NCBI GenBank assembly: GCA_013298985.1 | Contig: JAAFJS010000009.1 | Location: forward strand, 1-54,790 | DNA length: 54,790 nt | Source: Cytophagales bacterium | Lineage (GTDB): Bacteria > Bacteroidota > Bacteroidia > Cytophagales > Thermoflexibacteraceae | Direction: 5' to 3' | Shown: positions 1-54,790 of the stretch, piece after piece | Numbering within the stretch: position 1 is the stretch's first letter | Layout: every line of letters starts with the position of its first letter | Translations under genes and position numbers: made by a program | The notes under the pieces: model-generated | What the model saw: the letters and a program-made list of their open reading frames with translations, nothing else | Databases searched by the model: none | Told to the model about the DNA's origin: nothing

Positions 1-144
1 ATTAAATTCTTCAACAGCAGCATCGGACTGTACTTTAGTGCCAAAGAAAACAATATAACGCAAAATTCCGCAATATGTTTCGAGTGGAATATAAAATATA
101 CCCCCTCTTACATTTTCCATTTCCTCAAAAGATAATTTTTTCAT
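1..144 (-). CDS. Double-glycine leader peptide, partial (runs off left edge)
   Basis: The minus strand from an ATG at 144 is open for 48 codons to the window edge. Residues 1-15 read MKKLSFEEMENVRGG, the form of the double-glycine leaders used in Bacteroidota and other bacteria for peptides exported and cleaved by C39-peptidase (PCAT-type) ABC transporters. The first residues after GG are hydrophobic and aromatic, with one Cys in the visible part. The gene is divergent from the CHAT gene at 488. The core peptide, its end, and any transporter or modifying enzyme lie outside the window, so I cannot say whether it is a bacteriocin, a modified natural product or a signal. The leader motif is seen directly; export by a C39 transporter is inferred from the family. 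Confidence 0.7.
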   Translation of the reverse strand, partial: MKKLSFEEMENVRGGIFYIPLETYCGILRYIVFFGTKVQSDAAVEEFN

Positions 145-487
145 TGAGGACGAAAACCTTGTATGTTAATGAATTCTGACATATTTTTTTATACTTTTTG
201 CAAATATCTATTTTTTTTGAGACCCCTACAAGATTAGGCTCAAGAGGGGGTAGGAGGGAGGTTGTATTTTGTACTTTTTACTTTGCAAAGCTCCAAAGGA
301 AAAATGAAAAGCGCAATACCCACTATTTGGTATTTTTTTGGCGTTTTTAGTTAAATTTAGTTAAAATTTATAAAACGCATCAAAACCTCCCAAAAGTTTG
401 ATGCACTTTGGAGTTAGATACGCTTTTAAAAATTTGGATATGTAAGAATACCTAACTACTTTTGGCTAAGTAAACATACCCAAGACA
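145..487. other. Divergent intergenic region with small hairpins
   Basis: This 343-bp AT-rich region lies between the divergent leader-peptide and CHAT genes. It holds two short inverted repeats: GCGTTTT at 341-347 with AAAACGC at 372-378, and GCATCAAA at 377-384 with TTTGATGC at 397-404. A TACTTTG at 279-285 resembles the -7 element of Bacteroidota promoters but has no well-spaced TTG upstream. Neither hairpin has a clear U-tract. I see no further ORF that I would call a gene. Confidence 0.4.
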
Positions 488-3400
488 ATGCAAAACGGCG
501 TAAACAAACAAAAACCCGTTATTTTTCTTGCTTTTGCCAATGATAAGGAGGACAATGCACGCTACCTCCGCAATCTCCCCAAAGAGTTAGATGGACTTCG
601 CAAGGCACTCATCCCTGCGGTGCAGGCAGACCTGTGTGAGGTAGTCGAGCGCGCCAGCGCGACGATGGAGCAGATATTGGATACTTTTCAAGAGGCTCGC
701 TACAAAGATAGAATTGCTATTTTTCATTATGGCGGTCATGCTGACGGCTATCAGCTTCTCTTAGAGCAACTTGACGGCTCGCATGGGGTCGCGCATGGGG
801 CGGGTTTGGTTTCTTTTTTTGCCAAACAAAAAGGATTAAAACTTGTTTTTTTTAATGGGTGCAGCACGCAGCAGCAGACCTTGGAACTGGTCGAGGCGGG
901 CGTGCCTGCGGTGGTAGGGACTTCTTCTGCCATTGGTGATGACATCGCGACCCATCTTTCTATTCGTTTTTACAATGGAATCGCACAAGGGCTTGCCATT
1001 GATAAGGCATGGCTGGAAGCGATAGATTACATCAAAATTCAGCAAGGTTTTGACAAAGGCAAAGGCGAAGTCAATACACGCGGGCTTTACCGCAAAGATA
1101 AAAAATCAGAAGAAAATCCGCCTGACCGCCTGCCCTGGGATATGTACTACAAGCAGGGCGCAGAAATTGTCAAAGATTGGAACTTGCCCGAAGCCGTTGA
1201 TAATCCGCTATTTGGCTTGCCCGACATCTGCCAGTTATTTCCTTTACCCGAAAAACCTTACCGCTTTTTAGAACGGTATAGCGAACAGCACACAGAAATA
1301 TTCTTTGGACGTTCTTATTATATCCGCGACCTCTATACACGCGCCATAGACCGCAATGCCGCCCCCATTCTCTTACTTTACGGACAGTCGGGCGTGGGTA
1401 AGTCTTCCCTGCTTGATGCGGGCGTACTTCCTCGTTTAGAGCAAGTTACCAAAGTTGTCTATACTCGAAGAAACCAAGACAAAGGACTTCTGGGAACACT
1501 GAAAGAAGCACTTGGAATACAAAATACAGAATCTGGAATTGAGAATCTGGAATCTGGAATACAAAATACAGAATACAGAATCTGGAATGAAGAATCTGGA
1601 ATCGTTAATAATGAACAACAAAATTATTTAGAAAATAAAGAACTATCTAACCATTCAACAATTCAACTATCTAACAATTTAACAACCAACAATCAACAAG
1701 AAACAACCCTATCCCAATTAGAAAAAATTGCAGAAACCTTGCATGGGGAAGCAAGAAACCACCTTTTGGCAAGTATTGAAGAACTAAGAATCCAAGAAAA
1801 CAAAAAGGAAATATTCAAGGTTGAAATAGAGGAAAAAGACAAGGATAGCTTAAAAACTGTTTGGAAAATCAAAGAAAGAGATGCCTTACAACCTTTCATC
1901 GTGATTTTAGACCAAGCAGAAGAGGTTTTTACACGCCCTAATGATGACCTGCCTCATGAGTTGCAAGATTTTTTGCAGCAAGTACACCTGATTTTTAGCA
2001 ATCCCAAAGACCGCCCTGCGGGGAAACTGATTTTGAGCTATAGAAAAGAGTACAGCGCAGAGTTTGACGAGGCATTCAAGAAATTGCAGTTGCCCAGAGA
2101 AGGTATTTTCCTCAAACACTTAGAGCGCAGGGACATTGTAGAGGTCATTACGGGATTAACCCTGACCCAAAGCCTCAAAAATCAGTACCGATTGACCATA
2201 GAATCTGAATTGCCTGTGATTATTGCTGATGACCTCCTCGAAGACAAGGACTCGCCCATTGCGCCTATTCTTCAGATTTTGCTGACTAAGATGTGGAACT
2301 TGACCGAAGACGAAGAATTGCGCTATTTTTCTGTGAAAAAATATCACCAGTTGAAAAGAGAGGGGATTTTGATGAACGATTTTTTTCAGCAACAAATGCA
2401 ACTTTTTAAGCAATGGAATCAGTACGAGGAATATTCTGGTCTTGCCTTAGACATTTTGAATTTCCATACCACGCTTTTGGGGACAGCAGGGAGCAGACGC
2501 ATAGAAGAAATCCAAAAACGCTATGCCCACCGCGCAGACATTGTAGAGCCTATTTTAAAAAAGTTTCAAGAATTGTATTTATTGGCGGGCTTTTCACGCA
2601 CGGTTACGGGCTTGGCGCACGATACACTTGCACCTGTGATACAGAGTGAGTTCCGAAGCTCAGACCGCGAAGGGCAACGCGCCACACGAGTTTTGGACAA
2701 CCGCCTTGCTGCTTTGAAAGGGAAAGAAAATTTGGAAGAAATTTTAGAAAATGATGACAAACTTGTTTTGGACGAAACTGATTTGGAAATTGTAGAAAAA
2801 GGAGCGCAAGGCATGAGGAATTGGGACAAAGAAGAAGACATATTGGTAACGGCAAGTCGTATTCGTAGAGAAAAAAATCGCAAACGAGAAAAACGTAATA
2901 AAATGATTTTGAGGGGATTAGGTGCATTAATTGCCTTGATGTTAGTGGTAGGCTTCATTTTTCAGCAAATCTATACACGAGAAATAGAAAAAGACAGAGA
3001 AAAAGCACTTGCCTCAGAAAAAAAGGCTCTTGCCTCTGAGAAAAGGGCAGAACAAGAACGCGTAGAAGCAGAAAAGCAGTCTAAAATCGCAAAAATAGAA
3101 TCTCAAAAGGCAATAGCAAGCGCAGAGGAAGCAGAAAAGCAGTCTAAAATCGCAAAAATAGAATCTCAAAGAGCAATAGCAAGCGTAGAAGAGGCAAAAA
3201 AACAAACCGCAATCGCCAATTATTCCAAAGTGCAGGCAGAGCAAGAGCAAAAAAAGGCAGAAATAGCAAGTATGAATGCAATGTATCAGGAAGATGTAGC
3301 AAAATTGGCAACCCAAAGCGCGCGCCGCGATTTGTTTTGGTTCAACTCCAAAGAATTGGCGGTCAAGTCTAAGGAAATTCAGACCGAGGAGGGCAAAGAT

Positions 3401-4654
3401 TTGAAATCTCTTTTAGCTCTTTCCTCTTACGTCTTGATAGACAGTGCGTTTGCTAAGAATAGAACCAAGCAATATGCCTTAGAAACGCTCGATGCCTTAC
3501 AGCAAGCAATGCTCAACTACGACAGGGAATTGGGTGATGAAAAAGGGCAACCTATCAAGGGAGAAATCAAAGCAGTTGCCTTAAATAAAGTAAATCAACA
3601 AGTTGCGTATGGCATCAAAAATAAGTTAATTATTGCCAGCATTATCGACGACAATGAAAAAGGCTATCCTCACTTACAAACTAAATTTGAGATAGAGCTT
3701 CGCGAGGGGGGAAAGCCTGAATACATCAGGGCATTGGCGTTTAGTCCTGATGGCGAAAATATCGCAGTAACTGCCACAGATGGAGATGTTTATTTCATTC
3801 CTGCAAATCCTGCACCCCAAGCGGCATTGCTTGCGTCTTCCAGGAAATTTGATAGAAAAGAAGAAAGTTCAGAGTTCAAACCCATTTATAGACACAATGA
3901 GAACGCGCTGGCAGTAAATATGCTCCAAGTCAAAGAATCTATTTATTTGATTTCGACAGGACGAGATACTGTGGTAAATGTGTGGGATTTGACTAAGAAA
4001 AAAATGGTGGCAAAGTTGCGCCCCGAAACCATTGCACGCTGCTTTACGATAGTGAATCAGCAACTTTTTGCGGGACTACGCAACGGCAGCATTCTATCTT
4101 GGGACTTGACCGACCTGAGCAAACCTCCCGTCAAACTTTATCAAGACAAGAACTATACTTTATTTGACATGGAGTTTGTGAGTAAGAAAAACTGGCTGGC
4201 AGTCGGAACGGACAAGGGTGAATTGTTACTTTTTAACCTCAACCTTCCTTCCTCACCTCCTGTGCGCCTCGAAGACGGTAAGCACGCTGGTGTCATCTAC
4301 GACATAGCCCTTAGCCCCGATGGAAGGTGGATAGCCACTGCGGGATTGGATAATATGCTCAAATTGTGGGATTTAAACCAAACGAAAACAATAGATGATG
4401 CTGACCGCATTGTGCCTTTGGATATGCCAAACAAGACAGGGCAAGTGCTTTCACTCTTGTTTGATGCCAAAAGTCAGTATCTATTTTTTGGAGATAATCA
4501 AAAAATGCAAGTCAGGGCAGTAGATATTCGCACGCTATTTTACAAACTCAAAAATAACCTCAAAGACAAGCAGTTAAGCAATGAGCAGTGGAAGTTTTAC
4601 ATCAAAGGTGATTTGACAAAACCTGAAATTAAGTATGACAACAAAAACAAGTAA
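488..4654 (+). CDS. CHAT caspase-like / nSTAND NTPase / WD40 protein
   Basis: This is a 1388-residue multidomain protein. Residues ~10-190 are a CHAT (caspase HetF-associated) domain with the His of HYGGHAD (H84) and the Cys of NGCST (C125). A STAND/AAA-type NTPase follows, with Walker A GQSGVGKSS at ~299-307 and Walker B VILDQAEEVF at ~472-481. A single membrane segment lies at ~806-828, then a Lys/Glu/Ala-rich coiled coil (~830-960) and degenerate WD40 repeats to the C-terminus. Known relatives are sensor proteins in which repeats detect a trigger and the NTPase activates the protease; some act in anti-phage or suicide responses. Between Walker A and B there is a ~60-residue low-complexity insertion. 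The next two genes follow at 30 and 3 nt, implying one operon. The domains are clear; the target and trigger are unknown. Confidence 0.88.
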   Translation: MQNGVNKQKPVIFLAFANDKEDNARYLRNLPKELDGLRKALIPAVQADLCEVVERASATMEQILDTFQEARYKDRIAIFHYGGHADGYQLLLEQLDGSHGVAHGAGLVSFFAKQKGLKLVFFNGCSTQQQTLELVEAGVPAVVGTSSAIGDDIATHLSIRFYNGIAQGLAIDKAWLEAIDYIKIQQGFDKGKGEVNTRGLYRKDKKSEENPPDRLPWDMYYKQGAEIVKDWNLPEAVDNPLFGLPDICQLFPLPEKPYRFLERYSEQHTEIFFGRSYYIRDLYTRAIDRNAAPILLLYGQSGVGKSSLLDAGVLPRLEQVTKVVYTRRNQDKGLLGTLKEALGIQNTESGIENLESGIQNTEYRIWNEESGIVNNEQQNYLENKELSNHSTIQLSNNLTTNNQQETTLSQLEKIAETLHGEARNHLLASIEELRIQENKKEIFKVEIEEKDKDSLKTVWKIKERDALQPFIVILDQAEEVFTRPNDDLPHELQDFLQQVHLIFSNPKDRPAGKLILSYRKEYSAEFDEAFKKLQLPREGIFLKHLERRDIVEVITGLTLTQSLKNQYRLTIESELPVIIADDLLEDKDSPIAPILQILLTKMWNLTEDEELRYFSVKKYHQLKREGILMNDFFQQQMQLFKQWNQYEEYSGLALDILNFHTTLLGTAGSRRIEEIQKRYAHRADIVEPILKKFQELYLLAGFSRTVTGLAHDTLAPVIQSEFRSSDREGQRATRVLDNRLAALKGKENLEEILENDDKLVLDETDLEIVEKGAQGMRNWDKEEDILVTASRIRREKNRKREKRNKMILRGLGALIALMLVVGFIFQQIYTREIEKDREKALASEKKALASEKRAEQERVEAEKQSKIAKIESQKAIASAEEAEKQSKIAKIESQRAIASVEEAKKQTAIANYSKVQAEQEQKKAEIASMNAMYQEDVAKLATQSARRDLFWFNSKELAVKSKEIQTEEGKDLKSLLALSSYVLIDSAFAKNRTKQYALETLDALQQAMLNYDRELGDEKGQPIKGEIKAVALNKVNQQVAYGIKNKLIIASIIDDNEKGYPHLQTKFEIELREGGKPEYIRALAFSPDGENIAVTATDGDVYFIPANPAPQAALLASSRKFDRKEESSEFKPIYRHNENALAVNMLQVKESIYLISTGRDTVVNVWDLTKKKMVAKLRPETIARCFTIVNQQLFAGLRNGSILSWDLTDLSKPPVKLYQDKNYTLFDMEFVSKKNWLAVGTDKGELLLFNLNLPSSPPVRLEDGKHAGVIYDIALSPDGRWIATAGLDNMLKLWDLNQTKTIDDADRIVPLDMPNKTGQVLSLLFDAKSQYLFFGDNQKMQVRAVDIRTLFYKLKNNLKDKQLSNEQWKFYIKGDLTKPEIKYDNKNK
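1513..1702 (+). repeat. Low-complexity in-frame insertion in CHAT-NTPase gene
   Basis: The stretch consists of degenerate repeats of an AATACARAATMTGGAAT-like unit (1513-1612), then a CAA/AAC-rich tract (about 1655-1702). It encodes Asn/Gln/Ser-rich ESGIQN-type repeats and the heptapeptide LTTNNQQ. It sits between Walker A and Walker B, where compact family members have a short loop. An 18-base version of the CAAC tract recurs in frame in the DUF5686 gene (10164-10184). Confidence 0.65.
3068..3193 (+). repeat. 63-bp tandem duplication in coiled-coil region
   Basis: Units 3068-3130 and 3131-3193 are nearly identical and in frame (21 codons each, EAEKQSKIAKIES-type). They lengthen the coiled coil just after the membrane segment of the CHAT-STAND protein by three heptads per unit. 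Confidence 0.8.
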
Positions 4655-4684
4655 ATCCATTATATTTGCAAAAAATAGCTGAAA

Positions 4685-5833
4685 ATGATACAGAAAATAG
4701 CCATTACCAATTATAAATCCGTCGTAAACCTCGAACTCGATTTGGGTCGTATCAATGTCTTTATTGGTGAAAATGGCTGCGGGAAAACCAATATACTGGA
4801 GGCAATCGCGATGGGGAGTGCCGCAGCAGCTAATAAACTGGACAATGAGTTTTTATTTACAAGAGGAGTGAGGGTTACAGAACCAAAATTAATGTTATCT
4901 GCATTTGAAAAAGATAAACAGTCTAAAATTTTTATTAGTTTTTTTAAAGAAGATAAATATGTATTTGGAACTGAAATATCCTACAAAGATTCAGATTGGG
5001 TAGTGGGTATAAAAATTTATAAAACTGATAATAATATAATATCATCAATAAATGAATTAAAAAAAACATTAAGTGATGAGCAAAACTCACAAATATCTCA
5101 AAATGAGAAGAGAAGGCAAAATAGAACCGAAAGAAGAATAATGGAGCATCGTCGCATAATATTTGATAAATATTTTAATTTCCCACTTCCAATTTACTGC
5201 CCTGAAAACTATTTTCTTAGAAATTTTAATGATGAAGGACAAATCAGACCTTTGGGCATACGCGGCGAAGGACTTTTTAAGCATATTTTGGATTTATACA
5301 AGCAAAAACCTGAAATCTTGGAGAAAATCAGTGAAAACCTCAAACTCATAGATTGGTTTGGGGGCTTCGAGATTCCCAAAGACCTCTTTTTTACTGAAAA
5401 ACGCATCAATATCAAAGACCGTTTTCTTGCCCACCTCGATTATTTTGACCAGAAAAGTGCCAATGAGGGCTTTTTATACTTACTTTTTTATTTCACTTTG
5501 TTTATCAGTGAGTTCACCCCTAAGTTTTTCTCGATTGATAACATTGACAATGCGCTGAACCCAAAACTTTGCGCCAAATTGATACAAGTTTTGGCAGGAT
5601 TGACCAAAGAGCATGACAAACAAGTGATTTTGACAACACACAATCCAGCTATTCTTGATGGATTGGACTTAACAGATGACCAACAGCGATTGTTTACCAT
5701 TTATAGAAATGCTGATGGTCATACGGTTGCTCGCAGAATTTTTGCACCCAAAAAAGTAAATAATCGTGAAACGGTGAGGCTTTCAGAAGCCTATATCAGA
5801 GGCTATTTGGGCGGTTTGCCTGAAAATTTCTAA
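4685..5833 (+). CDS. RecF/OLD-type AAA ATPase (AAA_15/AAA_21)
   Basis: 382 residues. The N-terminus has the typical SMC/OLD start: a beta strand with ITNYKSV, then Walker A GENGCGKTN at ~30-38. The Walker B region near residue ~281 reads FSIDNIDNALNP, where relatives usually have IDExExxLHP, so the Asp is kept but the usual catalytic Glu is Asn. The H-loop is present as LTTHNPAILDGLD. There is no Toprim nuclease domain in this chain; a Toprim-like protein follows after 3 nt. This is the arrangement of a split OLD-type system, comparable in logic to other ATPase plus Toprim or RloB-like defence pairs. The N-terminal Met at 4685 fits the family start. The ATPase family is confident; a nuclease-partner role is inferred from context. 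Confidence 0.82.
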   Translation: MIQKIAITNYKSVVNLELDLGRINVFIGENGCGKTNILEAIAMGSAAAANKLDNEFLFTRGVRVTEPKLMLSAFEKDKQSKIFISFFKEDKYVFGTEISYKDSDWVVGIKIYKTDNNIISSINELKKTLSDEQNSQISQNEKRRQNRTERRIMEHRRIIFDKYFNFPLPIYCPENYFLRNFNDEGQIRPLGIRGEGLFKHILDLYKQKPEILEKISENLKLIDWFGGFEIPKDLFFTEKRINIKDRFLAHLDYFDQKSANEGFLYLLFYFTLFISEFTPKFFSIDNIDNALNPKLCAKLIQVLAGLTKEHDKQVILTTHNPAILDGLDLTDDQQRLFTIYRNADGHTVARRIFAPKKVNNRETVRLSEAYIRGYLGGLPENF

Positions 5834-5836
5834 GTA

Positions 5837-7555
5837 ATGAATGAATGTGATATGATAGACAAAAGTTTTGGAATTATCAGCGAAGGGGTTACAGACCAGA
5901 TAGTATTGAAAAATATTTTAGTGGGCTTTACAGGCAGTAAAGATGTGTTTGTGAAGTCTTTACAACCCAAAAAGAATGAATCAGGAAATTGGGACAAGGT
6001 TTTTAAGTATTGCCAATCTGATGACTTTAAGGGTGCTTTTGGCTTTTATGATTTTGTACTTATCCAAATAGATACAGATTTTATGTATAGAGGAGAAGTG
6101 CCTGAAAATCATAAAATTAACCTCAAAAATTTGACGGTGGATGAAACAGTAGAGGCTTTCAAAAACAAGCTAATTGAGTGGATAGGAAAAGATTTTTATC
6201 AGCAGTATTCAAACCAAATTATTTTTGCTATTTCAGTAAACGAAATAGAATGTTGGTTTCTGCCCATTTATTTCCCTAATCAGAAAGTAAAAGCCTCAAA
6301 AACAATGAATTGTATAGATACACTGAATACTATTTTACCCCAAAAAGAAGGATTTTACATAGATAGCAAGCAATTAGCTTATTATCAAACGATTAGTAAG
6401 TATTTCCAAAAGAAGCATGATTTAGAAAAATATAGCGCGAAAAACCCAAGTTTTCACTTATTCATCAAAGGACTTAGACAAAAGTTGGGCATATTTTTGT
6501 TTTTGTTCATGGCTTTTTTCTTTTTGCAAACCAATGTATGCCAAGCCCAAAAAACGGAAATCTTAGAGCTACAGTATGCCACTGCTCAGAAATATTACCA
6601 GCAGGGGAAATTAGATTCTTCAACTTTTATTTTGGAGAAAATGATTGTTTCTCCCTCATTTCCAAGACTTTATCAAGGTACAAAGGCAGATGTTTACAAA
6701 CTCTTGGCAATGTCTTACATCACACTCGACCGCCTCTATGATGCAGAGAAGCCGCTCCGCAAAATGCTTGCCCTTCGTCCTTTTTACAAGCCCCAAGAGG
6801 ACGACCTTGCTCGCCTTAAGTCTGCTTTGGACACCCTCAAAGCGACCTCTCTCTTTTCCTTGGGCATACGCGCAGGAGGAAATATAGCCTTTACTCGGCG
6901 TGTAGGAGATGCTATCTCAGTGATTAGTAGCTTGGACAACCCTAATTTGGGCGACGAAAAGTACAATATTGGCTTGGGTTATTACTTAGGATTTTATTTT
7001 AGATACCGTATTTTCAAGAACATAGCTATTGTATTCATGCCTTCGCTGACTAACTATGTCTTTGGCTATGAAGAAAGTTATAGTTTGCAACGTGCAGGCA
7101 AAAACGACAGGATAGCAACCAATTTTAGCTATAATTACAAGCAAAACATCAGCTATATTGAAACACCTATTAGTATTAATTATAGCATCGCCCCCAATAG
7201 TAAGCTAAGACCTTTTGTATCAGTGGGTTGGTTTCAAAGTTTCTTACTGAGCGCGACCAAGACGAGTAATGCTACTTTTGTTTCTGTTTCCCAATCCTTC
7301 CCCAATCGCGAAAATTTCATCAATGCCAATAGCGGTTTTATGCTTGGCTTTGGACTGACTTATGAGCTAAACAAGTTTGCTTTTAACATAGATGCACGCT
7401 ACAAATATGGTCTTATCAACTTGACCAATAGTAGCAATCGTTTTGCCAATCCAGAAGCAGCACTTGGTTTTTACGATATTCCTAACGACATCAAAATCAA
7501 CAATATAGAGCTTGGCTTTTCATTGATTTACCACCTCAATTTCAAAGTATTTTGA
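5837..7555 (+). CDS. Toprim-like (DUF4276/RloB-type) domain fused to TPR/outer-membrane barrel
   Basis: 572 residues that read like two proteins. Residues 1-~214 resemble Toprim/DUF4276/RloB proteins: GIISEGVTD with E16, LIQIDTDF with D79 and D81, and NEIECWF around E137-E139. They end with SFHLFIKGLRQKL, which looks like a natural C-terminus. Residues ~214-237 then form a hydrophobic signal-peptide-like segment ending CQAQ. The rest has TPR-like helices (~240-335) and a ~220-residue beta-barrel ending in aromatic VF, as in Bacteroidota outer-membrane proteins. No Met upstream of the hydrophobic core gives a normal signal peptide: the internal ATG at 6508 leaves only ~14 residues before the cleavage site. 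It is either a true fusion after loss of a stop, two genes joined by a sequencing error, or internal initiation. A cytoplasmic nuclease domain and an outer-membrane barrel should not work as one chain. Confidence 0.7.
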   Translation: MNECDMIDKSFGIISEGVTDQIVLKNILVGFTGSKDVFVKSLQPKKNESGNWDKVFKYCQSDDFKGAFGFYDFVLIQIDTDFMYRGEVPENHKINLKNLTVDETVEAFKNKLIEWIGKDFYQQYSNQIIFAISVNEIECWFLPIYFPNQKVKASKTMNCIDTLNTILPQKEGFYIDSKQLAYYQTISKYFQKKHDLEKYSAKNPSFHLFIKGLRQKLGIFLFLFMAFFFLQTNVCQAQKTEILELQYATAQKYYQQGKLDSSTFILEKMIVSPSFPRLYQGTKADVYKLLAMSYITLDRLYDAEKPLRKMLALRPFYKPQEDDLARLKSALDTLKATSLFSLGIRAGGNIAFTRRVGDAISVISSLDNPNLGDEKYNIGLGYYLGFYFRYRIFKNIAIVFMPSLTNYVFGYEESYSLQRAGKNDRIATNFSYNYKQNISYIETPISINYSIAPNSKLRPFVSVGWFQSFLLSATKTSNATFVSVSQSFPNRENFINANSGFMLGFGLTYELNKFAFNIDARYKYGLINLTNSSNRFANPEAALGFYDIPNDIKINNIELGFSLIYHLNFKVF

Positions 7556-7556
7556 C

Positions 7557-8894
7557 ATGAAAAAAAAATATTATCGTCTATACCTCTTCATAATTTTTAT
7601 TTCTCTCTTTGCCTGTCAAGGAGAAGAACTCAAATTTAATAGCACTTTTTATAAAATATACGATACCGAACTCTCTGGCGCAGTGAAAGGACTGCCCACT
7701 ACAGACTTTGGCATACTCGTACTCGAAGCGGAAGCAAGTACCCAAATGAGTGTTGTAGGAACACCTATCTCTGTCGATGTTCCTCACCTGACCAAGTTCA
7801 GCAAAGATGGCAGCCCTGAATGGCAGTTCAAGAGTGATGATGATGCGTATTTTGCGCCCCAAGAAATACGGGAAGAAGCAACTTATTTTACACTTTTCAC
7901 CTATAGTCTTTACAATACACAGGGAGTCAAAGGATTTAATTATGAGAATTTTAGTAATTTCGCAGAAGTGCAGATAGACAAAGAAACAGGCGAAGAAATC
8001 AATCGCGTTATTTACACCAATAATACACAACCCTTTTTCAACTTTAAGGTAGCAAACGAAAAATATTTGTCTTTTAATCAGCGTCAAATCGGAACATTAT
8101 CCCAAAGTTTTGGTATTACTGCGAGCAATAATTGGCTGCTAAGGGGTCGCCCACAGCTAATGGAATATAGTCAGCAACATTTTTTTTTCAAACAATCAAT
8201 CAATGAAAACACAGATTTGATTTTGGCGGCAAGCCAAGACCTGAATAGTATAAGTACCCTGTGTTTTAGTTCTTTGGACGCACAGTACAGCGAAGGCAAT
8301 CTCATTACTAATGTTTATCCCATTAATAATGAGGAATATATATTTGTTTTGTTTTCTACGGCTGGACTGCAGCCCAGTATTTACTTTACGCCTGCGATTT
8401 CTTTGAAGTCAGAATTAGAAAGTCAAGTGCTGAAAGAACCAATTTTTAGAAACAACCTATCCCTGTGGATTCCTTCTAATTTGGGACCTCCATTAATAAC
8501 GCAAGAATATATTGGGCTAAAAAATCGCTATGGAAATAGTTTTCGCGAGCCACTCCGCGCACGAGATATTTTGACCAAAGCATATGAATCAGGAGAACTT
8601 TATCGCACTTTTGACTTAGACATAAATGACAGTGAAAGTTTTATCAAAAAAGCAAAAAATAGAATATTAATTATCAGAAATTCAGGCAATTATGAAATTT
8701 TGTTGTATGAATATTTTATAGCAGAAAAGAAATACAAACTCTTGCGGACATTAGGGCGCAATATTCCCTATTATATCCAAGATGTCAGTGTCAATACCAA
8801 TGGAGATTTGTTTATAGTAGGTAATACACAGATAGCCAAAGACTTAAACAGCCTTTTTGTGATAAAAATTCCGTATGAAGATATACCAAATTAG
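7557..8894 (+). CDS. Hypothetical lipoprotein
   Basis: 445 residues with a short signal peptide and lipobox (LFAC, Cys ~20), so probably an outer-membrane or periplasmic lipoprotein. I do not recognise a family. The ATG is two bases after the stop of the preceding barrel, so the two are probably co-transcribed and the lipoprotein may be its envelope partner. The body is beta-rich with several IYYIQDVSVNTNGDLF-like strands, reminiscent of propeller or delta-60-type folds in which values are looked up per strand, but no repeat is clear enough to name one. Confidence 0.6.
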   Translation: MKKKYYRLYLFIIFISLFACQGEELKFNSTFYKIYDTELSGAVKGLPTTDFGILVLEAEASTQMSVVGTPISVDVPHLTKFSKDGSPEWQFKSDDDAYFAPQEIREEATYFTLFTYSLYNTQGVKGFNYENFSNFAEVQIDKETGEEINRVIYTNNTQPFFNFKVANEKYLSFNQRQIGTLSQSFGITASNNWLLRGRPQLMEYSQQHFFFKQSINENTDLILAASQDLNSISTLCFSSLDAQYSEGNLITNVYPINNEEYIFVLFSTAGLQPSIYFTPAISLKSELESQVLKEPIFRNNLSLWIPSNLGPPLITQEYIGLKNRYGNSFREPLRARDILTKAYESGELYRTFDLDINDSESFIKKAKNRILIIRNSGNYEILLYEYFIAEKKYKLLRTLGRNIPYYIQDVSVNTNGDLFIVGNTQIAKDLNSLFVIKIPYEDIPN

Positions 8895-8955
8895 TGGAAA
8901 AATAGGTTAAAATACCAACTTTTCTGTAAAATTATACAAATTTTTTTTAGTATTG

Positions 8956-8962
8956 TATTTTG
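8956..8962 (+). promoter_or_regulatory. Possible -7 element for the DUF5686 gene
   Basis: TATTTTG lies 31 bases before the ATG at 8993 and is one base short of TAnnTTTG. A clear TTG at -33 is not visible. If it is real, the alternative TTG start at 8960 lies inside the promoter and cannot be used, which supports the ATG start. Confidence 0.3.
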
Positions 8963-8992
8963 AACCACTATCCAAGACTCAACCCTAATGCT

Positions 8993-11584
8993 ATGAAATC
9001 TTGTACTTTTTTTTTCCTACTATTCTTCGCTTTACTCACTCAAAACCAGCTATTTGCCGCCAAAATCAAAGGCAGAATCACCGATGAAAACAAGCAAGGG
9101 CTTCCCTTCGCTTCCGTCTATGTCGAAGGCACTACGTTTGGCTCTACTTCCAATGCTGACGGTCTGTATTTCTTGGAATTAGCTAATGGAACTTACACCA
9201 TTGTTTTTCGTCATTTGGGCTATGAAACCCAGACCAAGCAAATCGTCATTGCAGGTTCAGACATAGAAATAGAAATACAAATGAAACTGCAAACGGTTCA
9301 ATTAAAGGAATTTACCGTTTCCGCCAAAGACGAAGACCCCGCATATACCATCATCAGGCAGGCGCAAGCAAAGCGCAAATTTTACCTCAACCAGGTCAGC
9401 AAATACGAGGCAAATGTCTATATGAAAGCCTCTTATTACGTCAAAAATGCACCCAAGAAAATTTTGGGCAAAGAAATCGTGATTGTAGGCTTGGACAAAG
9501 ACCGCAACGGAATCGTATATCTCTCAGAATCAATGTCTAAGTATTATTTCCAAGCTCCCAATAAAAGTAAGGAAATGATGCTTTCTTCCAAAGTAAGCGG
9601 TACAGAAATTGTGTTTAGCTGGAACAGGGCGGACAACTTGAATTGGGATTTTTACCAAAGTAGCGTCAATTCTATTGGCGACCGCAATTTTATCTCGCCC
9701 ATTGCGCCTACCGCGATGCTTTACTACAAGTACAAACTTATTGGCGAATACAAGGACAAAGGCGTAACTGTCAATAAGATACAAGTTATTCCGCGTACCA
9801 AAGGCGCGCCACTTTACCATGGGTTTATTCATATTCAGGAGAATACTTGGCGAATCCACAGCACAGACCTTTTCCTTACCGAAGACTCAGGCATTGACTA
9901 CTTAGATACGGCGCGCATCAAACAAATCTTTGTGCCTTTGACAGATTCTGTCTGGATGAAAAGCACGCAAGTATTTGATTTTAAGTTCAGTGTGGGCGCG
10001 CTGGGCTTCAAAATCAGAGGCGGCGGAACGTACATGGGCGTTTTCTCCAATTATGGACTTGCCCCCAAATTTTATGCAGTAAAAAGTGAGATGAAAGACA
10101 GCAAGCAATTAATCACTAAAAAGAAAACAGTGCCAACTAACAACAAGCAGAAAAGTAAACAACTAACAACCAACAACCAACAATTTAAAAAACAGGAAGA
10201 AAAAGAAGCGCGGAAATTTTTTGGGAGTGAGGTTCAGGTCATTGAAACTGATGCAAACAAACGAAGCCAGACCTACTGGGACAGTATTCGCCCTGTACCA
10301 CTAACGGACATGGAAATCAAAGATTATACGCTAAAAGACAGCATCAAAACTATAAAAAATGCAAAATCTTACAAAGATTCTATTGATAAAATAAATAATA
10401 GATTTAAGCCAATTAATTTATTGACAGGTTATTACCATCGCAATAGCTATCGGAAACTGTCTTGGAGCATAGACCCCGTTATTAATAATATACAATTTAA
10501 TACCGTAGAAGGCTGGGTGGGCGAGCTGAAAGGGAATTGGACATTTTTTAATGATACCACTTACAAAAGAACCAATGTGAATACTGCCATACGCTATGGT
10601 TTTTCAAGCAATAAATTGTATGGTAAGTTAGGCTTTTCGCACCGTTGGAACTTGATAAAGCGCAATGTGTTTAGCGTGGAGGCGGGGCGTTACGTGAGCC
10701 AGTTTAATGCGACAGAGCCAATTACGTTTCTGCAAAACACCTTGTATTCATTATTGGCAGAGCAAAATTTTATGAAGATTTATGAAAAAAATTATTTGAA
10801 TATAGATTATACACAGGAAATCGTCAATGGACTTTTTGGCAGGGTTAATATGGAGTTTGCCCAAAGAAAGCCACTGCAAAATGCTGAAAATCTGCCAACT
10901 AACTTTCGCGTGGACTGGAAAAATAGAGAATTTTCGTCTAATGACCCACTTGTGCCTGACAACAATGCCAATTCCTTCGAGCAGCACAATGCTTTTATTG
11001 TAGCCTTGGGCTTGACTTATCGCCCTGCCCAAAAGTACATGACGCGCCCCAACTTGAAGGCGATTTTGCGTTCGCCCTACCCCACTTTGGGTTTTTTGTA
11101 TCGCAAGGGTATGGGCGGCACAGACTTTGATTTTGTGCGCCTCAGTGTGTATGATGAGGTAAATATTGGCATTGTGGGGAGCAGTTCTTACGACCTTTCT
11201 GTGGGTGGTTTTTTGAGTAAAAACAATGTTCAATTCATGGATTATAAGCACTTTATGACTACCCAAGTCCTCTTTGCGCCCAGTACATTCCGCAGTTTTT
11301 GGAATCTGCCATACTATACTTACAGCACCACAGATACCTATTTTGAGGGGCATTTTGAGCATCACTTTAATGGATTTTTGACCAACTCAATTCCCTTATT
11401 CAAGCGACTGAATTGGCATTTGGTAGGTGGGGCGCACCTGCTTTATACGGAAAGAAGCAAAGAATATTTGGAACTGACAGTCGGCTTGGAAAAGGTATTC
11501 AAGATTGTGCGTGTAGATTTTGTGAGTTCTTTCCAACGAGCGCAGTCCGTAGGAACAGCATTGCGATTGAGGATTGGTTTTTAG
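8993..11584 (+). CDS. Carboxypeptidase-regulatory-like / DUF5686 outer-membrane protein
   Basis: 863 residues from the ATG at 8993, which gives a clean signal peptide (MKSCTFFFLLFFALL..). An in-frame TTG at 8960 is possible but less likely. After the signal comes a CarboxypepD_reg-like beta-sandwich (KGRITDENKQGLPFASV .. GYETQTKQI, about residues 25-110). A long DUF5686 region follows, with a C-terminal beta-barrel-like half ending ALRLRIGF. In Bacteroidota these are large surface or outer-membrane proteins of unknown exact role, often compared to TonB-dependent receptor-like folds without the plug. An Asn/Gln-rich linker (~residues 375-400) contains the same LTTNNQQ peptide as the CHAT-STAND protein. 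It converges with the DUF5682 gene 13 bp downstream. Confidence 0.82.
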   Translation: MKSCTFFFLLFFALLTQNQLFAAKIKGRITDENKQGLPFASVYVEGTTFGSTSNADGLYFLELANGTYTIVFRHLGYETQTKQIVIAGSDIEIEIQMKLQTVQLKEFTVSAKDEDPAYTIIRQAQAKRKFYLNQVSKYEANVYMKASYYVKNAPKKILGKEIVIVGLDKDRNGIVYLSESMSKYYFQAPNKSKEMMLSSKVSGTEIVFSWNRADNLNWDFYQSSVNSIGDRNFISPIAPTAMLYYKYKLIGEYKDKGVTVNKIQVIPRTKGAPLYHGFIHIQENTWRIHSTDLFLTEDSGIDYLDTARIKQIFVPLTDSVWMKSTQVFDFKFSVGALGFKIRGGGTYMGVFSNYGLAPKFYAVKSEMKDSKQLITKKKTVPTNNKQKSKQLTTNNQQFKKQEEKEARKFFGSEVQVIETDANKRSQTYWDSIRPVPLTDMEIKDYTLKDSIKTIKNAKSYKDSIDKINNRFKPINLLTGYYHRNSYRKLSWSIDPVINNIQFNTVEGWVGELKGNWTFFNDTTYKRTNVNTAIRYGFSSNKLYGKLGFSHRWNLIKRNVFSVEAGRYVSQFNATEPITFLQNTLYSLLAEQNFMKIYEKNYLNIDYTQEIVNGLFGRVNMEFAQRKPLQNAENLPTNFRVDWKNREFSSNDPLVPDNNANSFEQHNAFIVALGLTYRPAQKYMTRPNLKAILRSPYPTLGFLYRKGMGGTDFDFVRLSVYDEVNIGIVGSSSYDLSVGGFLSKNNVQFMDYKHFMTTQVLFAPSTFRSFWNLPYYTYSTTDTYFEGHFEHHFNGFLTNSIPLFKRLNWHLVGGAHLLYTERSKEYLELTVGLEKVFKIVRVDFVSSFQRAQSVGTALRLRIGF
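10164..10184 (+). repeat. CAAC-rich tract shared with the CHAT-STAND gene
   Basis: This tract matches 1680-1700 over about 18 of 19 bases and is read in the same frame, giving LTTNNQQ in an unrelated protein. It falls in a hydrophilic linker. Confidence 0.5.
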
Positions 11585-11597
11585 ATAGTTAAACTCA

Positions 11598-13913
11598 TTA
11601 ATTTGGAATCCCCAACAGCATTTTCACTACGGCCAATGCTTTTTCTGCTCTCGCAATGTCAAACTCACTTTCTTCATTATTTACAGTTGATTTCTGTGTT
11701 TGCCCCGAAGATTGAGTTTTTGCTTTTTCACCCATTTTTCGTCTTTCCACAGTAGAAAAATTGGAAAAAGTGCGGCGCAAAAGTGGTAAAATTTCCAAGA
11801 AAACGGTGGTATTTAGCGTTTTTACCCAGCCATACAAAATATTCCAAAGCGTATCGTCCAAGAGTAAAATCATGCCGCTACCCTTCAAAAAACCTTCCAA
11901 CCAAGTGGCGGCTGAGTTGGGTTCACTGGAAAGTGCCTTGCTGAGTCGCGTGGCGGATTCGGCTGGCGCAAATGCTTTGGCATCAAAAAGCAAGCGCGTC
12001 GCACAGCCCACAATTAATCCATTAATCTGCTCACTGTCAGCTAATTGGCGCAAAGAATTTTGCCAATCGTGAGTCTGTTCTTCTGACTGAATCAGAGAAA
12101 TAGCTTGATTTACTTGGGAGATTTGCCCAAAAAATTCCATTGCTGCCTCTGCATCTAAGGAATAGCAGGCAGGCGGAAGCCCTATGCAAACTCTTGTGAT
12201 TAAGCCATTTACGACACCTTGTAGCATGGTCAAATCTGTTTTCCTGACGTTTCCATACCGACTCACATACGCAAGTGGGGGCAAGGCTTTCATCAGTTGG
12301 AGCATATCGCCTGTGAGTGCGGCTAAGGCATTGATTTTGTCTATCAAAGCGGCGGTAACTTTGGGTAAATCGGCGGGAATAGCCTTGTTTATCAGTTCGG
12401 AAACTTGGGCTAAAGCATTACTTTTTTCTGTACTGTCCATCACAAATTTAGTGGTCGCTTCTTCAATCGTATTTCCCCAAATGCCCATTTCTATCGTTTT
12501 GACCACAAGCTCAGGTTGCCACTTCAAAGACCACTTTTCCTTGAAAGTTCCTTTGCCCGAAACGTCCTCATTTTCAGCCCATGGTATTCCCAATAAGTTT
12601 AATCTGTGCAAAAGTTTACTTCTTTCTAAATCTGTATTTTCTCTCAAATCCAATATCAAATCTGTTTTTTCGGGTGTAACCTTCATTCGCAATTTTTTCT
12701 GCGCTTTTTCCAAATCTAACTGCAAAGGCACTTTGGGCGCGCCCGAAGGCACACTGCCCATACGATTGCTCACGATTAACTCCTTGCGAATCAGCTCCAT
12801 CATCACACTTTCACCAAAACAAAGTACAGTTTGCGTAGCCTCATTGAGTTCGTACAAACCCACTTTGGGCAAATGGCGAATTGCCGCCAAACTTTCCGCC
12901 AAACGCACACCCTCAATCACGTGAGCAACTGAAATATCCATCTGTTTTTCTCTAAATAAACGCGCCACTTTGGAAAGCCAAAGCGCACCATTGTCAGTCG
13001 GAGAATCCCACAAATGCTGATACCAGCCAGGCGAATTGATGCCTGCACCATAACCACTTTCAAAGGTCAGGCGGTCATAAGTCCATGGAATCCACGTGCA
13101 GTCCACCTTGATTTTAGGAAGTTTTTTGAGCAATTCATCATCTTGTTTTGGCGGGGGGATAGCTGCGAGCGCGGGTGCGTGCCAAGCTCCACAAACTACT
13201 GCAATCTTCTGAAAACCATCTTTTTGTGCTGTACGAATGACCTTACGCATATATGCCTCGCGCAAGATTTCTATGTGATTTTTAGGGTCAGGAAACTGCT
13301 CTCTCAGTGCTTGCATTGCTTCCATGATTGCCTCAAATGCTTCCTCGTCAGTTTGGCGTTGCTCAAACCAATGTTCCCACCAAAGTTCGTGGTCATCATA
13401 GCCCGCCGCCTCTGCCAAATAGTCTAAGGGGTATTTAGCTATCAAATGACTGGCAGGTTCTTTGATGGGGTCGCCATCGACGGGGTCGCCATCGACGGGG
13501 TCGCCTTCAACTTCTGGTAGCGTTTTTTCATCTTCGCTGGCTTTTTTGTCATTATTAGAAGTTTCACTGACACCTTCAACTTCCATTTCCTTCAAAATCG
13601 CTAATTTGTGGGTCAAAGGCAAATCCATAAAACGAATGGGAACGTGCTGATTTTGAGCATATTTCATCGCCTGCCACTCTGGGGAAAACTCCGCAAAAGG
13701 GTAAAAACTTGCGCGATGTGGCTCATCAGGCACATAAATCAATAGGGCAACAGGTGGATTCATTTCAGCATTGCTCACCCATTCCAGCGTCTGCTCTGCG
13801 TCGGGCGGTCCCTCAATGAGAACCACGTCAGGCTGGAATTTTTCTAAGGCGGCTTTGACCTTTCTTGCCGAGCCTGCTCCATGGTGGCGAATCCCTAAAA
13901 TATTGATTTGCAT
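11598..13913 (-). CDS. DUF5682 family protein
   Basis: 771 residues. The N-terminus (INILGIRHHGAGSARKV .. VVLIEGPPDAEQ) is characteristic of DUF5682 proteins and resembles the TraB/ChaN/EreA-like fold with its conserved HHG and EGPP motifs. A second conserved stretch, VVCGAWHAPAL, lies near residue ~240. Relatives usually sit next to a MoxR-type AAA ATPase, a VWA protein and a SWIM zinc-finger protein; none of these is here, so it is an orphan. An acidic low-complexity insertion (~residues 130-165) contains an encoded VDGDP repeat. No signal peptide, so cytoplasmic. The biochemical role is unknown. Confidence 0.8.
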   Translation of the reverse strand: MQINILGIRHHGAGSARKVKAALEKFQPDVVLIEGPPDAEQTLEWVSNAEMNPPVALLIYVPDEPHRASFYPFAEFSPEWQAMKYAQNQHVPIRFMDLPLTHKLAILKEMEVEGVSETSNNDKKASEDEKTLPEVEGDPVDGDPVDGDPIKEPASHLIAKYPLDYLAEAAGYDDHELWWEHWFEQRQTDEEAFEAIMEAMQALREQFPDPKNHIEILREAYMRKVIRTAQKDGFQKIAVVCGAWHAPALAAIPPPKQDDELLKKLPKIKVDCTWIPWTYDRLTFESGYGAGINSPGWYQHLWDSPTDNGALWLSKVARLFREKQMDISVAHVIEGVRLAESLAAIRHLPKVGLYELNEATQTVLCFGESVMMELIRKELIVSNRMGSVPSGAPKVPLQLDLEKAQKKLRMKVTPEKTDLILDLRENTDLERSKLLHRLNLLGIPWAENEDVSGKGTFKEKWSLKWQPELVVKTIEMGIWGNTIEEATTKFVMDSTEKSNALAQVSELINKAIPADLPKVTAALIDKINALAALTGDMLQLMKALPPLAYVSRYGNVRKTDLTMLQGVVNGLITRVCIGLPPACYSLDAEAAMEFFGQISQVNQAISLIQSEEQTHDWQNSLRQLADSEQINGLIVGCATRLLFDAKAFAPAESATRLSKALSSEPNSAATWLEGFLKGSGMILLLDDTLWNILYGWVKTLNTTVFLEILPLLRRTFSNFSTVERRKMGEKAKTQSSGQTQKSTVNNEESEFDIARAEKALAVVKMLLGIPN
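13467..13505 (-). repeat. 15-bp in-frame tandem repeat in DUF5682 gene
   Basis: Two perfect units of GGGGTCGCCATCGAC (13467-13481, 13482-13496) plus a 9-base partial unit. It encodes the pentapeptide VDGDP twice in a row in an acidic linker. Copy number could vary by slippage without a frameshift. Confidence 0.85.
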
Positions 13914-14054
13914 TGCTTGTATATCTTTTGTCCTTTAATTTGTTTTCAAAAATAAAAAAAATACGCAAAACCAATGCGTCAATTCTATAAAATTAGTGGA
14001 ACGAGGAATAGAAAATAGATAAACTACTAATTTTGAGGAACTTTTTGGCACACA

Positions 14055-14126
14055 GATAACGCTGATTTATACGGATAAAAAAATTACTTAGAAAAATTAC
14101 TTTATATTTATTTAACCTGCGTTATC
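14055..14126. repeat. Inverted repeat at the 3' end of the histidine kinase gene
   Basis: GATAACGC at 14055-14062 is repeated inverted as GCGTTATC at 14119-14126, the latter inside the last kinase codons. The surrounding 14049-14078 reads CACAGATAACGCTGATTT then TATACGGATA. This resembles a dispersed intergenic repeat type seen in many bacteria. The 56-base loop argues against a simple terminator. Confidence 0.35.
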
Positions 14127-15758
14127 CAAGTTTTTCATTAAGAAAACTCGAAAACAACTGCCTTCTCCTTCCTTACTTTCCACTTCTATCTTGCCTCCAT
14201 GCGCGTGGATTACACTCGCTACATAGCTTAATCCTAAGCCGTAGCCCTTGGTATTGTGCAAGTTACCCGTAGGCACGCGAAAAAATTTATCAAATATTTT
14301 TTCCTTGTATTCTGGTGCGAAGCCAATGCCATTGTCTTTGACAGCCAGCACCACTTTATCAGCCAAATCTTGAAGATAAATATTGATGTTAGGGTTTTCC
14401 TTGCTGTATTTGAGTGCATTATCTAAGAGATTGTAAATCAGATTGGTAAGGTGAACTTCGTCAGCATTGATGATAGGTTTCTCGCTCATACTGCTGCCTT
14501 CCACTACAAAGCTGACCTCTGCTCCTTGTTTTTCAAATTGTAATTTCATAGAGCTAAGAACCTGATTTATAAGCTGTTGCAAATCAATTTTACTCAGTTT
14601 GAGCGCAATGCCTTGACTCTCAAAAGCAGACATTTTCATAATTTTATCCACCAGCATTGACAATCTGCCAAGCTCATTTTTTGATATTTCCAAATATTCT
14701 TTGGTCAAGGCAGGATTTTGAAGTGCATTAAAACTTTGCAAAGCCTCAATAGCTACGCTTACGGTCGTGATGGGCGTTTTGAGTTCGTGGGTTACATTGC
14801 TGATGAAGTCGTTTTTGAGTGCTGTAAGTTTTTGCTGTTTCTGTAAGTTGCTGTAAATGAGCAAAAACGCTCCCGAAGTCAGTACAAGGAGTATCAAAGA
14901 AAGTAAAAAGGGCGAAATCATGTTTCTAAATATAAAACTTTGATATTCAGGAAAATAGGCTTGATAAATAGGCGAAGGAGGTATGCAAACAAATGGCGCA
15001 GTAATCATTCCTTTGTCAGGTTGGAGGACTTCTTTTGCTGGTAAGATATCTGGCTGTGTTTGTAATCCGCCTTGTATTTTTTTTAGCTCAAAATCCAATG
15101 CAAAGTTTGCTTTACTCAACGCTTTCTGGTAGTTGTGCCGCACAGTCTTCTCAGAAATAGTATCTCCGTCCAACCTGATAACAAAACTTTGGGTTTGAGG
15201 TGGCAGTTGTGATTTATTTTTGATGATAGTTTTTAAAATCTGCTGGATAGAATCTTGCGGCTTATCAGAAGTTATAAATAACTGAATATTAGCATTATCC
15301 ACTACTTGGATAGTATCTTTGACTAACTTACCTTTGGGCAAGATAACTGTCCTGTTTTTCTGTGTATTATTTGCAGAATCATTTGAAAACCTGAGTGTTA
15401 TGCTATGCTTTGCGACTGTATGCGTCTGAATGTGTAACGCCTGCCTGCCTTTCTTATTGTTGATGCTGTCTTGCTGGAATAGCGGCGGCGGGAACTGCGA
15501 AGAAAAATCACTAAAAGAAAAATGCTTGAAATTTACGGTGCTATCGCCTATCTTTGCCGATTTGATGCTTTTTTGAATCATAGAATCTTGTAGCGAAGAC
15601 ATTATATCAAAGAAAAGAATATTAGTTTCTTTTTGCAGGTTGCGTTTTTCATTTTCATAGACCTGCCCAAGCCAAAAGTATTGAAAGACAAGAAGTAAGA
15701 GAATACTGCTCGTCATTAAAATCAATGATAAAATATGTTTTTTGGACTGCTTAGTCAT
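14112..15758 (-). CDS. Membrane sensor histidine kinase
   Basis: 548 residues. A membrane segment at ~9-30 is followed by a periplasmic sensor of ~240 residues and a second membrane segment at ~283-305. The HisKA H-box FISNVTHELKTPITT is at ~320, the N-box is NLIYNLLDNALKYS, and the G-boxes are DNGIGFAPE and GYGLGLSYV. It should phosphorylate a response regulator, but no receiver gene is adjacent, so it is an orphan kinase and its signal is unknown. Upstream a TAATTTTG (15812-15805, minus) resembles a -7 element without an obvious TTG partner. Family assignment is firm. Confidence 0.92.
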   Translation of the reverse strand: MTKQSKKHILSLILMTSSILLLLVFQYFWLGQVYENEKRNLQKETNILFFDIMSSLQDSMIQKSIKSAKIGDSTVNFKHFSFSDFSSQFPPPLFQQDSINNKKGRQALHIQTHTVAKHSITLRFSNDSANNTQKNRTVILPKGKLVKDTIQVVDNANIQLFITSDKPQDSIQQILKTIIKNKSQLPPQTQSFVIRLDGDTISEKTVRHNYQKALSKANFALDFELKKIQGGLQTQPDILPAKEVLQPDKGMITAPFVCIPPSPIYQAYFPEYQSFIFRNMISPFLLSLILLVLTSGAFLLIYSNLQKQQKLTALKNDFISNVTHELKTPITTVSVAIEALQSFNALQNPALTKEYLEISKNELGRLSMLVDKIMKMSAFESQGIALKLSKIDLQQLINQVLSSMKLQFEKQGAEVSFVVEGSSMSEKPIINADEVHLTNLIYNLLDNALKYSKENPNINIYLQDLADKVVLAVKDNGIGFAPEYKEKIFDKFFRVPTGNLHNTKGYGLGLSYVASVIHAHGGKIEVESKEGEGSCFRVFLMKNLDNAG

Positions 15759-15906
15759 GGTTTAGTTCGGGAAAATCAGCATACTTGTTGCAATAATTAG
15801 TTCACAAAATTACTGATAAAGAAGTTTTTTATACTGTCGCTTAACGACTATTAACAGTTTTTTTGAACTTGCGTATATAATCTATGTTTTGTATCATTGT
15901 GGTTTT

Positions 15907-16272
15907 ATGGGACAAGTGAATATGTTAAAATCAGATTTTGAGTCGTTCAAAATCCATCAATATTGTGATAATAACCCTTTGTGTTCTTCTTGTGGTTTGG
16001 TCAATGCAGGTAATTTAATTACCCATAGCATCATTCAAGGTCAAGTTCGTTGTAAGACTTGCAAAGGCAAACCTTTTAGTGTTCGCAAAGGGACGATGTT
16101 TTTTGATTGTCGTACCCTGATGAGTGGGATAATTACCTGCTTGACTTATTTATCGACTGGCACTTGCATGAATGTGGTTTGCAAGAATGAGCAAGTAGGT
16201 AGCAAAACTTTACGTTCTTGTAGTTATGAAATACAAAATCAAATTTTTGCGAAAGAATTAACTTGTAAGTAA
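15907..16272 (+). pseudogene. Transposase N-terminal fragment (zinc ribbon + HTH)
   Basis: The reading frame has a zinc ribbon, with NPLCSSCGLVNAGN then VRCKTCKGKPFSVRKGT, followed by the start of the helix-turn-helix (LLS/T-GTCMNVVCKNEQVGSKTLRS). This is the N-terminal layout of IS1-type and related insA/DDE transposases. It stops after 121 residues, where the family continues for a further ~200 residues with the catalytic domain, so it is a remnant. The frame also opens at a TTG (15889); the ATG at 15907 is used here. No terminal inverted repeats are evident. A matching C-terminal fragment of this family lies at 26669-26833. Confidence 0.7.
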
Positions 16273-16297
16273 TTGATAAACAGATAGTTAAAAGAAA

Positions 16298-16327
16298 AGA
16301 GTTAGCACAATTTCTTATGCTAACTCT
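16298..16327 (+). terminator. Hairpin after transposase remnant
   Basis: A perfect 10-bp inverted repeat (AGAGTTAGCA / TGCTAACTCT) with a 10-base loop, followed by GTTTATGTTTTG. The weak T-tract makes it a plausible but not certain intrinsic terminator. It could also serve the tRNA-Glu transcript coming from the other strand. Confidence 0.5.
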
Positions 16328-16374
16328 GTTTATGTTTTGTAACTACTTGATAATTAGCAGGTTACATTTTATAG

Positions 16375-16446
16375 TACACGGTACGGGAATCGAACCCGTG
16401 TCTTATCCGTGAAAGGGATACGTCCTAACCCCTAGACGAACTGTGC
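16375..16446 (-). tRNA. tRNA-Glu (UUC)
   Basis: Read on the minus strand, a cloverleaf forms with the D-arm GTCTAGGGGTTAGGAC, anticodon loop CTTTCAC (anticodon TTC) closed by TATCC/GGATA, and the T-arm ACGGG-TTCGATT-CCCGT. The acceptor stem GCACAGT / ACCGTGT has a G-U at 1-72 and an A-C mismatch at 5-68. CCA is not encoded (CTA follows the discriminator A). The length of 72 nt reflects a short D-loop. Glutamate identity is clear. Confidence 0.93.
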
Positions 16447-16532
16447 ATTTTATTTTGGTGGTGCAAAGGTAGGTAGTTTTTTAATATGTGCAAAATTTAT
16501 TGGTATTTTTTTTAGAATTTTTACTGCTTTTT

Positions 16533-17231
16533 TTAAAGTATGCCTTCAATTTGCGCTAAATCAACGATTTCGAAGGTTACATTTTCTTGATATGCTACTT
16601 TTTGTGGGTTATAAAAAATGGAATCCATGCCTGCATTATTAGCCCCACCAATGTCAGTGGTGAGATTATCGCCAATCATTATCGCTTCTTGTACGTGGGC
16701 ATTGCTCTGCTGGAGGGCAAAATCAAAAATTTCCTTGCTTGGCTTGCGCGCTGCAATGCTTTCCGAAGTTATAATGACAGAAAAATAATGCAAAATGCCA
16801 CTACTTTTCATTTTTACAAGTTGGATACCCTCAAAACCATTACTAATGATGTGAAGATGATAGTTTTTTTTAGCCAAATAAGCCAAAATTTCAGCCGCGT
16901 AAGGAATGAGATGAGATTTCTTTGGGCAAAGCTCCATATATACTTCATTCAGTTGGTCAAAAATAGGGTTTGGCGGTATATTTAATGCCTGTCTAATCAA
17001 TTCAAATCGCTGAGAACGAATAGTTTGCCTGTCTATTTGGTGGTGATTATACAAATCCCAAAGCTGATGGTGTATGCGCCGAAAATGCCCCATGAAGTCG
17101 TGGAAATCAAAATCTCCTAACTCATTCATTTTGAGTTCTATAAATAGTTCTTGCAGAGCCTCTTCTGAATTTTTCTCAAAATCCCAAAGTGTGTGGTCTA
17201 AGTCAAAGAAAATATGCTTATATTTTTTCAT
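16533..17231 (-). CDS. yjjG: HAD phosphatase, YjjG-type (noncanonical pyrimidine nucleotidase)
   Basis: 232 residues from the ATG at 17231; a TTG one codon earlier is less likely. HAD motif I is FFDLDHTLWDFEKNS with nucleophile Asp and general-acid Asp. Motif II Ser/Thr is in HIISNGFEG, and motifs III/IV are around ARKPSKEIF and MIGDNLTTDIGGANNAG. The DLDHTLWDFEKNS start and length fit the YjjG subfamily, which removes phosphate from dUMP and from damaged or noncanonical pyrimidine nucleotides. It starts 4 nt after the lhgO stop and is probably the last gene of the yhhQ-lhgO-yjjG operon. Confidence 0.87.
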   Translation of the reverse strand: MKKYKHIFFDLDHTLWDFEKNSEEALQELFIELKMNELGDFDFHDFMGHFRRIHHQLWDLYNHHQIDRQTIRSQRFELIRQALNIPPNPIFDQLNEVYMELCPKKSHLIPYAAEILAYLAKKNYHLHIISNGFEGIQLVKMKSSGILHYFSVIITSESIAARKPSKEIFDFALQQSNAHVQEAIMIGDNLTTDIGGANNAGMDSIFYNPQKVAYQENVTFEIVDLAQIEGIL

Positions 17232-17235
17232 CAAG

Positions 17236-18432
17236 TTAAATTTTCTTTAATGCGATTTCAGCTACCGTCAAACCTATTGAAAGTGAGGAAGTTGCGGCGG
17301 GAGAAGGTGCATTACCTACATTGATAATTGCTTTGTCTTCCACTATCAGGAAATCATCTACCAGCCCGCCTGTGCGGTCGCAGGCTTGTGCGCGCACGCC
17401 TGCACCGCCATCTGCTAAGTCATCTTCTTGAATATCAGGAATTAAGCGTTGGAGTGCTTTTGTAAAGGCGGCTTTGGAAAAAGAACGATAAAACTCTCCC
17501 AGCCCTGTACGCCAATATTTGAGTGCCACTTTCTGGAAACCGCCCCAAGTGATGGATTCCCATGTTTCGCTGAGGCTGAAATCACTGCGCTTGTAACCCT
17601 CTCTTTTAAAGGCAAATACGGCATTAGGTCCTGCCTCTACGCCTCCACTTACCATGCGCGTAAAATGTACGCCCAAAAATGGAAAATTGGGGTCAGGAAC
17701 AGGATAAATGAGGTTTTTGACCAAGTATTGTTTCTCTGGCTTAATCACAAAATATTCTCCACGAAAGGGAATGATGCGATAATCTACCTTGGGGCGAGTC
17801 AGTCCTGTAATCTTGTCGGAGTGCAAGCCCGCGCAGTTAATCACCAAGGAAGTTTGATAGGTTTTATTTTGGGTAATTACTTCTGAATCAGTTGTTTTCA
17901 GGTTTATTTTCTGCACTTTTTCACCAACAAAAATTTCTCCCCCCTTTTTCTTGATAACTTCTGCATATTTTTGGCTTACTTCTTTGTAATCAATAATGCC
18001 TGTTTGTGGGACAAAAATACCTTCCAAACCATTGCAATAAGGCTCTATTTCCTTGATTTCGTCTTTGGTGATTTTGCGGATTCCTTGCAGTTTATTTTCC
18101 AAACCTCGATTAAAAACATTGTTTAGTGCCTGTAATTCAGTGCTTTGTGTAGCAACTATTACTTTTCCACAAAGTTCATATCTGATGTTTTCCTCTTGGC
18201 AAAAATCCAAGAGCATATTGTAGCCTCTTATACAATTTAAGGCTTTGAGGCTGTTTGGTTTATAGTAAATTCCCGAATGGATTACACCACTATTATTGCC
18301 AGTCTGGTGTTGAGCAACTTCTTGTTCTTTTTCTAAGACACAGAGTTTGATTTGTGGGCGTAAGTCCAAGATTTTCAGGGCGGTAGCAAGCCCTACTATG
18401 CCGCCACCAATGATGGTAATGTCGTATTTCAT
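17236..18432 (-). CDS. lhgO: L-2-hydroxyglutarate oxidase
   Basis: 398 residues, the usual LhgO/YgaF length. It has the FAD-binding Rossmann motif IIGGGIVGLATA at 6-17, then HQTGNNSGVIHSGIYYKPNS, PQTGIIDY, an internal GLHSDKITGLT and the C-terminal GGAGVRAQACD .. NAPSPAATSSLSIG. The enzyme oxidises L-2-hydroxyglutarate to 2-oxoglutarate, with FAD and transfer of electrons to the respiratory chain. It is 9 nt downstream of the queuosine-precursor transporter and 4 nt upstream of the HAD phosphatase, consistent with one transcript. Confidence 0.93.
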   Translation of the reverse strand: MKYDITIIGGGIVGLATALKILDLRPQIKLCVLEKEQEVAQHQTGNNSGVIHSGIYYKPNSLKALNCIRGYNMLLDFCQEENIRYELCGKVIVATQSTELQALNNVFNRGLENKLQGIRKITKDEIKEIEPYCNGLEGIFVPQTGIIDYKEVSQKYAEVIKKKGGEIFVGEKVQKINLKTTDSEVITQNKTYQTSLVINCAGLHSDKITGLTRPKVDYRIIPFRGEYFVIKPEKQYLVKNLIYPVPDPNFPFLGVHFTRMVSGGVEAGPNAVFAFKREGYKRSDFSLSETWESITWGGFQKVALKYWRTGLGEFYRSFSKAAFTKALQRLIPDIQEDDLADGGAGVRAQACDRTGGLVDDFLIVEDKAIINVGNAPSPAATSSLSIGLTVAEIALKKI

Positions 18433-18441
18433 TGTGTATTT

Positions 18442-19317
18442 TTAACCCGCTTTTATATGATTTTTCTTAAAACTAAAAAAATTTGATTTGCTTGCTTGTT
18501 CTGCGATTTTGACGGAATTTTCTTTACCCAAATACTGCTGAATGATGAAATGAGAAGCATACAAAATAGGAGTCATCATTATTGCTACCAAAAATTTGTA
18601 AGAATAGCCCACCAACCCCGCCGAAACGACCTGCTCGACAGACCAGCGAGGATTGCCAAAAACATAGAAAGCAATGGTGATGACCACAAAGCTATCAATA
18701 AATTGTGAAACTATGGTAGAGCCTGTCGCACGCAGCCAGATTTTTTTGCTTCCTGTTAGCTTCCTGAGCCACTGAAAGGTGCTTACATCAAGCATCTGCC
18801 CAAGAATAAATGCAAGGAGTGAGCCTATGATAATACCCATGCTTTGGCTGAATATTCGGTTGAATGACTCATTGATATTCAGAGGGTTGCCAAAAGAATC
18901 CTTATTATTAATATCAAGCCAAAACTGCGCGGGTGCAAGTGAGGTGATAGCCCAAATCATCATAAAAATATAAATGATAAAAATGACGGTCAGTGTGGAA
19001 ATCTTGCGAACGCCCTCCTTGCCAAAATATTCATTGACAATATCAGTAGTGATAAAAACGACAGGCCACATCATTACGCCTGCACTCAGGTTGTAGTCAA
19101 GTATCCAATTACCCAGCATTGGGATTTGGGCAGGAGGCAGCCCAAGTGAAGCCTCCAAGGAAAAAATTTTCACACCTACGATTTCTGCTAAAATAGCATT
19201 AGTTAAAAAAACGCCGCAAAGAATAACAAAAAGATTTGTTTTTTTCTGTGCAATGGTATTTGTTTCCAAAGGTAAAAATTGGGTTAATAGTGAGTTATAA
19301 CTGATGAGTTTCAGCAT
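18442..19317 (-). CDS. yhhQ: Queuosine precursor transporter (YhhQ/VUT family)
   Basis: 291 residues with about six hydrophobic segments from residue ~27. Typical motifs of the vitamin-uptake (VUT/QPTR) family include a conserved acidic position in ITTDIVNEYFGKEGVRK, then SLLAFILGQMLDVSTFQWLR and ATGSTIVSQFIDSFVVI. Family members import queuine, preQ0 or preQ1 for tRNA queuosine. Probably the first gene of the operon with lhgO and yjjG. I see no preQ1 riboswitch upstream. Confidence 0.88.
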   Translation of the reverse strand: MLKLISYNSLLTQFLPLETNTIAQKKTNLFVILCGVFLTNAILAEIVGVKIFSLEASLGLPPAQIPMLGNWILDYNLSAGVMMWPVVFITTDIVNEYFGKEGVRKISTLTVIFIIYIFMMIWAITSLAPAQFWLDINNKDSFGNPLNINESFNRIFSQSMGIIIGSLLAFILGQMLDVSTFQWLRKLTGSKKIWLRATGSTIVSQFIDSFVVITIAFYVFGNPRWSVEQVVSAGLVGYSYKFLVAIMMTPILYASHFIIQQYLGKENSVKIAEQASKSNFFSFKKNHIKAG

Positions 19318-19497
19318 TTAATGAGTTGCTTGATGATTCCAATAACAGGTAAAACACGTCAAAACGCATTTTAAATCAAATTAAGTGGATAGGAACATCA
19401 AATTAAAAAATACTCATTTTGATATATTAACAAAGAGAAGAATAGAAAGGTTTTTGAATAATTGTTTTTTTGACGTTTTTATCAAAAAAGAATGAAA

Positions 19498-20778
19498 TTA
19501 TCTTAGCTTCATGTTCCTTACCTGCCCCGTTCCCGCAAATCGTATTTTAGTTCCTATGATTTGCCCAATGGAATGTTGGAAATCACCTTTGTAGACGAGT
19601 CTGTCATCAAGAAAAATTTGTGTATGGCGGTTTTTTACTTCACAGCGCACGCGCACCCAATCGCTAAAATCCACTCCAAAAGCAGACAAATCTTTGATTT
19701 TGCCTTCGATGCTTTCATTGCCCAAGACCAATTTAAGCTCACCTACGCAACCCTTGATACTCAGTGGAATAACGTGTACGCCCTCGCTACAAAGCAGTAC
19801 AATTCCTGTATATTGACATACTCCGTTTCCTTGCTTAAAAGTGTTTTTTACTTCTATCTCAAATGTAAAATTATCACTTGGAACTACATTGCTTTTATTT
19901 ACATTAAAGAGGCTTATCCAAGGTGTATTTTCTTGTAAATCAATATTTTGCGAAGAAAAATCTTTCTTGCTAATGCCTACTGATTCGCCTTGCTGAACCT
20001 CATTTTTAGAAAAATAAATAGGAATACTGTCCTTGTCAATCGTGCCAAGCCAGCCATCAGTTTCTATGAATACATCATGTTCTTTGACAATGGAATCATT
20101 CAAAATCAATTTTGCACGAAAATAGCCTGGATAGTAGTAAGTGCTTGTATATTCTCTTTGCTCTTTTGCCACTTTAAAGCGGCGTTGCGAGTCCCAGCTT
20201 TGTTGGATAAAAACACTGTCTGCATTGGAGTTAGAGGCATCATATTGGAAGACCACTGTATTGGGCAATCCCAAGGTTACAGGTTTACTTTCAAAAACTA
20301 TATTACTGTATATCAGTGTTTTATTTTTTTTATCAAATGCCCAAAACATGAATAGTAAGCTCAAAAATGCAAATGCACTCCCTATCAATAGTATCTTTTT
20401 TGCAGGTTGTTTTGGACTATTTGAGTCTGTAATCGTGAGGAGTTGAGTATTGGGTTGTGTAACTACTTCTTTGACAGTAGTTTCCTGTGGAGTAGCATTG
20501 TCTTTTGTTAGCTCTATAGAAGTAAAAGTACGCCAATTTTCATACCCAATGAATTGAGCTAAAGTATTCAATGTAGCCAAATTAGGATTACTTTCATAAC
20601 GCACCTTGCCCCATATCCGCTTAAGTGTACTGCTACTGAGTGATACTTTAGTTTCTTCAAAAATTTTTTCGCTGAGTGCTTCAAAGTCTTGGTTTTGCCA
20701 CTGTTCACTATTGCCCCAAGAGAGTTTTTGCTCTATCTGAGATTTACACTGGGCAATATAAAAATCATTATTTTCCAT
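19498..20778 (-). CDS. Membrane protein with N-terminal HTH-like domain
   Basis: 426 residues from the ATG at 20778; a TTG three codons earlier gives a poorer start. Residues 1-~85 contain SLSSSTLKRIWGKV and TLNTLAQFIGYENWRTF, a helical, HTH-like region that I have seen in many Bacteroidota proteins of unknown role. One membrane segment lies at ~128-150. The C-terminal ~270 residues are beta-rich, with a LamG/concanavalin-like last part (DWVRVRCEVKNRHTQIFLDD.LVYKGDF). The layout suggests a cytoplasmic DNA- or protein-binding head with an extracytoplasmic sensor or binding domain. No specific function is assigned. Confidence 0.6.
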   Translation of the reverse strand: MENNDFYIAQCKSQIEQKLSWGNSEQWQNQDFEALSEKIFEETKVSLSSSTLKRIWGKVRYESNPNLATLNTLAQFIGYENWRTFTSIELTKDNATPQETTVKEVVTQPNTQLLTITDSNSPKQPAKKILLIGSAFAFLSLLFMFWAFDKKNKTLIYSNIVFESKPVTLGLPNTVVFQYDASNSNADSVFIQQSWDSQRRFKVAKEQREYTSTYYYPGYFRAKLILNDSIVKEHDVFIETDGWLGTIDKDSIPIYFSKNEVQQGESVGISKKDFSSQNIDLQENTPWISLFNVNKSNVVPSDNFTFEIEVKNTFKQGNGVCQYTGIVLLCSEGVHVIPLSIKGCVGELKLVLGNESIEGKIKDLSAFGVDFSDWVRVRCEVKNRHTQIFLDDRLVYKGDFQHSIGQIIGTKIRFAGTGQVRNMKLR

Positions 20779-20840
20779 CAAAATCAATTGATAATATACA
20801 GATATTCAATAAATTAAGAATAAAAAAAAGAAAAATATTA

Positions 20841-21912
20841 TTACTTCAACTTCTTTTTCAACTCTTCTAATTCTTTCAAAAGCATTTCTTTTTGCCTTCT
20901 CTCTTCTTCTTTTTGTCTTCTCTCTTCTTCTATTGTCTTCTCTTTTTCTTCTATTGTCTTCTCTTTTTCCTCAATTGTCTTTTCCTTCTCCTCAATCTGC
21001 AATTCTTGTTGCTTGATAGTTTCGTCTTTTTCTTTCAATCGCTTCTGAAATTCTCGTTCAAAAACATGGTCTATTTCGTCCTCCAAGTCCATTTGCTTGC
21101 GAATTTCATCACTTGCTACTGCCCTTGTCAGCTTGTCCAAAAGTCGTTTCGTCTTTTTCTTTCAATCGCTTCTGAAATTCTCGTTCAAAAACATGGTCTA
21201 TTTCGTCCTCCAAGTCCATTTGCTTGCGAATTTCATCACTTGCTACTGCCCTTGTCAGCTTGTCCAAAAGTCGCTGCACCAAAGGCTCATTGCTATCTCC
21301 TTGAAAATTGAGTTTGTGTAAGTCAGAGGTCAAAAATTCTTGACTAAATACCTGTAAAACTTTCTCTAACTTGGTCTGCATCACTACTTTCAGGCGGGGA
21401 ATCTGAATGGTATAGCTGTCGTGGGTGAGCAGTTCCACAAAGTTTTCTTTCACATTTAATATTTCTCCTGTTACTGCATTTTTATACACACGATTCACTT
21501 TGAGGATAGGGATAGGCACATTTTCTAACTTAAATCCTAAGAAATAAATCGTCAAAATGGGGAGCGCGTTCGTTTCTGCCATGCCATCTATCACCTTGCC
21601 TGTGGGGTCTTCTTCACGATAGTTTTCTCCCAAATAGCGTCTAAATCGCATCACATCAAACAAATGCTTTGCTTTTTGGAGTTCTATGAGGACTTTTTTA
21701 TTTTCACCTGTTGCTGTTTTGATGACGGCTTTGAAGTCCAAGCGCAGGATTTTGAGGGTGTAGGCGAGGTTTTCGCTGCTGGTTTCTTGTGGCTTGACGA
21801 CGAGGTCGATGATTTCCTCCCCAAGAATGGTGGAGAGCAACTCGCGGGCGATGTCTATATCGTCCATGAGGTACTTAAACACTGCATCATAAATAGGATT
21901 GGCGATAATCAT
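20841..21912 (-). pseudogene. Rpn-type PD-(D/E)XK gene, copy 2, broken by 127-bp duplication
   Basis: Starting at 21912, the first 253 residues are identical to copy 1, including the nuclease-like pattern ILRLDFKAV .. VLIELQKAK. A perfect 127-bp tandem duplication (21020-21146 and 21147-21273) shifts the frame (127 = 3x42+1), so the first frame ends at 21109 after KDETTFGQADKGSSK. The original C-terminal coiled coil continues in another frame to 20841 (EEKEKTIEEKEKTIEEE repeats). Removing one unit restores one ORF of ~315 residues. It may still produce a truncated protein. The event looks recent because the two units show no differences. Confidence 0.85.
21020..21273 (-). repeat. Perfect 127-bp tandem duplication
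   Basis: Units 21020-21146 and 21147-21273 are identical base for base on reading. The unit lies in the coding region for EIRKQMDLEDEIDHVFEREF. The event frameshifts the copy 2 gene and could revert by slippage or recombination. Confidence 0.93.
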
Positions 21913-21962
21913 AATGGCTTATTTTCACAAAAAAGTTTGAGTAAAGTTATGAAACTATACAA

Positions 21963-22847
21963 TTATTCTTTCAACTTCTTTTTTAATTCTTCTAATTCTT
22001 TCAAAAGTATTTCCTTTTGCCTTCTTTCTTCCTCAATAGTTTTATCCTTTTCTTCAATAGTTTTATCCTTTTCTTCTATGATTTCGTCTTTTTCTTTCAA
22101 TCGCTTCTGAAATTCTCGTTCAAAAACATGGTCTATTTCGTCCTCCAAGTCCATTTGCTTGCGAATTTCATCACTTGCTACTGCCCTTGTCAGCTTGTCC
22201 AAAAGTCGCTGCACCAAAGGCTCATTGCTATCTCCTTGAAAATTGAGTTTGTGTAAGTCAGAGGTCAAAAATTCTTGACTAAATACCTGTAAAACTTTCT
22301 CTAACTTGGTCTGCATCACTACTTTCAGGCGGGGAATCTGAATGGTATAGCTGTCGTGGGTGAGCAGTTCCACAAAGTTTTCTTTCACATTTAATATTTC
22401 TCCTGTTACTGCATTTTTATACACACGATTCACTTTGAGGATAGGGATAGGCACATTTTCTAACTTAAATCCTAAGAAATAAATCGTCAAAATGGGGAGC
22501 GCGTTCGTTTCTGCCATGCCATCTATCACCTTGCCTGTGGGGTCTTCTTCACGATAGTTTTCTCCCAAATAGCGTCTAAATCGCATCACATCAAACAAAT
22601 GCTTTGCTTTTTGGAGTTCTATGAGGACTTTTTTATTTTCACCTGTTGCTGTTTTGATGACGGCTTTGAAGTCCAAGCGCAGGATTTTGAGGGTGTAGGC
22701 GAGGTTTTCGCTGCTGGTTTCTTGTGGCTTGACGACGAGGTCGATGATTTCCTCCCCAAGAATGGTGGAGAGCAACTCGCGGGCGATGTCTATATCGTCC
22801 ATGAGGTACTTAAACACTGCATCATAAATAGGATTGGCGATAATCAT
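21963..22847 (-). CDS. Rpn family nuclease/transposase-like (PD-(D/E)XK), copy 1
   Basis: 294 residues, intact. It belongs to the Rpn / PDDEXK_2 family (recombination-promoting nuclease, putative transposase): NPIYDAVFKYLMDD at the start, the ILRLDFKAV .. VLIELQKAK catalytic pattern (Asp, Glu, Lys) near residues ~55-80, and LPILTIYFLGF. The C-terminal tail is a Lys/Glu coiled coil with IIEEKDKTIEEKDKTIEEE repeats, shorter than in copy 2. The two copies share long identical DNA, so one is a recent tandem duplicate, with starts 935 bp apart. These proteins promote recA-independent DNA transfer in other bacteria; that role here is inference. Confidence 0.82.
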   Translation of the reverse strand: MIIANPIYDAVFKYLMDDIDIARELLSTILGEEIIDLVVKPQETSSENLAYTLKILRLDFKAVIKTATGENKKVLIELQKAKHLFDVMRFRRYLGENYREEDPTGKVIDGMAETNALPILTIYFLGFKLENVPIPILKVNRVYKNAVTGEILNVKENFVELLTHDSYTIQIPRLKVVMQTKLEKVLQVFSQEFLTSDLHKLNFQGDSNEPLVQRLLDKLTRAVASDEIRKQMDLEDEIDHVFEREFQKRLKEKDEIIEEKDKTIEEKDKTIEEERRQKEILLKELEELKKKLKE

Positions 22848-22902
22848 AGCTCTATTTGTTTTTAAATTATTCCCTTCTGAAAGCTATAAATAAAATAAAG
22901 AA

Positions 22903-22933
22903 CAAAGATAATAATTTTATTTAAAACAAACAA
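22903..22933 (-). promoter_or_regulatory. Promoter for the Rpn-type gene copy 1
   Basis: On the minus strand, TTG (22933-22931), 20-base spacer, TATCTTTG (22910-22903) matches the Bacteroidota TTG / TAnnTTTG pattern, 56 bases upstream of the ATG at 22847. Confidence 0.55.
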
Positions 22934-22988
22934 AATCAATACTTTGATTTCCTTGAACAAACTTGCACAAACTTGAAAAGGCTGTGAA

Positions 22989-23019
22989 TTGCCTTTTTTA
23001 TACCTCTCTTATACTTTTG
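22989..23019 (+). promoter_or_regulatory. Promoter for the secreted LamG-like gene
   Basis: TTG (22989-22991), 20-base spacer, TACTTTTG (23012-23019) is an exact TTG-N20-TAnnTTTG arrangement, about 40 bases before the ATG at 23059. Confidence 0.65.
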
Positions 23020-23058
23020 TCCAATCTTATTTTTTTAAAAATATAAAATGATAAAATT

Positions 23059-24222
23059 ATGAAAAACTTAACTTTAATTATCCTTGCGCTCTTGTGGGCG
23101 GCAAGCTCACTTACCTTTGCCCAAAAAAACAAGGGAAAGCAAGATACAAAAGCAGCAGAAATCAAAGTGCCAATGTCAGCAGAGGAGTGGGAATACCAAG
23201 CTGGGAAGGTGGAATTTATCACGCACAAAGGCATAAAAGCAGTAAAAATGGACGAAAATTCGGGTAATATGTTGCTCAAAGATTTTAACTTTAAAAATGG
23301 AACTATCGAGTTTGATGTTGAGGTCAATCGTGCGATGCCTTTTCCTACCATCTATTTTCGCTGGCAAGACAGCAATGAGGCGGAACACGTGTATCTCCGC
23401 ACAGGAGTTGCTGGTAAAAATAATGCGCTTGATGCAGTGCAATACGCCAGCATAGTCAATGGTGTGAATCTTTGGGACTTGCAGCATGAATACCAGACTG
23501 CTGCCACCCTCAAAATCAATGAATGGAATCACGTAAAAGTCGTAGTTTCAGGCAAGCAACTGCGAGTCTATATCAACAATCCGTCAGAGCCAAATCTCGA
23601 AATCCCTTGTATGGAAGGCAATACAAGCGAAGGCAAAATAGGCATCGGAACGGGATTTCCTGGACAGGCTATTTTTGCTAACTTAGTGATTAGACCTGAC
23701 GAGGTAGAGGGACTTCCTGCACAGGCTGCCCCTGACCTTACCAAACACGACACCCGCTATATCAGAGATTGGCAAGTTTCTGTTCTCGACTCTCTGCCTT
23801 ATGGGAAGGAACTCAACGGCTTTATGTTGCCTAAAGAAAATACGGTTTGGGAAAACATCAGCGCAGAAAGGCGAGGTTTGGTGAATCTTTCCAGAAAATT
23901 TGGCAATAGCAAAAATCGTAGGGTAGTTTGGTTAAGAGCAAAAATAAAGTCTGATTTTGCCCAAAGACAAACACTTAAAATGGGTTTTAGTGATGAGATT
24001 TGGGTGTTTGTAAACCAGAAACCTACCTACGTGGATAAGGAAATTTACTACCAAAATATGCGAAAAAGCCCGAATGGACGTATTTCATTGGATAACTGCC
24101 AATTTGATATTTCACTCAAACAAGGAGAAAACGAACTCTTAATTGGTTTAGCAAACGATTTTTATGGCTGGGGAATTATTGCTCAATTAGAAGACATAGA
24201 AGGAGTAGAAATAATAAAGTAA
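23059..24222 (+). CDS. Secreted LamG/concanavalin-like protein
   Basis: 387 residues with a signal peptide (MKNLTLIILALLWAASSLTFAQ) and Q after cleavage. Residues ~40-215 look like a DUF1080-/LamG-type beta-sandwich: GTIEFDVEV .. PTIYFRWQDS .. YLRTG .. NEWNHVKVVVSGKQLRVYIN .. GKIGIGTGF. The C-terminal part (~245-387) resembles a galactose-binding-like sandwich (WLRAKIKSDFAQRQ .. GENELLIGLANDFYGWG). Probably a carbohydrate- or surface-binding protein of the periplasm or exterior. No catalytic residues can be picked out. A good promoter and terminator flank it, so it is monocistronic. Confidence 0.72.
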   Translation: MKNLTLIILALLWAASSLTFAQKNKGKQDTKAAEIKVPMSAEEWEYQAGKVEFITHKGIKAVKMDENSGNMLLKDFNFKNGTIEFDVEVNRAMPFPTIYFRWQDSNEAEHVYLRTGVAGKNNALDAVQYASIVNGVNLWDLQHEYQTAATLKINEWNHVKVVVSGKQLRVYINNPSEPNLEIPCMEGNTSEGKIGIGTGFPGQAIFANLVIRPDEVEGLPAQAAPDLTKHDTRYIRDWQVSVLDSLPYGKELNGFMLPKENTVWENISAERRGLVNLSRKFGNSKNRRVVWLRAKIKSDFAQRQTLKMGFSDEIWVFVNQKPTYVDKEIYYQNMRKSPNGRISLDNCQFDISLKQGENELLIGLANDFYGWGIIAQLEDIEGVEIIK

Positions 24223-24233
24223 GTCATTGATTA

Positions 24234-24269
24234 TGAACTGATAAAAGAATTATTTTGTCAGTTCATTTT
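24234..24269 (+). terminator. Intrinsic terminator
   Basis: Stem TGAACTGA-T-AAAA / TTTT-G-TCAGTTCA (24234-24246 and 24253-24265) with a 6-base loop, then TTTTA. It lies 12 bases after the stop at 24222. Confidence 0.8.
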
Positions 24270-24324
24270 ATCTAAAAATGCTACTGTCTTGATGATTGCT
24301 TTCTTTACCAAAAAAACAAAAAAT

Positions 24325-25659
24325 CTATATTGGATTTTGATGTAAATTTTTAACTTTTTGTAATTGTTGCTCTAATTCCTCAATTCTTAGATTATACATT
24401 TTTTCATTGTCAGATAATGCCTGAATGGTTTGGTTCATTTCTTCTTCTTTCATTTTCGCGACCTCAAGCATTTCTGTTATCTCTTTTTCTGCCTTTTCCA
24501 TCTCTGCTTCCTTAGCCTTGTTCTTTTCAAGTGCTTTTGTCAAAATAAATTCGTTTGTTTCCATTGTTTTATTAGCCTCCTCTAACTCCGCTTGTTTGCG
24601 GCTCATTTCTTCTTGGGTAGATTGGAGTTCTTCGACATTTTGACGCATTTCTTCCTCTTGGGCGCGCAGCTGCTCGGCAAAAACTTGAGAGTCTTCTAAG
24701 AGTTGTCGCGTTTTTTCATTGCTTTTCACGTTGGCAATGGTCGCGGCAATATTTTCACTTAATTTTTCTACAAACTCAATTTGATAGTTTTCAAACTTAA
24801 AAAATGAAGCAAGTTCCACAATCCCAAATACTTGCTGATTTACTTTCATGGGAACAATCAGTACATTTTTTGGAACGGCATCACCCAAGCCCGACACTAT
24901 TTTGCCATAATCTTGCGGAACGTTAGTGAGTTGTAGTGTTTCGCCTTGGAGGTAAGTCTGCCCTACCAAGCCTTCCCCTATGGCGATTTGTTTTTGCATA
25001 AATTTTTTCTCCTCATACGCATAACACGCGTAAAGTTCCAAAAAACGCTGTTCTACCGCCAATGTAACGTCATTGATAATAAAAAGCCCACCCTGTTGCG
25101 CTTTTGTGTATTTGACCAAGTTCGCAATGATATTATCGCAAAGGGCGTGAATATCGTCATTGTTTGAGCGCAAAATGGACACAAATGTTGCCATTCCCTC
25201 CGTAGCCCAATTCCGCTGACGTTCTTCGTCAGCTATTTTTTGGATTTGCCAACTCATGCTACGCAAGGCATTGGCAAGCTGGTCATTGCCTTTGAGGGCA
25301 TTGGAGGCTAAGTCGAGCTTACCCACTTCTACGTTTTTGATAAATTGGGTAGCTTCATTTATATTATTGATAATCAAGTTTATAGAGCTTGCTATCTCAC
25401 CTACCTCGCCCACTGCCTTCGCGTCAGGTTTTTGGGTCAAATCTCCATTGGCAATGCGCGCAGTCTTGCTCGTCAGCTTCGCAAGTGGGCGCAAAAGCAT
25501 ATAATACATCACCAAATAAAGCAAGCCAAGGCAGGCGAGCAGCCCTAAAAACAATAATTCATCTATATATCTGTCTGGTCTATTGGTGATTAGGTAAGTA
25601 AAAACCAATAATGTTATCAATAAAGTCAAAATGGCATAAAGACTGTTTCGAAGAATCAT
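24325..25659 (-). CDS. HAMP-GAF coiled-coil signalling protein
   Basis: 444 residues. Two membrane segments at ~7-25 and ~36-57 have almost nothing between them. A HAMP follows (LLRPLAKLTSKTARIANGDLTQK), then a second HAMP-like helical unit, a GAF domain (~165-315, NVLIVPMKVNQQVFGIVELASF) and a long coiled coil with EEEMRQNVEELQSTQEEM, a motif common in Cytophagales signalling proteins. No kinase, cyclase or MCP signalling domain is recognisable. It probably passes an intracellular signal to an unlinked partner. The GAF ligand is unknown. Confidence 0.8.
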   Translation of the reverse strand: MILRNSLYAILTLLITLLVFTYLITNRPDRYIDELLFLGLLACLGLLYLVMYYMLLRPLAKLTSKTARIANGDLTQKPDAKAVGEVGEIASSINLIINNINEATQFIKNVEVGKLDLASNALKGNDQLANALRSMSWQIQKIADEERQRNWATEGMATFVSILRSNNDDIHALCDNIIANLVKYTKAQQGGLFIINDVTLAVEQRFLELYACYAYEEKKFMQKQIAIGEGLVGQTYLQGETLQLTNVPQDYGKIVSGLGDAVPKNVLIVPMKVNQQVFGIVELASFFKFENYQIEFVEKLSENIAATIANVKSNEKTRQLLEDSQVFAEQLRAQEEEMRQNVEELQSTQEEMSRKQAELEEANKTMETNEFILTKALEKNKAKEAEMEKAEKEITEMLEVAKMKEEEMNQTIQALSDNEKMYNLRIEELEQQLQKVKNLHQNPI

Positions 25660-25756
25660 AATTGTCCTGTTTCAAGTTTTTGATTGCCTTGTATTTAGAT
25701 TTCTAAAAATAGCAGTTTTTTTCAAAACAAATAAAAATACGAATGAATTTGATTTA

Positions 25757-26371
25757 TTAAGCGTTTAGTTGTGCTAACTGCACATCTACAATCTGCTGCA
25801 ACCTACCCAATAATAAGGGTAGCTCATTGATATAAAATCTTTGCGTATCAATATAACAAATTTTACCTTCTAATTTCAAAAACTGCCACTCTGTTCCTGT
25901 GGTTACGCTTCCATACATAATTGGGACGGATTTCCCTTCATTTTCGTTATAAATTCTTGCTCCTTCCATTTGGGCAATGCACTGTGGAACATTGTTTTCT
26001 ATGTCATTATCTTCAGCCTCAATCACACAAAATAGAGGGCTATCTATGTAAAAATCTTGTTCTCCCCCACTCAAAATAAAATCACATTCTCCATTTAAAC
26101 CTCTTTTGTCGTCTGCATTAAGTATGCCTCCTGAATAAACGGATAGCTTTTTGAGGTTTAGGTGGCGTAATTCTACTAAAATAGGATATACAATAGCTTC
26201 CGAGCGTGATTTTTCACTGAATAAAGCTATGGTGTCTTGGGCATATTCTATGGTCTGCCAAAGCCACGCGCTTGGCTCTATTCTAAATGTTTGCTCAAAA
26301 AACAAGGCTGTTTTATTGCTTATACCTAATTCGGTACGTACTTTTTTGTAATTGAATTGGCTGTACGACAT
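25757..26371 (-). CDS. Small putative PD-(D/E)XK-type protein
   Basis: 204 residues. The pattern SEAIVYPILVEL (Glu), then NGECDFILSGG (Asp), then FCVIEAEDNDIE .. QCIAQMEGA (Glu/Gln) follows the order of the PD-(D/E)XK fold. The usual Lys is replaced by Glu (EAE), as in several atypical families found in Bacteroidota and cyanobacteria. A similar but unrelated-looking protein is at 36004. The function is unknown; it could be an inactive scaffold. Short leader and promoter at 26392-26422. Confidence 0.55.
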   Translation of the reverse strand: MSYSQFNYKKVRTELGISNKTALFFEQTFRIEPSAWLWQTIEYAQDTIALFSEKSRSEAIVYPILVELRHLNLKKLSVYSGGILNADDKRGLNGECDFILSGGEQDFYIDSPLFCVIEAEDNDIENNVPQCIAQMEGARIYNENEGKSVPIMYGSVTTGTEWQFLKLEGKICYIDTQRFYINELPLLLGRLQQIVDVQLAQLNA

Positions 26372-26391
26372 TGTTTTTCCATCTATTTTTA

Positions 26392-26422
26392 CAAAAATAA
26401 GTAATTATTTTTGCTATCACAA
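26392..26422 (-). promoter_or_regulatory. Promoter for the putative nuclease gene
   Basis: Minus strand TTG (26422-26420), 20-base spacer, TATTTTTG (26399-26392). The ATG at 26371 is 21 bases downstream of the -7 element, a typical short leader. Confidence 0.6.
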
Positions 26423-26491
26423 TAAAAATAATAGTTTTACATCATCTGTATTTTTATCTGCAAAACGCCCATCAGTAAAGTTTTTTTCATG

Positions 26492-26650
26492 TTAATCTAA
26501 CTTGAAAAAACGGACACTAATTTCATAATCTATGTTGAATAATTTGCAGTCTAATTCAATTAATTCTTTGATAGTCAATATTTTATCAATTAACCCTTCC
26601 ACGATAGCTGCGGAAACTTGCTCATATTTTTGCTCAAAACGCGCCGCCAT
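26492..26650 (-). CDS. Possible 52-residue ORF
   Basis: The open frame MAARFEQKYEQVSAAIV .. reads to FFKLD with amphipathic composition. It is preceded in frame by six codons to a stop. It looks like the C-terminal end of a longer helical protein rather than a new gene, and it stands in debris next to a transposase remnant. I do not recognise it. Confidence 0.25.
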   Translation of the reverse strand: MAARFEQKYEQVSAAIVEGLIDKILTIKELIELDCKLFNIDYEISVRFFKLD

Positions 26651-26668
26651 TGGCTTAATACAACGGTT

Positions 26669-26833
26669 TTAATGCTGCCACAGGCTGACAATCATTGAAT
26701 ATTTGTGTTTCAATGAAATCATCACATTATGAAAGATTGCTTTTTTTGAAAAGCATAAGGTTTTGCGAATGAGCCTTGCACAAATTTTACCTTTATCATC
26801 ACGTTTTTTAATTACTTGTGCATAGTTTATGAA
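26669..26833 (-). pseudogene. Transposase C-terminal remnant
   Basis: The minus-strand frame reads NYAQVIKKRDDKGK directly joined to ARLIRKTLCFSKKAIFH. These motifs are the YAQVxKR strand and the RxNLTLRxxxARLxRKTLxFSKK C-terminal helix of IS1-like DDE transposases, but the ~60 residues between them in intact members are missing. It has no start and the frame upstream is broken. It belongs to the same broad family as the N-terminal fragment at 15907-16272. Confidence 0.6.
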
Positions 26834-26944
26834 TTCATTTTTATATTTCTGTGTATAAAATAAAATTTTGATTCTTCTAATCTTTTAGCGCATTGTAATT
26901 CATCAGTTCCACTGTGGGTGAACACATGAATCATTGATAGGGCA

Positions 26945-26986
26945 TTTTTTCACTTGTTATCTCTCGGTACGAAGTACGTGAAAAAC
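26945..26986. other. Inverted repeat in gene-poor stretch
   Basis: TTTTTCAC (26946-26953) pairs with GTGAAAAA (26978-26985), and an inner hairpin has GTAC-GAA-GTAC. It may be a bidirectional terminator or a remnant transposon end. The whole stretch 26372-27151 has no intact gene of good support apart from those listed. Confidence 0.35.
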
Positions 26987-27080
26987 CAATTTTTCCGCTA
27001 TAACTTTTTATAAACCAAAATTTTTACACGCGCTGCTTCAAAATCTGCACTAAAAACTAACCTAAAAAAGATTTTTTATC

Positions 27081-27088
27081 TATTTTTG
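27081..27088 (+). promoter_or_regulatory. -7 element upstream of the molybdenum hydroxylase genes
   Basis: TATTTTTG matches TAnnTTTG, 63 bases before the ATG at 27152. No convincing TTG at -33, so support is limited. Confidence 0.35.
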
Positions 27089-27151
27089 TAAAATATCAAT
27101 CCTTATAAACTCACTGCTTATAATTTTTTCTCGTTCAAATCAAAATTCGTT

Positions 27152-27607
27152 ATGTCAAAGTATAAACTTAACATTAACAAGAAAAAGTATGAGGTAGATG
27201 TCGACTCGGATACCCCTGTGCTGTGGGTGCTGCGCGATAACCTCAATTTGGTTGGCACTAAGTACGGGTGTGGCATAGCCCAATGCGGGGCGTGTACCAT
27301 TCACGTAGATGGAAAAGCGGTTCGTTCATGCGTTACACCTGTAGCGACGATTCAAAAAAAAGAAATTACGACCATCGAAGGGCTTTCTGAGCAAGGCAAT
27401 CACCCATTGCAAGAAGCATGGAAAACGCATGATGTTCCCCAGTGTGGCTACTGCCAAGCAGGGCAGATTATGACGGCGGCGGCATTTTTGGCAAGCAACC
27501 CAACTCCTACGGAAGAAGAAATCGAAACGGCAATGCAAGGAAATATCTGTCGCTGTGCCACTTACAATCGTATCAAAGAAGCAATCCAAACCGCTACAAA
27601 AAGATGA
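27152..27607 (+). CDS. iorA: (2Fe-2S) subunit, isoquinoline 1-oxidoreductase-like
   Basis: 151 residues. The plant-type ferredoxin cluster ligands are at ~43-65 ([16 protein letters not shown] .. SC), and the second all-helical [2Fe-2S] domain has [12 protein letters not shown] and NICRCATY. This is the small subunit of xanthine dehydrogenase-family molybdenum hydroxylases, of the IorA type without an FAD subunit. It passes electrons from the molybdenum subunit to an external acceptor, often a cytochrome. Its stop overlaps the start of the large-subunit gene by 4 nt (ATGA), so the pair is translationally coupled. The substrate is not inferable. Confidence 0.92.
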
Positions 27608-29739
27608 AAACTACTTATAATCGTCGTTCTTTCTTCAAAGTTTCTGCGGTAGCAGGCGGAGGAATTTTAGTTGGGTTCAACTGGCTGGCTTCTCATCAAG
27701 CAGCAGCAAGCACCAAAGAGGCACTCGCTGCGCTATCCGAAATCAATGGCTACATTCAGATTGAGGCAAGTGGCTTGGTTACGATTATGTCTGCTAACCC
27801 CGAAGTGGGGCAAAACGTCAAGACCTCGATGCCTATGATTATCGCAGAAGAACTTGATGTAGCGTGGAGCAAAGTAACTGTAAAGCAAGCTCCACTGAAT
27901 ACCAAAGCCTTTGTGAGGCAGGTCGCGGGCGGAAGCCAATCCCTAAGATTTAGCTGGAAAACATTGAGGCTTGCAGGCGCGACAGCACGTCAGATGCTCG
28001 TGGCGGCGGCGGCAAAAAAATGGAATATTAGTCCAAGCGAATGTTCAGTTTCCGAAGGAGTAATCAGTAATGCAAAAGGTGAAAAAATTACCTATGGTGA
28101 AATAGCAAGTGAGGCGGCAAAAATGGAAGTGCCAAAAGATGTGCCTTTGAAAAATCCCAAAGATTTTAAAATTATAGGAAAAAATACAACGAACGTTGAT
28201 ATAAAGGCAATTACGACAGGAAAACCACTGTTTGGCTTGGATTACAAGCGCGAAGGAATGTGGTACGCAGTGGCACTTCGTCCGCCAGCTTTTGGGCAAA
28301 AGTTAGATAGCTTTGATGATTCAGCCACGCGCAAAATCAGTGGTGTGAAGGAGGTTATTCGTTTTGGCGACAAAATAGCTGTTTTGGCAGAAAGCACTTG
28401 GGCAGCAATTAAAGGACAAAAAGCACTCAAAGCGCAGTGGAAAGAAGGCTCAAAGTTGGAAAATACAGAAGACCATGATAAGCAAATGCGCGCACTGCTC
28501 GATACCTCTGCCAAAGAACCCAAACGCAATGAAGGTGATGTAAAAACAGCTTTTTCAACCGCAGACGAAGTCATAGAAAGAGTATTCGAAGCTCCCTTTT
28601 TACCACACAGCAGCATGGAGCCGATGAACTTTTTTGCTCATGTTACGGCAGACAAAGCAGATTTGGTCGGACCTACGCAAAGACCCGAAGAAACGCGTAA
28701 ACGAGTGGCAGAACTATTGGGCATGAAAGAAGAGCAAGTTACGATAGATATGACACGCATAGGCGGCGGCTTTGGGCGCAGATTGATGTGGGATTTTGCC
28801 TTAGAAGTTGCCGAAATTTCTAAGTTGGCAAAAAAACCAGTCCAACTTGTTTTTACTCGCGAAGACGACATGACCGCAGGCTTGTATCGTCCTGCCTCTA
28901 AGTACAAGTTCCGCATGGCTATCAAAGACAAGAAAGTGGTGGGCTATCACCTCGTAGGTGCAGGCACGAATGGGCAAAACTTTACACGTGAAAACTTTTT
29001 TCCCGCAGGTGCTTTTGACAATCTGCTCATGGAATCACATAATTTGGAGAGTAATATTACGATTGCCCCTTGGCGTGCGCCCATTACCAACTTTTTGGCT
29101 TTCGCAGAACAAGCGTTTTTTGACGAGGTAGCCCAAGAATTAGGGGTGGACGCTGTGAAATTCCGCATAGACCTCTTTGAGCAAGCCAAAATCAATGCGG
29201 CAAAAGGAGTAAAGTTTGAGTATGACCCTGACAAATCCATTGGCGTTATCAAGTTAGCCGCAGAAAAGGCAGGCTGGGGAAATCCGAAAAAAGATGTTTT
29301 TCAAGGATTTAGCTCTTATTATTCACACAATACTTATGTGGCGCAGGTGGCTGAGGTAGAAATGAAAAATAACCAACCAGTAGTTACCAAAGTGATTTGT
29401 GCAATAGATTGTGGTATTGTGGTCAATCCCATTGCGGCAATTAACCAGTCCGAAGGCGGAATTATAGATGGTATAGGTCATGCGCTATTTGGTGATTTTA
29501 GTTTCAAAGATGGCAAGCCACAAGCAACTAACTTCAACAAATACAGGCTAATACGTATGCCCGAAGCACCCAAAGTTGAGATACACTTTGTCCCCAGTCT
29601 GAACGACCCCACAGGCTTGGGCGAGCCGACCTTGCCTCCTGTAGGCGCGGCAGTGGCAAACGCTATTTTTGCGGCAACAGGCAAACGCCTCTACCGTTTT
29701 CCTTTCCTAAAAGATATGCCAATTCAGGGAGGAAGTTAG
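27604..29739 (+). CDS. iorB: Molybdopterin-binding subunit, isoquinoline 1-oxidoreductase-like
   Basis: 711 residues from the ATG at 27604. An upstream open frame from 27442 is inside the iorA gene and is not used. The N-terminus [19 protein letters not shown] is a Tat-like signal, so the enzyme is probably periplasmic. Molybdopterin motifs include [13 protein letters not shown] (~residues 380-395) and the C-terminal [17 protein letters not shown], whose Glu is the expected catalytic base. Relatives hydroxylate N-heterocycles or oxidise aldehydes. A cytochrome acceptor and cofactor-loading genes (XdhC or MobA-type) are not visible here. Confidence 0.9.
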
Positions 29740-29757
29740 TAAAAGGCTAAAAATACA

Positions 29758-29796
29758 GAAAAGGGGAAAACTTTAGTACGTTTTCTCCTTTTTTTG
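29758..29796 (+). terminator. Intrinsic terminator after molybdenum hydroxylase genes
   Basis: Stem AAAGGGGAAAAC (29760-29771) with GTTTTCTCCTTT (29780-29791), one G-U pair, 8-base loop, then a T-run. It closes the iorA-iorB operon. Confidence 0.85.
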
Positions 29797-29906
29797 ACTT
29801 AATTTTCACCTTAAAACAGCAAATTTTTCAAAAAATTACTGTTTTCAAGTAGTACATAAAATTAGTTTACAAAATAATTTCTCATAAAATATTGATTATC
29901 AATTAT

Positions 29907-29935
29907 TTGTATGGTCGCTGTTGCGATTAACTCAT
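29907..29935 (+). repeat. Repeated element, degenerate copy (see 50761-50816)
   Basis: The core TTGTATGGTCGCTGTTG then CGATTAACTCAT matches 50779-50808 at most positions (TTGTACGGTTCGCCGTTG then CGATTTAATTCAT) but lacks the long palindromic arms. It is followed by direct copies of AACTCATAATTC before the ATG at 29971. Confidence 0.5.
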
Positions 29936-29970
29936 AATTCACAACTCATAATTCATAACTCTATTTAAAC

Positions 29971-31362
29971 ATGGTAATCAAGTTATTATTCTCCATCTGC
30001 TTTTTTATTCTTACCAACATAGCTTTTGCCCAGACTTCTTGGCGAATCCATTGGGTAGAAAAAGAGAAAAACCCTTCTTTTTTTGAGAAAGGCAAAGAAC
30101 TGCCAGTCTTGCTTATCAATGCCGCCAAAAGTCAGAAAATCACACCTTATCAGCTTCCTATTTGGGCGCAAATACCACAAAAACTAAGCGCGCAGGATTT
30201 CAAAAAAAATATAAAAATTCCACAAATCAAAGGCGCGCTCATCACTGACGACAAGGAAGCCATCAACTTCCCCGAAAATGCCCAGTGGTTTGCCAAGGAT
30301 ATGAGCTTATTTGCTGTTTATGAAGCTGTTACAGCTAAGGGAAGTAAACTGGAATACCTTGCGCTATATGTGCCATACAATGAACAGCGTATTTTTATTG
30401 CGGCTTTTCAGTTCAAAGAAGTAGAAAAAATACTGAAAAAGAACAAGTTAGCTCTTTGGCAATTTCCTGTGCAGGCAAATTTTGGAGAGGTGCTGCACTT
30501 AGATATTGATGATGGTTCTGCCTATCGCGTAGCGAAAACTTTGCTACTTAATAAACACAAAGACAGTGCATTAGCTGAAAAAATAGCCGATGAAAGTCTT
30601 GCCTATCAATGGTTGGTTAGACCTATAGAGCAAAAATCAGATAAGGGTGATTATCAGCCTGTAAGCATAGAAATTTACCATGAAGACAGCGCGATGCAGT
30701 TGGTAGAAAAGGTTGATTTTGAGCAAGTAAAGCATCTCATCTCTGGGCAGGAAATCTATTTTTTGAGCTATGTGGAGGCACTCAAACAAAAACTTTTTAT
30801 CAGTGATTTACAGCCCGTAATGCCTACGCCTACACGCAAGGAAAAAACGAGTAAATTATTTCAAAAGCCAATGATTAGCGATTTGAACTTAAAAGAAAAT
30901 GAAAATAAATTTTTTTTTCAGCCAGCGCAGGAGATAGTTAAATACTTGATAGAAGGCTTCCAAAATAAACAAATTAAGGCTTATCTGAGTGATTCCCTAA
31001 AAACGAGGCTGACAGCAACCGAGTTCAGGTTTAGCTTGTCTGTTCCCCAACTGGTAGAGGAGGACGCTGATACTACGTCTGCTAAAATGTGGGAAATCAG
31101 TCAGTTATCTAAGCTATACTTAACCGAAACTATGCGCTTTGACCAAAAAGGACAGCGAAAAACTTACCAAACGAAAGCTCTGGCTATTGTGCTACCCGCC
31201 CAAGAGAATTTAGCAAAAAGCATTGACGAGCCGTTGGTTTATTTTTCTTATGCGGAAGTGATGCGATTATTGAAAAAGAAAAAACAATACGGAATGATAA
31301 ATTTATTTAAAAACCGCAGTTTTAAACTCATTCCCTTGTTTATGGAAGGGAGCAGGTATTAG
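29971..31362 (+). CDS. Secreted protein, possibly GldN-like
   Basis: 463 residues with a signal peptide (KLLFSICFFILTNIAFAQ). The body shows repeated strands of the form YQPVSIEIYHED / QEIYFLSYVEALKQKLF and later RKTYQTKALAIVLPA .. PLVYFSYAEVM. This pattern is reminiscent of gliding-motility GldN proteins, which have two related halves, but the conserved Trp and Tyr positions are not convincing, so I leave it as hypothetical. It converges with and overlaps the sensor-kinase stop at 31359 by 4 bases. Confidence 0.5.
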   Translation: MVIKLLFSICFFILTNIAFAQTSWRIHWVEKEKNPSFFEKGKELPVLLINAAKSQKITPYQLPIWAQIPQKLSAQDFKKNIKIPQIKGALITDDKEAINFPENAQWFAKDMSLFAVYEAVTAKGSKLEYLALYVPYNEQRIFIAAFQFKEVEKILKKNKLALWQFPVQANFGEVLHLDIDDGSAYRVAKTLLLNKHKDSALAEKIADESLAYQWLVRPIEQKSDKGDYQPVSIEIYHEDSAMQLVEKVDFEQVKHLISGQEIYFLSYVEALKQKLFISDLQPVMPTPTRKEKTSKLFQKPMISDLNLKENENKFFFQPAQEIVKYLIEGFQNKQIKAYLSDSLKTRLTATEFRFSLSVPQLVEEDADTTSAKMWEISQLSKLYLTETMRFDQKGQRKTYQTKALAIVLPAQENLAKSIDEPLVYFSYAEVMRLLKKKKQYGMINLFKNRSFKLIPLFMEGSRY

Positions 31363-33329
31363 CATATAGCACTTAGAGGGAGCTTAAAGCTAAACGTTGA
31401 GCCTTTATAAAGTTCGCTTTTTACCCAAATAGTGCCTCCATTTTTTTCTATAAATTCTTTGCAAAGTAATAGCCCCAGCCCTGTACCTTTCTCACCTTCT
31501 GTGCCTTGCGTAGAAATTTTTTTATCTATACTGAAAAGAGAGGCTACCTTTTCTTTGGTCATGCCTACGCCTGTATCTTTGATATTGAAGATGATATAAT
31601 TTTCGTTTTCTTTTTCATAATCAATGATAATTTGCCCTTTGATGGGTGTAAACTTGATGGCATTGGCAATAAGGTTGCGAAATATGAGTCGTAATTGTTC
31701 TTTGTCCGCGTGTATAAAGGTATTTTCAGGTACTTTATTTTGCAATCCAATCCTCTTGTTGAGTAGGTTTACCTCAAAAAAATTCATCTTACCTTCTATA
31801 ATATAATGAATATCAACTATTTCCTTGTTGGTCTGAAGCCCCCCCATCTGTGTATAAGCCCATTGGAGCAGGTTGTCCATATTTAGAGAAAGTACGTCTA
31901 TGTTTTTCTTTAAGCCCTTGATGAGTAAGGTCAATTCTTCCTTAGAGATTTCTGAGGTGTTAAATAAGGCTAATAAATTACTCAAACTGGCTACTGGGCT
32001 GCGAAGGTCGTGGCTGATAATGGCTAAAATCTTGTCTTTGAGGTTATTGAGGTCTTTGAGGTGTTCGGATTGTGATTTAAGTTCTTCTTTGGCTTGTTTG
32101 ATTTCTTCATTTTGTTCGGCAATAGCGTTGCGTTGTTCAAAAAGGGTTTTATACGCTTTTTTCTTTTGGCGATTATAGCGAGCAAGAAGGAAAATTAGCA
32201 GTGATAAAACCATAAGTGCGCCTAAAATCCAGTACAACAAGCTATTTTTTTGTGCGATAGTAATTTGCTGTAGTGCATTGTTTTTTGCCAATAGTGCAAT
32301 TTGAGATTGCTTTTTTTCTGATTCGAACTGGTTTTCCATCATTGCGGTTTGCTTATTTGTTTCCGCATCATACAGAGAGTCGTGCAGGTGCATATAGCGC
32401 AACTGAAAATCTAAGGCTTTCTCAAAGTCTTTGTTTTGTTTATACACTTCACTCATCAGTTGGTAGGCAATATGAAGTTCGTAAGGAAAATTGTATTGTT
32501 TGCCTATCTGTATTGCTTTATCGAGTTCGTTGATTGCTAATGAGAATAGATTGGCTTCGAGATAGATTTTTGCTGTTCTATTTTTTAAACTGATAGTTAA
32601 ATAATTGTTGTTTTCTTGTTCTGACTTTTTGAGTGCTTCTTGGTAGGCGGCTAAGGCTTTGGATATTTGTTTTTTTTGAAAATAAACATCTCCCATATTG
32701 CGAAAAGCAAAAGCAATCGTGTGAAGATTTTGGGCGGCTTCGCCTGCGCTTAATGCTTGTTTGGTGTAGAAAAGCGCGCTATCAGGCTTGGATTTTAATA
32801 GATAAGACGAGGCTATATTGTTCAGCGTTCGGGCGAGTAAGTATTGGTCTGAGATTTTTTTGCTCAGTAAAATAGCTTTTGATAGATAAGTGATGGTGGC
32901 ATCATACTTTGCTCTATCGCTATAATCGCAGGCAATGGTGTTCAGGTTGGAGATTTGCTGTGCTATATCTTTAAATTCTTCTGCCATTTTTAGTCCTTTG
33001 ACGGCATAGTTTAATGATTTTTCGTTATTGTCCATGCGATAATAAATCCAACCCAGATTTCCGTTTGCGACCATCATTCCGCGTTTGAAATTGATTTTTT
33101 CTGATAAGCTAAGGGCTTGTTCTCCATATTTTAATGCTTTCTGGTTGTCTATATTTCGAAGCTCAAAAGCCAACACATTGAGCATATTGACGCGCTGAGT
33201 GTCTTGCTTTGTGTCTATCTTATTTAGCAAATTCACAAGGCTGTCCTCCACGCTTGGCGACTGAAATGCCCAAGCATGGAATATCGTAGAGAAAAAAATG
33301 AAAAATAATATGATTACTTTTGGAAACAT
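31359..33329 (-). CDS. TPR sensor histidine kinase
   Basis: 656 residues from the ATG at 33329, which gives a signal peptide (MFPKVIILFFIFFSTIFHAWA). A TTG at 33365 would overlap the upstream gene and put 12 residues before the signal. Six or seven TPR units (A-L-x-Y-x-x-A-L) fill residues ~40-320. One membrane segment (~365-385) and a coiled coil follow. HisKA has H-box IISHDLRSPVASL, and HATPase_c has FRNLIANAIKFT, KDTGVGM and GEKGTGLGLLLCKEF. This is a Bacteroidota-type kinase with a periplasmic TPR sensor. No response regulator is adjacent. Confidence 0.9.
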   Translation of the reverse strand: MFPKVIILFFIFFSTIFHAWAFQSPSVEDSLVNLLNKIDTKQDTQRVNMLNVLAFELRNIDNQKALKYGEQALSLSEKINFKRGMMVANGNLGWIYYRMDNNEKSLNYAVKGLKMAEEFKDIAQQISNLNTIACDYSDRAKYDATITYLSKAILLSKKISDQYLLARTLNNIASSYLLKSKPDSALFYTKQALSAGEAAQNLHTIAFAFRNMGDVYFQKKQISKALAAYQEALKKSEQENNNYLTISLKNRTAKIYLEANLFSLAINELDKAIQIGKQYNFPYELHIAYQLMSEVYKQNKDFEKALDFQLRYMHLHDSLYDAETNKQTAMMENQFESEKKQSQIALLAKNNALQQITIAQKNSLLYWILGALMVLSLLIFLLARYNRQKKKAYKTLFEQRNAIAEQNEEIKQAKEELKSQSEHLKDLNNLKDKILAIISHDLRSPVASLSNLLALFNTSEISKEELTLLIKGLKKNIDVLSLNMDNLLQWAYTQMGGLQTNKEIVDIHYIIEGKMNFFEVNLLNKRIGLQNKVPENTFIHADKEQLRLIFRNLIANAIKFTPIKGQIIIDYEKENENYIIFNIKDTGVGMTKEKVASLFSIDKKISTQGTEGEKGTGLGLLLCKEFIEKNGGTIWVKSELYKGSTFSFKLPLSAIC

Positions 33330-33348
33330 CAATAAAATATAAATATTT

Positions 33349-34026
33349 TTAAACTGAATCAGCATACTTTAATAACTCTATCACCTCGTCCCATGTTTTA
33401 AACTTAATACTTTTTTCTCCAATAAAATCTTCTATTTTTGATATTTTATTCTCAGGAAATATTTTGAGAATCTCTTTTTTTGATAGAGTTATTTTTGTCA
33501 TTTTTTTGTTTGCGCTCATTAGGTAATAGGTATGATAGGTAACAAATTCATCGCCTTGCTTGGTATCGTCAAAATTTTTGACGGTTTTCATCAACGTAAC
33601 GGTGTATTTGAGTAATACCGAGCCGCCTTCATGGAGTACCTGATAAAAAGAGCCTGTGGTTTGTTTGTCTATGGGTTCGTAACCACTTTTGAATAGTGCT
33701 GCACCTATCTTGAAAGCCTTTACATTTTGGAGGGGAGAACTCATGGTTTCATTGTCTTTTTTATATTCAATTTGTTGATTGTAGGTATTAAACCTGGACT
33801 CCATGCCTTCTACCCACTGCCCCGCATTGAGTTGGAAACTTGATTTTTCAAATTTTTCTGATAGATATGGGCTTCCGCGTAGCACCTCATAATTGTTAGC
33901 TTTCATATTGTTAAAGCGAATGGTCGTTGCCGAACCATTGTTACCCATGTCCACGATGGGTTGCTGGGCATAGCTTGGGGCAATAAATAGATAATTCAGC
34001 ATAAGCGAATAGATGATGTGTTTCAT
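33349..34026 (-). CDS. Hypothetical secreted protein
   Basis: 225 residues with signal peptide MKHIIYSLMLNYLFIAPSYAQQ and Q at +1. Two conserved-looking features are a N-terminal beta strand set (RGSPYLSEKF) and a C-terminal basic helical segment KSIKFKTWDEVIELLKYA. Many Bacteroidota carry such proteins of unknown function. It lies 19 bases upstream of the TPR kinase and is probably co-transcribed with it, so it may modulate the sensor. Confidence 0.55.
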   Translation of the reverse strand: MKHIIYSLMLNYLFIAPSYAQQPIVDMGNNGSATTIRFNNMKANNYEVLRGSPYLSEKFEKSSFQLNAGQWVEGMESRFNTYNQQIEYKKDNETMSSPLQNVKAFKIGAALFKSGYEPIDKQTTGSFYQVLHEGGSVLLKYTVTLMKTVKNFDDTKQGDEFVTYHTYYLMSANKKMTKITLSKKEILKIFPENKISKIEDFIGEKSIKFKTWDEVIELLKYADSV

Positions 34027-34099
34027 GGCAGTAAGGTTTAATGATAGTATTTTTTAGTTAGAAAATAAGAATACAAATAAACATCATTATATTGAGATG

Positions 34100-34146
34100 T
34101 AAATAAAAAATAAAGCAATTTTATCTTTTTTATAAAATTGCTTTAT
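34100..34146 (-). terminator. Perfect 15-bp stem terminator
   Basis: ATAAAGCAATTTTAT (34110-34124) pairs perfectly with 34132-34146 around a 7-base loop. Read on the minus strand it is followed by TTTTTTATTT. It terminates transcripts from the esterase gene. Confidence 0.85.
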
Positions 34147-34161
34147 AAGGATAAAAAACCT

Positions 34162-34214
34162 AAAAAGAGGAATTTGAAACTATTAAGCTGTAATATTTAA
34201 TATATTTCAAACTC
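34162..34214 (-). terminator. Second hairpin after esterase gene
   Basis: On the minus strand, GGAGTTTGAAA pairs with TTTCAAATTCC (one G-U) around a ~25-base loop, followed by TCTTTTT. It precedes the stronger hairpin at 34100-34146; together they make a double terminator. Confidence 0.55.
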
Positions 34215-34248
34215 CTTGTTGGTATCTGACCACTGATTACTCAAAAAA

Positions 34249-35979
34249 TCAATACTTCCAGCTTTTCAAATCTGCGCCCGCAGGTGCGCTTTGCTGGATT
34301 CTATCCAAAATCTTGGGCAAGTACATAAAATTGTAGCGCAGACGCGTGATGTGATTGGGCAAATTGGGGTCGCCATTCCAGCAGTGTTCGGCGCGGTCGC
34401 CGTAGGTAACTTCGCCCTCATAAGGCGGGTTTTTCGTGTTTTTCAAGAAATCCTCGACCAGATAAACGGCATTGTTCAGGTAATAATTATCCATATCTCC
34501 ACAGTAAATATGAATTTTTCCTTGTAATTTCTTGCCTATTTTATTCCAGTCGCGCTGCAAAATATAGCCCAAATCATAGTTTTGTTTCCAATATTCGGCT
34601 ACAGATTTATCTATCTCACCAGTGAGTTTGTTCCAGACAGGCTTCGGGTAGCCATCAGCCCCTACAGGCGAGTAAACTGCGTCCCAAATGTCCCACTGGT
34701 CGCCTGAGCGCGACTTCGTCCCCAAAGCCAGCTCTTTCATATTCGCATCTTCCAGCGTACAAGCCACATGACCAAGATAATCCCTTTTCCCTGGGCGCGG
34801 CACTTTTTTGAACGCACCTTCTTGGTAATACGCGTTTTTATCTTTGTAAATATCTACCACCGTATAAGCACGAAAATCTATGGGGTCAGGACAAGCCGCA
34901 AAGCAACCGTTAAACTCATCAGGATAAAACATTTGTACTGCCAATGCTTCCCAGCCACCTGTCGAGCCGCCGTAGGTAAATCTTGCCCAGCCCTGCCCAA
35001 TTCCCCTAAACTGCTTTTCTATCTGCGGGAGCAACTCGTACATAATCGCATCTCCGTAAGGTCCTATATTGGCAGAATTGACTGCATAAGAATCATCATA
35101 AAAAGGGTTAGCGTGCTGAATCTCAATGACTAAATAGCGTGGCATATCTTTGCTCGTCCACATTTTGTAAAAATTATGGGCTTCTTCCTGCTCCATTTTT
35201 TTATAGCCATAAATCTTAAAACGTTCACTGTAATCGTCCGTTTTCAGGTTTGGGTCTGGGGGCGTTTCGCGGAAGCCACCAAAGTCAGCAGGGAAGTGTC
35301 CATGGTAAATCATAAGCGGATAGCGCGCTTCGGGGTGTTCGTCAAAGCCATGAGGCAACAAAATATTTGCGCCGAGGTACATATCACGCCCCCAAAATTT
35401 GGAAAGTTTCTCACTTCTGATTTTGATATGTTTGACGTATTTGGTGTCCGCAGGCGGGGTGATAGGAGGGTTTTCTTTTGTCAAAGCCAAAGTAATTGTT
35501 TTTGAGGCAGTTGGGTTAATTTCTACCTCCATTACCTCGCTATAAATATTGCCAGGAGCAGTGCGAAAGTTTTGCCCTTCACCCCTGTCCATCGGGAGCT
35601 TAACAGTATGACCGTCAGACCGTTTGAAGGTTTCGTACTTGTGCAAAAGAGCCTGTACGTAATACTTACCCGCAGGCAAGTTTTTGAGGCTACGAACAGG
35701 GTAGCCAAATGCCTTTTCGTTCATAGTCATTACCTGTGCGGGCTTCCAGCCATCAACATCTACACCAAAAACTTGGGCAGTTTTTATCTCGTCAGCAAGC
35801 TGGAAACGAGGCTCTGATTTGTTGTCAGTGGCTATGAAAAGCAATAAACGACCATCTAAATTGGCTTTGCTTCTCTCTGCGGGAAAAGTGATTTCAAACT
35901 TTGTTTGGGCAAAGGCAGAAACACCAAATAAAGCAATTAAAACATTGATAACCAATAGTTTGAATAAGTATTTTTTCAT
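34249..35979 (-). CDS. Secreted esterase-like alpha/beta hydrolase
   Basis: 576 residues with a signal peptide ending SAFAQ. The N-terminal ~160 residues are a beta-sandwich. The rest has the esterase-D type fold: YPLMIYHGHFP for the oxyanion strand, nucleophile Ser in GGSTGGWEA (~residue 337), GCFAACPDPIDF, and a C-terminal His in AEHCWNGD. Members of this family hydrolyse acyl esters of sugars or siderophores; the substrate here is unknown. It is an isolated gene closed by two hairpins. Confidence 0.8.
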   Translation of the reverse strand: MKKYLFKLLVINVLIALFGVSAFAQTKFEITFPAERSKANLDGRLLLFIATDNKSEPRFQLADEIKTAQVFGVDVDGWKPAQVMTMNEKAFGYPVRSLKNLPAGKYYVQALLHKYETFKRSDGHTVKLPMDRGEGQNFRTAPGNIYSEVMEVEINPTASKTITLALTKENPPITPPADTKYVKHIKIRSEKLSKFWGRDMYLGANILLPHGFDEHPEARYPLMIYHGHFPADFGGFRETPPDPNLKTDDYSERFKIYGYKKMEQEEAHNFYKMWTSKDMPRYLVIEIQHANPFYDDSYAVNSANIGPYGDAIMYELLPQIEKQFRGIGQGWARFTYGGSTGGWEALAVQMFYPDEFNGCFAACPDPIDFRAYTVVDIYKDKNAYYQEGAFKKVPRPGKRDYLGHVACTLEDANMKELALGTKSRSGDQWDIWDAVYSPVGADGYPKPVWNKLTGEIDKSVAEYWKQNYDLGYILQRDWNKIGKKLQGKIHIYCGDMDNYYLNNAVYLVEDFLKNTKNPPYEGEVTYGDRAEHCWNGDPNLPNHITRLRYNFMYLPKILDRIQQSAPAGADLKSWKY

Positions 35980-36003
35980 GTTTTTTGAGGATTAAATGTG
36001 TTT

Positions 36004-36663
36004 TTATTGAGGTATTGCATAAATTTTATCCATTAAAGTTTTGATATACAGCAGTATAGCAAATATCTTAAATATCTCATCATCTTCTGCACTGTACGAC
36101 TTGCTCACCACATAATTATTGGCATCAAGCACCACAAAAAACCAGAAACGACCAATTACATAAATACCATAAACAGGTTTTTCGTCTGCATTGATGCGCT
36201 GAGAAGCAACCATAGCAATCAGTAGCTGTCCAAGTGGGTCAGAATCTCTACGTTTTTCAGGTTTATACTCATGGATAAAAAAATGCGGTTTTTGAGGAAT
36301 TTGTAAGCCTTTGGCAAGCATAAATTCCACTAAGCCTTCTGTGAGTTTAGTATCGTTGGCATATCTGACAGACAAAGGACGTTGTGTAAATACTTTATAA
36401 TTAGGGTTTATAAAATCAACCAAGCTAACAAAAGGGCTAATAAACATTGTACGAAGCTCGTCTTCATTCCAAGTATCAACATATTCACTCAAAATATTTT
36501 TGAGCCGATTGATTTGAGATGTTGCCTCATGGCTTGGGTCAAACTCCAAAAAGTCTATTTGAGTGATGAAAGGGTGCTGTTGAAGACGCTTTAAGCCAAA
36601 TTCCTGAGATACCTCCTCGTATAGCCAATCCCTAAAAGGTCTTGCTTTCGTTTTTTTGCTCAT
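36004..36663 (-). CDS. Small putative nuclease-like protein
   Basis: 219 residues from the ATG at 36663; a TTG six codons earlier is less likely. The order DELRTMFISPFVSLV .. LTEGLVEFMLAKG .. HFFIHEYKPEKR .. DPLGQLLIAMVAS resembles PD-(D/E)XK proteins of the HsdR-N / DUF type: E, then E-x-K in HEYKPEK. It is found in this form in Bacteroidota and cyanobacteria. Partners and substrate are unknown. Not in an obvious operon. Confidence 0.5.
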   Translation of the reverse strand: MSKKTKARPFRDWLYEEVSQEFGLKRLQQHPFITQIDFLEFDPSHEATSQINRLKNILSEYVDTWNEDELRTMFISPFVSLVDFINPNYKVFTQRPLSVRYANDTKLTEGLVEFMLAKGLQIPQKPHFFIHEYKPEKRRDSDPLGQLLIAMVASQRINADEKPVYGIYVIGRFWFFVVLDANNYVVSKSYSAEDDEIFKIFAILLYIKTLMDKIYAIPQ

Positions 36664-36678
36664 AAATCTACTTTTTAA

Positions 36679-36686
36679 CAAAGGTA
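36679..36686 (-). promoter_or_regulatory. -7 element for the 36004-36663 gene
   Basis: The minus strand TACCTTTG (36686-36679) matches TAnnTTTG, 16 bases upstream of the ATG. No TTG is seen at the expected -33 distance. Confidence 0.35.
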
Positions 36687-36820
36687 CTAAATTTTAAATT
36701 TAATTTTGAGCATTGATGCTAATAATTCTTGGTTTGGACAAACCAAGAATTTCATAATTTCCATGTATGTTTTCTGATAAATTTTTACATACAGAAAACA
36801 TACGTGAAAGCTATAAAAAA

Positions 36821-38623
36821 TTACTTATTCCCCACCCACCTATTAAAAATCAGGCGTTGTTTTTCAGTAGGGCTATCCACTACTGTAATACTATAAGAAT
36901 TACTATTGTTGTTACCAAGCACAATTTCCAATGTTTTAATCAGCCCGTCGCGAGCAATGAGCAGGCTTACCTTATCTCCTACGTCTTTTTTACCAATATG
37001 CTGATTAAAAAGCCCAATACTGAGTCTTTTTCCATCAATCCCCAAGATTTCGTCATTGACGTTTAGCCCGTATTTGTAAGCGGCAGCCCCTCTTTTGGTA
37101 CTTCTGACAAAGATTTTTCCGCCTGTTTCTTCCAGTCTTGCACCCAGCGTAGCTTCTTCATCTTTTTCGATGTTCATCTTCAAACCTGCGTAGTTCAAAA
37201 AACGGTTATAATCAATAGTTTCAGTTCCATAAATGTACTTTTGAAAAAAATCTTCTAATTTTTCTCCTGCTACAGTTTCCACTGCTTTTTTAAACTCATC
37301 TTCCGTAAAAGGGCGATTGAGTTTTTTGTAATATTCTTGGTACATAAAGCGCATTACATCATCTAAGTTCTTGCTTCCGTTAGAGTTATGCAAAATGAGC
37401 AAATCAAACATGGCGGCAATACGCGCACCTGAACTATAATAATCAACCATTGTATTGCTTGAATTTTCATTGCGGCGATAGTGCTTTATCCATGCGTCAA
37501 AACTGGCTTCGGTGAGTGGCTGGACTTTGCCGCCTGTATTTTCATGGGTATTAATCATGTCATTCACAGCATTGACAAAGGCATAATCTGTGGTAAAACC
37601 TGCCCGCCGCGGAATCAGATTGTCGTAATAATCCGTAAAACCTTCAGCAACCCATAGCTGGCGTGTGTAGTTTTCATTGTCATAATCAAAACCTCCCAGA
37701 GGCGTGGGGCGTAGCCTTTTGACGTTCCAAAGATGGAAATATTCATGTGCCGCCAATCCTATAAAACTTGCATAACCTGCCTGAGTATCATAGCGTTGGC
37801 GTTCCACTATCAGCGAGGTAGAGTTCAGGTGTTCCAGCCCGCCGCCGCCTTGATTGACGTTATGCACAAAAAAAGTGTAATCTTTGCAAGGGTGTTCACC
37901 AAAAACCTTTGTAGCTTCCTCAGTAATTTTTTTCAGGTCGGTAGTAAGCTGAGTGGCATTATAGTCTGCTCCCTCGCCATACATCACCACGTAGTGCGGA
38001 ATCCCGTTTTGATTGTATTCCAAGATGTTGTGATTACCAATCTCGATAGGAGAATCTGCCAAAATATCAAAATTGGGGGAAGTGCGCGTCCATTTATTGT
38101 TGCCTATTTTTTCCAGACTTGTAGAGATTTGTTGCCACTTTGCTATGGGCTGAATCGTAACTGTGGAGGCTAAATTAACATAGCCATCAGGAAACATAAA
38201 AATACTCCCGCCATTCAAAAAAGCATGAGAATCATCAATAAAACTGGTGCGAACCGAATGTTCGTAGGCATAAACCTTATAGCTAAAAATCACATTTTCA
38301 GTTTTTTCCAAAAAAACTCGCCATGTGTTTTTGGTGATTTTTTGAACTTTTAGCGATTTGCCTGCGAGGTCTTTTGCTGTTTCTGCTTCCACATTTTTGG
38401 CAAACTCACGCACCAAATACGAGCCAGGAGTCCAAACAGGCATTTTGAAATCAATGTAGGCTTTTTTTATACCTTCTAACTTCATTTCCACCTCACAATA
38501 ATGCGTTTGTGGTTCAGGAATAGCTACAGTATAAGAAAGTTTTTGAGAAAAAGTGGCGAAAGAAACGCATAAGCACAAAGATAAAATGCTTATTTTTAAA
38601 ATGTTAGTGATATTTTTATTCAT
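36821..38623 (-). CDS. M61 family metallopeptidase with PDZ
   Basis: 600 residues with a signal peptide ending FATFSQ. The zinc-binding HEYFHLWNVKRLRP (~residues 289-302) and the Glu of WVAEGFTDYY (third ligand) are the M61 (glycyl aminopeptidase) signature. A PDZ domain at ~480-570 contains AAAYKYGLNVNDEILGIDG. Such proteins are periplasmic or exported and trim peptides. Upstream there is a possible TACATTTG -7 element (38717-38710). Confidence 0.9.
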   Translation of the reverse strand: MNKNITNILKISILSLCLCVSFATFSQKLSYTVAIPEPQTHYCEVEMKLEGIKKAYIDFKMPVWTPGSYLVREFAKNVEAETAKDLAGKSLKVQKITKNTWRVFLEKTENVIFSYKVYAYEHSVRTSFIDDSHAFLNGGSIFMFPDGYVNLASTVTIQPIAKWQQISTSLEKIGNNKWTRTSPNFDILADSPIEIGNHNILEYNQNGIPHYVVMYGEGADYNATQLTTDLKKITEEATKVFGEHPCKDYTFFVHNVNQGGGGLEHLNSTSLIVERQRYDTQAGYASFIGLAAHEYFHLWNVKRLRPTPLGGFDYDNENYTRQLWVAEGFTDYYDNLIPRRAGFTTDYAFVNAVNDMINTHENTGGKVQPLTEASFDAWIKHYRRNENSSNTMVDYYSSGARIAAMFDLLILHNSNGSKNLDDVMRFMYQEYYKKLNRPFTEDEFKKAVETVAGEKLEDFFQKYIYGTETIDYNRFLNYAGLKMNIEKDEEATLGARLEETGGKIFVRSTKRGAAAYKYGLNVNDEILGIDGKRLSIGLFNQHIGKKDVGDKVSLLIARDGLIKTLEIVLGNNNSNSYSITVVDSPTEKQRLIFNRWVGNK

Positions 38624-38810
38624 TTTTAAAAAGGTTAGATTAATTTGATTAGAGCCTTACGCAAAGGCGCGTGAGGTTTCAAAAATTCTTGTAAGGATAA
38701 TTTTTGAAGCAAATGTAAAAATTTTAGCTAAAAATCTGCTAAAAATCCGTAAAGTCTAAATTAATTAGTGCGATTTGGGCCTTATAGCGCAGAGGTGTGC
38801 GTAATTTATT

Positions 38811-40028
38811 TTATTTTATTTTTGTAACTATCACATTTACAATGTCTTTGGCTACCTCTATTTTGCTTTTCAGTGGAAAAGCATACATATTATTTTCCTT
38901 GTCTATGATGGTAATTTTGTTGGTATCATGCTCAAAACCAGCTCCTTGGTCTTGGAGAGAGTTGAGAATTATCATATCAAATTTTTTGCGTTGTAGCTTT
39001 TCGGCAGCATGGTTTAACTCATCATTGGTTTCTAAGGCAAAACCTACGTGCAGTTGGTGGGGTTGGAGTAATTTGCTTACTTCCTTGGCGATGTCTGTGG
39101 TTTTGACTAATTCGATGGTCAAATCATCTTCTTTTTTCTTGATTTTTTGGATTGCCTTTTCTTTGGGCGTATAATCTGCAACGGCGGCGCAGTGGATAAT
39201 AATGTCATTTTCAGGCACATAATGTACGGTAGCCTCGTACATTTGCGCGGCACTTTCTACGCCAATGCGTTGAATGTTTGCGTGTTTGATGTCCAAATTC
39301 GTTTTCCCACTCACCAAAGTAACTTTTGCGCCCTGTTCTGCCAATTCTTCTGCGATAGCATACCCCATTTTCCCAGAGGAGTTATTGGAGATAAAGCGCA
39401 CAGGGTCAATGTATTCTCGTGTAGCACCTGCGGTGAGGAGGGCTTTTTTTCCTACCAAACTTTGCGTAGGCTTGGTTTTTTCAGCCAAAGACATGAAAAA
39501 ATCAGCGAGAAAACTGATAATTTCTTCTGGTTCTGCCATGCGCCCCTTGCCAAAAAGTCCACTTGCCAGCTCTCCTTCCTGTGGTTCAATGATATGATTT
39601 CCAAACTGTTGTAATTTATGGAGGTTTGAAATGGTACTTGGGTGAACGAGCATATCTAAGTCCATGGCGGGGCAGATAAAAACAGGGCAACGCGCAGACA
39701 AATAACTCGCTAAGAGCAAATTATCGCAAAGTCCATTTGCCATTTTAGCAATAGTATTTGCACTCGTAGGGGCTATGAGCATCACGTCCGCCCACAAGCC
39801 AAGTGCTACGTGGTTGTTCCATTCACCAGTCTTATCTTTCTGAAAATCAATAAGTACGGGGTTTTTGGAGAGGGTACTCAGCGTCAAAGGCGTAATAAAA
39901 TCAGCCGCAGAGGAAGTCATGATGACCTTTACCTCTGCGCCTGCCTTCACCAATAAACGAATGAGATGGGCTGATTTGTAAGCGGCTATACTACCCGTTA
40001 CGCCCAAAAGAATTTTTTTATTTAGCAT
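38811..40028 (-). CDS. coaBC: Phosphopantothenoylcysteine decarboxylase / phosphopantothenate-cysteine ligase
   Basis: 405 residues, full length for the bifunctional enzyme. The N-terminal CoaC (flavodoxin-like) has [13 protein letters not shown], His in [11 protein letters not shown], and ICPAMDLDM. The C-terminal CoaB has GGxT-type [19 protein letters not shown] and [10 protein letters not shown]. It carries out two successive steps of coenzyme A synthesis. It starts 4 bases after the omega-subunit stop; order bamD-omega-coaBC is common in Bacteroidota, so the three genes probably form an operon. Confidence 0.94.
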
Positions 40029-40031
40029 TGA

Positions 40032-40379
40032 TTACTCTTCAGAGTCAAGCAATATTTCTTCTTGGCGAATAGGTTGGATTTGCTCTGGCTCAGTAAATAC
40101 CAGTTTGCCTTCCATAAATTCGTCAATAGAAACGATAGTAGGTTTTGGCATTCTCTCATAAAACTTCGAAATCTCGATTTGCTCGCGATTCTCAAAAACT
40201 TCCTCTAAATTATCTACTGTAGAAGCAAAATCAGCCAGTTTGTTGGACAGTTCTTCTTTTTGTTTGGCAGATAACTGTCTTGCTCTTTTGGAAATGATAG
40301 AGATAGACTGGTAGATATTACCTGTCTTTGCCCCAATATCTGGAAGATTTCTCGTAATGATTGATGATGGAGATGGCAT
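40032..40379 (-). CDS. rpoZ: RNA polymerase omega subunit, Bacteroidota type
   Basis: 115 residues from the ATG at 40379, which gives the family start SSIITRNLPDIGAKTGNIYQSI. A longer frame to 40454 overlaps bamD and is not used. Conserved positions continue in ISKRARQLS and FENREQIEISKFYERMPKP. Omega assists assembly of the RNA polymerase core. It lies between bamD and coaBC, a stable arrangement in the phylum, and is probably co-transcribed. Confidence 0.87.
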   Translation of the reverse strand: MPSPSSIITRNLPDIGAKTGNIYQSISIISKRARQLSAKQKEELSNKLADFASTVDNLEEVFENREQIEISKFYERMPKPTIVSIDEFMEGKLVFTEPEQIQPIRQEEILLDSEE

Positions 40380-40453
40380 ATTTAAAAAAATTATTAATGT
40401 TTGATATAAAATATTAAATATTGTTTGTGATGTTTTCAAAGAAATCATCATCA

Positions 40454-41323
40454 CTAATTGGTATTTTGTGCTGTATTATTGATTTTCTTTTGAAGATTTT
40501 GCAAAGATAGTAATTTTTTCTGACTATTTTCTACAATAGCTTCAGCTCTTTTCAAAAATGTACTTTTAGGATATTTTTCAATAAATGTATTGTATAAGTT
40601 CAATACTTCCTCATAGCGTTCTTTTTGCTTGGTGTAGTAGCTATTTTGCGCCAAAAAATATTGTGCCTCTATCTTATGAAAAGCTGCTTCTTCTTGCAGT
40701 TTTGAGTCTGGAAAGTCCTTTCTAAAATTCTCGTAGGCAATTACAGACGCTTTGGAGTAATCATAACGATAGCCAATCAGTTTTTGGTATAATAGCCCCA
40801 AACTAAACGCTTTGGCTTCCAGCTTGGCGCGCAGTTCTAAAATCATTCCGCTTGCTTGCTGGGAATATTTGCTGGTAGGGTAGCGGTTAATGAACTCCTG
40901 AAAAGCATTGATGGCGGTGTCTGTATTTCCTTGGTCTAAATTGATAGTAGGCGAGTCCATGTACTGAGAATAGGCATACATATATAATGCTTCCTCCGCA
41001 AACTCACTGCGGTTATAGGTATCGTGAAAAGACTTGAACTTATCTGCACTCATAATGTACTGCCCCTGTTTGAAATAGCAATAAGCATGATAAAATCTTG
41101 CTTTTTCTGCCTCGACTGTCCCTACTAAGATGGGAATGAGGTCTTCAAACAATGCCCCCGCACGATAATAATCGCCTTTTTCGTAGTATTTGACGGCGGC
41201 ATCATAGCGCACGCGCCAGTCTGCACTTTTGACGATACGTTGGAATTTGCTACACGAAGAAAGCAAAAGTAAAAAAACGAAAACTTTGGTTATTATTTGA
41301 GCAGATAGCGCAGTTTTTCTCAT
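40454..41323 (-). CDS. bamD: Outer-membrane assembly lipoprotein BamD
   Basis: 289 residues with lipobox LLLLSSCSKF (Cys ~24). TPR-type helices follow, with the hallmarks YYEKGDYYRAGALFEDLIP, ARFYHAYCYFKQGQYIMSADKF, AINAFQEFINRYPTSKYSQQA and NFRKDFPDSKLQEEA. It is the essential lipoprotein of the Bam complex that inserts outer-membrane beta-barrels. First gene of the bamD-omega-coaBC cluster, with a promoter at 41365-41398. Confidence 0.92.
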   Translation of the reverse strand: MRKTALSAQIITKVFVFLLLLSSCSKFQRIVKSADWRVRYDAAVKYYEKGDYYRAGALFEDLIPILVGTVEAEKARFYHAYCYFKQGQYIMSADKFKSFHDTYNRSEFAEEALYMYAYSQYMDSPTINLDQGNTDTAINAFQEFINRYPTSKYSQQASGMILELRAKLEAKAFSLGLLYQKLIGYRYDYSKASVIAYENFRKDFPDSKLQEEAAFHKIEAQYFLAQNSYYTKQKERYEEVLNLYNTFIEKYPKSTFLKRAEAIVENSQKKLLSLQNLQKKINNTAQNTN

Positions 41324-41364
41324 TTATAATTTGTTTGGACTGTGATTATCAAATAAATCAATCA

Positions 41365-41398
41365 CAAATTTAGAAGTTTATTTTCAGATAATCAGCAA
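41365..41398 (-). promoter_or_regulatory. Promoter of bamD-omega-coaBC
   Basis: Minus strand TTG (41398-41396), 23-base spacer, TAAATTTG (41372-41365), 42 bases upstream of the bamD ATG. Confidence 0.45.
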
Positions 41399-41519
41399 GT
41401 TTTAACTTTTTTAAGATAAAATGCAAATAATCTAAGGCAATAAAGCGAAAATATCACTCTTTTTTATGGACTTGTATAAAATTACTTTATACCAGAGGTA
41501 GTTCATTCCCAAAATTTAT

Positions 41520-41527
41520 TATCTTTG
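41520..41527 (+). promoter_or_regulatory. -7 element for the SpoIIE gene
   Basis: TATCTTTG matches TAnnTTTG about 70 bases before the TTG start at 41598. No clear TTG at -33. Confidence 0.35.
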
Positions 41528-41597
41528 TTTTATGATTAACTTCTAAAATCTCCCTTTGAAAATCTAACATAACAAAAAACAACTCATTATCAATACT

Positions 41598-44192
41598 TTG
41601 CGCCTATTTTTACTTACATTTTTCTGCGTTGGCTTTATTATTCCACTTTCTTTTGCAGACAAAATTCTCACCATAAGTGATGACAAAGGAGAATATCCTG
41701 TGGGTAAGCAATTATTTTATTTGGAAGATTCCCTCAAAAGCCTCAGCGTTTACGACATTGCTTCGGGCAGATACGACCACCTTTTTAAGCAGGTAGAAAA
41801 TGTAAATACAAATTTTGGCTTTTCTAATTCTGCTTATTGGGTACGCTTGGAGATTGATAATCAGACGACAAGGCAGGAAAATTTTTTTTTGGAGATTAAT
41901 TATCCTCTGCTGGACAGTATAGAGCTTTACTACGACGAAATGGACGATTGGCTGGTGAAAAAATCTGGTGATTTCTATCCATTTAATAAACGAGAAGTCA
42001 AAAATCGCAATTTTGTCTTTTCTCTCAACATTCCTACTTGGGAAACCAAAATTTTTTACCTACGCATCTCCGCACAGGGGAGTACCTTGCGCCTGCCCAT
42101 GACCTTTTGGGAGGCAATAGAGTTTAGCGAGTATAACCACAATACGCAGTTTTTCTTTGGGATTATTTATGGAATTATTTTGCTGATAATCTTAGAAAAT
42201 ATTTATATCTTTTTGTCTATCAAAGACTTGACGTATTTATTTTATGTTTTTGCTATGCTGAGTTCCTTTTTCCTCATCACCATTCTCAACGGTCATGCTT
42301 TTGAGTATTTGTGGCCTGAAAATGTATGGATGCAAAATCATATTTTGCCTGTGGTGATGCTTTCCTTGGGCTTTTGGGCGGCAGTTTTTGGGCGAGATTT
42401 CTTGGAAATGAAGACTTATTCTAAGGTATTGGACAAAATATTGTGGAGTTTTGCACTTGTTTCTGTGGCGTTTATGCTGCCTTCTGTTATTCTTCCTTAT
42501 TTTATTGTTTCTGGTATTATTATTTTCATAGGCTTTTTTGAAGGAGTTACTTTATTGATTGCGAGCATTTTAGCAATGGTCAAGGGCAGTGTGTCTGCGC
42601 GTTATTTCTTTACGGGCTTTTCTTGCTATGCTGTTGGGTTATTGGTGTATGGTTTGAAAAATTTGGGCTTGGTCGAGCTGACCTTTTTTACAGATTATAG
42701 TATTCATATTGGCGCAGCTTTGCAGGTGATTTTGCTTTCTTTTGCTTTGGGGTCAAAATTAAAGGAATTTAAACGCAATCATTATGGCGCGCAACAGGAG
42801 GCGTTCAAACTGCAAAAAGAAATCAATGAGCAATTAGAGGCAAAAGTGTCAGCACGTACCCAAGAAATCCAAGAAAAAGCCTTTGCGCTCGAATCTTCTT
42901 ACAAAAATGTGGCTATTCTGAGCCGAATTGGGCAGGAAATTACTTCAACGTTGAGCATTGATGATATTTTTAATAAACTGTATGGCTATGTAAATGACTT
43001 GATGGACGCTTCTATTTTTGGCGTAGATATTTATTATCCTGATAAGCAAGAGATTGAATATAAGCTAAATATAGAACGCAATCAACGTTTAGCTTCCGAG
43101 ATTGTGCAGATGAGTGAAGAGAATAATTTTTCGGTTTGGGCTATCAAAAATCGGAAAGAAATTTTTATCAATGACTTGGACGCTGAATATGAAAATTATA
43201 TTACGAGCCTTGATGCCTATACTAATTTATCAGAAAAACCCTTGTCTTTGATTTATATACCTTTGCTCGTAGAGGAAAGAGTGCTGGGTGTGATGACAGT
43301 GCAAAGTTTTGAAAAACAGGCATATACATCACAGCATTTGGAAATTATGCGTACGCTGGCTTCCTACACCTCTATTGCACTTGACAATGCGGCGGCTTAC
43401 AATGAAATAGAAACGTCCAATCTCAAAATCACGCAAAGTATCCGCTATGCCAAGCGAATCCAAGATGCTATCCTGCCTGACCAAGAGTCGATTAAAAAGA
43501 ATTTTGAAGAACATTTTGTGCTTTATTACCCCAAAGACATCGTAAGTGGCGATTTTTATTGGTTTGCAGAAGTGGAAAGCCATACAAACGAGGCTGATTT
43601 GCTTTGTATTGCGGTGGTAGATTGTACGGGACATGGCGTTCCAGGTGCATTTATGACCATGATGGGCAATGATTTGCTTAATCAAATTGTGATAGAAAAC
43701 GAAATCATTAGCCCCGAACAAATTATCACAGAATTAGACAAAAAGGTAACAAAAAACCTCGATTCTCATCAAGAAAAACGCAATGACGGTATGGATATAG
43801 CCGTTGCTATCATTGACCGTACCCACAAACTGATTCATTTTTCAGGGGCAAAGCTACCTCTTTATCATATACATAACAGCGTGTTGGCGCAAATCAAAGG
43901 CAGTATTTTTCCCATAGGAAGCAAGCAATACAAGAATAATAAAATTTTTCAAAAACAGACTTTTTCTTACACCCCAGGCGACACCATTTATTTGTTCTCA
44001 GATGGTTTCCAAGACCAGTTTGGGGGCGAAAAAAACATGAAATATACCATCAAACGCTTCCGTCATTTCCTTAGCGAGATGTACGGAATGAGTTTGGACG
44101 AACAAAAAGAAATGCTCGAAAAAGAACTACAATATTGGAAAAATGGTAGCAAACAAACGGACGATATTCTCGTGATGGGTTTCAAACTCTGA
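41598..44192 (+). CDS. 7TM-DISM / GAF / SpoIIE (PP2C) phosphatase
   Basis: 864 residues. It begins at a TTG (41598): the frame has a stop at 41565-41567 and no ATG between, and this start gives a good signal peptide. Order: periplasmic 7TMR-DISM extracellular domain (~30-170), seven membrane helices (~185-390), coiled coil, GAF (~430-600), and a SpoIIE/PP2C-type Ser/Thr phosphatase (~625-864). Phosphatase metal residues are in VSGDFYW, VVDCTGHGVPGAFM, DGMDIAVAIID and DTIYLFSDGFQD. It probably dephosphorylates an anti-sigma factor antagonist or another partner; none is adjacent. The next gene starts 21 bases after the stop. Confidence 0.9.
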   Translation: MRLFLLTFFCVGFIIPLSFADKILTISDDKGEYPVGKQLFYLEDSLKSLSVYDIASGRYDHLFKQVENVNTNFGFSNSAYWVRLEIDNQTTRQENFFLEINYPLLDSIELYYDEMDDWLVKKSGDFYPFNKREVKNRNFVFSLNIPTWETKIFYLRISAQGSTLRLPMTFWEAIEFSEYNHNTQFFFGIIYGIILLIILENIYIFLSIKDLTYLFYVFAMLSSFFLITILNGHAFEYLWPENVWMQNHILPVVMLSLGFWAAVFGRDFLEMKTYSKVLDKILWSFALVSVAFMLPSVILPYFIVSGIIIFIGFFEGVTLLIASILAMVKGSVSARYFFTGFSCYAVGLLVYGLKNLGLVELTFFTDYSIHIGAALQVILLSFALGSKLKEFKRNHYGAQQEAFKLQKEINEQLEAKVSARTQEIQEKAFALESSYKNVAILSRIGQEITSTLSIDDIFNKLYGYVNDLMDASIFGVDIYYPDKQEIEYKLNIERNQRLASEIVQMSEENNFSVWAIKNRKEIFINDLDAEYENYITSLDAYTNLSEKPLSLIYIPLLVEERVLGVMTVQSFEKQAYTSQHLEIMRTLASYTSIALDNAAAYNEIETSNLKITQSIRYAKRIQDAILPDQESIKKNFEEHFVLYYPKDIVSGDFYWFAEVESHTNEADLLCIAVVDCTGHGVPGAFMTMMGNDLLNQIVIENEIISPEQIITELDKKVTKNLDSHQEKRNDGMDIAVAIIDRTHKLIHFSGAKLPLYHIHNSVLAQIKGSIFPIGSKQYKNNKIFQKQTFSYTPGDTIYLFSDGFQDQFGGEKNMKYTIKRFRHFLSEMYGMSLDEQKEMLEKELQYWKNGSKQTDDILVMGFKL

Positions 44193-44213
44193 TGCACCAA
44201 TTCATAAAAACAG

Positions 44214-44810
44214 ATGAACAAAATTCCTCTTTCTTTTTATCTCAATGCTGATGTAGTACAGGTAGCCAAGCAACTGATAGGTAAATACTTATGTACTTGT
44301 ATAGATGATGAACTCACGATTGGAAAAATTGTAGAAACAGAGGCATATTGCGGTGAAACAGACAAAGCCTGTCATGCACATTTTGGTATGACCAAGCGCA
44401 ATAAGGTCATGTTTGAGCAAGGCGGACTTGCCTATATTTACCTGTGCTACGGGATTCACCACTTATTTAATGTTGTTACTAACTCAGCAGGTTTTGCTGA
44501 TGCAGTTCTCATACGCGCAGTTGAGCCTGTAGAAGGTATTGAAATCATGCTCAAAAGACGAAAAATGACTCAATTAACGCATAGAATTACGGCGGGACCT
44601 GGCTCGGTGGCACAGGCATTGGGGATTACGACTAATCTCTATGGCACTGACCTCCAAGGAGATACGATTTGGCTCGCGCAGCAGTCCCAATCCATTGCGG
44701 AGTCAGTAATTGCCAGCCCTCGCGTGGGCGTGGGGTATGCAGCTGAAGACGCGCTACTGCCTTGGCGGTTCAGGATAGAAGGAAATAAGTGGTGCAGCAA
44801 GGCAAAGTAA
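44214..44810 (+). CDS. mpg: DNA-3-methyladenine glycosylase (AAG/MPG family)
   Basis: 198 residues, typical for bacterial AAG. The catalytic Glu is in VETEAYCGETDKA, the intercalating Tyr region is GLAYIYLCYGIHHLFNVV, and AVLIRAVEPVEG and RITAGPGSVAQALGI follow. It removes alkylated purines (3-methyladenine, hypoxanthine) to start base-excision repair. Probably transcribed together with the SpoIIE gene 21 bases upstream or from a nearby promoter. Confidence 0.93.
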   Translation: MNKIPLSFYLNADVVQVAKQLIGKYLCTCIDDELTIGKIVETEAYCGETDKACHAHFGMTKRNKVMFEQGGLAYIYLCYGIHHLFNVVTNSAGFADAVLIRAVEPVEGIEIMLKRRKMTQLTHRITAGPGSVAQALGITTNLYGTDLQGDTIWLAQQSQSIAESVIASPRVGVGYAAEDALLPWRFRIEGNKWCSKAK

Positions 44811-44920
44811 TAAACCGTTTTATTACGTAGTAACCTATTCCTATTTTTCTAACATTTATTGCCCAAAACTTGCAAGCCAGAAAAATACTAATTAGTTTTA
44901 CTTCACTCAATTTGTTGAAA

Positions 44921-44982
44921 GCACACGCACACGCACACGCACACGCACACGCACACGCACACGCACACGCACACGCACACGC
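44921..44982. repeat. (GCACAC)n hexanucleotide microsatellite, about 10 units
   Basis: 62 bases of perfect GCACAC repeats end in GCGTGAAA. They lie in the 312-bp gap between mpg and the LuxR-type gene, at the boundary of the AT-rich island. Repeats of this size are prone to slippage. The gap holds no other supported gene. Confidence 0.97.
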
Positions 44983-45122
44983 GTGAAACAAGGCAAGGGA
45001 AACACAAGGCAGCGTTATTAACTCTGTATTGTAATAGGGCTTTCCATAAGAAGTGAATAAAATTGGGTCGTGGACTTTTACAGTTTATTATTTATTTTTT
45101 GCAACACAAAAACAACATTTTT

Positions 45123-45362
45123 ATGCATTTATTTGAAGACCAAGAAGGCGAAGACCAAGAACCCAAACCGCTCACTGCCCAAGAGCAAAAAATAATAGAG
45201 ATAATGGGCAAAGGCATACTGAGCAATGCCCTCATTGGCAACCAGTTAAACCTCAGCCCACACACCGTCAAAAACCACAAGGAGAATATCAAGAAGAAGC
45301 TAAAACTAAAAACTTGCCCCGAACTGCTGGAGCTGGCGGTAAGTTTACGAGAAAAAGGTTAA
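45123..45362 (+). CDS. Small LuxR-type (GerE) HTH regulator
   Basis: 79 residues from the ATG at 45123; a TTG at 45063 adds 20 residues that do not look conserved. The protein is almost only a GerE helix-turn-helix: PLTAQEQKIIEIMGKGILSNA .. LNLSPHTVKNHKENIKKKLK. It has no receiver or sensor domain, so its control must come from expression or partners. Directly downstream are a 10-bp palindrome and a promoter for the secreted peptides, so it is the obvious candidate regulator of the cassette (inference). It is preceded by the hexanucleotide repeat. Confidence 0.85.
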   Translation: MHLFEDQEGEDQEPKPLTAQEQKIIEIMGKGILSNALIGNQLNLSPHTVKNHKENIKKKLKLKTCPELLELAVSLREKG

Positions 45363-45405
45363 AATTAGTAACTTGTTACTAATTGAAAATGAGCAAATTA
45401 GTAAC
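45363..45405 (+). promoter_or_regulatory. Palindromic candidate operator plus extra half-site
   Basis: AATTAGTAAC (45363-45372) and GTTACTAATT (45375-45384) form a perfect 10-bp inverted repeat with a 2-base centre. A third half-site AATTAGTAAC is at 45396-45405, 33 bases (three helical turns) from the first. The site starts right after the LuxR-type stop codon and lies just upstream of the promoter at 45415, a position where a bound regulator would act on it. Which protein binds is inferred. Confidence 0.7.
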
Positions 45406-45414
45406 TTATTCCTA

Positions 45415-45445
45415 TTGACATTGTGTTTTATTTTGCTTTACTTTG
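45415..45445 (+). promoter_or_regulatory. Promoter of secreted peptide cassette
   Basis: TTG (45415-45417), 21-base spacer, TACTTTG (45439-45445), which is one base short of TAnnTTTG. The ATG of the first peptide is 80 bases downstream. Confidence 0.6.
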
Positions 45446-45525
45446 TAGCGCACTTTGGTACTTCGCGAAGGTATTATTGTAATCGTTAGTTTTTCGTATT
45501 TTCAAACGCTTAAATCTTAAAAATC

Positions 45526-45732
45526 ATGAAAAGTAAACTTAAGAAAATTGGGTTTTTATTTACTTTCGTGCTTATTATCAGTATTAGCATGATAAATAGT
45601 ACAGAAGCCCAAAAAGAACCTGCTGAGGTTAAAGAGGGAGTATGGAAGGATACGAGTCACCTTCCTAATCCACCATGGCCTCAATGTGATTGTAGCCAAT
45701 GTCCCAATATAACTACTTGTTATTGTACCTAA
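45526..45732 (+). CDS. Small secreted Cys-rich peptide 1
   Basis: 68 residues with a signal peptide (MKSKLKKIGFLFTFVLIIS..STEA) and Gln as predicted first mature residue (QKEPAEV). The mature ~40-residue peptide ends in a Cys cluster: PQCDCSQCPNITTCYCT has five Cys, ending CxC. Peptide 2 (45947) has the same layout: MKSKL start, A-QK junction and a C-terminal CxC .. CxC, so they are paralogues or functional equivalents. I do not recognise a named family; it is not a NVEALA peptide by motif, though it sits in a comparable setting with a beta-propeller lipoprotein. Export by Sec is expected. The function is unknown. Confidence 0.75.
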   Translation: MKSKLKKIGFLFTFVLIISISMINSTEAQKEPAEVKEGVWKDTSHLPNPPWPQCDCSQCPNITTCYCT

Positions 45733-45946
45733 TTAGCTTTTATCAGCAATTTCTGCTTTGGCATAAAGGTAAACTTTGTGATTTTGTTGAGTCAAAATTT
45801 GTGTATTTTAGGATATTTTCAAACAAAAAAAGCAAAAGTTTATTTCGTTTTTTCAATGGAAAAAGAGGATGCTTTGCCACAGGATTTCCAAAGCAGGAAT
45901 TGCTAAATTTTTATCAATTTCATAACATTTAAAACTCATTTTTATC

Positions 45947-46159
45947 ATGAAGTCAAAACTAATCAAGCTAATGTTTGCTTTATTGCTCACAATAAGTGGA
46001 GGAATAGGAGGCATCAGTGTTTTGCCTGTAGCCAACAGTGTGTATGCACAAAAGCAACCACCAGAATCAAAGGATGGAAAAAAGGGAGAACTCAATGGAT
46101 TGCCTACTTGTGAGTGTAGTACTACACCACTAACTCCTGATTGTACTTGCCTTCTTTAA
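45947..46159 (+). CDS. Small secreted Cys-rich peptide 2
   Basis: 70 residues. Signal peptide MKSKLIKLMFALLLTISGG .. VYA with predicted mature start QKQPPESKDG (36 residues). It ends CECSTTPLTPDCTCLL, a C-x-C-x8-C-x-C arrangement with four Cys. It is 214 bases after peptide 1 and 24 bases before a MITE-like element. No separate promoter was identified. Mature peptides of both genes share QK.P..x(K/V)(E/D)G and the terminal CxC, supporting a common role. Confidence 0.75.
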   Translation: MKSKLIKLMFALLLTISGGIGGISVLPVANSVYAQKQPPESKDGKKGELNGLPTCECSTTPLTPDCTCLL

Positions 46160-46182
46160 GAGAGGGGGCGTAATATGTAAGT

Positions 46183-46299
46183 AGATGAGGGTGGCTAAAA
46201 AGTACGATTTTCATAAATTTGAAAGATATAAAATGTTATTTATCAATATTATATATCTTTAATAAATGTGTAACTTTGACTTTTCGGACAACCTCATCT
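46183..46299. mobile_element. MITE-like element with 21-bp inverted termini
   Basis: The ends are AGATGAGGGTGGCTAAAAAGT (46183-46203) and the inverted counterpart ending ACAACCTCATCT (46279-46299); they match at 17 of 21 positions. The 117-bp element is non-coding and has an inner inverted repeat (AAAGATATA with TATATCTTT). The GAGGTTGTCC..AAAAGT type of terminus resembles ends of IS5/IS1182-like elements, so it is probably a transposase-less derivative. It lies between peptide 2 and the propeller gene and may disrupt or supply regulation there. The target-site duplication is not certain. Confidence 0.6.
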
Positions 46300-46343
46300 T
46301 AGTATGTATTTATAAATAACAATATAACCAAATAAATTACATC

Positions 46344-47540
46344 ATGATTAGAAAATATTTGTCAATTATTTCTTTTACTTTCTTGTCCTTAGTCTTTTTC
46401 TCATGTTCTAATGTAGATGAGCATATAGTAAAGGAAATCACATACTCTGATTCTTACAAATTTAAAGTGATAGATACTTTGGATATTGCAGTAATTAACC
46501 GTAGAGGTATTAGGTTAATAGATTACAATAAAGAGAATAACAACCTTCTCTGTTCAAACGCTGCTGGCATGGACACTATATATGAAGCTAATAAAAAAGG
46601 GAATATCATCAATAAATTTTCTGCTGCTGGAGAACATGATAAGGCGATAGGAAGCCACATATATGGTATTGGTTATTTTAATGATACTTCAATTGTGGTT
46701 ACTGGTACCAGAGGCGTTTTCCTTTACAGGCCAGATGGAACGCTTGTACGTACTATTTCAGATTTAACGCCTCTTGGTTATGGAGGATTAAGCTTAAGAG
46801 TTAGGGAGTTCAATAATGATAAAGGTTCTTTTATTCTATCTAATTTTAAACCATCCATTAAAGTTGAAGAAATACGTAATCTGAGAGGTACAATGAAATT
46901 GTATGAAACTGTTAAATACTTGACATCATATAATTTGAAAAACAATACTTATGAAGTCAAAATTGGTTTTGAAGAGCAAAGCATATTTCGAAAAGGAGAT
47001 AATGAATACCTTAGCACTGACCAACTTTTTGATTACGACAACGATAAAGGTTATGTTTATTCATTGATAAATCCAGAATCTAAAATTTACACTTATGATG
47101 TGAACAACGAGTTCCAACTTACGAAAAGCATTGATTTAATGCCTGAATACTTCAAAATCCTTCATTTCTTGAAATTAGGAGAAAAGCCAAAAAATTCTTT
47201 TCGGTCTGTCTATGTAAATAGTGGCTTTGGAAGTCTTAATATTTGGGAAAATAATTGTATTATAACTTATGGCACAGGTATTCCTGATGATAAGTTTGTA
47301 GAAGGCTTGTCTAATGTTGAATTGCAAGAACTTTGGAAGTCTTACCAAAAATATTATGCTATATATCTGAAGGAAGATATTAAGCAATGTAATGATATTG
47401 CTCTACCAAAAGGTACTGGAAGCATAGCGTTATTCAAATCCATGGATGAAATCTACCTTACTACGATACCTACAGAAGAAACAGAAACAAAAGGAATTAC
47501 AAGATATTATGTTTGCAAATTGGAAAAAGAAATACAATAA
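46344..47540 (+). CDS. Beta-propeller lipoprotein (6-bladed type)
   Basis: 398 residues with lipobox VFFSC (Cys ~22). The sequence is a run of beta strands of the form KFKVIDTLDI / GIGYFNDTSIVVTGTRGVFLY / DGTLVRTIS / GYVYSLINPESKIYTYD, consistent with a 6-bladed propeller of the kind seen in Bacteroidota lipoproteins (BF3164 and DUF4934-type). In Bacteroides these are found with small secreted peptides and redoxins, as here. It overlaps the next gene by 32 bases. AT-rich like the rest of the island. It may bind, sense or process the peptides (inference). Confidence 0.7.
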   Translation: MIRKYLSIISFTFLSLVFFSCSNVDEHIVKEITYSDSYKFKVIDTLDIAVINRRGIRLIDYNKENNNLLCSNAAGMDTIYEANKKGNIINKFSAAGEHDKAIGSHIYGIGYFNDTSIVVTGTRGVFLYRPDGTLVRTISDLTPLGYGGLSLRVREFNNDKGSFILSNFKPSIKVEEIRNLRGTMKLYETVKYLTSYNLKNNTYEVKIGFEEQSIFRKGDNEYLSTDQLFDYDNDKGYVYSLINPESKIYTYDVNNEFQLTKSIDLMPEYFKILHFLKLGEKPKNSFRSVYVNSGFGSLNIWENNCIITYGTGIPDDKFVEGLSNVELQELWKSYQKYYAIYLKEDIKQCNDIALPKGTGSIALFKSMDEIYLTTIPTEETETKGITRYYVCKLEKEIQ

Positions 47541-47958
47541 GCAACTGGGTTGCTTTTGTATTATATGGTTGCTATTAGGTTGTAATGAAAATAGCCAAGA
47601 GAAAAATTACATTTCATCAGCTCTTCAAAAAGAGATAGATATTTCAAAATACAACAAAGTAGTAATTTGGAGCGAAACAGACTGTTATGAATGTAATAGT
47701 CGCAAGTTCCAATTAATTTCTTCACAATTGTTGAACAGTAGCGATAAGGTATTTGGTTTATTTTTCCGTATAAGTAAACTAAAACCAGAAATGTTTGATA
47801 AAGACCTCAAAAAAATTGAGTTAGTAAAAGATTGGAAAGAAATAAGAGATAATAAACTCATGTCCGCTCTTGCTAAAACTACAGGAGCATCAAGTAGTCC
47901 CTATTTGATAATTTTAAGTGAAAGTGGAGAATTTATTGTTGAATCTATAACTTTATAA
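47509..47958 (+). CDS. Thioredoxin-like CxxC lipoprotein
   Basis: 149 residues from the ATG at 47509. A longer frame from 47446 lies inside the propeller gene and does not place a signal peptide. The signal is KYNKQLGCFCIIWLLLGCNEN with lipobox LLGC. WSETDCYECNSRK contains a CxxC (CYEC) in the position of a thioredoxin-fold active site, and SSSPYLIIL could supply the cis-Pro strand. An envelope thioredoxin-like lipoprotein next to two Cys-rich secreted peptides suggests disulfide handling of those peptides (inference). The start overlaps the propeller gene by 32 bases, so translation is coupled. Confidence 0.72.
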   Translation: MFANWKKKYNKQLGCFCIIWLLLGCNENSQEKNYISSALQKEIDISKYNKVVIWSETDCYECNSRKFQLISSQLLNSSDKVFGLFFRISKLKPEMFDKDLKKIELVKDWKEIRDNKLMSALAKTTGASSSPYLIILSESGEFIVESITL

Positions 47959-47968
47959 ATCTTTCTAT

Positions 47969-48259
47969 GTGATTACTTTTTCCTTGTCCAAACTTTTGAA
48001 AGCCACTACAACCCCACCTTCCGCCTCGCAAAACTGCTACAAAAGCAATGCCGCCCGCATCTTCTACCACCGCTTAGGGCTACGAGGCGAGATAGACAGG
48101 GACAGCCCGCAACTCATAGCCGAAAAGATACAAGCACTACTCACTAACCCACTTTACAGGCAAAATCTACACGCTTTCAAGGAAAAAGCAGAGGCAAAAT
48201 ATACAGAGGAGAGGGTGTTGAAACTGGTGAAAGGATTGATGAAAAGCAATGAATTATAA
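47969..48259 (+). pseudogene. Collapsed glycosyltransferase (UGT/MGT type) pseudogene
   Basis: Two frames are joined. In one frame 47977-48055 reads FFLVQTFESHYNPTFRLAKLL, matching the N-terminus of GT1-type glycosyltransferases (FESHxNPxxxLAxxL). The other frame reads NAARIFYHRLGLRGEIDRD .. IQALLTNPLYRQNL .. EERVLKLVKGLM, the family C-terminus. The ~300 residues of the catalytic domain between them are missing and the parts are out of frame. It is GC-richer than the cassette on its left, so the cassette was probably placed next to an old decayed gene or its insertion deleted most of it. Confidence 0.6.
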
Positions 48260-48292
48260 AATCAAAATAATTTGAAAAACCATACATTAGGC

Positions 48293-49432
48293 ATGAACTT
48301 CTTTAAAACCCGCGTAGAAGAAAAATTAAACCAAAGAAAAATAGAAGGCAATTTGCGCCAACTGAGCCTGCCCTCTGCCCAACACGATTTTTTCTCCAAT
48401 GATTATCTTGGCTTGGCGCGCAATGCGGAACTCTCACAAATCGTAGAGGAAACTTATTTGTCGATGCCCGAACGCAAACTTGGAGCGACTGGTTCGCGTT
48501 TGCTTTCAGGGAATAGCCACTATGCCATGCAGTTAGAGCAGGAATTGGCGCAGATTTTCAGAGGAGAGGCGGCTTTGCTTTTCAATTCGGGCTATCATGC
48601 CAACAGCGCGCTTATTTCTTGTATTTCCCAAAAAGGTGATGTGATTTTGTATGATGAGTTGGTACACGCGAGCCTACGCGAGGGCTATCGTCTTAGCTTT
48701 GCCCAACATATTCCTTTCAAACACAATGATTTAGAGGATTTGGAAAAGAAGATAATGGCTAATCAAACTGCTCAAACAATTTTTGTAGTGATAGAATCAG
48801 TGTATTCTATGGACGGTGATAATTGTGCGCTGGCAGAAATATTGACGCTTTGCAAAAAATATGATGTACAAGTGATTCTTGATGAAGCACATAGCACAGG
48901 TGTTTTTGGAGAAAATGGAAGCGGATTGGTCTGTGAGTTAGGCTTGGAAAACCTGTGTTTGGCAAGGGTTTATACTTTTGGGAAGGCAGTAGGCGCGCAT
49001 GGGGCGTGCGTAGTTGGTTCACAGACGTTGATTGATTATTTGGTGAACTTTGCGCGTGGCTTTATTTTTACGACTGCCGCGCCCCTGCACAGCTTGGTAA
49101 GTGTGGCTTGTGCCTTTCGTTATATAGCGCAACACCCTGAATTACAGCAAGATTTGAAAAATAAAATTCAGTTTTACAATCATTTTATCCAACAAATTTC
49201 AAATTTCAAACCCCAAACCATTTCTAATTCTCCTATCCAGGTCGTTCAGATTTCGGGCAATGAACAATGCAAAAAAACAGCTAATCACCTCATTAGCAAT
49301 GGATTTGAGGTCAGAGCAATCCTTGCACCTACGGTAAAAATAGGGGAGGAGAGGCTGCGTATTTGTTTGCATACTTTTAATGCAGAAACTCAAATGAGAG
49401 AACTCTTAACTTGTTTGTCATCAACTACTTAG
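48293..49432 (+). CDS. bioF: 8-amino-7-oxononanoate synthase-like PLP enzyme
   Basis: 379 residues from the ATG at 48293; a TTG at 48272 is possible. Fold-type I alpha-oxoamine synthase motifs are DFFSNDYLGLARN, GATGSRLLSGNS, VIESVYSMDGDNCAL, ILDEAHSTGVFGENGSG and the PLP lysine in YTFGKAVGAHGACVVGS. BioF condenses pimeloyl-ACP and alanine in biotin synthesis; the fold is shared with Kbl and serine palmitoyl transferase, so the substrate is inferred from overall similarity. No other biotin genes are in the window. It overlaps the converging permease gene by 8 bases. Confidence 0.82.
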   Translation: MNFFKTRVEEKLNQRKIEGNLRQLSLPSAQHDFFSNDYLGLARNAELSQIVEETYLSMPERKLGATGSRLLSGNSHYAMQLEQELAQIFRGEAALLFNSGYHANSALISCISQKGDVILYDELVHASLREGYRLSFAQHIPFKHNDLEDLEKKIMANQTAQTIFVVIESVYSMDGDNCALAEILTLCKKYDVQVILDEAHSTGVFGENGSGLVCELGLENLCLARVYTFGKAVGAHGACVVGSQTLIDYLVNFARGFIFTTAAPLHSLVSVACAFRYIAQHPELQQDLKNKIQFYNHFIQQISNFKPQTISNSPIQVVQISGNEQCKKTANHLISNGFEVRAILAPTVKIGEERLRICLHTFNAETQMRELLTCLSSTT

Positions 49433-50681
49433 CTCTAATCGCAATTACAGGGTCTAAGCGAGAAGCAGAAATCGCGGGGATAATCCCTGCCAAGATGCCA
49501 ATGACAGATGAAACAATCAAACCAATGGCTATATTGGTGCTATTCAGCGAGATAACAAAGGTTTCTGTGGAAAGTAGCCCAAGCGAAGACACCAATAAAA
49601 GTCCTGCCAAGCCGCCAATCACACTCAAAAAGATAGCCTCGAACAGGAATTGGAAAAGAATAAAATAGTTTCTTGCGCCCAGCGATTTCTGAATCCCTAT
49701 CAAGTTGGTGCGTTCCTTGACCGACACAAACATGATATTGGCTATCCCAAAACCGCCTACAAGCATGGAAAAGCTACCTATCAGCCAGCCCGCAACTTTT
49801 AACGCCCCAATGATTCCATCTAAAAACTCAAAAAATGCTTCAGGACGATTGAGTGCAAAATTGTCTTCTTGGAGTGGTTTTAGTCCGCGATAGGCGCGCA
49901 CTACGCCACGCACTTCATTTTCCAATTCTTGTAAGCCTTCATCACTGTCATAACCTTTGACTGCTATTTGGGGTCTAACGCCGCGACGCTTGTTGGAAAT
50001 AAATAGTTTAAGCATACTTTTGAAAGGCACAACGCACAAATTATCAGTCGTAGGCGCGCCCAGAAGGTTGTCGCCTTGTTTTTTGAGTACACCAATGATG
50101 GTGTAAGGCGTGTTATTGATTTTGATATTTTCACCCACAGGGTCAGCACTCCCAAACAAATCAGTTGCCAGCGTTGCCCCAATGAGTAGCGTATTTTTGC
50201 CATTATCGGATTCCTGAATAGTGAAATAACGCCCTTTTTCTATGCGTAAATCGGCTACTTTGTTGTGTGCATAAGAAACGCCTTGCATAAAAACGCCTTT
50301 GGCACTGCTACTTTTGTACTTGACATTGAGGTTGCCACGCACCGCAAAAACTGAAACGGCAGAGGCTTGTGTGAGTTTTTCTTCTAAAAATTTGTATTCT
50401 GCATACGTGGGATTGGGTCTGCGAAAATATTTCCACCATGGATATTCACTATTGCCAAAAGACCAAGGAAAAACATCGACATAAATCACCTTGCTCCCAA
50501 TAAAAGAAAGGCTACTTCTGATGCTCCCGTTCAAGGTATCGACCATCGTAAGCACCCCAATAATCGCAAAGATGCCTATGGTAACGCCCAAAAGCGATAA
50601 AATAGTACGTAATAAATTTTCTTTCAGCGCACTCAGCGCAAAAATCAGGCTTTCATAGACTTGTTTGATGGCAAATAGCAT
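49425..50681 (-). CDS. ABC transporter permease (MacB/FtsX family)
   Basis: 418 residues from the ATG at 50681; a TTG at 50729 is less likely. The MacB-type topology is seen: a first membrane helix (KENLLRTILSLLGVTIGIFAIIGVL, positions ~18-42), a periplasmic MacB_PCD domain of ~230 residues, and three C-terminal helices with VSVKERTNLIGIQKSLGARN and GIIPAISASRLDPVIAIR. Such permeases act in export or lipoprotein-related envelope functions. No ATPase gene is adjacent, so its ATPase is elsewhere. Confidence 0.88.
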   Translation of the reverse strand: MLFAIKQVYESLIFALSALKENLLRTILSLLGVTIGIFAIIGVLTMVDTLNGSIRSSLSFIGSKVIYVDVFPWSFGNSEYPWWKYFRRPNPTYAEYKFLEEKLTQASAVSVFAVRGNLNVKYKSSSAKGVFMQGVSYAHNKVADLRIEKGRYFTIQESDNGKNTLLIGATLATDLFGSADPVGENIKINNTPYTIIGVLKKQGDNLLGAPTTDNLCVVPFKSMLKLFISNKRRGVRPQIAVKGYDSDEGLQELENEVRGVVRAYRGLKPLQEDNFALNRPEAFFEFLDGIIGALKVAGWLIGSFSMLVGGFGIANIMFVSVKERTNLIGIQKSLGARNYFILFQFLFEAIFLSVIGGLAGLLLVSSLGLLSTETFVISLNSTNIAIGLIVSSVIGILAGIIPAISASRLDPVIAIRAK

Positions 50682-50760
50682 GGTCAGTGATGTTTTTTGA
50701 GTTTTTTTAATACTTAAGTAGCTGCACAAAAGTAGTTTATATTACAACAATTATAACAAA

Positions 50761-50816
50761 TATAAATGATGAATTAATTGTACGGTTCGCCGTTGCGATT
50801 TAATTCATCATTTATA
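50761..50816. repeat. Palindromic element with nested hairpin (full copy)
   Basis: TATAAATGATGAATTAA (50761-50777) pairs perfectly over 17 bp with 50800-50816. The 22-base loop holds a second hairpin ACGG-TTCG-CCGT. A degenerate copy of the core occurs at 29907-29935. It lies between two minus-strand genes and could act as a terminator for the lipoprotein gene on its right, but the element looks like a dispersed repeat family. Confidence 0.75.
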
Positions 50817-50826
50817 ATTATTTATC

Positions 50827-51330
50827 TTACTTATGAAGCAAAACCTTTGCATTTTCCATGCTTTCCATCATCTTTTGCTTCACTTGGTTAATCTGCTGTT
50901 TTTCTTTTAACAAATAATCTTGGATTTCAGTTTCCTTCATATCTTCATAAGTGGTTTTGTAGCTACGCATCCACGACATCATCGCCTCGTCTGCATCTTC
51001 CAGAGATTTGACTGCATTTCGCAAGACGTTGAGTTTGTTTTCATCTACTATATTGTTTTCCTCCAAGCGAATTTTTAATTGTCTTTTCAGGTGCATCAAT
51101 TTGCTCATGGCAGGCATCAGCGAATCATGTACGGACATGATTTCTGTTTGTAAACCCTTGATAGAGTGGAGATTTGTCGTTACTTTTGCACTCATGGTAG
51201 TAGGTAAGGATTCTGGTTTGTCAGTAGTCTGCCTGCTTTCTACCTCTGCTTTTTGGCTAATGCACGCAAAATCACCCAAAAGAGATACAAAAAAGAATAA
51301 AAATATATTTGTAAGGTTGTGATATTTCAT
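50827..51330 (-). CDS. Small lipoprotein-like protein
   Basis: 167 residues with a hydrophobic N-terminus and Cys in FACIS, a weak lipobox (DFAC). The rest is helical and charged, with the motif MSVHDSLMPAMSKLMHLKRQL, a pattern present in small Bacteroidota lipoproteins sometimes labelled viral A-type inclusion protein by low-complexity similarity. Function unknown. It is monocistronic; the palindrome at 50761-50816 follows it. Confidence 0.6.
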   Translation of the reverse strand: MKYHNLTNIFLFFFVSLLGDFACISQKAEVESRQTTDKPESLPTTMSAKVTTNLHSIKGLQTEIMSVHDSLMPAMSKLMHLKRQLKIRLEENNIVDENKLNVLRNAVKSLEDADEAMMSWMRSYKTTYEDMKETEIQDYLLKEKQQINQVKQKMMESMENAKVLLHK

Positions 51331-51483
51331 TTTTTGGTAAAGCTATTTTCTATGCCGCAAAAATTATCGTGAGAATGGAAATTATTTTTCTACTTTTGAA
51401 AGACTTAATTACAAAAATACACAAATGCCAATTCCTTTTTAGTAAATTAGCATTTTTTAACAAACTCATAATCACTAACTTAG

Positions 51484-52518
51484 ATGAAACATCTTTTTAT
51501 CTTTTTTGTTTTATTATCATGTTTTTACGCGTGTCAAGAGGCATCTGAAAAAACAGAAAATAGCCATACAAACACTAATTCAGATACAACAATGCAGACA
51601 ACAACACCGCCAAGCATGAAAGCAACGCTATTGCTGGACTCCAAAGCCGCGCTGGGAGAAGGCGCACTTTGGAACAAGAAAACCCAAGAACTCTACTGGA
51701 TAGACATAGAAAATGGTATCCTGCATATCTATAATCCTCAAAATCAAAAAGATAGAACTATAAATTTAGGGCAGAGAGTTGGCACTGTAGTCCCCACTGA
51801 AGGCGGTAATGCCTTAGTTGCCTTAGAAGATGGCATTTATGAGATTGATTTGAAAACGGAAAAGAAAAAGTTACTGACCAAACGCCCTGAAAAAGATTTT
51901 CCTGAAAATCGGTTTAATGATGGCAAGTGCGACCCCGCAGGTAGGTTTTGGGTAGGCACGATGTCGATGAAAGGCATAGAAAAGGCGGGAGCTTTGTATC
52001 TATTTGATAGTGAGCAGAAAATCACGAAGACTTTTGACAGCGTAACCGTTTCCAATGGCATAGTTTGGTCGCTGGACAGTACGAAAATGTACTACATCGA
52101 TACGCCCACCAAAGAGGTCAAGGAGTTTAGCTATGACCACAAAACGGGTGCAATTTCGTTCTTAAAAGTGGCTGTTACTATCCCTGACGGGGCAGGTTAT
52201 CCTGACGGCATGACGATAGACAGCGAGGGTATGCTGTGGATTGGTATGTGGGAAGGATATAGCGTAATGCGCTGGAATCCAGTGAGTGGCGAACTGCTGA
52301 TGAAAGTAGATGTGCCTGTGGCGCGGGTAACTTCTTGCGCTTTTGGGGGTGAAAACTTGGATACGCTTTACATCACCACAGCAAGCGTGGGCGCAAAAGA
52401 GGAGGAATTAAAGCAATATCCAAGCAGTGGAAGCCTTTTTATGGTCAAAACGGGGCATACGGGCGTGCCAAATTTTGAGTACAAGAAAAAGAAGAAAAAA
52501 ATGGCACTTGGTTTTTAA
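51484..52518 (+). CDS. SMP-30/gluconolactonase (regucalcin-like) lipoprotein
   Basis: 344 residues with lipobox FYACQE (Cys ~17). It is a 6-bladed propeller of the SMP-30 family: metal Glu in LGEGALWNKK, then NRFNDGKCDPAGRFWVGTM, NGIVWSLDSTKMYYIDT and PDGMTIDSEGMLWIGMWEG, giving the expected Glu, Asn, Asn and Asp ligands. Family members hydrolyse lactones of sugars. A lipid-anchored, envelope location is unusual compared with cytosolic regucalcins but is found in Bacteroidota. Confidence 0.88.
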   Translation: MKHLFIFFVLLSCFYACQEASEKTENSHTNTNSDTTMQTTTPPSMKATLLLDSKAALGEGALWNKKTQELYWIDIENGILHIYNPQNQKDRTINLGQRVGTVVPTEGGNALVALEDGIYEIDLKTEKKKLLTKRPEKDFPENRFNDGKCDPAGRFWVGTMSMKGIEKAGALYLFDSEQKITKTFDSVTVSNGIVWSLDSTKMYYIDTPTKEVKEFSYDHKTGAISFLKVAVTIPDGAGYPDGMTIDSEGMLWIGMWEGYSVMRWNPVSGELLMKVDVPVARVTSCAFGGENLDTLYITTASVGAKEEELKQYPSSGSLFMVKTGHTGVPNFEYKKKKKKMALGF

Positions 52519-52526
52519 ACTTTGTG

Positions 52527-53135
52527 CTATCCCAGACGCGCTTTGATGAGGTTCAGCACGTAGTTCCTATCTTCGGTGCTGTGCCTCACCTCTAAGTTAT
52601 TTACGTCAATTACAAGCAGTTCGGAAAGATTATAGTTTTTAAAATAGGAAGTGTAATGCTGATTTAGGGATTCCCAGTAAGGACGATTGACCACTTTTTC
52701 AAAAGTTCTGCCTCTTTCATCAATGCGTGCGATGGCGTTATCAACGGTAATGTCCAAATATACCATGAGTCGCGGACGCTGTATGTGCGCTAACATATTG
52801 AATAAGAGTTCTTCATATAATTCGTATTCCTCGACAGACATCAAGCCGCCTTCCATGAGCAAGCGCGCAAAAATCACATCTCCATAAATGCTTCTGTCCA
52901 TTACGCACCCACCTGTGAGGGTTGCGGCTTCTTTGAGCATTTTAAATCGTTTGTTCAGAAAATAAATCTGAATGGGGAAACTATACCGCTTTTGGTCGTG
53001 ATAAAATCTATCCAATAAGGGATTATTATCTACTGGCTCTTTGAAAAAAAGTAAGTCCATGTCCTTCGCCAATATTTCGCCAAGCGTGGTCTTGCCCGCG
53101 CCTACGACCCCATCAATACAAATCACTGATTCCAT
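52527..53135 (-). CDS. Deoxynucleoside kinase (dAK/dGK family)
   Basis: 202 residues from the ATG at 53135. An upstream frame to 53300 adds 55 residues not seen in the family and would include a TACCTTTG promoter-like element at 53226-53219. P-loop CIDGVVGAGKTTL (~6-18), the DRS motif in VMDRSIYGDVIFARL, and LID arginines in ARIDERGRTFEK are characteristic. It phosphorylates deoxynucleosides for salvage. It converges with the SMP-30 gene. Confidence 0.9.
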   Translation of the reverse strand: MESVICIDGVVGAGKTTLGEILAKDMDLLFFKEPVDNNPLLDRFYHDQKRYSFPIQIYFLNKRFKMLKEAATLTGGCVMDRSIYGDVIFARLLMEGGLMSVEEYELYEELLFNMLAHIQRPRLMVYLDITVDNAIARIDERGRTFEKVVNRPYWESLNQHYTSYFKNYNLSELLVIDVNNLEVRHSTEDRNYVLNLIKARLG

Positions 53136-53760
53136 AACTTGTTCTTTTACAATGGTTTGTTTAAAAAAAAATGTATAATAATTTGCTATTGCTAATTTCA
53201 TTTCTTTGATTTTGCGCCCAAAGGTAAGCGAAAGATTGCTGGTTTGAAACAGTAAGATTTTTATTTTTGTGGCAAAGTTTACGTTTTTATTTTTCTCCAT
53301 TAACAGGAGAGGGTAGGGGAGAGGCTGTTAAAAAAATATGTTGCTTAAAAGTCGCATCTTACCATCTAAAAAAAAGACAATCAAATGAAAAAATGAAAGG
53401 AGAGTACGCTTGGCTTTACAAAAATATTTTTTAATGAATTTCTTTTGTAGTTTTTTTCTTAAAATAAATTAATTTGATGAACATGATTTTTTAATGAAAC
53501 AAATAAAATATTTGTAAAGTATTGTTTATCAATTAACTAACTAATGAGTGTCGTTTTTGATTCTTCCCTTTCTTTTTTCATAGCACTTGTAATGTTTCTC
53601 ATGGTTTCTATCACAACATAAACAATTACTTTACGTTACACTATAAAAGGATACACTTTTTTATTTTCTATAAATAATGCAATTTCTAAATGGCATTGTT
53701 TGTGCAAAACATTTACGCAATAACACAGCATACTTTTGGACATTTTTAAATTATAAAATT
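53136..53760. other. 625-bp AT-rich intergenic region
   Basis: I see no gene here. A short inverted repeat TTAACAG (53300-53306) / CTGTTAA (53325-53331) flanks a G-rich run at the old 5' end of the kinase frame. It also contains the promoter-like element for the next gene. Confidence 0.5.
53731..53738 (+). promoter_or_regulatory. -7 element for the tail-fibre-like gene
   Basis: TACTTTTG is an exact TAnnTTTG, 22 bases before the ATG at 53761. No TTG at the ideal distance, so the call is partial. Confidence 0.45.
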
Positions 53761-54790
53761 ATGAGTCGCCTTATCGAGAAAAACATTTACAAATTTCTCT
53801 TATTGAATTTTTTAGTGGGTTTGAGCTTCTTAACAAATGCTCAGAGCAACGTGGGTATCAATATAGACCCGCCAGACCCTTCTGCTACCTTACACATTGG
53901 AGGAACGACAGGTGGTTTATTAGTGCCACGATTGTCCTCTTCGCAGCGCACAGGTATTTCCAATCCTGCCAATGGTTTGATAGTCTATGATACAGACCTG
54001 AATGCACTTTTCTACAATGCAGGTACGCCCGCGCAGCCTTCGTGGAAAACTTTTGTGAACGCTTTTGGAACGATTGCTGATGGGCAGATTTTAGTAGGTA
54101 GTGGTGGTCAGCTTGTCCCCAGAACAATAGGCGGCGCACTTACATTGGACAATCAAGGGAACTTTGTGCTTCAAGACGGTGCCATTAGCCCTGGCAGCCT
54201 GCCTAATTCAGGCGTGAGGGCGGGTACTTACGGCAATTCAGGTACAACTCCTCAGTTAAGCATAGATGAAAAAGGACGCATTACTAATATCACCATGTTG
54301 CCCATTTCTGGTATTCCTACTGGTGGTGGTACTGTCGTTACACCTCCTGCCCCTGCTCCAGTTTTTCCGCCAGCCACAGGCGACTTGACAGGAACTTATC
54401 CTGCGCTGACCATTGCTAACAACGCAGTAACTACCACTAAAATAGCAAGTGGTGGAAATGACCAAGTGCTGACGACTGACGCGGGTGGATTGGTAACATG
54501 GATACCAAAGGCAACATTGGGCGGAACACCTCCTCTACCAAGCGCGCAAATCTTTGTGGGTGATGGCTTAGGGGTAGCAACCCCGCAACCAATGACAGGC
54601 GATGCAATTATCTCAAATACAGGTGTGGTAACCTTAGATAATGCCGCAGTAACTGGTCAGGCATTAACAGGGCTTCCTGCTTTTACAAATGTAGCGATTC
54701 TTACTGGAGATAACATTTTGGGTGCATTTGCAAAGGCACAGGGACAAATCAATGCACTTTCTACTGCTTCTCATGCCGCAATTACACTTG
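53761..54790 (+). CDS. Secreted tail-fibre-like repeat protein, partial (runs off right edge)
   Basis: The frame is open from the ATG at 53761 to the window edge (343 codons). A signal peptide ends SFLTNAQ. The N-terminal ~110 residues have the motif VGINIDPPDPSATLHIGG and LLVPRLSSSQR.GI.NPANGL, frequent at the start of large Bacteroidota surface proteins. Repeated strands follow, of the type seen in phage tail fibres and adhesins: SGVRAGTYGNSG..PQLSIDEKGRITN, then TGDLTGTYPALTIANNAV and further LDNAAVTGQALTG. A proline-rich linker separates them. It is probably a surface or secreted fibre; the C-terminal domain, which would show the export route (such as a type IX signal), is outside the window. 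Confidence 0.7.
   Translation, partial: MSRLIEKNIYKFLLLNFLVGLSFLTNAQSNVGINIDPPDPSATLHIGGTTGGLLVPRLSSSQRTGISNPANGLIVYDTDLNALFYNAGTPAQPSWKTFVNAFGTIADGQILVGSGGQLVPRTIGGALTLDNQGNFVLQDGAISPGSLPNSGVRAGTYGNSGTTPQLSIDEKGRITNITMLPISGIPTGGGTVVTPPAPAPVFPPATGDLTGTYPALTIANNAVTTTKIASGGNDQVLTTDAGGLVTWIPKATLGGTPPLPSAQIFVGDGLGVATPQPMTGDAIISNTGVVTLDNAAVTGQALTGLPAFTNVAILTGDNILGAFAKAQGQINALSTASHAAITL

Follow-up and report, generated by a model that had tools for sequence, protein, structure and literature searches.

A multi-copy, possibly phase-variable gene module for secreted, putatively disulfide-bonded peptides, with a possibly decaying copy in a Thermoflexibacter genome

Five genes on the forward strand, between positions 45123 and 47958 of the window (the whole 54,790-nucleotide stretch of DNA that was analyzed), form a single module encoding an HTH regulator, two Sec-exported Cys-rich peptides, a propeller lipoprotein, and a CxxC lipoprotein. 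All five open reading frames reported in the initial annotation are present at the positions it gave, and three features come in addition: a glycosyltransferase stub (47969-48259), which makes up a sixth part directly after the CxxC lipoprotein, the (GCACAC)10 array at 44921-44982, and a promoter element at 45437-45471. The features of the locus are as follows.

44921 to 44982, no strand assigned: perfect hexanucleotide microsatellite, (GCACAC)x10.3, identified by TRF, 140 bp upstream of the HTH start
45123 to 45362, + strand: stand-alone, module-specific LuxR-type GerE HTH regulator, 79 aa
45364 to 45416, + strand: two TTAGTAAC-type boxes, candidate HTH binding sites
45437 to 45471, + strand: conserved promoter/operator element TTTACTTTGTAGCGCACTTTGGTACTTCGCGAAGG with a palindrome
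45526 to 45732, + strand: secreted peptide 1 (signal peptide 45526-45609), mature part QKEPAEV...CDCSQCPNITTCYCT, 5 mature Cys
45947 to 46159, + strand: secreted peptide 2 (signal peptide 45947-46048), mature part QKQPPES...CECSTTPLTPDCTCLL, 4 mature Cys
46344 to 47540, + strand: predicted beta-propeller lipoprotein, DUF4221-like fold, lipid Cys at residue 21
47509 (ATG) to 47958, + strand: thioredoxin-like lipoprotein, lipid Cys25, CxxC at residues 59-62
47969 to 48259, + strand: remnant of the module glycosyltransferase, C-terminal part only, with homology starting near 48044

The regulator had been described as a bare HTH, in agreement with its GerE match (PF00196, E=1e-12) and its 79 residues, within which there is no room for a receiver or ligand domain. 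Its close relatives in two Thermoflexibacter genomes all lie inside modules (6/6). A match to a CARF model in PADLOC covers just the common HTH and was rejected. Boxes of the TTAGTAAC type recur before the peptide gene in other HTH-type modules and may be bound by the regulator, while the TTTACTTTGTAGCGCACTTTGGTACTTCGCGAAGG element is common to nearly all module promoters in two species; its core occurs once in the window, where no occurrence is expected. The centers of its palindrome (AGCT, CGCG, and ACGT) are suggestive of covariation, with few independent changes among them.

Both peptides, which had been noted for mature parts beginning with QK, carry signal peptides that end at A|QK. Most signal peptidase I substrates of Bacteroidetes start with Gln (PMC5837995), so the QK start is ordinary, and we rejected it as a special feature of the mature peptides. 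Neither peptide matches PF14055, nor does anything in the window's genome, and PADLOC returned no match for the peptides or the propeller. Within the leader of peptide 1, 26 bases of DNA are identical to those of a peptide gene on another contig of the same genome (C130), and the closest match to its mature part comes from a module of Thermoflexibacter ruber, R8, whose propeller is likewise the closest propeller. The window peptides are only modestly similar to those of R8 (38% identical; pN 0.45, pS 0.67), and peptide 2 is 44% identical to peptide 1 across 61 codons (pN 0.40, pS 0.79). For the orthologous pair M5/R5, with mature parts 85% identical, pN is 0.12 versus a pS of 0.95, indicating codon-level purifying selection on the peptide frames.

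The initial annotation had staked its reading on two points, recurrence of the set elsewhere and codon conservation of the peptides; the latter is borne out by the M5/R5 pair, and the peptide/propeller/CxxC set was found again in several other genomes, all from Bacteroidota. These results also bear on whether the peptides are chance neighbors, i.e., short open reading frames, easily found by eye, next to unrelated lipoproteins. Across the class, a Cys-rich secreted peptide lies upstream of 11 of 28 DUF4221 propellers, compared with about 2 of 149 other genes, and shuffled upstream DNA yields such a peptide in about 1% (0.9%) of trials; the remaining 17 propellers have none adjoining. Recurrence across modules and families already refutes chance, codon conservation and common promoters add to this, and we consider the probability of coincidence negligible.

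Within Thermoflexibacter, similarity of the mature peptides tracks similarity of the propellers across modules (Mantel r=0.38, p=0.0004), and leader similarity does not (Mantel p=0.09). Peptide type is paired with propeller type, and linked inheritance could be a simple source of this tracking. Such cognate pairing, together with a module-specific HTH adjoining the peptide and the tandem boxes upstream of it, would suit a signal passed between sister cells, with the propeller as receptor or binding protein and the LuxR-type regulator providing feedback. We nevertheless regard signaling as unlikely: the regulator is devoid of a sensory domain and has no kinase gene beside it, the HTH is missing from most T. 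ruber modules, and numerous divergent peptides per genome, along with a glycosyltransferase and redox set, exceed what a signal needs.

That the third component is a propeller lipoprotein, as originally proposed, is supported by a structural model of moderate confidence (pLDDT 59, pTM 0.61), whose best PDB match is 3s9j, the crystal structure of a DUF4221 protein (E 1.2e-9, TM 0.55-0.60), and by a profile of its relatives, which matches NHL propellers (6e-13). At the curated cutoff, the window propeller does not match PF13970, although the propellers of other modules do, as do six of the eight relatives in the structure alignment. A contig search with the propeller as a single protein query returned no relatives, and the glycosyltransferase alignment served as the query for the contig search across other genomes.

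The gene for the CxxC lipoprotein overlaps that of the propeller, as had been stated, by 32 nt, and the corresponding overlap in R8 is 29 nt. Its Cys residues are invariant among relatives. The proposed thioredoxin-like fold finds support in profile matches to thiol oxidoreductases (8t4c, 1.8e-5; 3hcz, 1.7e-4) and none in the fold model, which was of low confidence (pLDDT 60, pTM 0.41), gave no significant PDB matches, and was set aside as evidence. The best reading is that the peptide is secreted and its thiols are handled by the CxxC lipoprotein, which could reduce rather than form disulfides. To this extent the original interpretation, in which the lipoproteins deal with the disulfides or display of the peptide, is supported in part, but it overlooked the multi-copy nature of the module, the glycosyltransferase, the microsatellites, and the promoter element.

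The glycosyltransferase stub is 82% identical over 67 aa to an intact enzyme in another module of the same genome (contig C201), one of two intact copies there; several other modules also contain an intact enzyme, which is EryCIII/UDPGT-like. At least four further modules occur in the window's genome (for example, on contigs C201 and C130), and T. ruber, of the same genus, contains a tandem array of about eleven modules in 34 kb. A Runella MAG retains the order HTH-peptide-propeller-CxxC-glycosyltransferase, and some modules adjoin an RND pump and a membrane-fusion protein. Gene order, multiple copies per genome, the pairing of peptide and propeller types, the common promoter element, and upstream microsatellites are all evident directly from the sequence. 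Because its peptides are only modestly similar to those of R8 and its glycosyltransferase is broken, the window copy may be decaying. In an empty-site comparison, the genes flanking the locus fall on separate T. ruber contigs (C110 and C75).

Most modules carry a perfect microsatellite, upstream of either the HTH gene or the first peptide gene. In the 6.06-Mb genome of the window, (GCACAC)n occurs at three sites only, each upstream of one of the three module HTH genes. In T. ruber, (ATAATTC)n of at least four copies occurs at six sites, each ending 127 to 128 bp before the first peptide of a module, and repeat number ranges from 3 to 9 full units among otherwise near-identical promoters; R4 and R5, for instance, have 4 and 7 copies, with flanks identical at 169 of 170 positions. 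In this comparison, which is confined to paralogous copies within T. ruber, repeat number varies faster than the flanks. Heptamers in the window's genome are not module specific, since those on contigs C90 and C330 stand before unrelated genes.

Surface variation typically involves multi-copy loci marked by microsatellites. With their lipoprotein partners and, in intact modules, a glycosyltransferase, the peptides might accordingly be viewed as a phase-variable coat or decoy, held on the propeller lipoprotein and hiding the cell from phages or predators. This, too, seems improbable to us: mature peptides of some 30 to 60 residues that lack an anchor are poor coat material, and inspection of the propeller sequence revealed no clear surface-export signal.

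Alternatively, the heptamer and hexamer arrays may be binding sites for a regulator rather than switches, making the regulation of the modules conventional. The constant distance from array to ATG would fit a binding site, and heptamer repeats close to start codons in Beggiatoaceae have been proposed as regulator sites (PMC4679880). We assign this possibility a low probability, given the range of 3 to 9 units in near-identical promoters and the fact that the repeat units differ in the window's genome.

Among known systems, the NVEALA (PF14055) loci of Bacteroidales are the counterpart of the module: a small secreted peptide, often with Cys, adjoins a 6-bladed propeller lipoprotein, the locus includes a CxxC lipoprotein (naturally fused to a DUF1573 domain in locus L092), and there are multiple copies. 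They differ in their leader motif, in matching PF14055, and, in the loci examined, in having a signal peptidase I gene and no visible glycosyltransferase or microsatellite. The window propeller likewise shares the predicted fold of DUF4221 (PF13970; 3s9j is Bacteroides vulgatus BVU_1028) without itself matching the family. Contingency loci such as Moraxella uspA1 and uspA2 resemble the modules in that a perfect tandem repeat precedes a gene for an exported protein and differs in unit number from copy to copy, but here there are many linked modules, each with its own array, and switching is presumed. Glycocins such as sublancin combine a Cys-rich peptide with a glycosyltransferase and thioredoxin-like proteins, a gene logic that the modules share; for a peptide-modifying glycosyltransferase, however, the window has a 3' stub only, and the intact paralogues are EryCIII/UDPGT-like. 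Bacteroidetocins (class IIf bacteriocins) resemble the module in that the peptide is small, secreted, and rich in Cys and has a thiol oxidoreductase gene dedicated to it, but they possess a 15- to 16-residue GG leader and an ABC transporter/peptidase (PMC6671954), whereas the window peptides are led by Sec signal peptides (28 and 34 residues) that end at A|Q and the window has the CxxC lipoprotein without an adjacent ABC transporter/peptidase.

With slightly less than even confidence, we read the window locus as one copy, in partial decay, of a phase-variable module that is repeated in the genome and yields a secreted disulfide peptide, and among the roles of signal, bacteriocin, and coat we lean toward a bacteriocin-like one. 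Microsatellite slippage would alter how much HTH regulator is made or how active the module promoter is, with the result that different modules would be expressed among the cells of one population. After export by Sec and exposure of an N-terminal Gln (pyroglutamate) by signal peptidase I, disulfides of the peptide would be formed or repaired by the CxxC lipoprotein; in intact modules a sugar may be attached by the glycosyltransferase, and export of the product may fall to the RND pump and membrane-fusion protein that adjoin some modules. The propeller lipoprotein would be the cognate partner, serving as immunity protein or receptor, with protection of the producer or display of the peptide as its task. 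For the window copy, the sugar step would be lost, unless the genome's two other, intact enzymes supply it. Killing, in bacteriocin-like competition among related cells, is the use we presume most likely, as we presume the disulfides, glycosylation, and switching.

More broadly, and as a possibility we hold to be doubtful, Thermoflexibacter and its relatives may possess a phase-variable arsenal, in which each module supplies a distinct disulfide-bonded, perhaps glycosylated peptide and a propeller for immunity or reception, slippage picks the modules, producer and immunity types come to coexist within a clone, and the NVEALA/propeller loci of gut Bacteroidales are of the same kind.

The families DUF4221, DUF5128, and NVEALA, annotated in Bacteroidota that include gut species, have no known function, and the literature searched made no mention of DUF4221 or NVEALA. 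The modules join these families into one set, consisting of a Cys-rich secreted peptide, a cognate propeller, a thiol lipoprotein, a glycosyltransferase, and signs of random switching. That the modules are repeated and bear short repeats of the switching type suggests a peptide system yet to be described, with a part in competition or in altering the surface. If bacteriocin-like, the modules would amount to a large source of disulfide peptides and immunity proteins that has gone unrecognized; a function in signaling or as a coat would be equally new. T. ruber DSM 9560 is deposited and has about eleven modules, and the role of these families is therefore directly testable. In Dyadobacter and Emticicia, the glycosyltransferase family adjoins GG-leader Cys-rich peptides, C39 transporters, and a C39-VKOR-thioredoxin protein, neighborhoods that resemble the bacteroidetocin gene set (PMC6671954).

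All five genes that the initial annotation had placed in one cassette (an HTH regulator, two secreted peptides, a propeller lipoprotein and a CxxC lipoprotein) were found as claimed. The regulator, described there as bare, consists of a GerE domain alone, and both peptides carry Sec signal peptides that end A|QK, giving QK-starting mature parts of 40 (peptide 1) and 36 (peptide 2) residues with C-terminal cysteines; Gln at the mature N terminus is the norm among Bacteroidetes signal peptidase I substrates (PMC5837995). The propeller lipoprotein has no Pfam match above threshold, and its assignment is upheld by a predicted model (pLDDT 59, pTM 0.61), whose best match among all PDB chains is the DUF4221 crystal structure 3s9j (E 1.2e-9), and by a profile of its relatives, which matches NHL propellers. 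The CxxC gene most likely starts at 47509 and thus overlaps the propeller gene by 32 nt (29 nt in the Thermoflexibacter ruber homologue); the lipid Cys and the CxxC are invariant across its relatives, whose profile matches thioredoxin-like oxidoreductases, as had been proposed. Further features of the locus are as follows.

44921-44982, (GCACAC)n repeat upstream of the module HTH gene
46344-47540, propeller lipoprotein (model against 3s9j; profile of relatives against NHL propellers)
47969-48259, C-terminal glycosyltransferase stub directly downstream of the CxxC gene, 82% identical to the intact C201 enzyme

The stub adds a sixth part. It aligns over 67 residues with an intact glycosyltransferase on C201, another contig of the same genome; the module glycosyltransferases are EryCIII/UDPGT-like, and in several other modules their genes stand after the CxxC gene. 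Since only a C-terminal stub is present here and the enzyme is intact elsewhere, the window module represents a six-part module in truncated form. A glycosyltransferase scan found T. ruber DSM 9560, of the same genus, and next a Bernardetiaceae MAG. T. ruber has eleven modules within about 34 kb of a single contig, with propellers of the DUF4221 and DUF5128 types and others without family assignment, and at least four further modules lie in the window's genome, on contigs C201 and C130. A Runella MAG shows the order HTH, peptide, propeller (frame interrupted), CxxC, glycosyltransferase. In some modules DUF1573 replaces the CxxC protein; the two are fused into a single lipoprotein in the Bacteroidales NVEALA locus L092, which suggests a joint action. 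Modules on C201 and in G041, G085 and G227 are adjoined by genes for an RND pump or membrane-fusion protein. Two DUF6734 genes, one full-length and one shorter, lie between modules on C201 (locus L042, 12181-13743 and 16138-16758).

The link between peptide and propeller extends beyond this locus. In a class-wide sample of 28 DUF4221 propellers, 11 (in 7 genomes) have a secreted Cys-rich small ORF no more than 700 bp upstream, against 13/1400 in shuffled upstream DNA; among other long genes the score was 5/152, three of the five being propeller lipoproteins, including the window's. All six close HTH relatives in the two Thermoflexibacter genomes, a number that includes the window's HTH, lie in modules, and across the searched genomes so do all eight occurrences of the leader DNA pattern. 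Within Thermoflexibacter, mature peptide and propeller similarity are correlated (r=0.38, p=0.0004, permutation within genomes), which linked inheritance alone could explain; leader and propeller similarity show no such correlation (p=0.09). The initial annotation had looked to codon conservation of the peptide frames, and this is borne out between T. ruber module R5 and its ortholog M5, whose mature peptides are 85% identical and have saturated synonymous sites (pN 0.12, pS 0.95; propeller pN 0.21), so that the frames are real and constrained. The window peptides are less conserved, at 38% identity to T. ruber module R8. Leader DNA at window 45526 and at L094 1391, within the same genome, is identical (26/26 bases), and the leader codons differ from those of T. 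ruber, which suggests that leaders become homogenized within a genome.

Nearly all modules carry, before the first peptide, the element TTTACTTTGTAGCGyACTTTGGTACTT and a palindrome centered on AGCT, CGCG or ACGT (in whole or part in 15 of 16 aligned modules); the window contains a single copy of the element's core, with none expected. Upstream of this element lie TTAGTAAC boxes in HTH-bearing modules and, in most modules without an HTH gene, a perfect heptamer array instead. The T. ruber genome has six (ATAATTC) arrays of four or more copies, all of them in modules; when a further array of 3.9 copies is included, the distance from the end of the array to the ATG of the first peptide is 127-128 bp in all seven. 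The array has 4 copies in module R4 and 7 in R5, whose flanks are identical at 169/170 positions, so the repeats vary in number more rapidly than the surrounding sequence. (GCACAC)n occurs at only three places in the window's genome, one upstream of each of the three module HTH genes. Because module copies arose through duplication, these repeat occurrences in the two genomes are not independent events, and probabilities calculated for them should not be read literally. Heptamer repeats near start codons in other bacteria have also been interpreted as post-transcriptional sites (PMC4679880), a reading that fits the module arrays less well, as they lie 127 bp before the ATG, upstream of a likely promoter. 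Microsatellite slippage would alter HTH or promoter activity, with a subset of cells expressing given modules. Perfect heptamer microsatellites at two further places in the window's genome (L202 5590-5626 and L203 7328-7366) precede unrelated genes, which are candidates for other phase-variable genes.

The peptide would then be exported through Sec, cyclized to pyroglutamate, oxidized by the CxxC lipoprotein and, in intact modules, perhaps glycosylated before release, with the propeller lipoprotein as putative cognate immunity or receptor protein. General disulfide machinery is noted to be absent from Bacteroides (PMC6671954); were this true of Cytophagales too, it would account for a dedicated thiol protein in each module. 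In how it works the window module resembles NVEALA, bacteroidetocins and glycocins, but it belongs to none of them: it has no PF14055 as in NVEALA, neither the GG leader nor the transporter of bacteroidetocins, and an enzyme of another type than in glycocins, which is broken here. The nearest neighborhood is the NVEALA/propeller locus, for which the literature searched gave no known function, and there is a fair chance that the kind to which the module belongs is itself undescribed. Signal peptidase I genes inside Bacteroidales NVEALA loci (L091 13835-14725, L092 265-1137, L093 2293-3180) are perhaps dedicated to the peptides of those loci.

We lean toward a bacteriocin-like role by analogy, because of one bridge: in Dyadobacter, Emticicia and others, the same glycosyltransferase family stands beside GG-leader Cys-rich peptides, C39 transporters and a C39-VKOR-thioredoxin protein, the same kind of gene set as makes bacteroidetocins (PMC6671954). 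The last of these (L107 11353-12978, with relatives in L108, L111 and L112) fuses a C39-like domain to VKOR and thioredoxin-like domains and adjoins the glycosyltransferase and a GG-leader peptide. A possible link between propeller partners and peptides of the GG type lies at L015 (genome G097, contig C20, 1162-12063), where a fragment of a C39 peptidase accompanies propeller lipoproteins that take turns with several GG-leader Cys-rich peptides; one of these peptides has a sub-threshold match (E 0.005) to the CCPGW putative bacteriocin family.

Elsewhere in the window, tandem duplicate genes beginning MIIANPIYDAVFKYLMDD (20841-22847) have identical N-terminal parts, and 21019-21273 is a perfect 127-bp tandem duplication. 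At 488-7555, the gene for a large protein of 1388 aa precedes those for an ATP-binding protein (GENGCGKTN) and a partner of 572 aa; this may be a defense-type locus.
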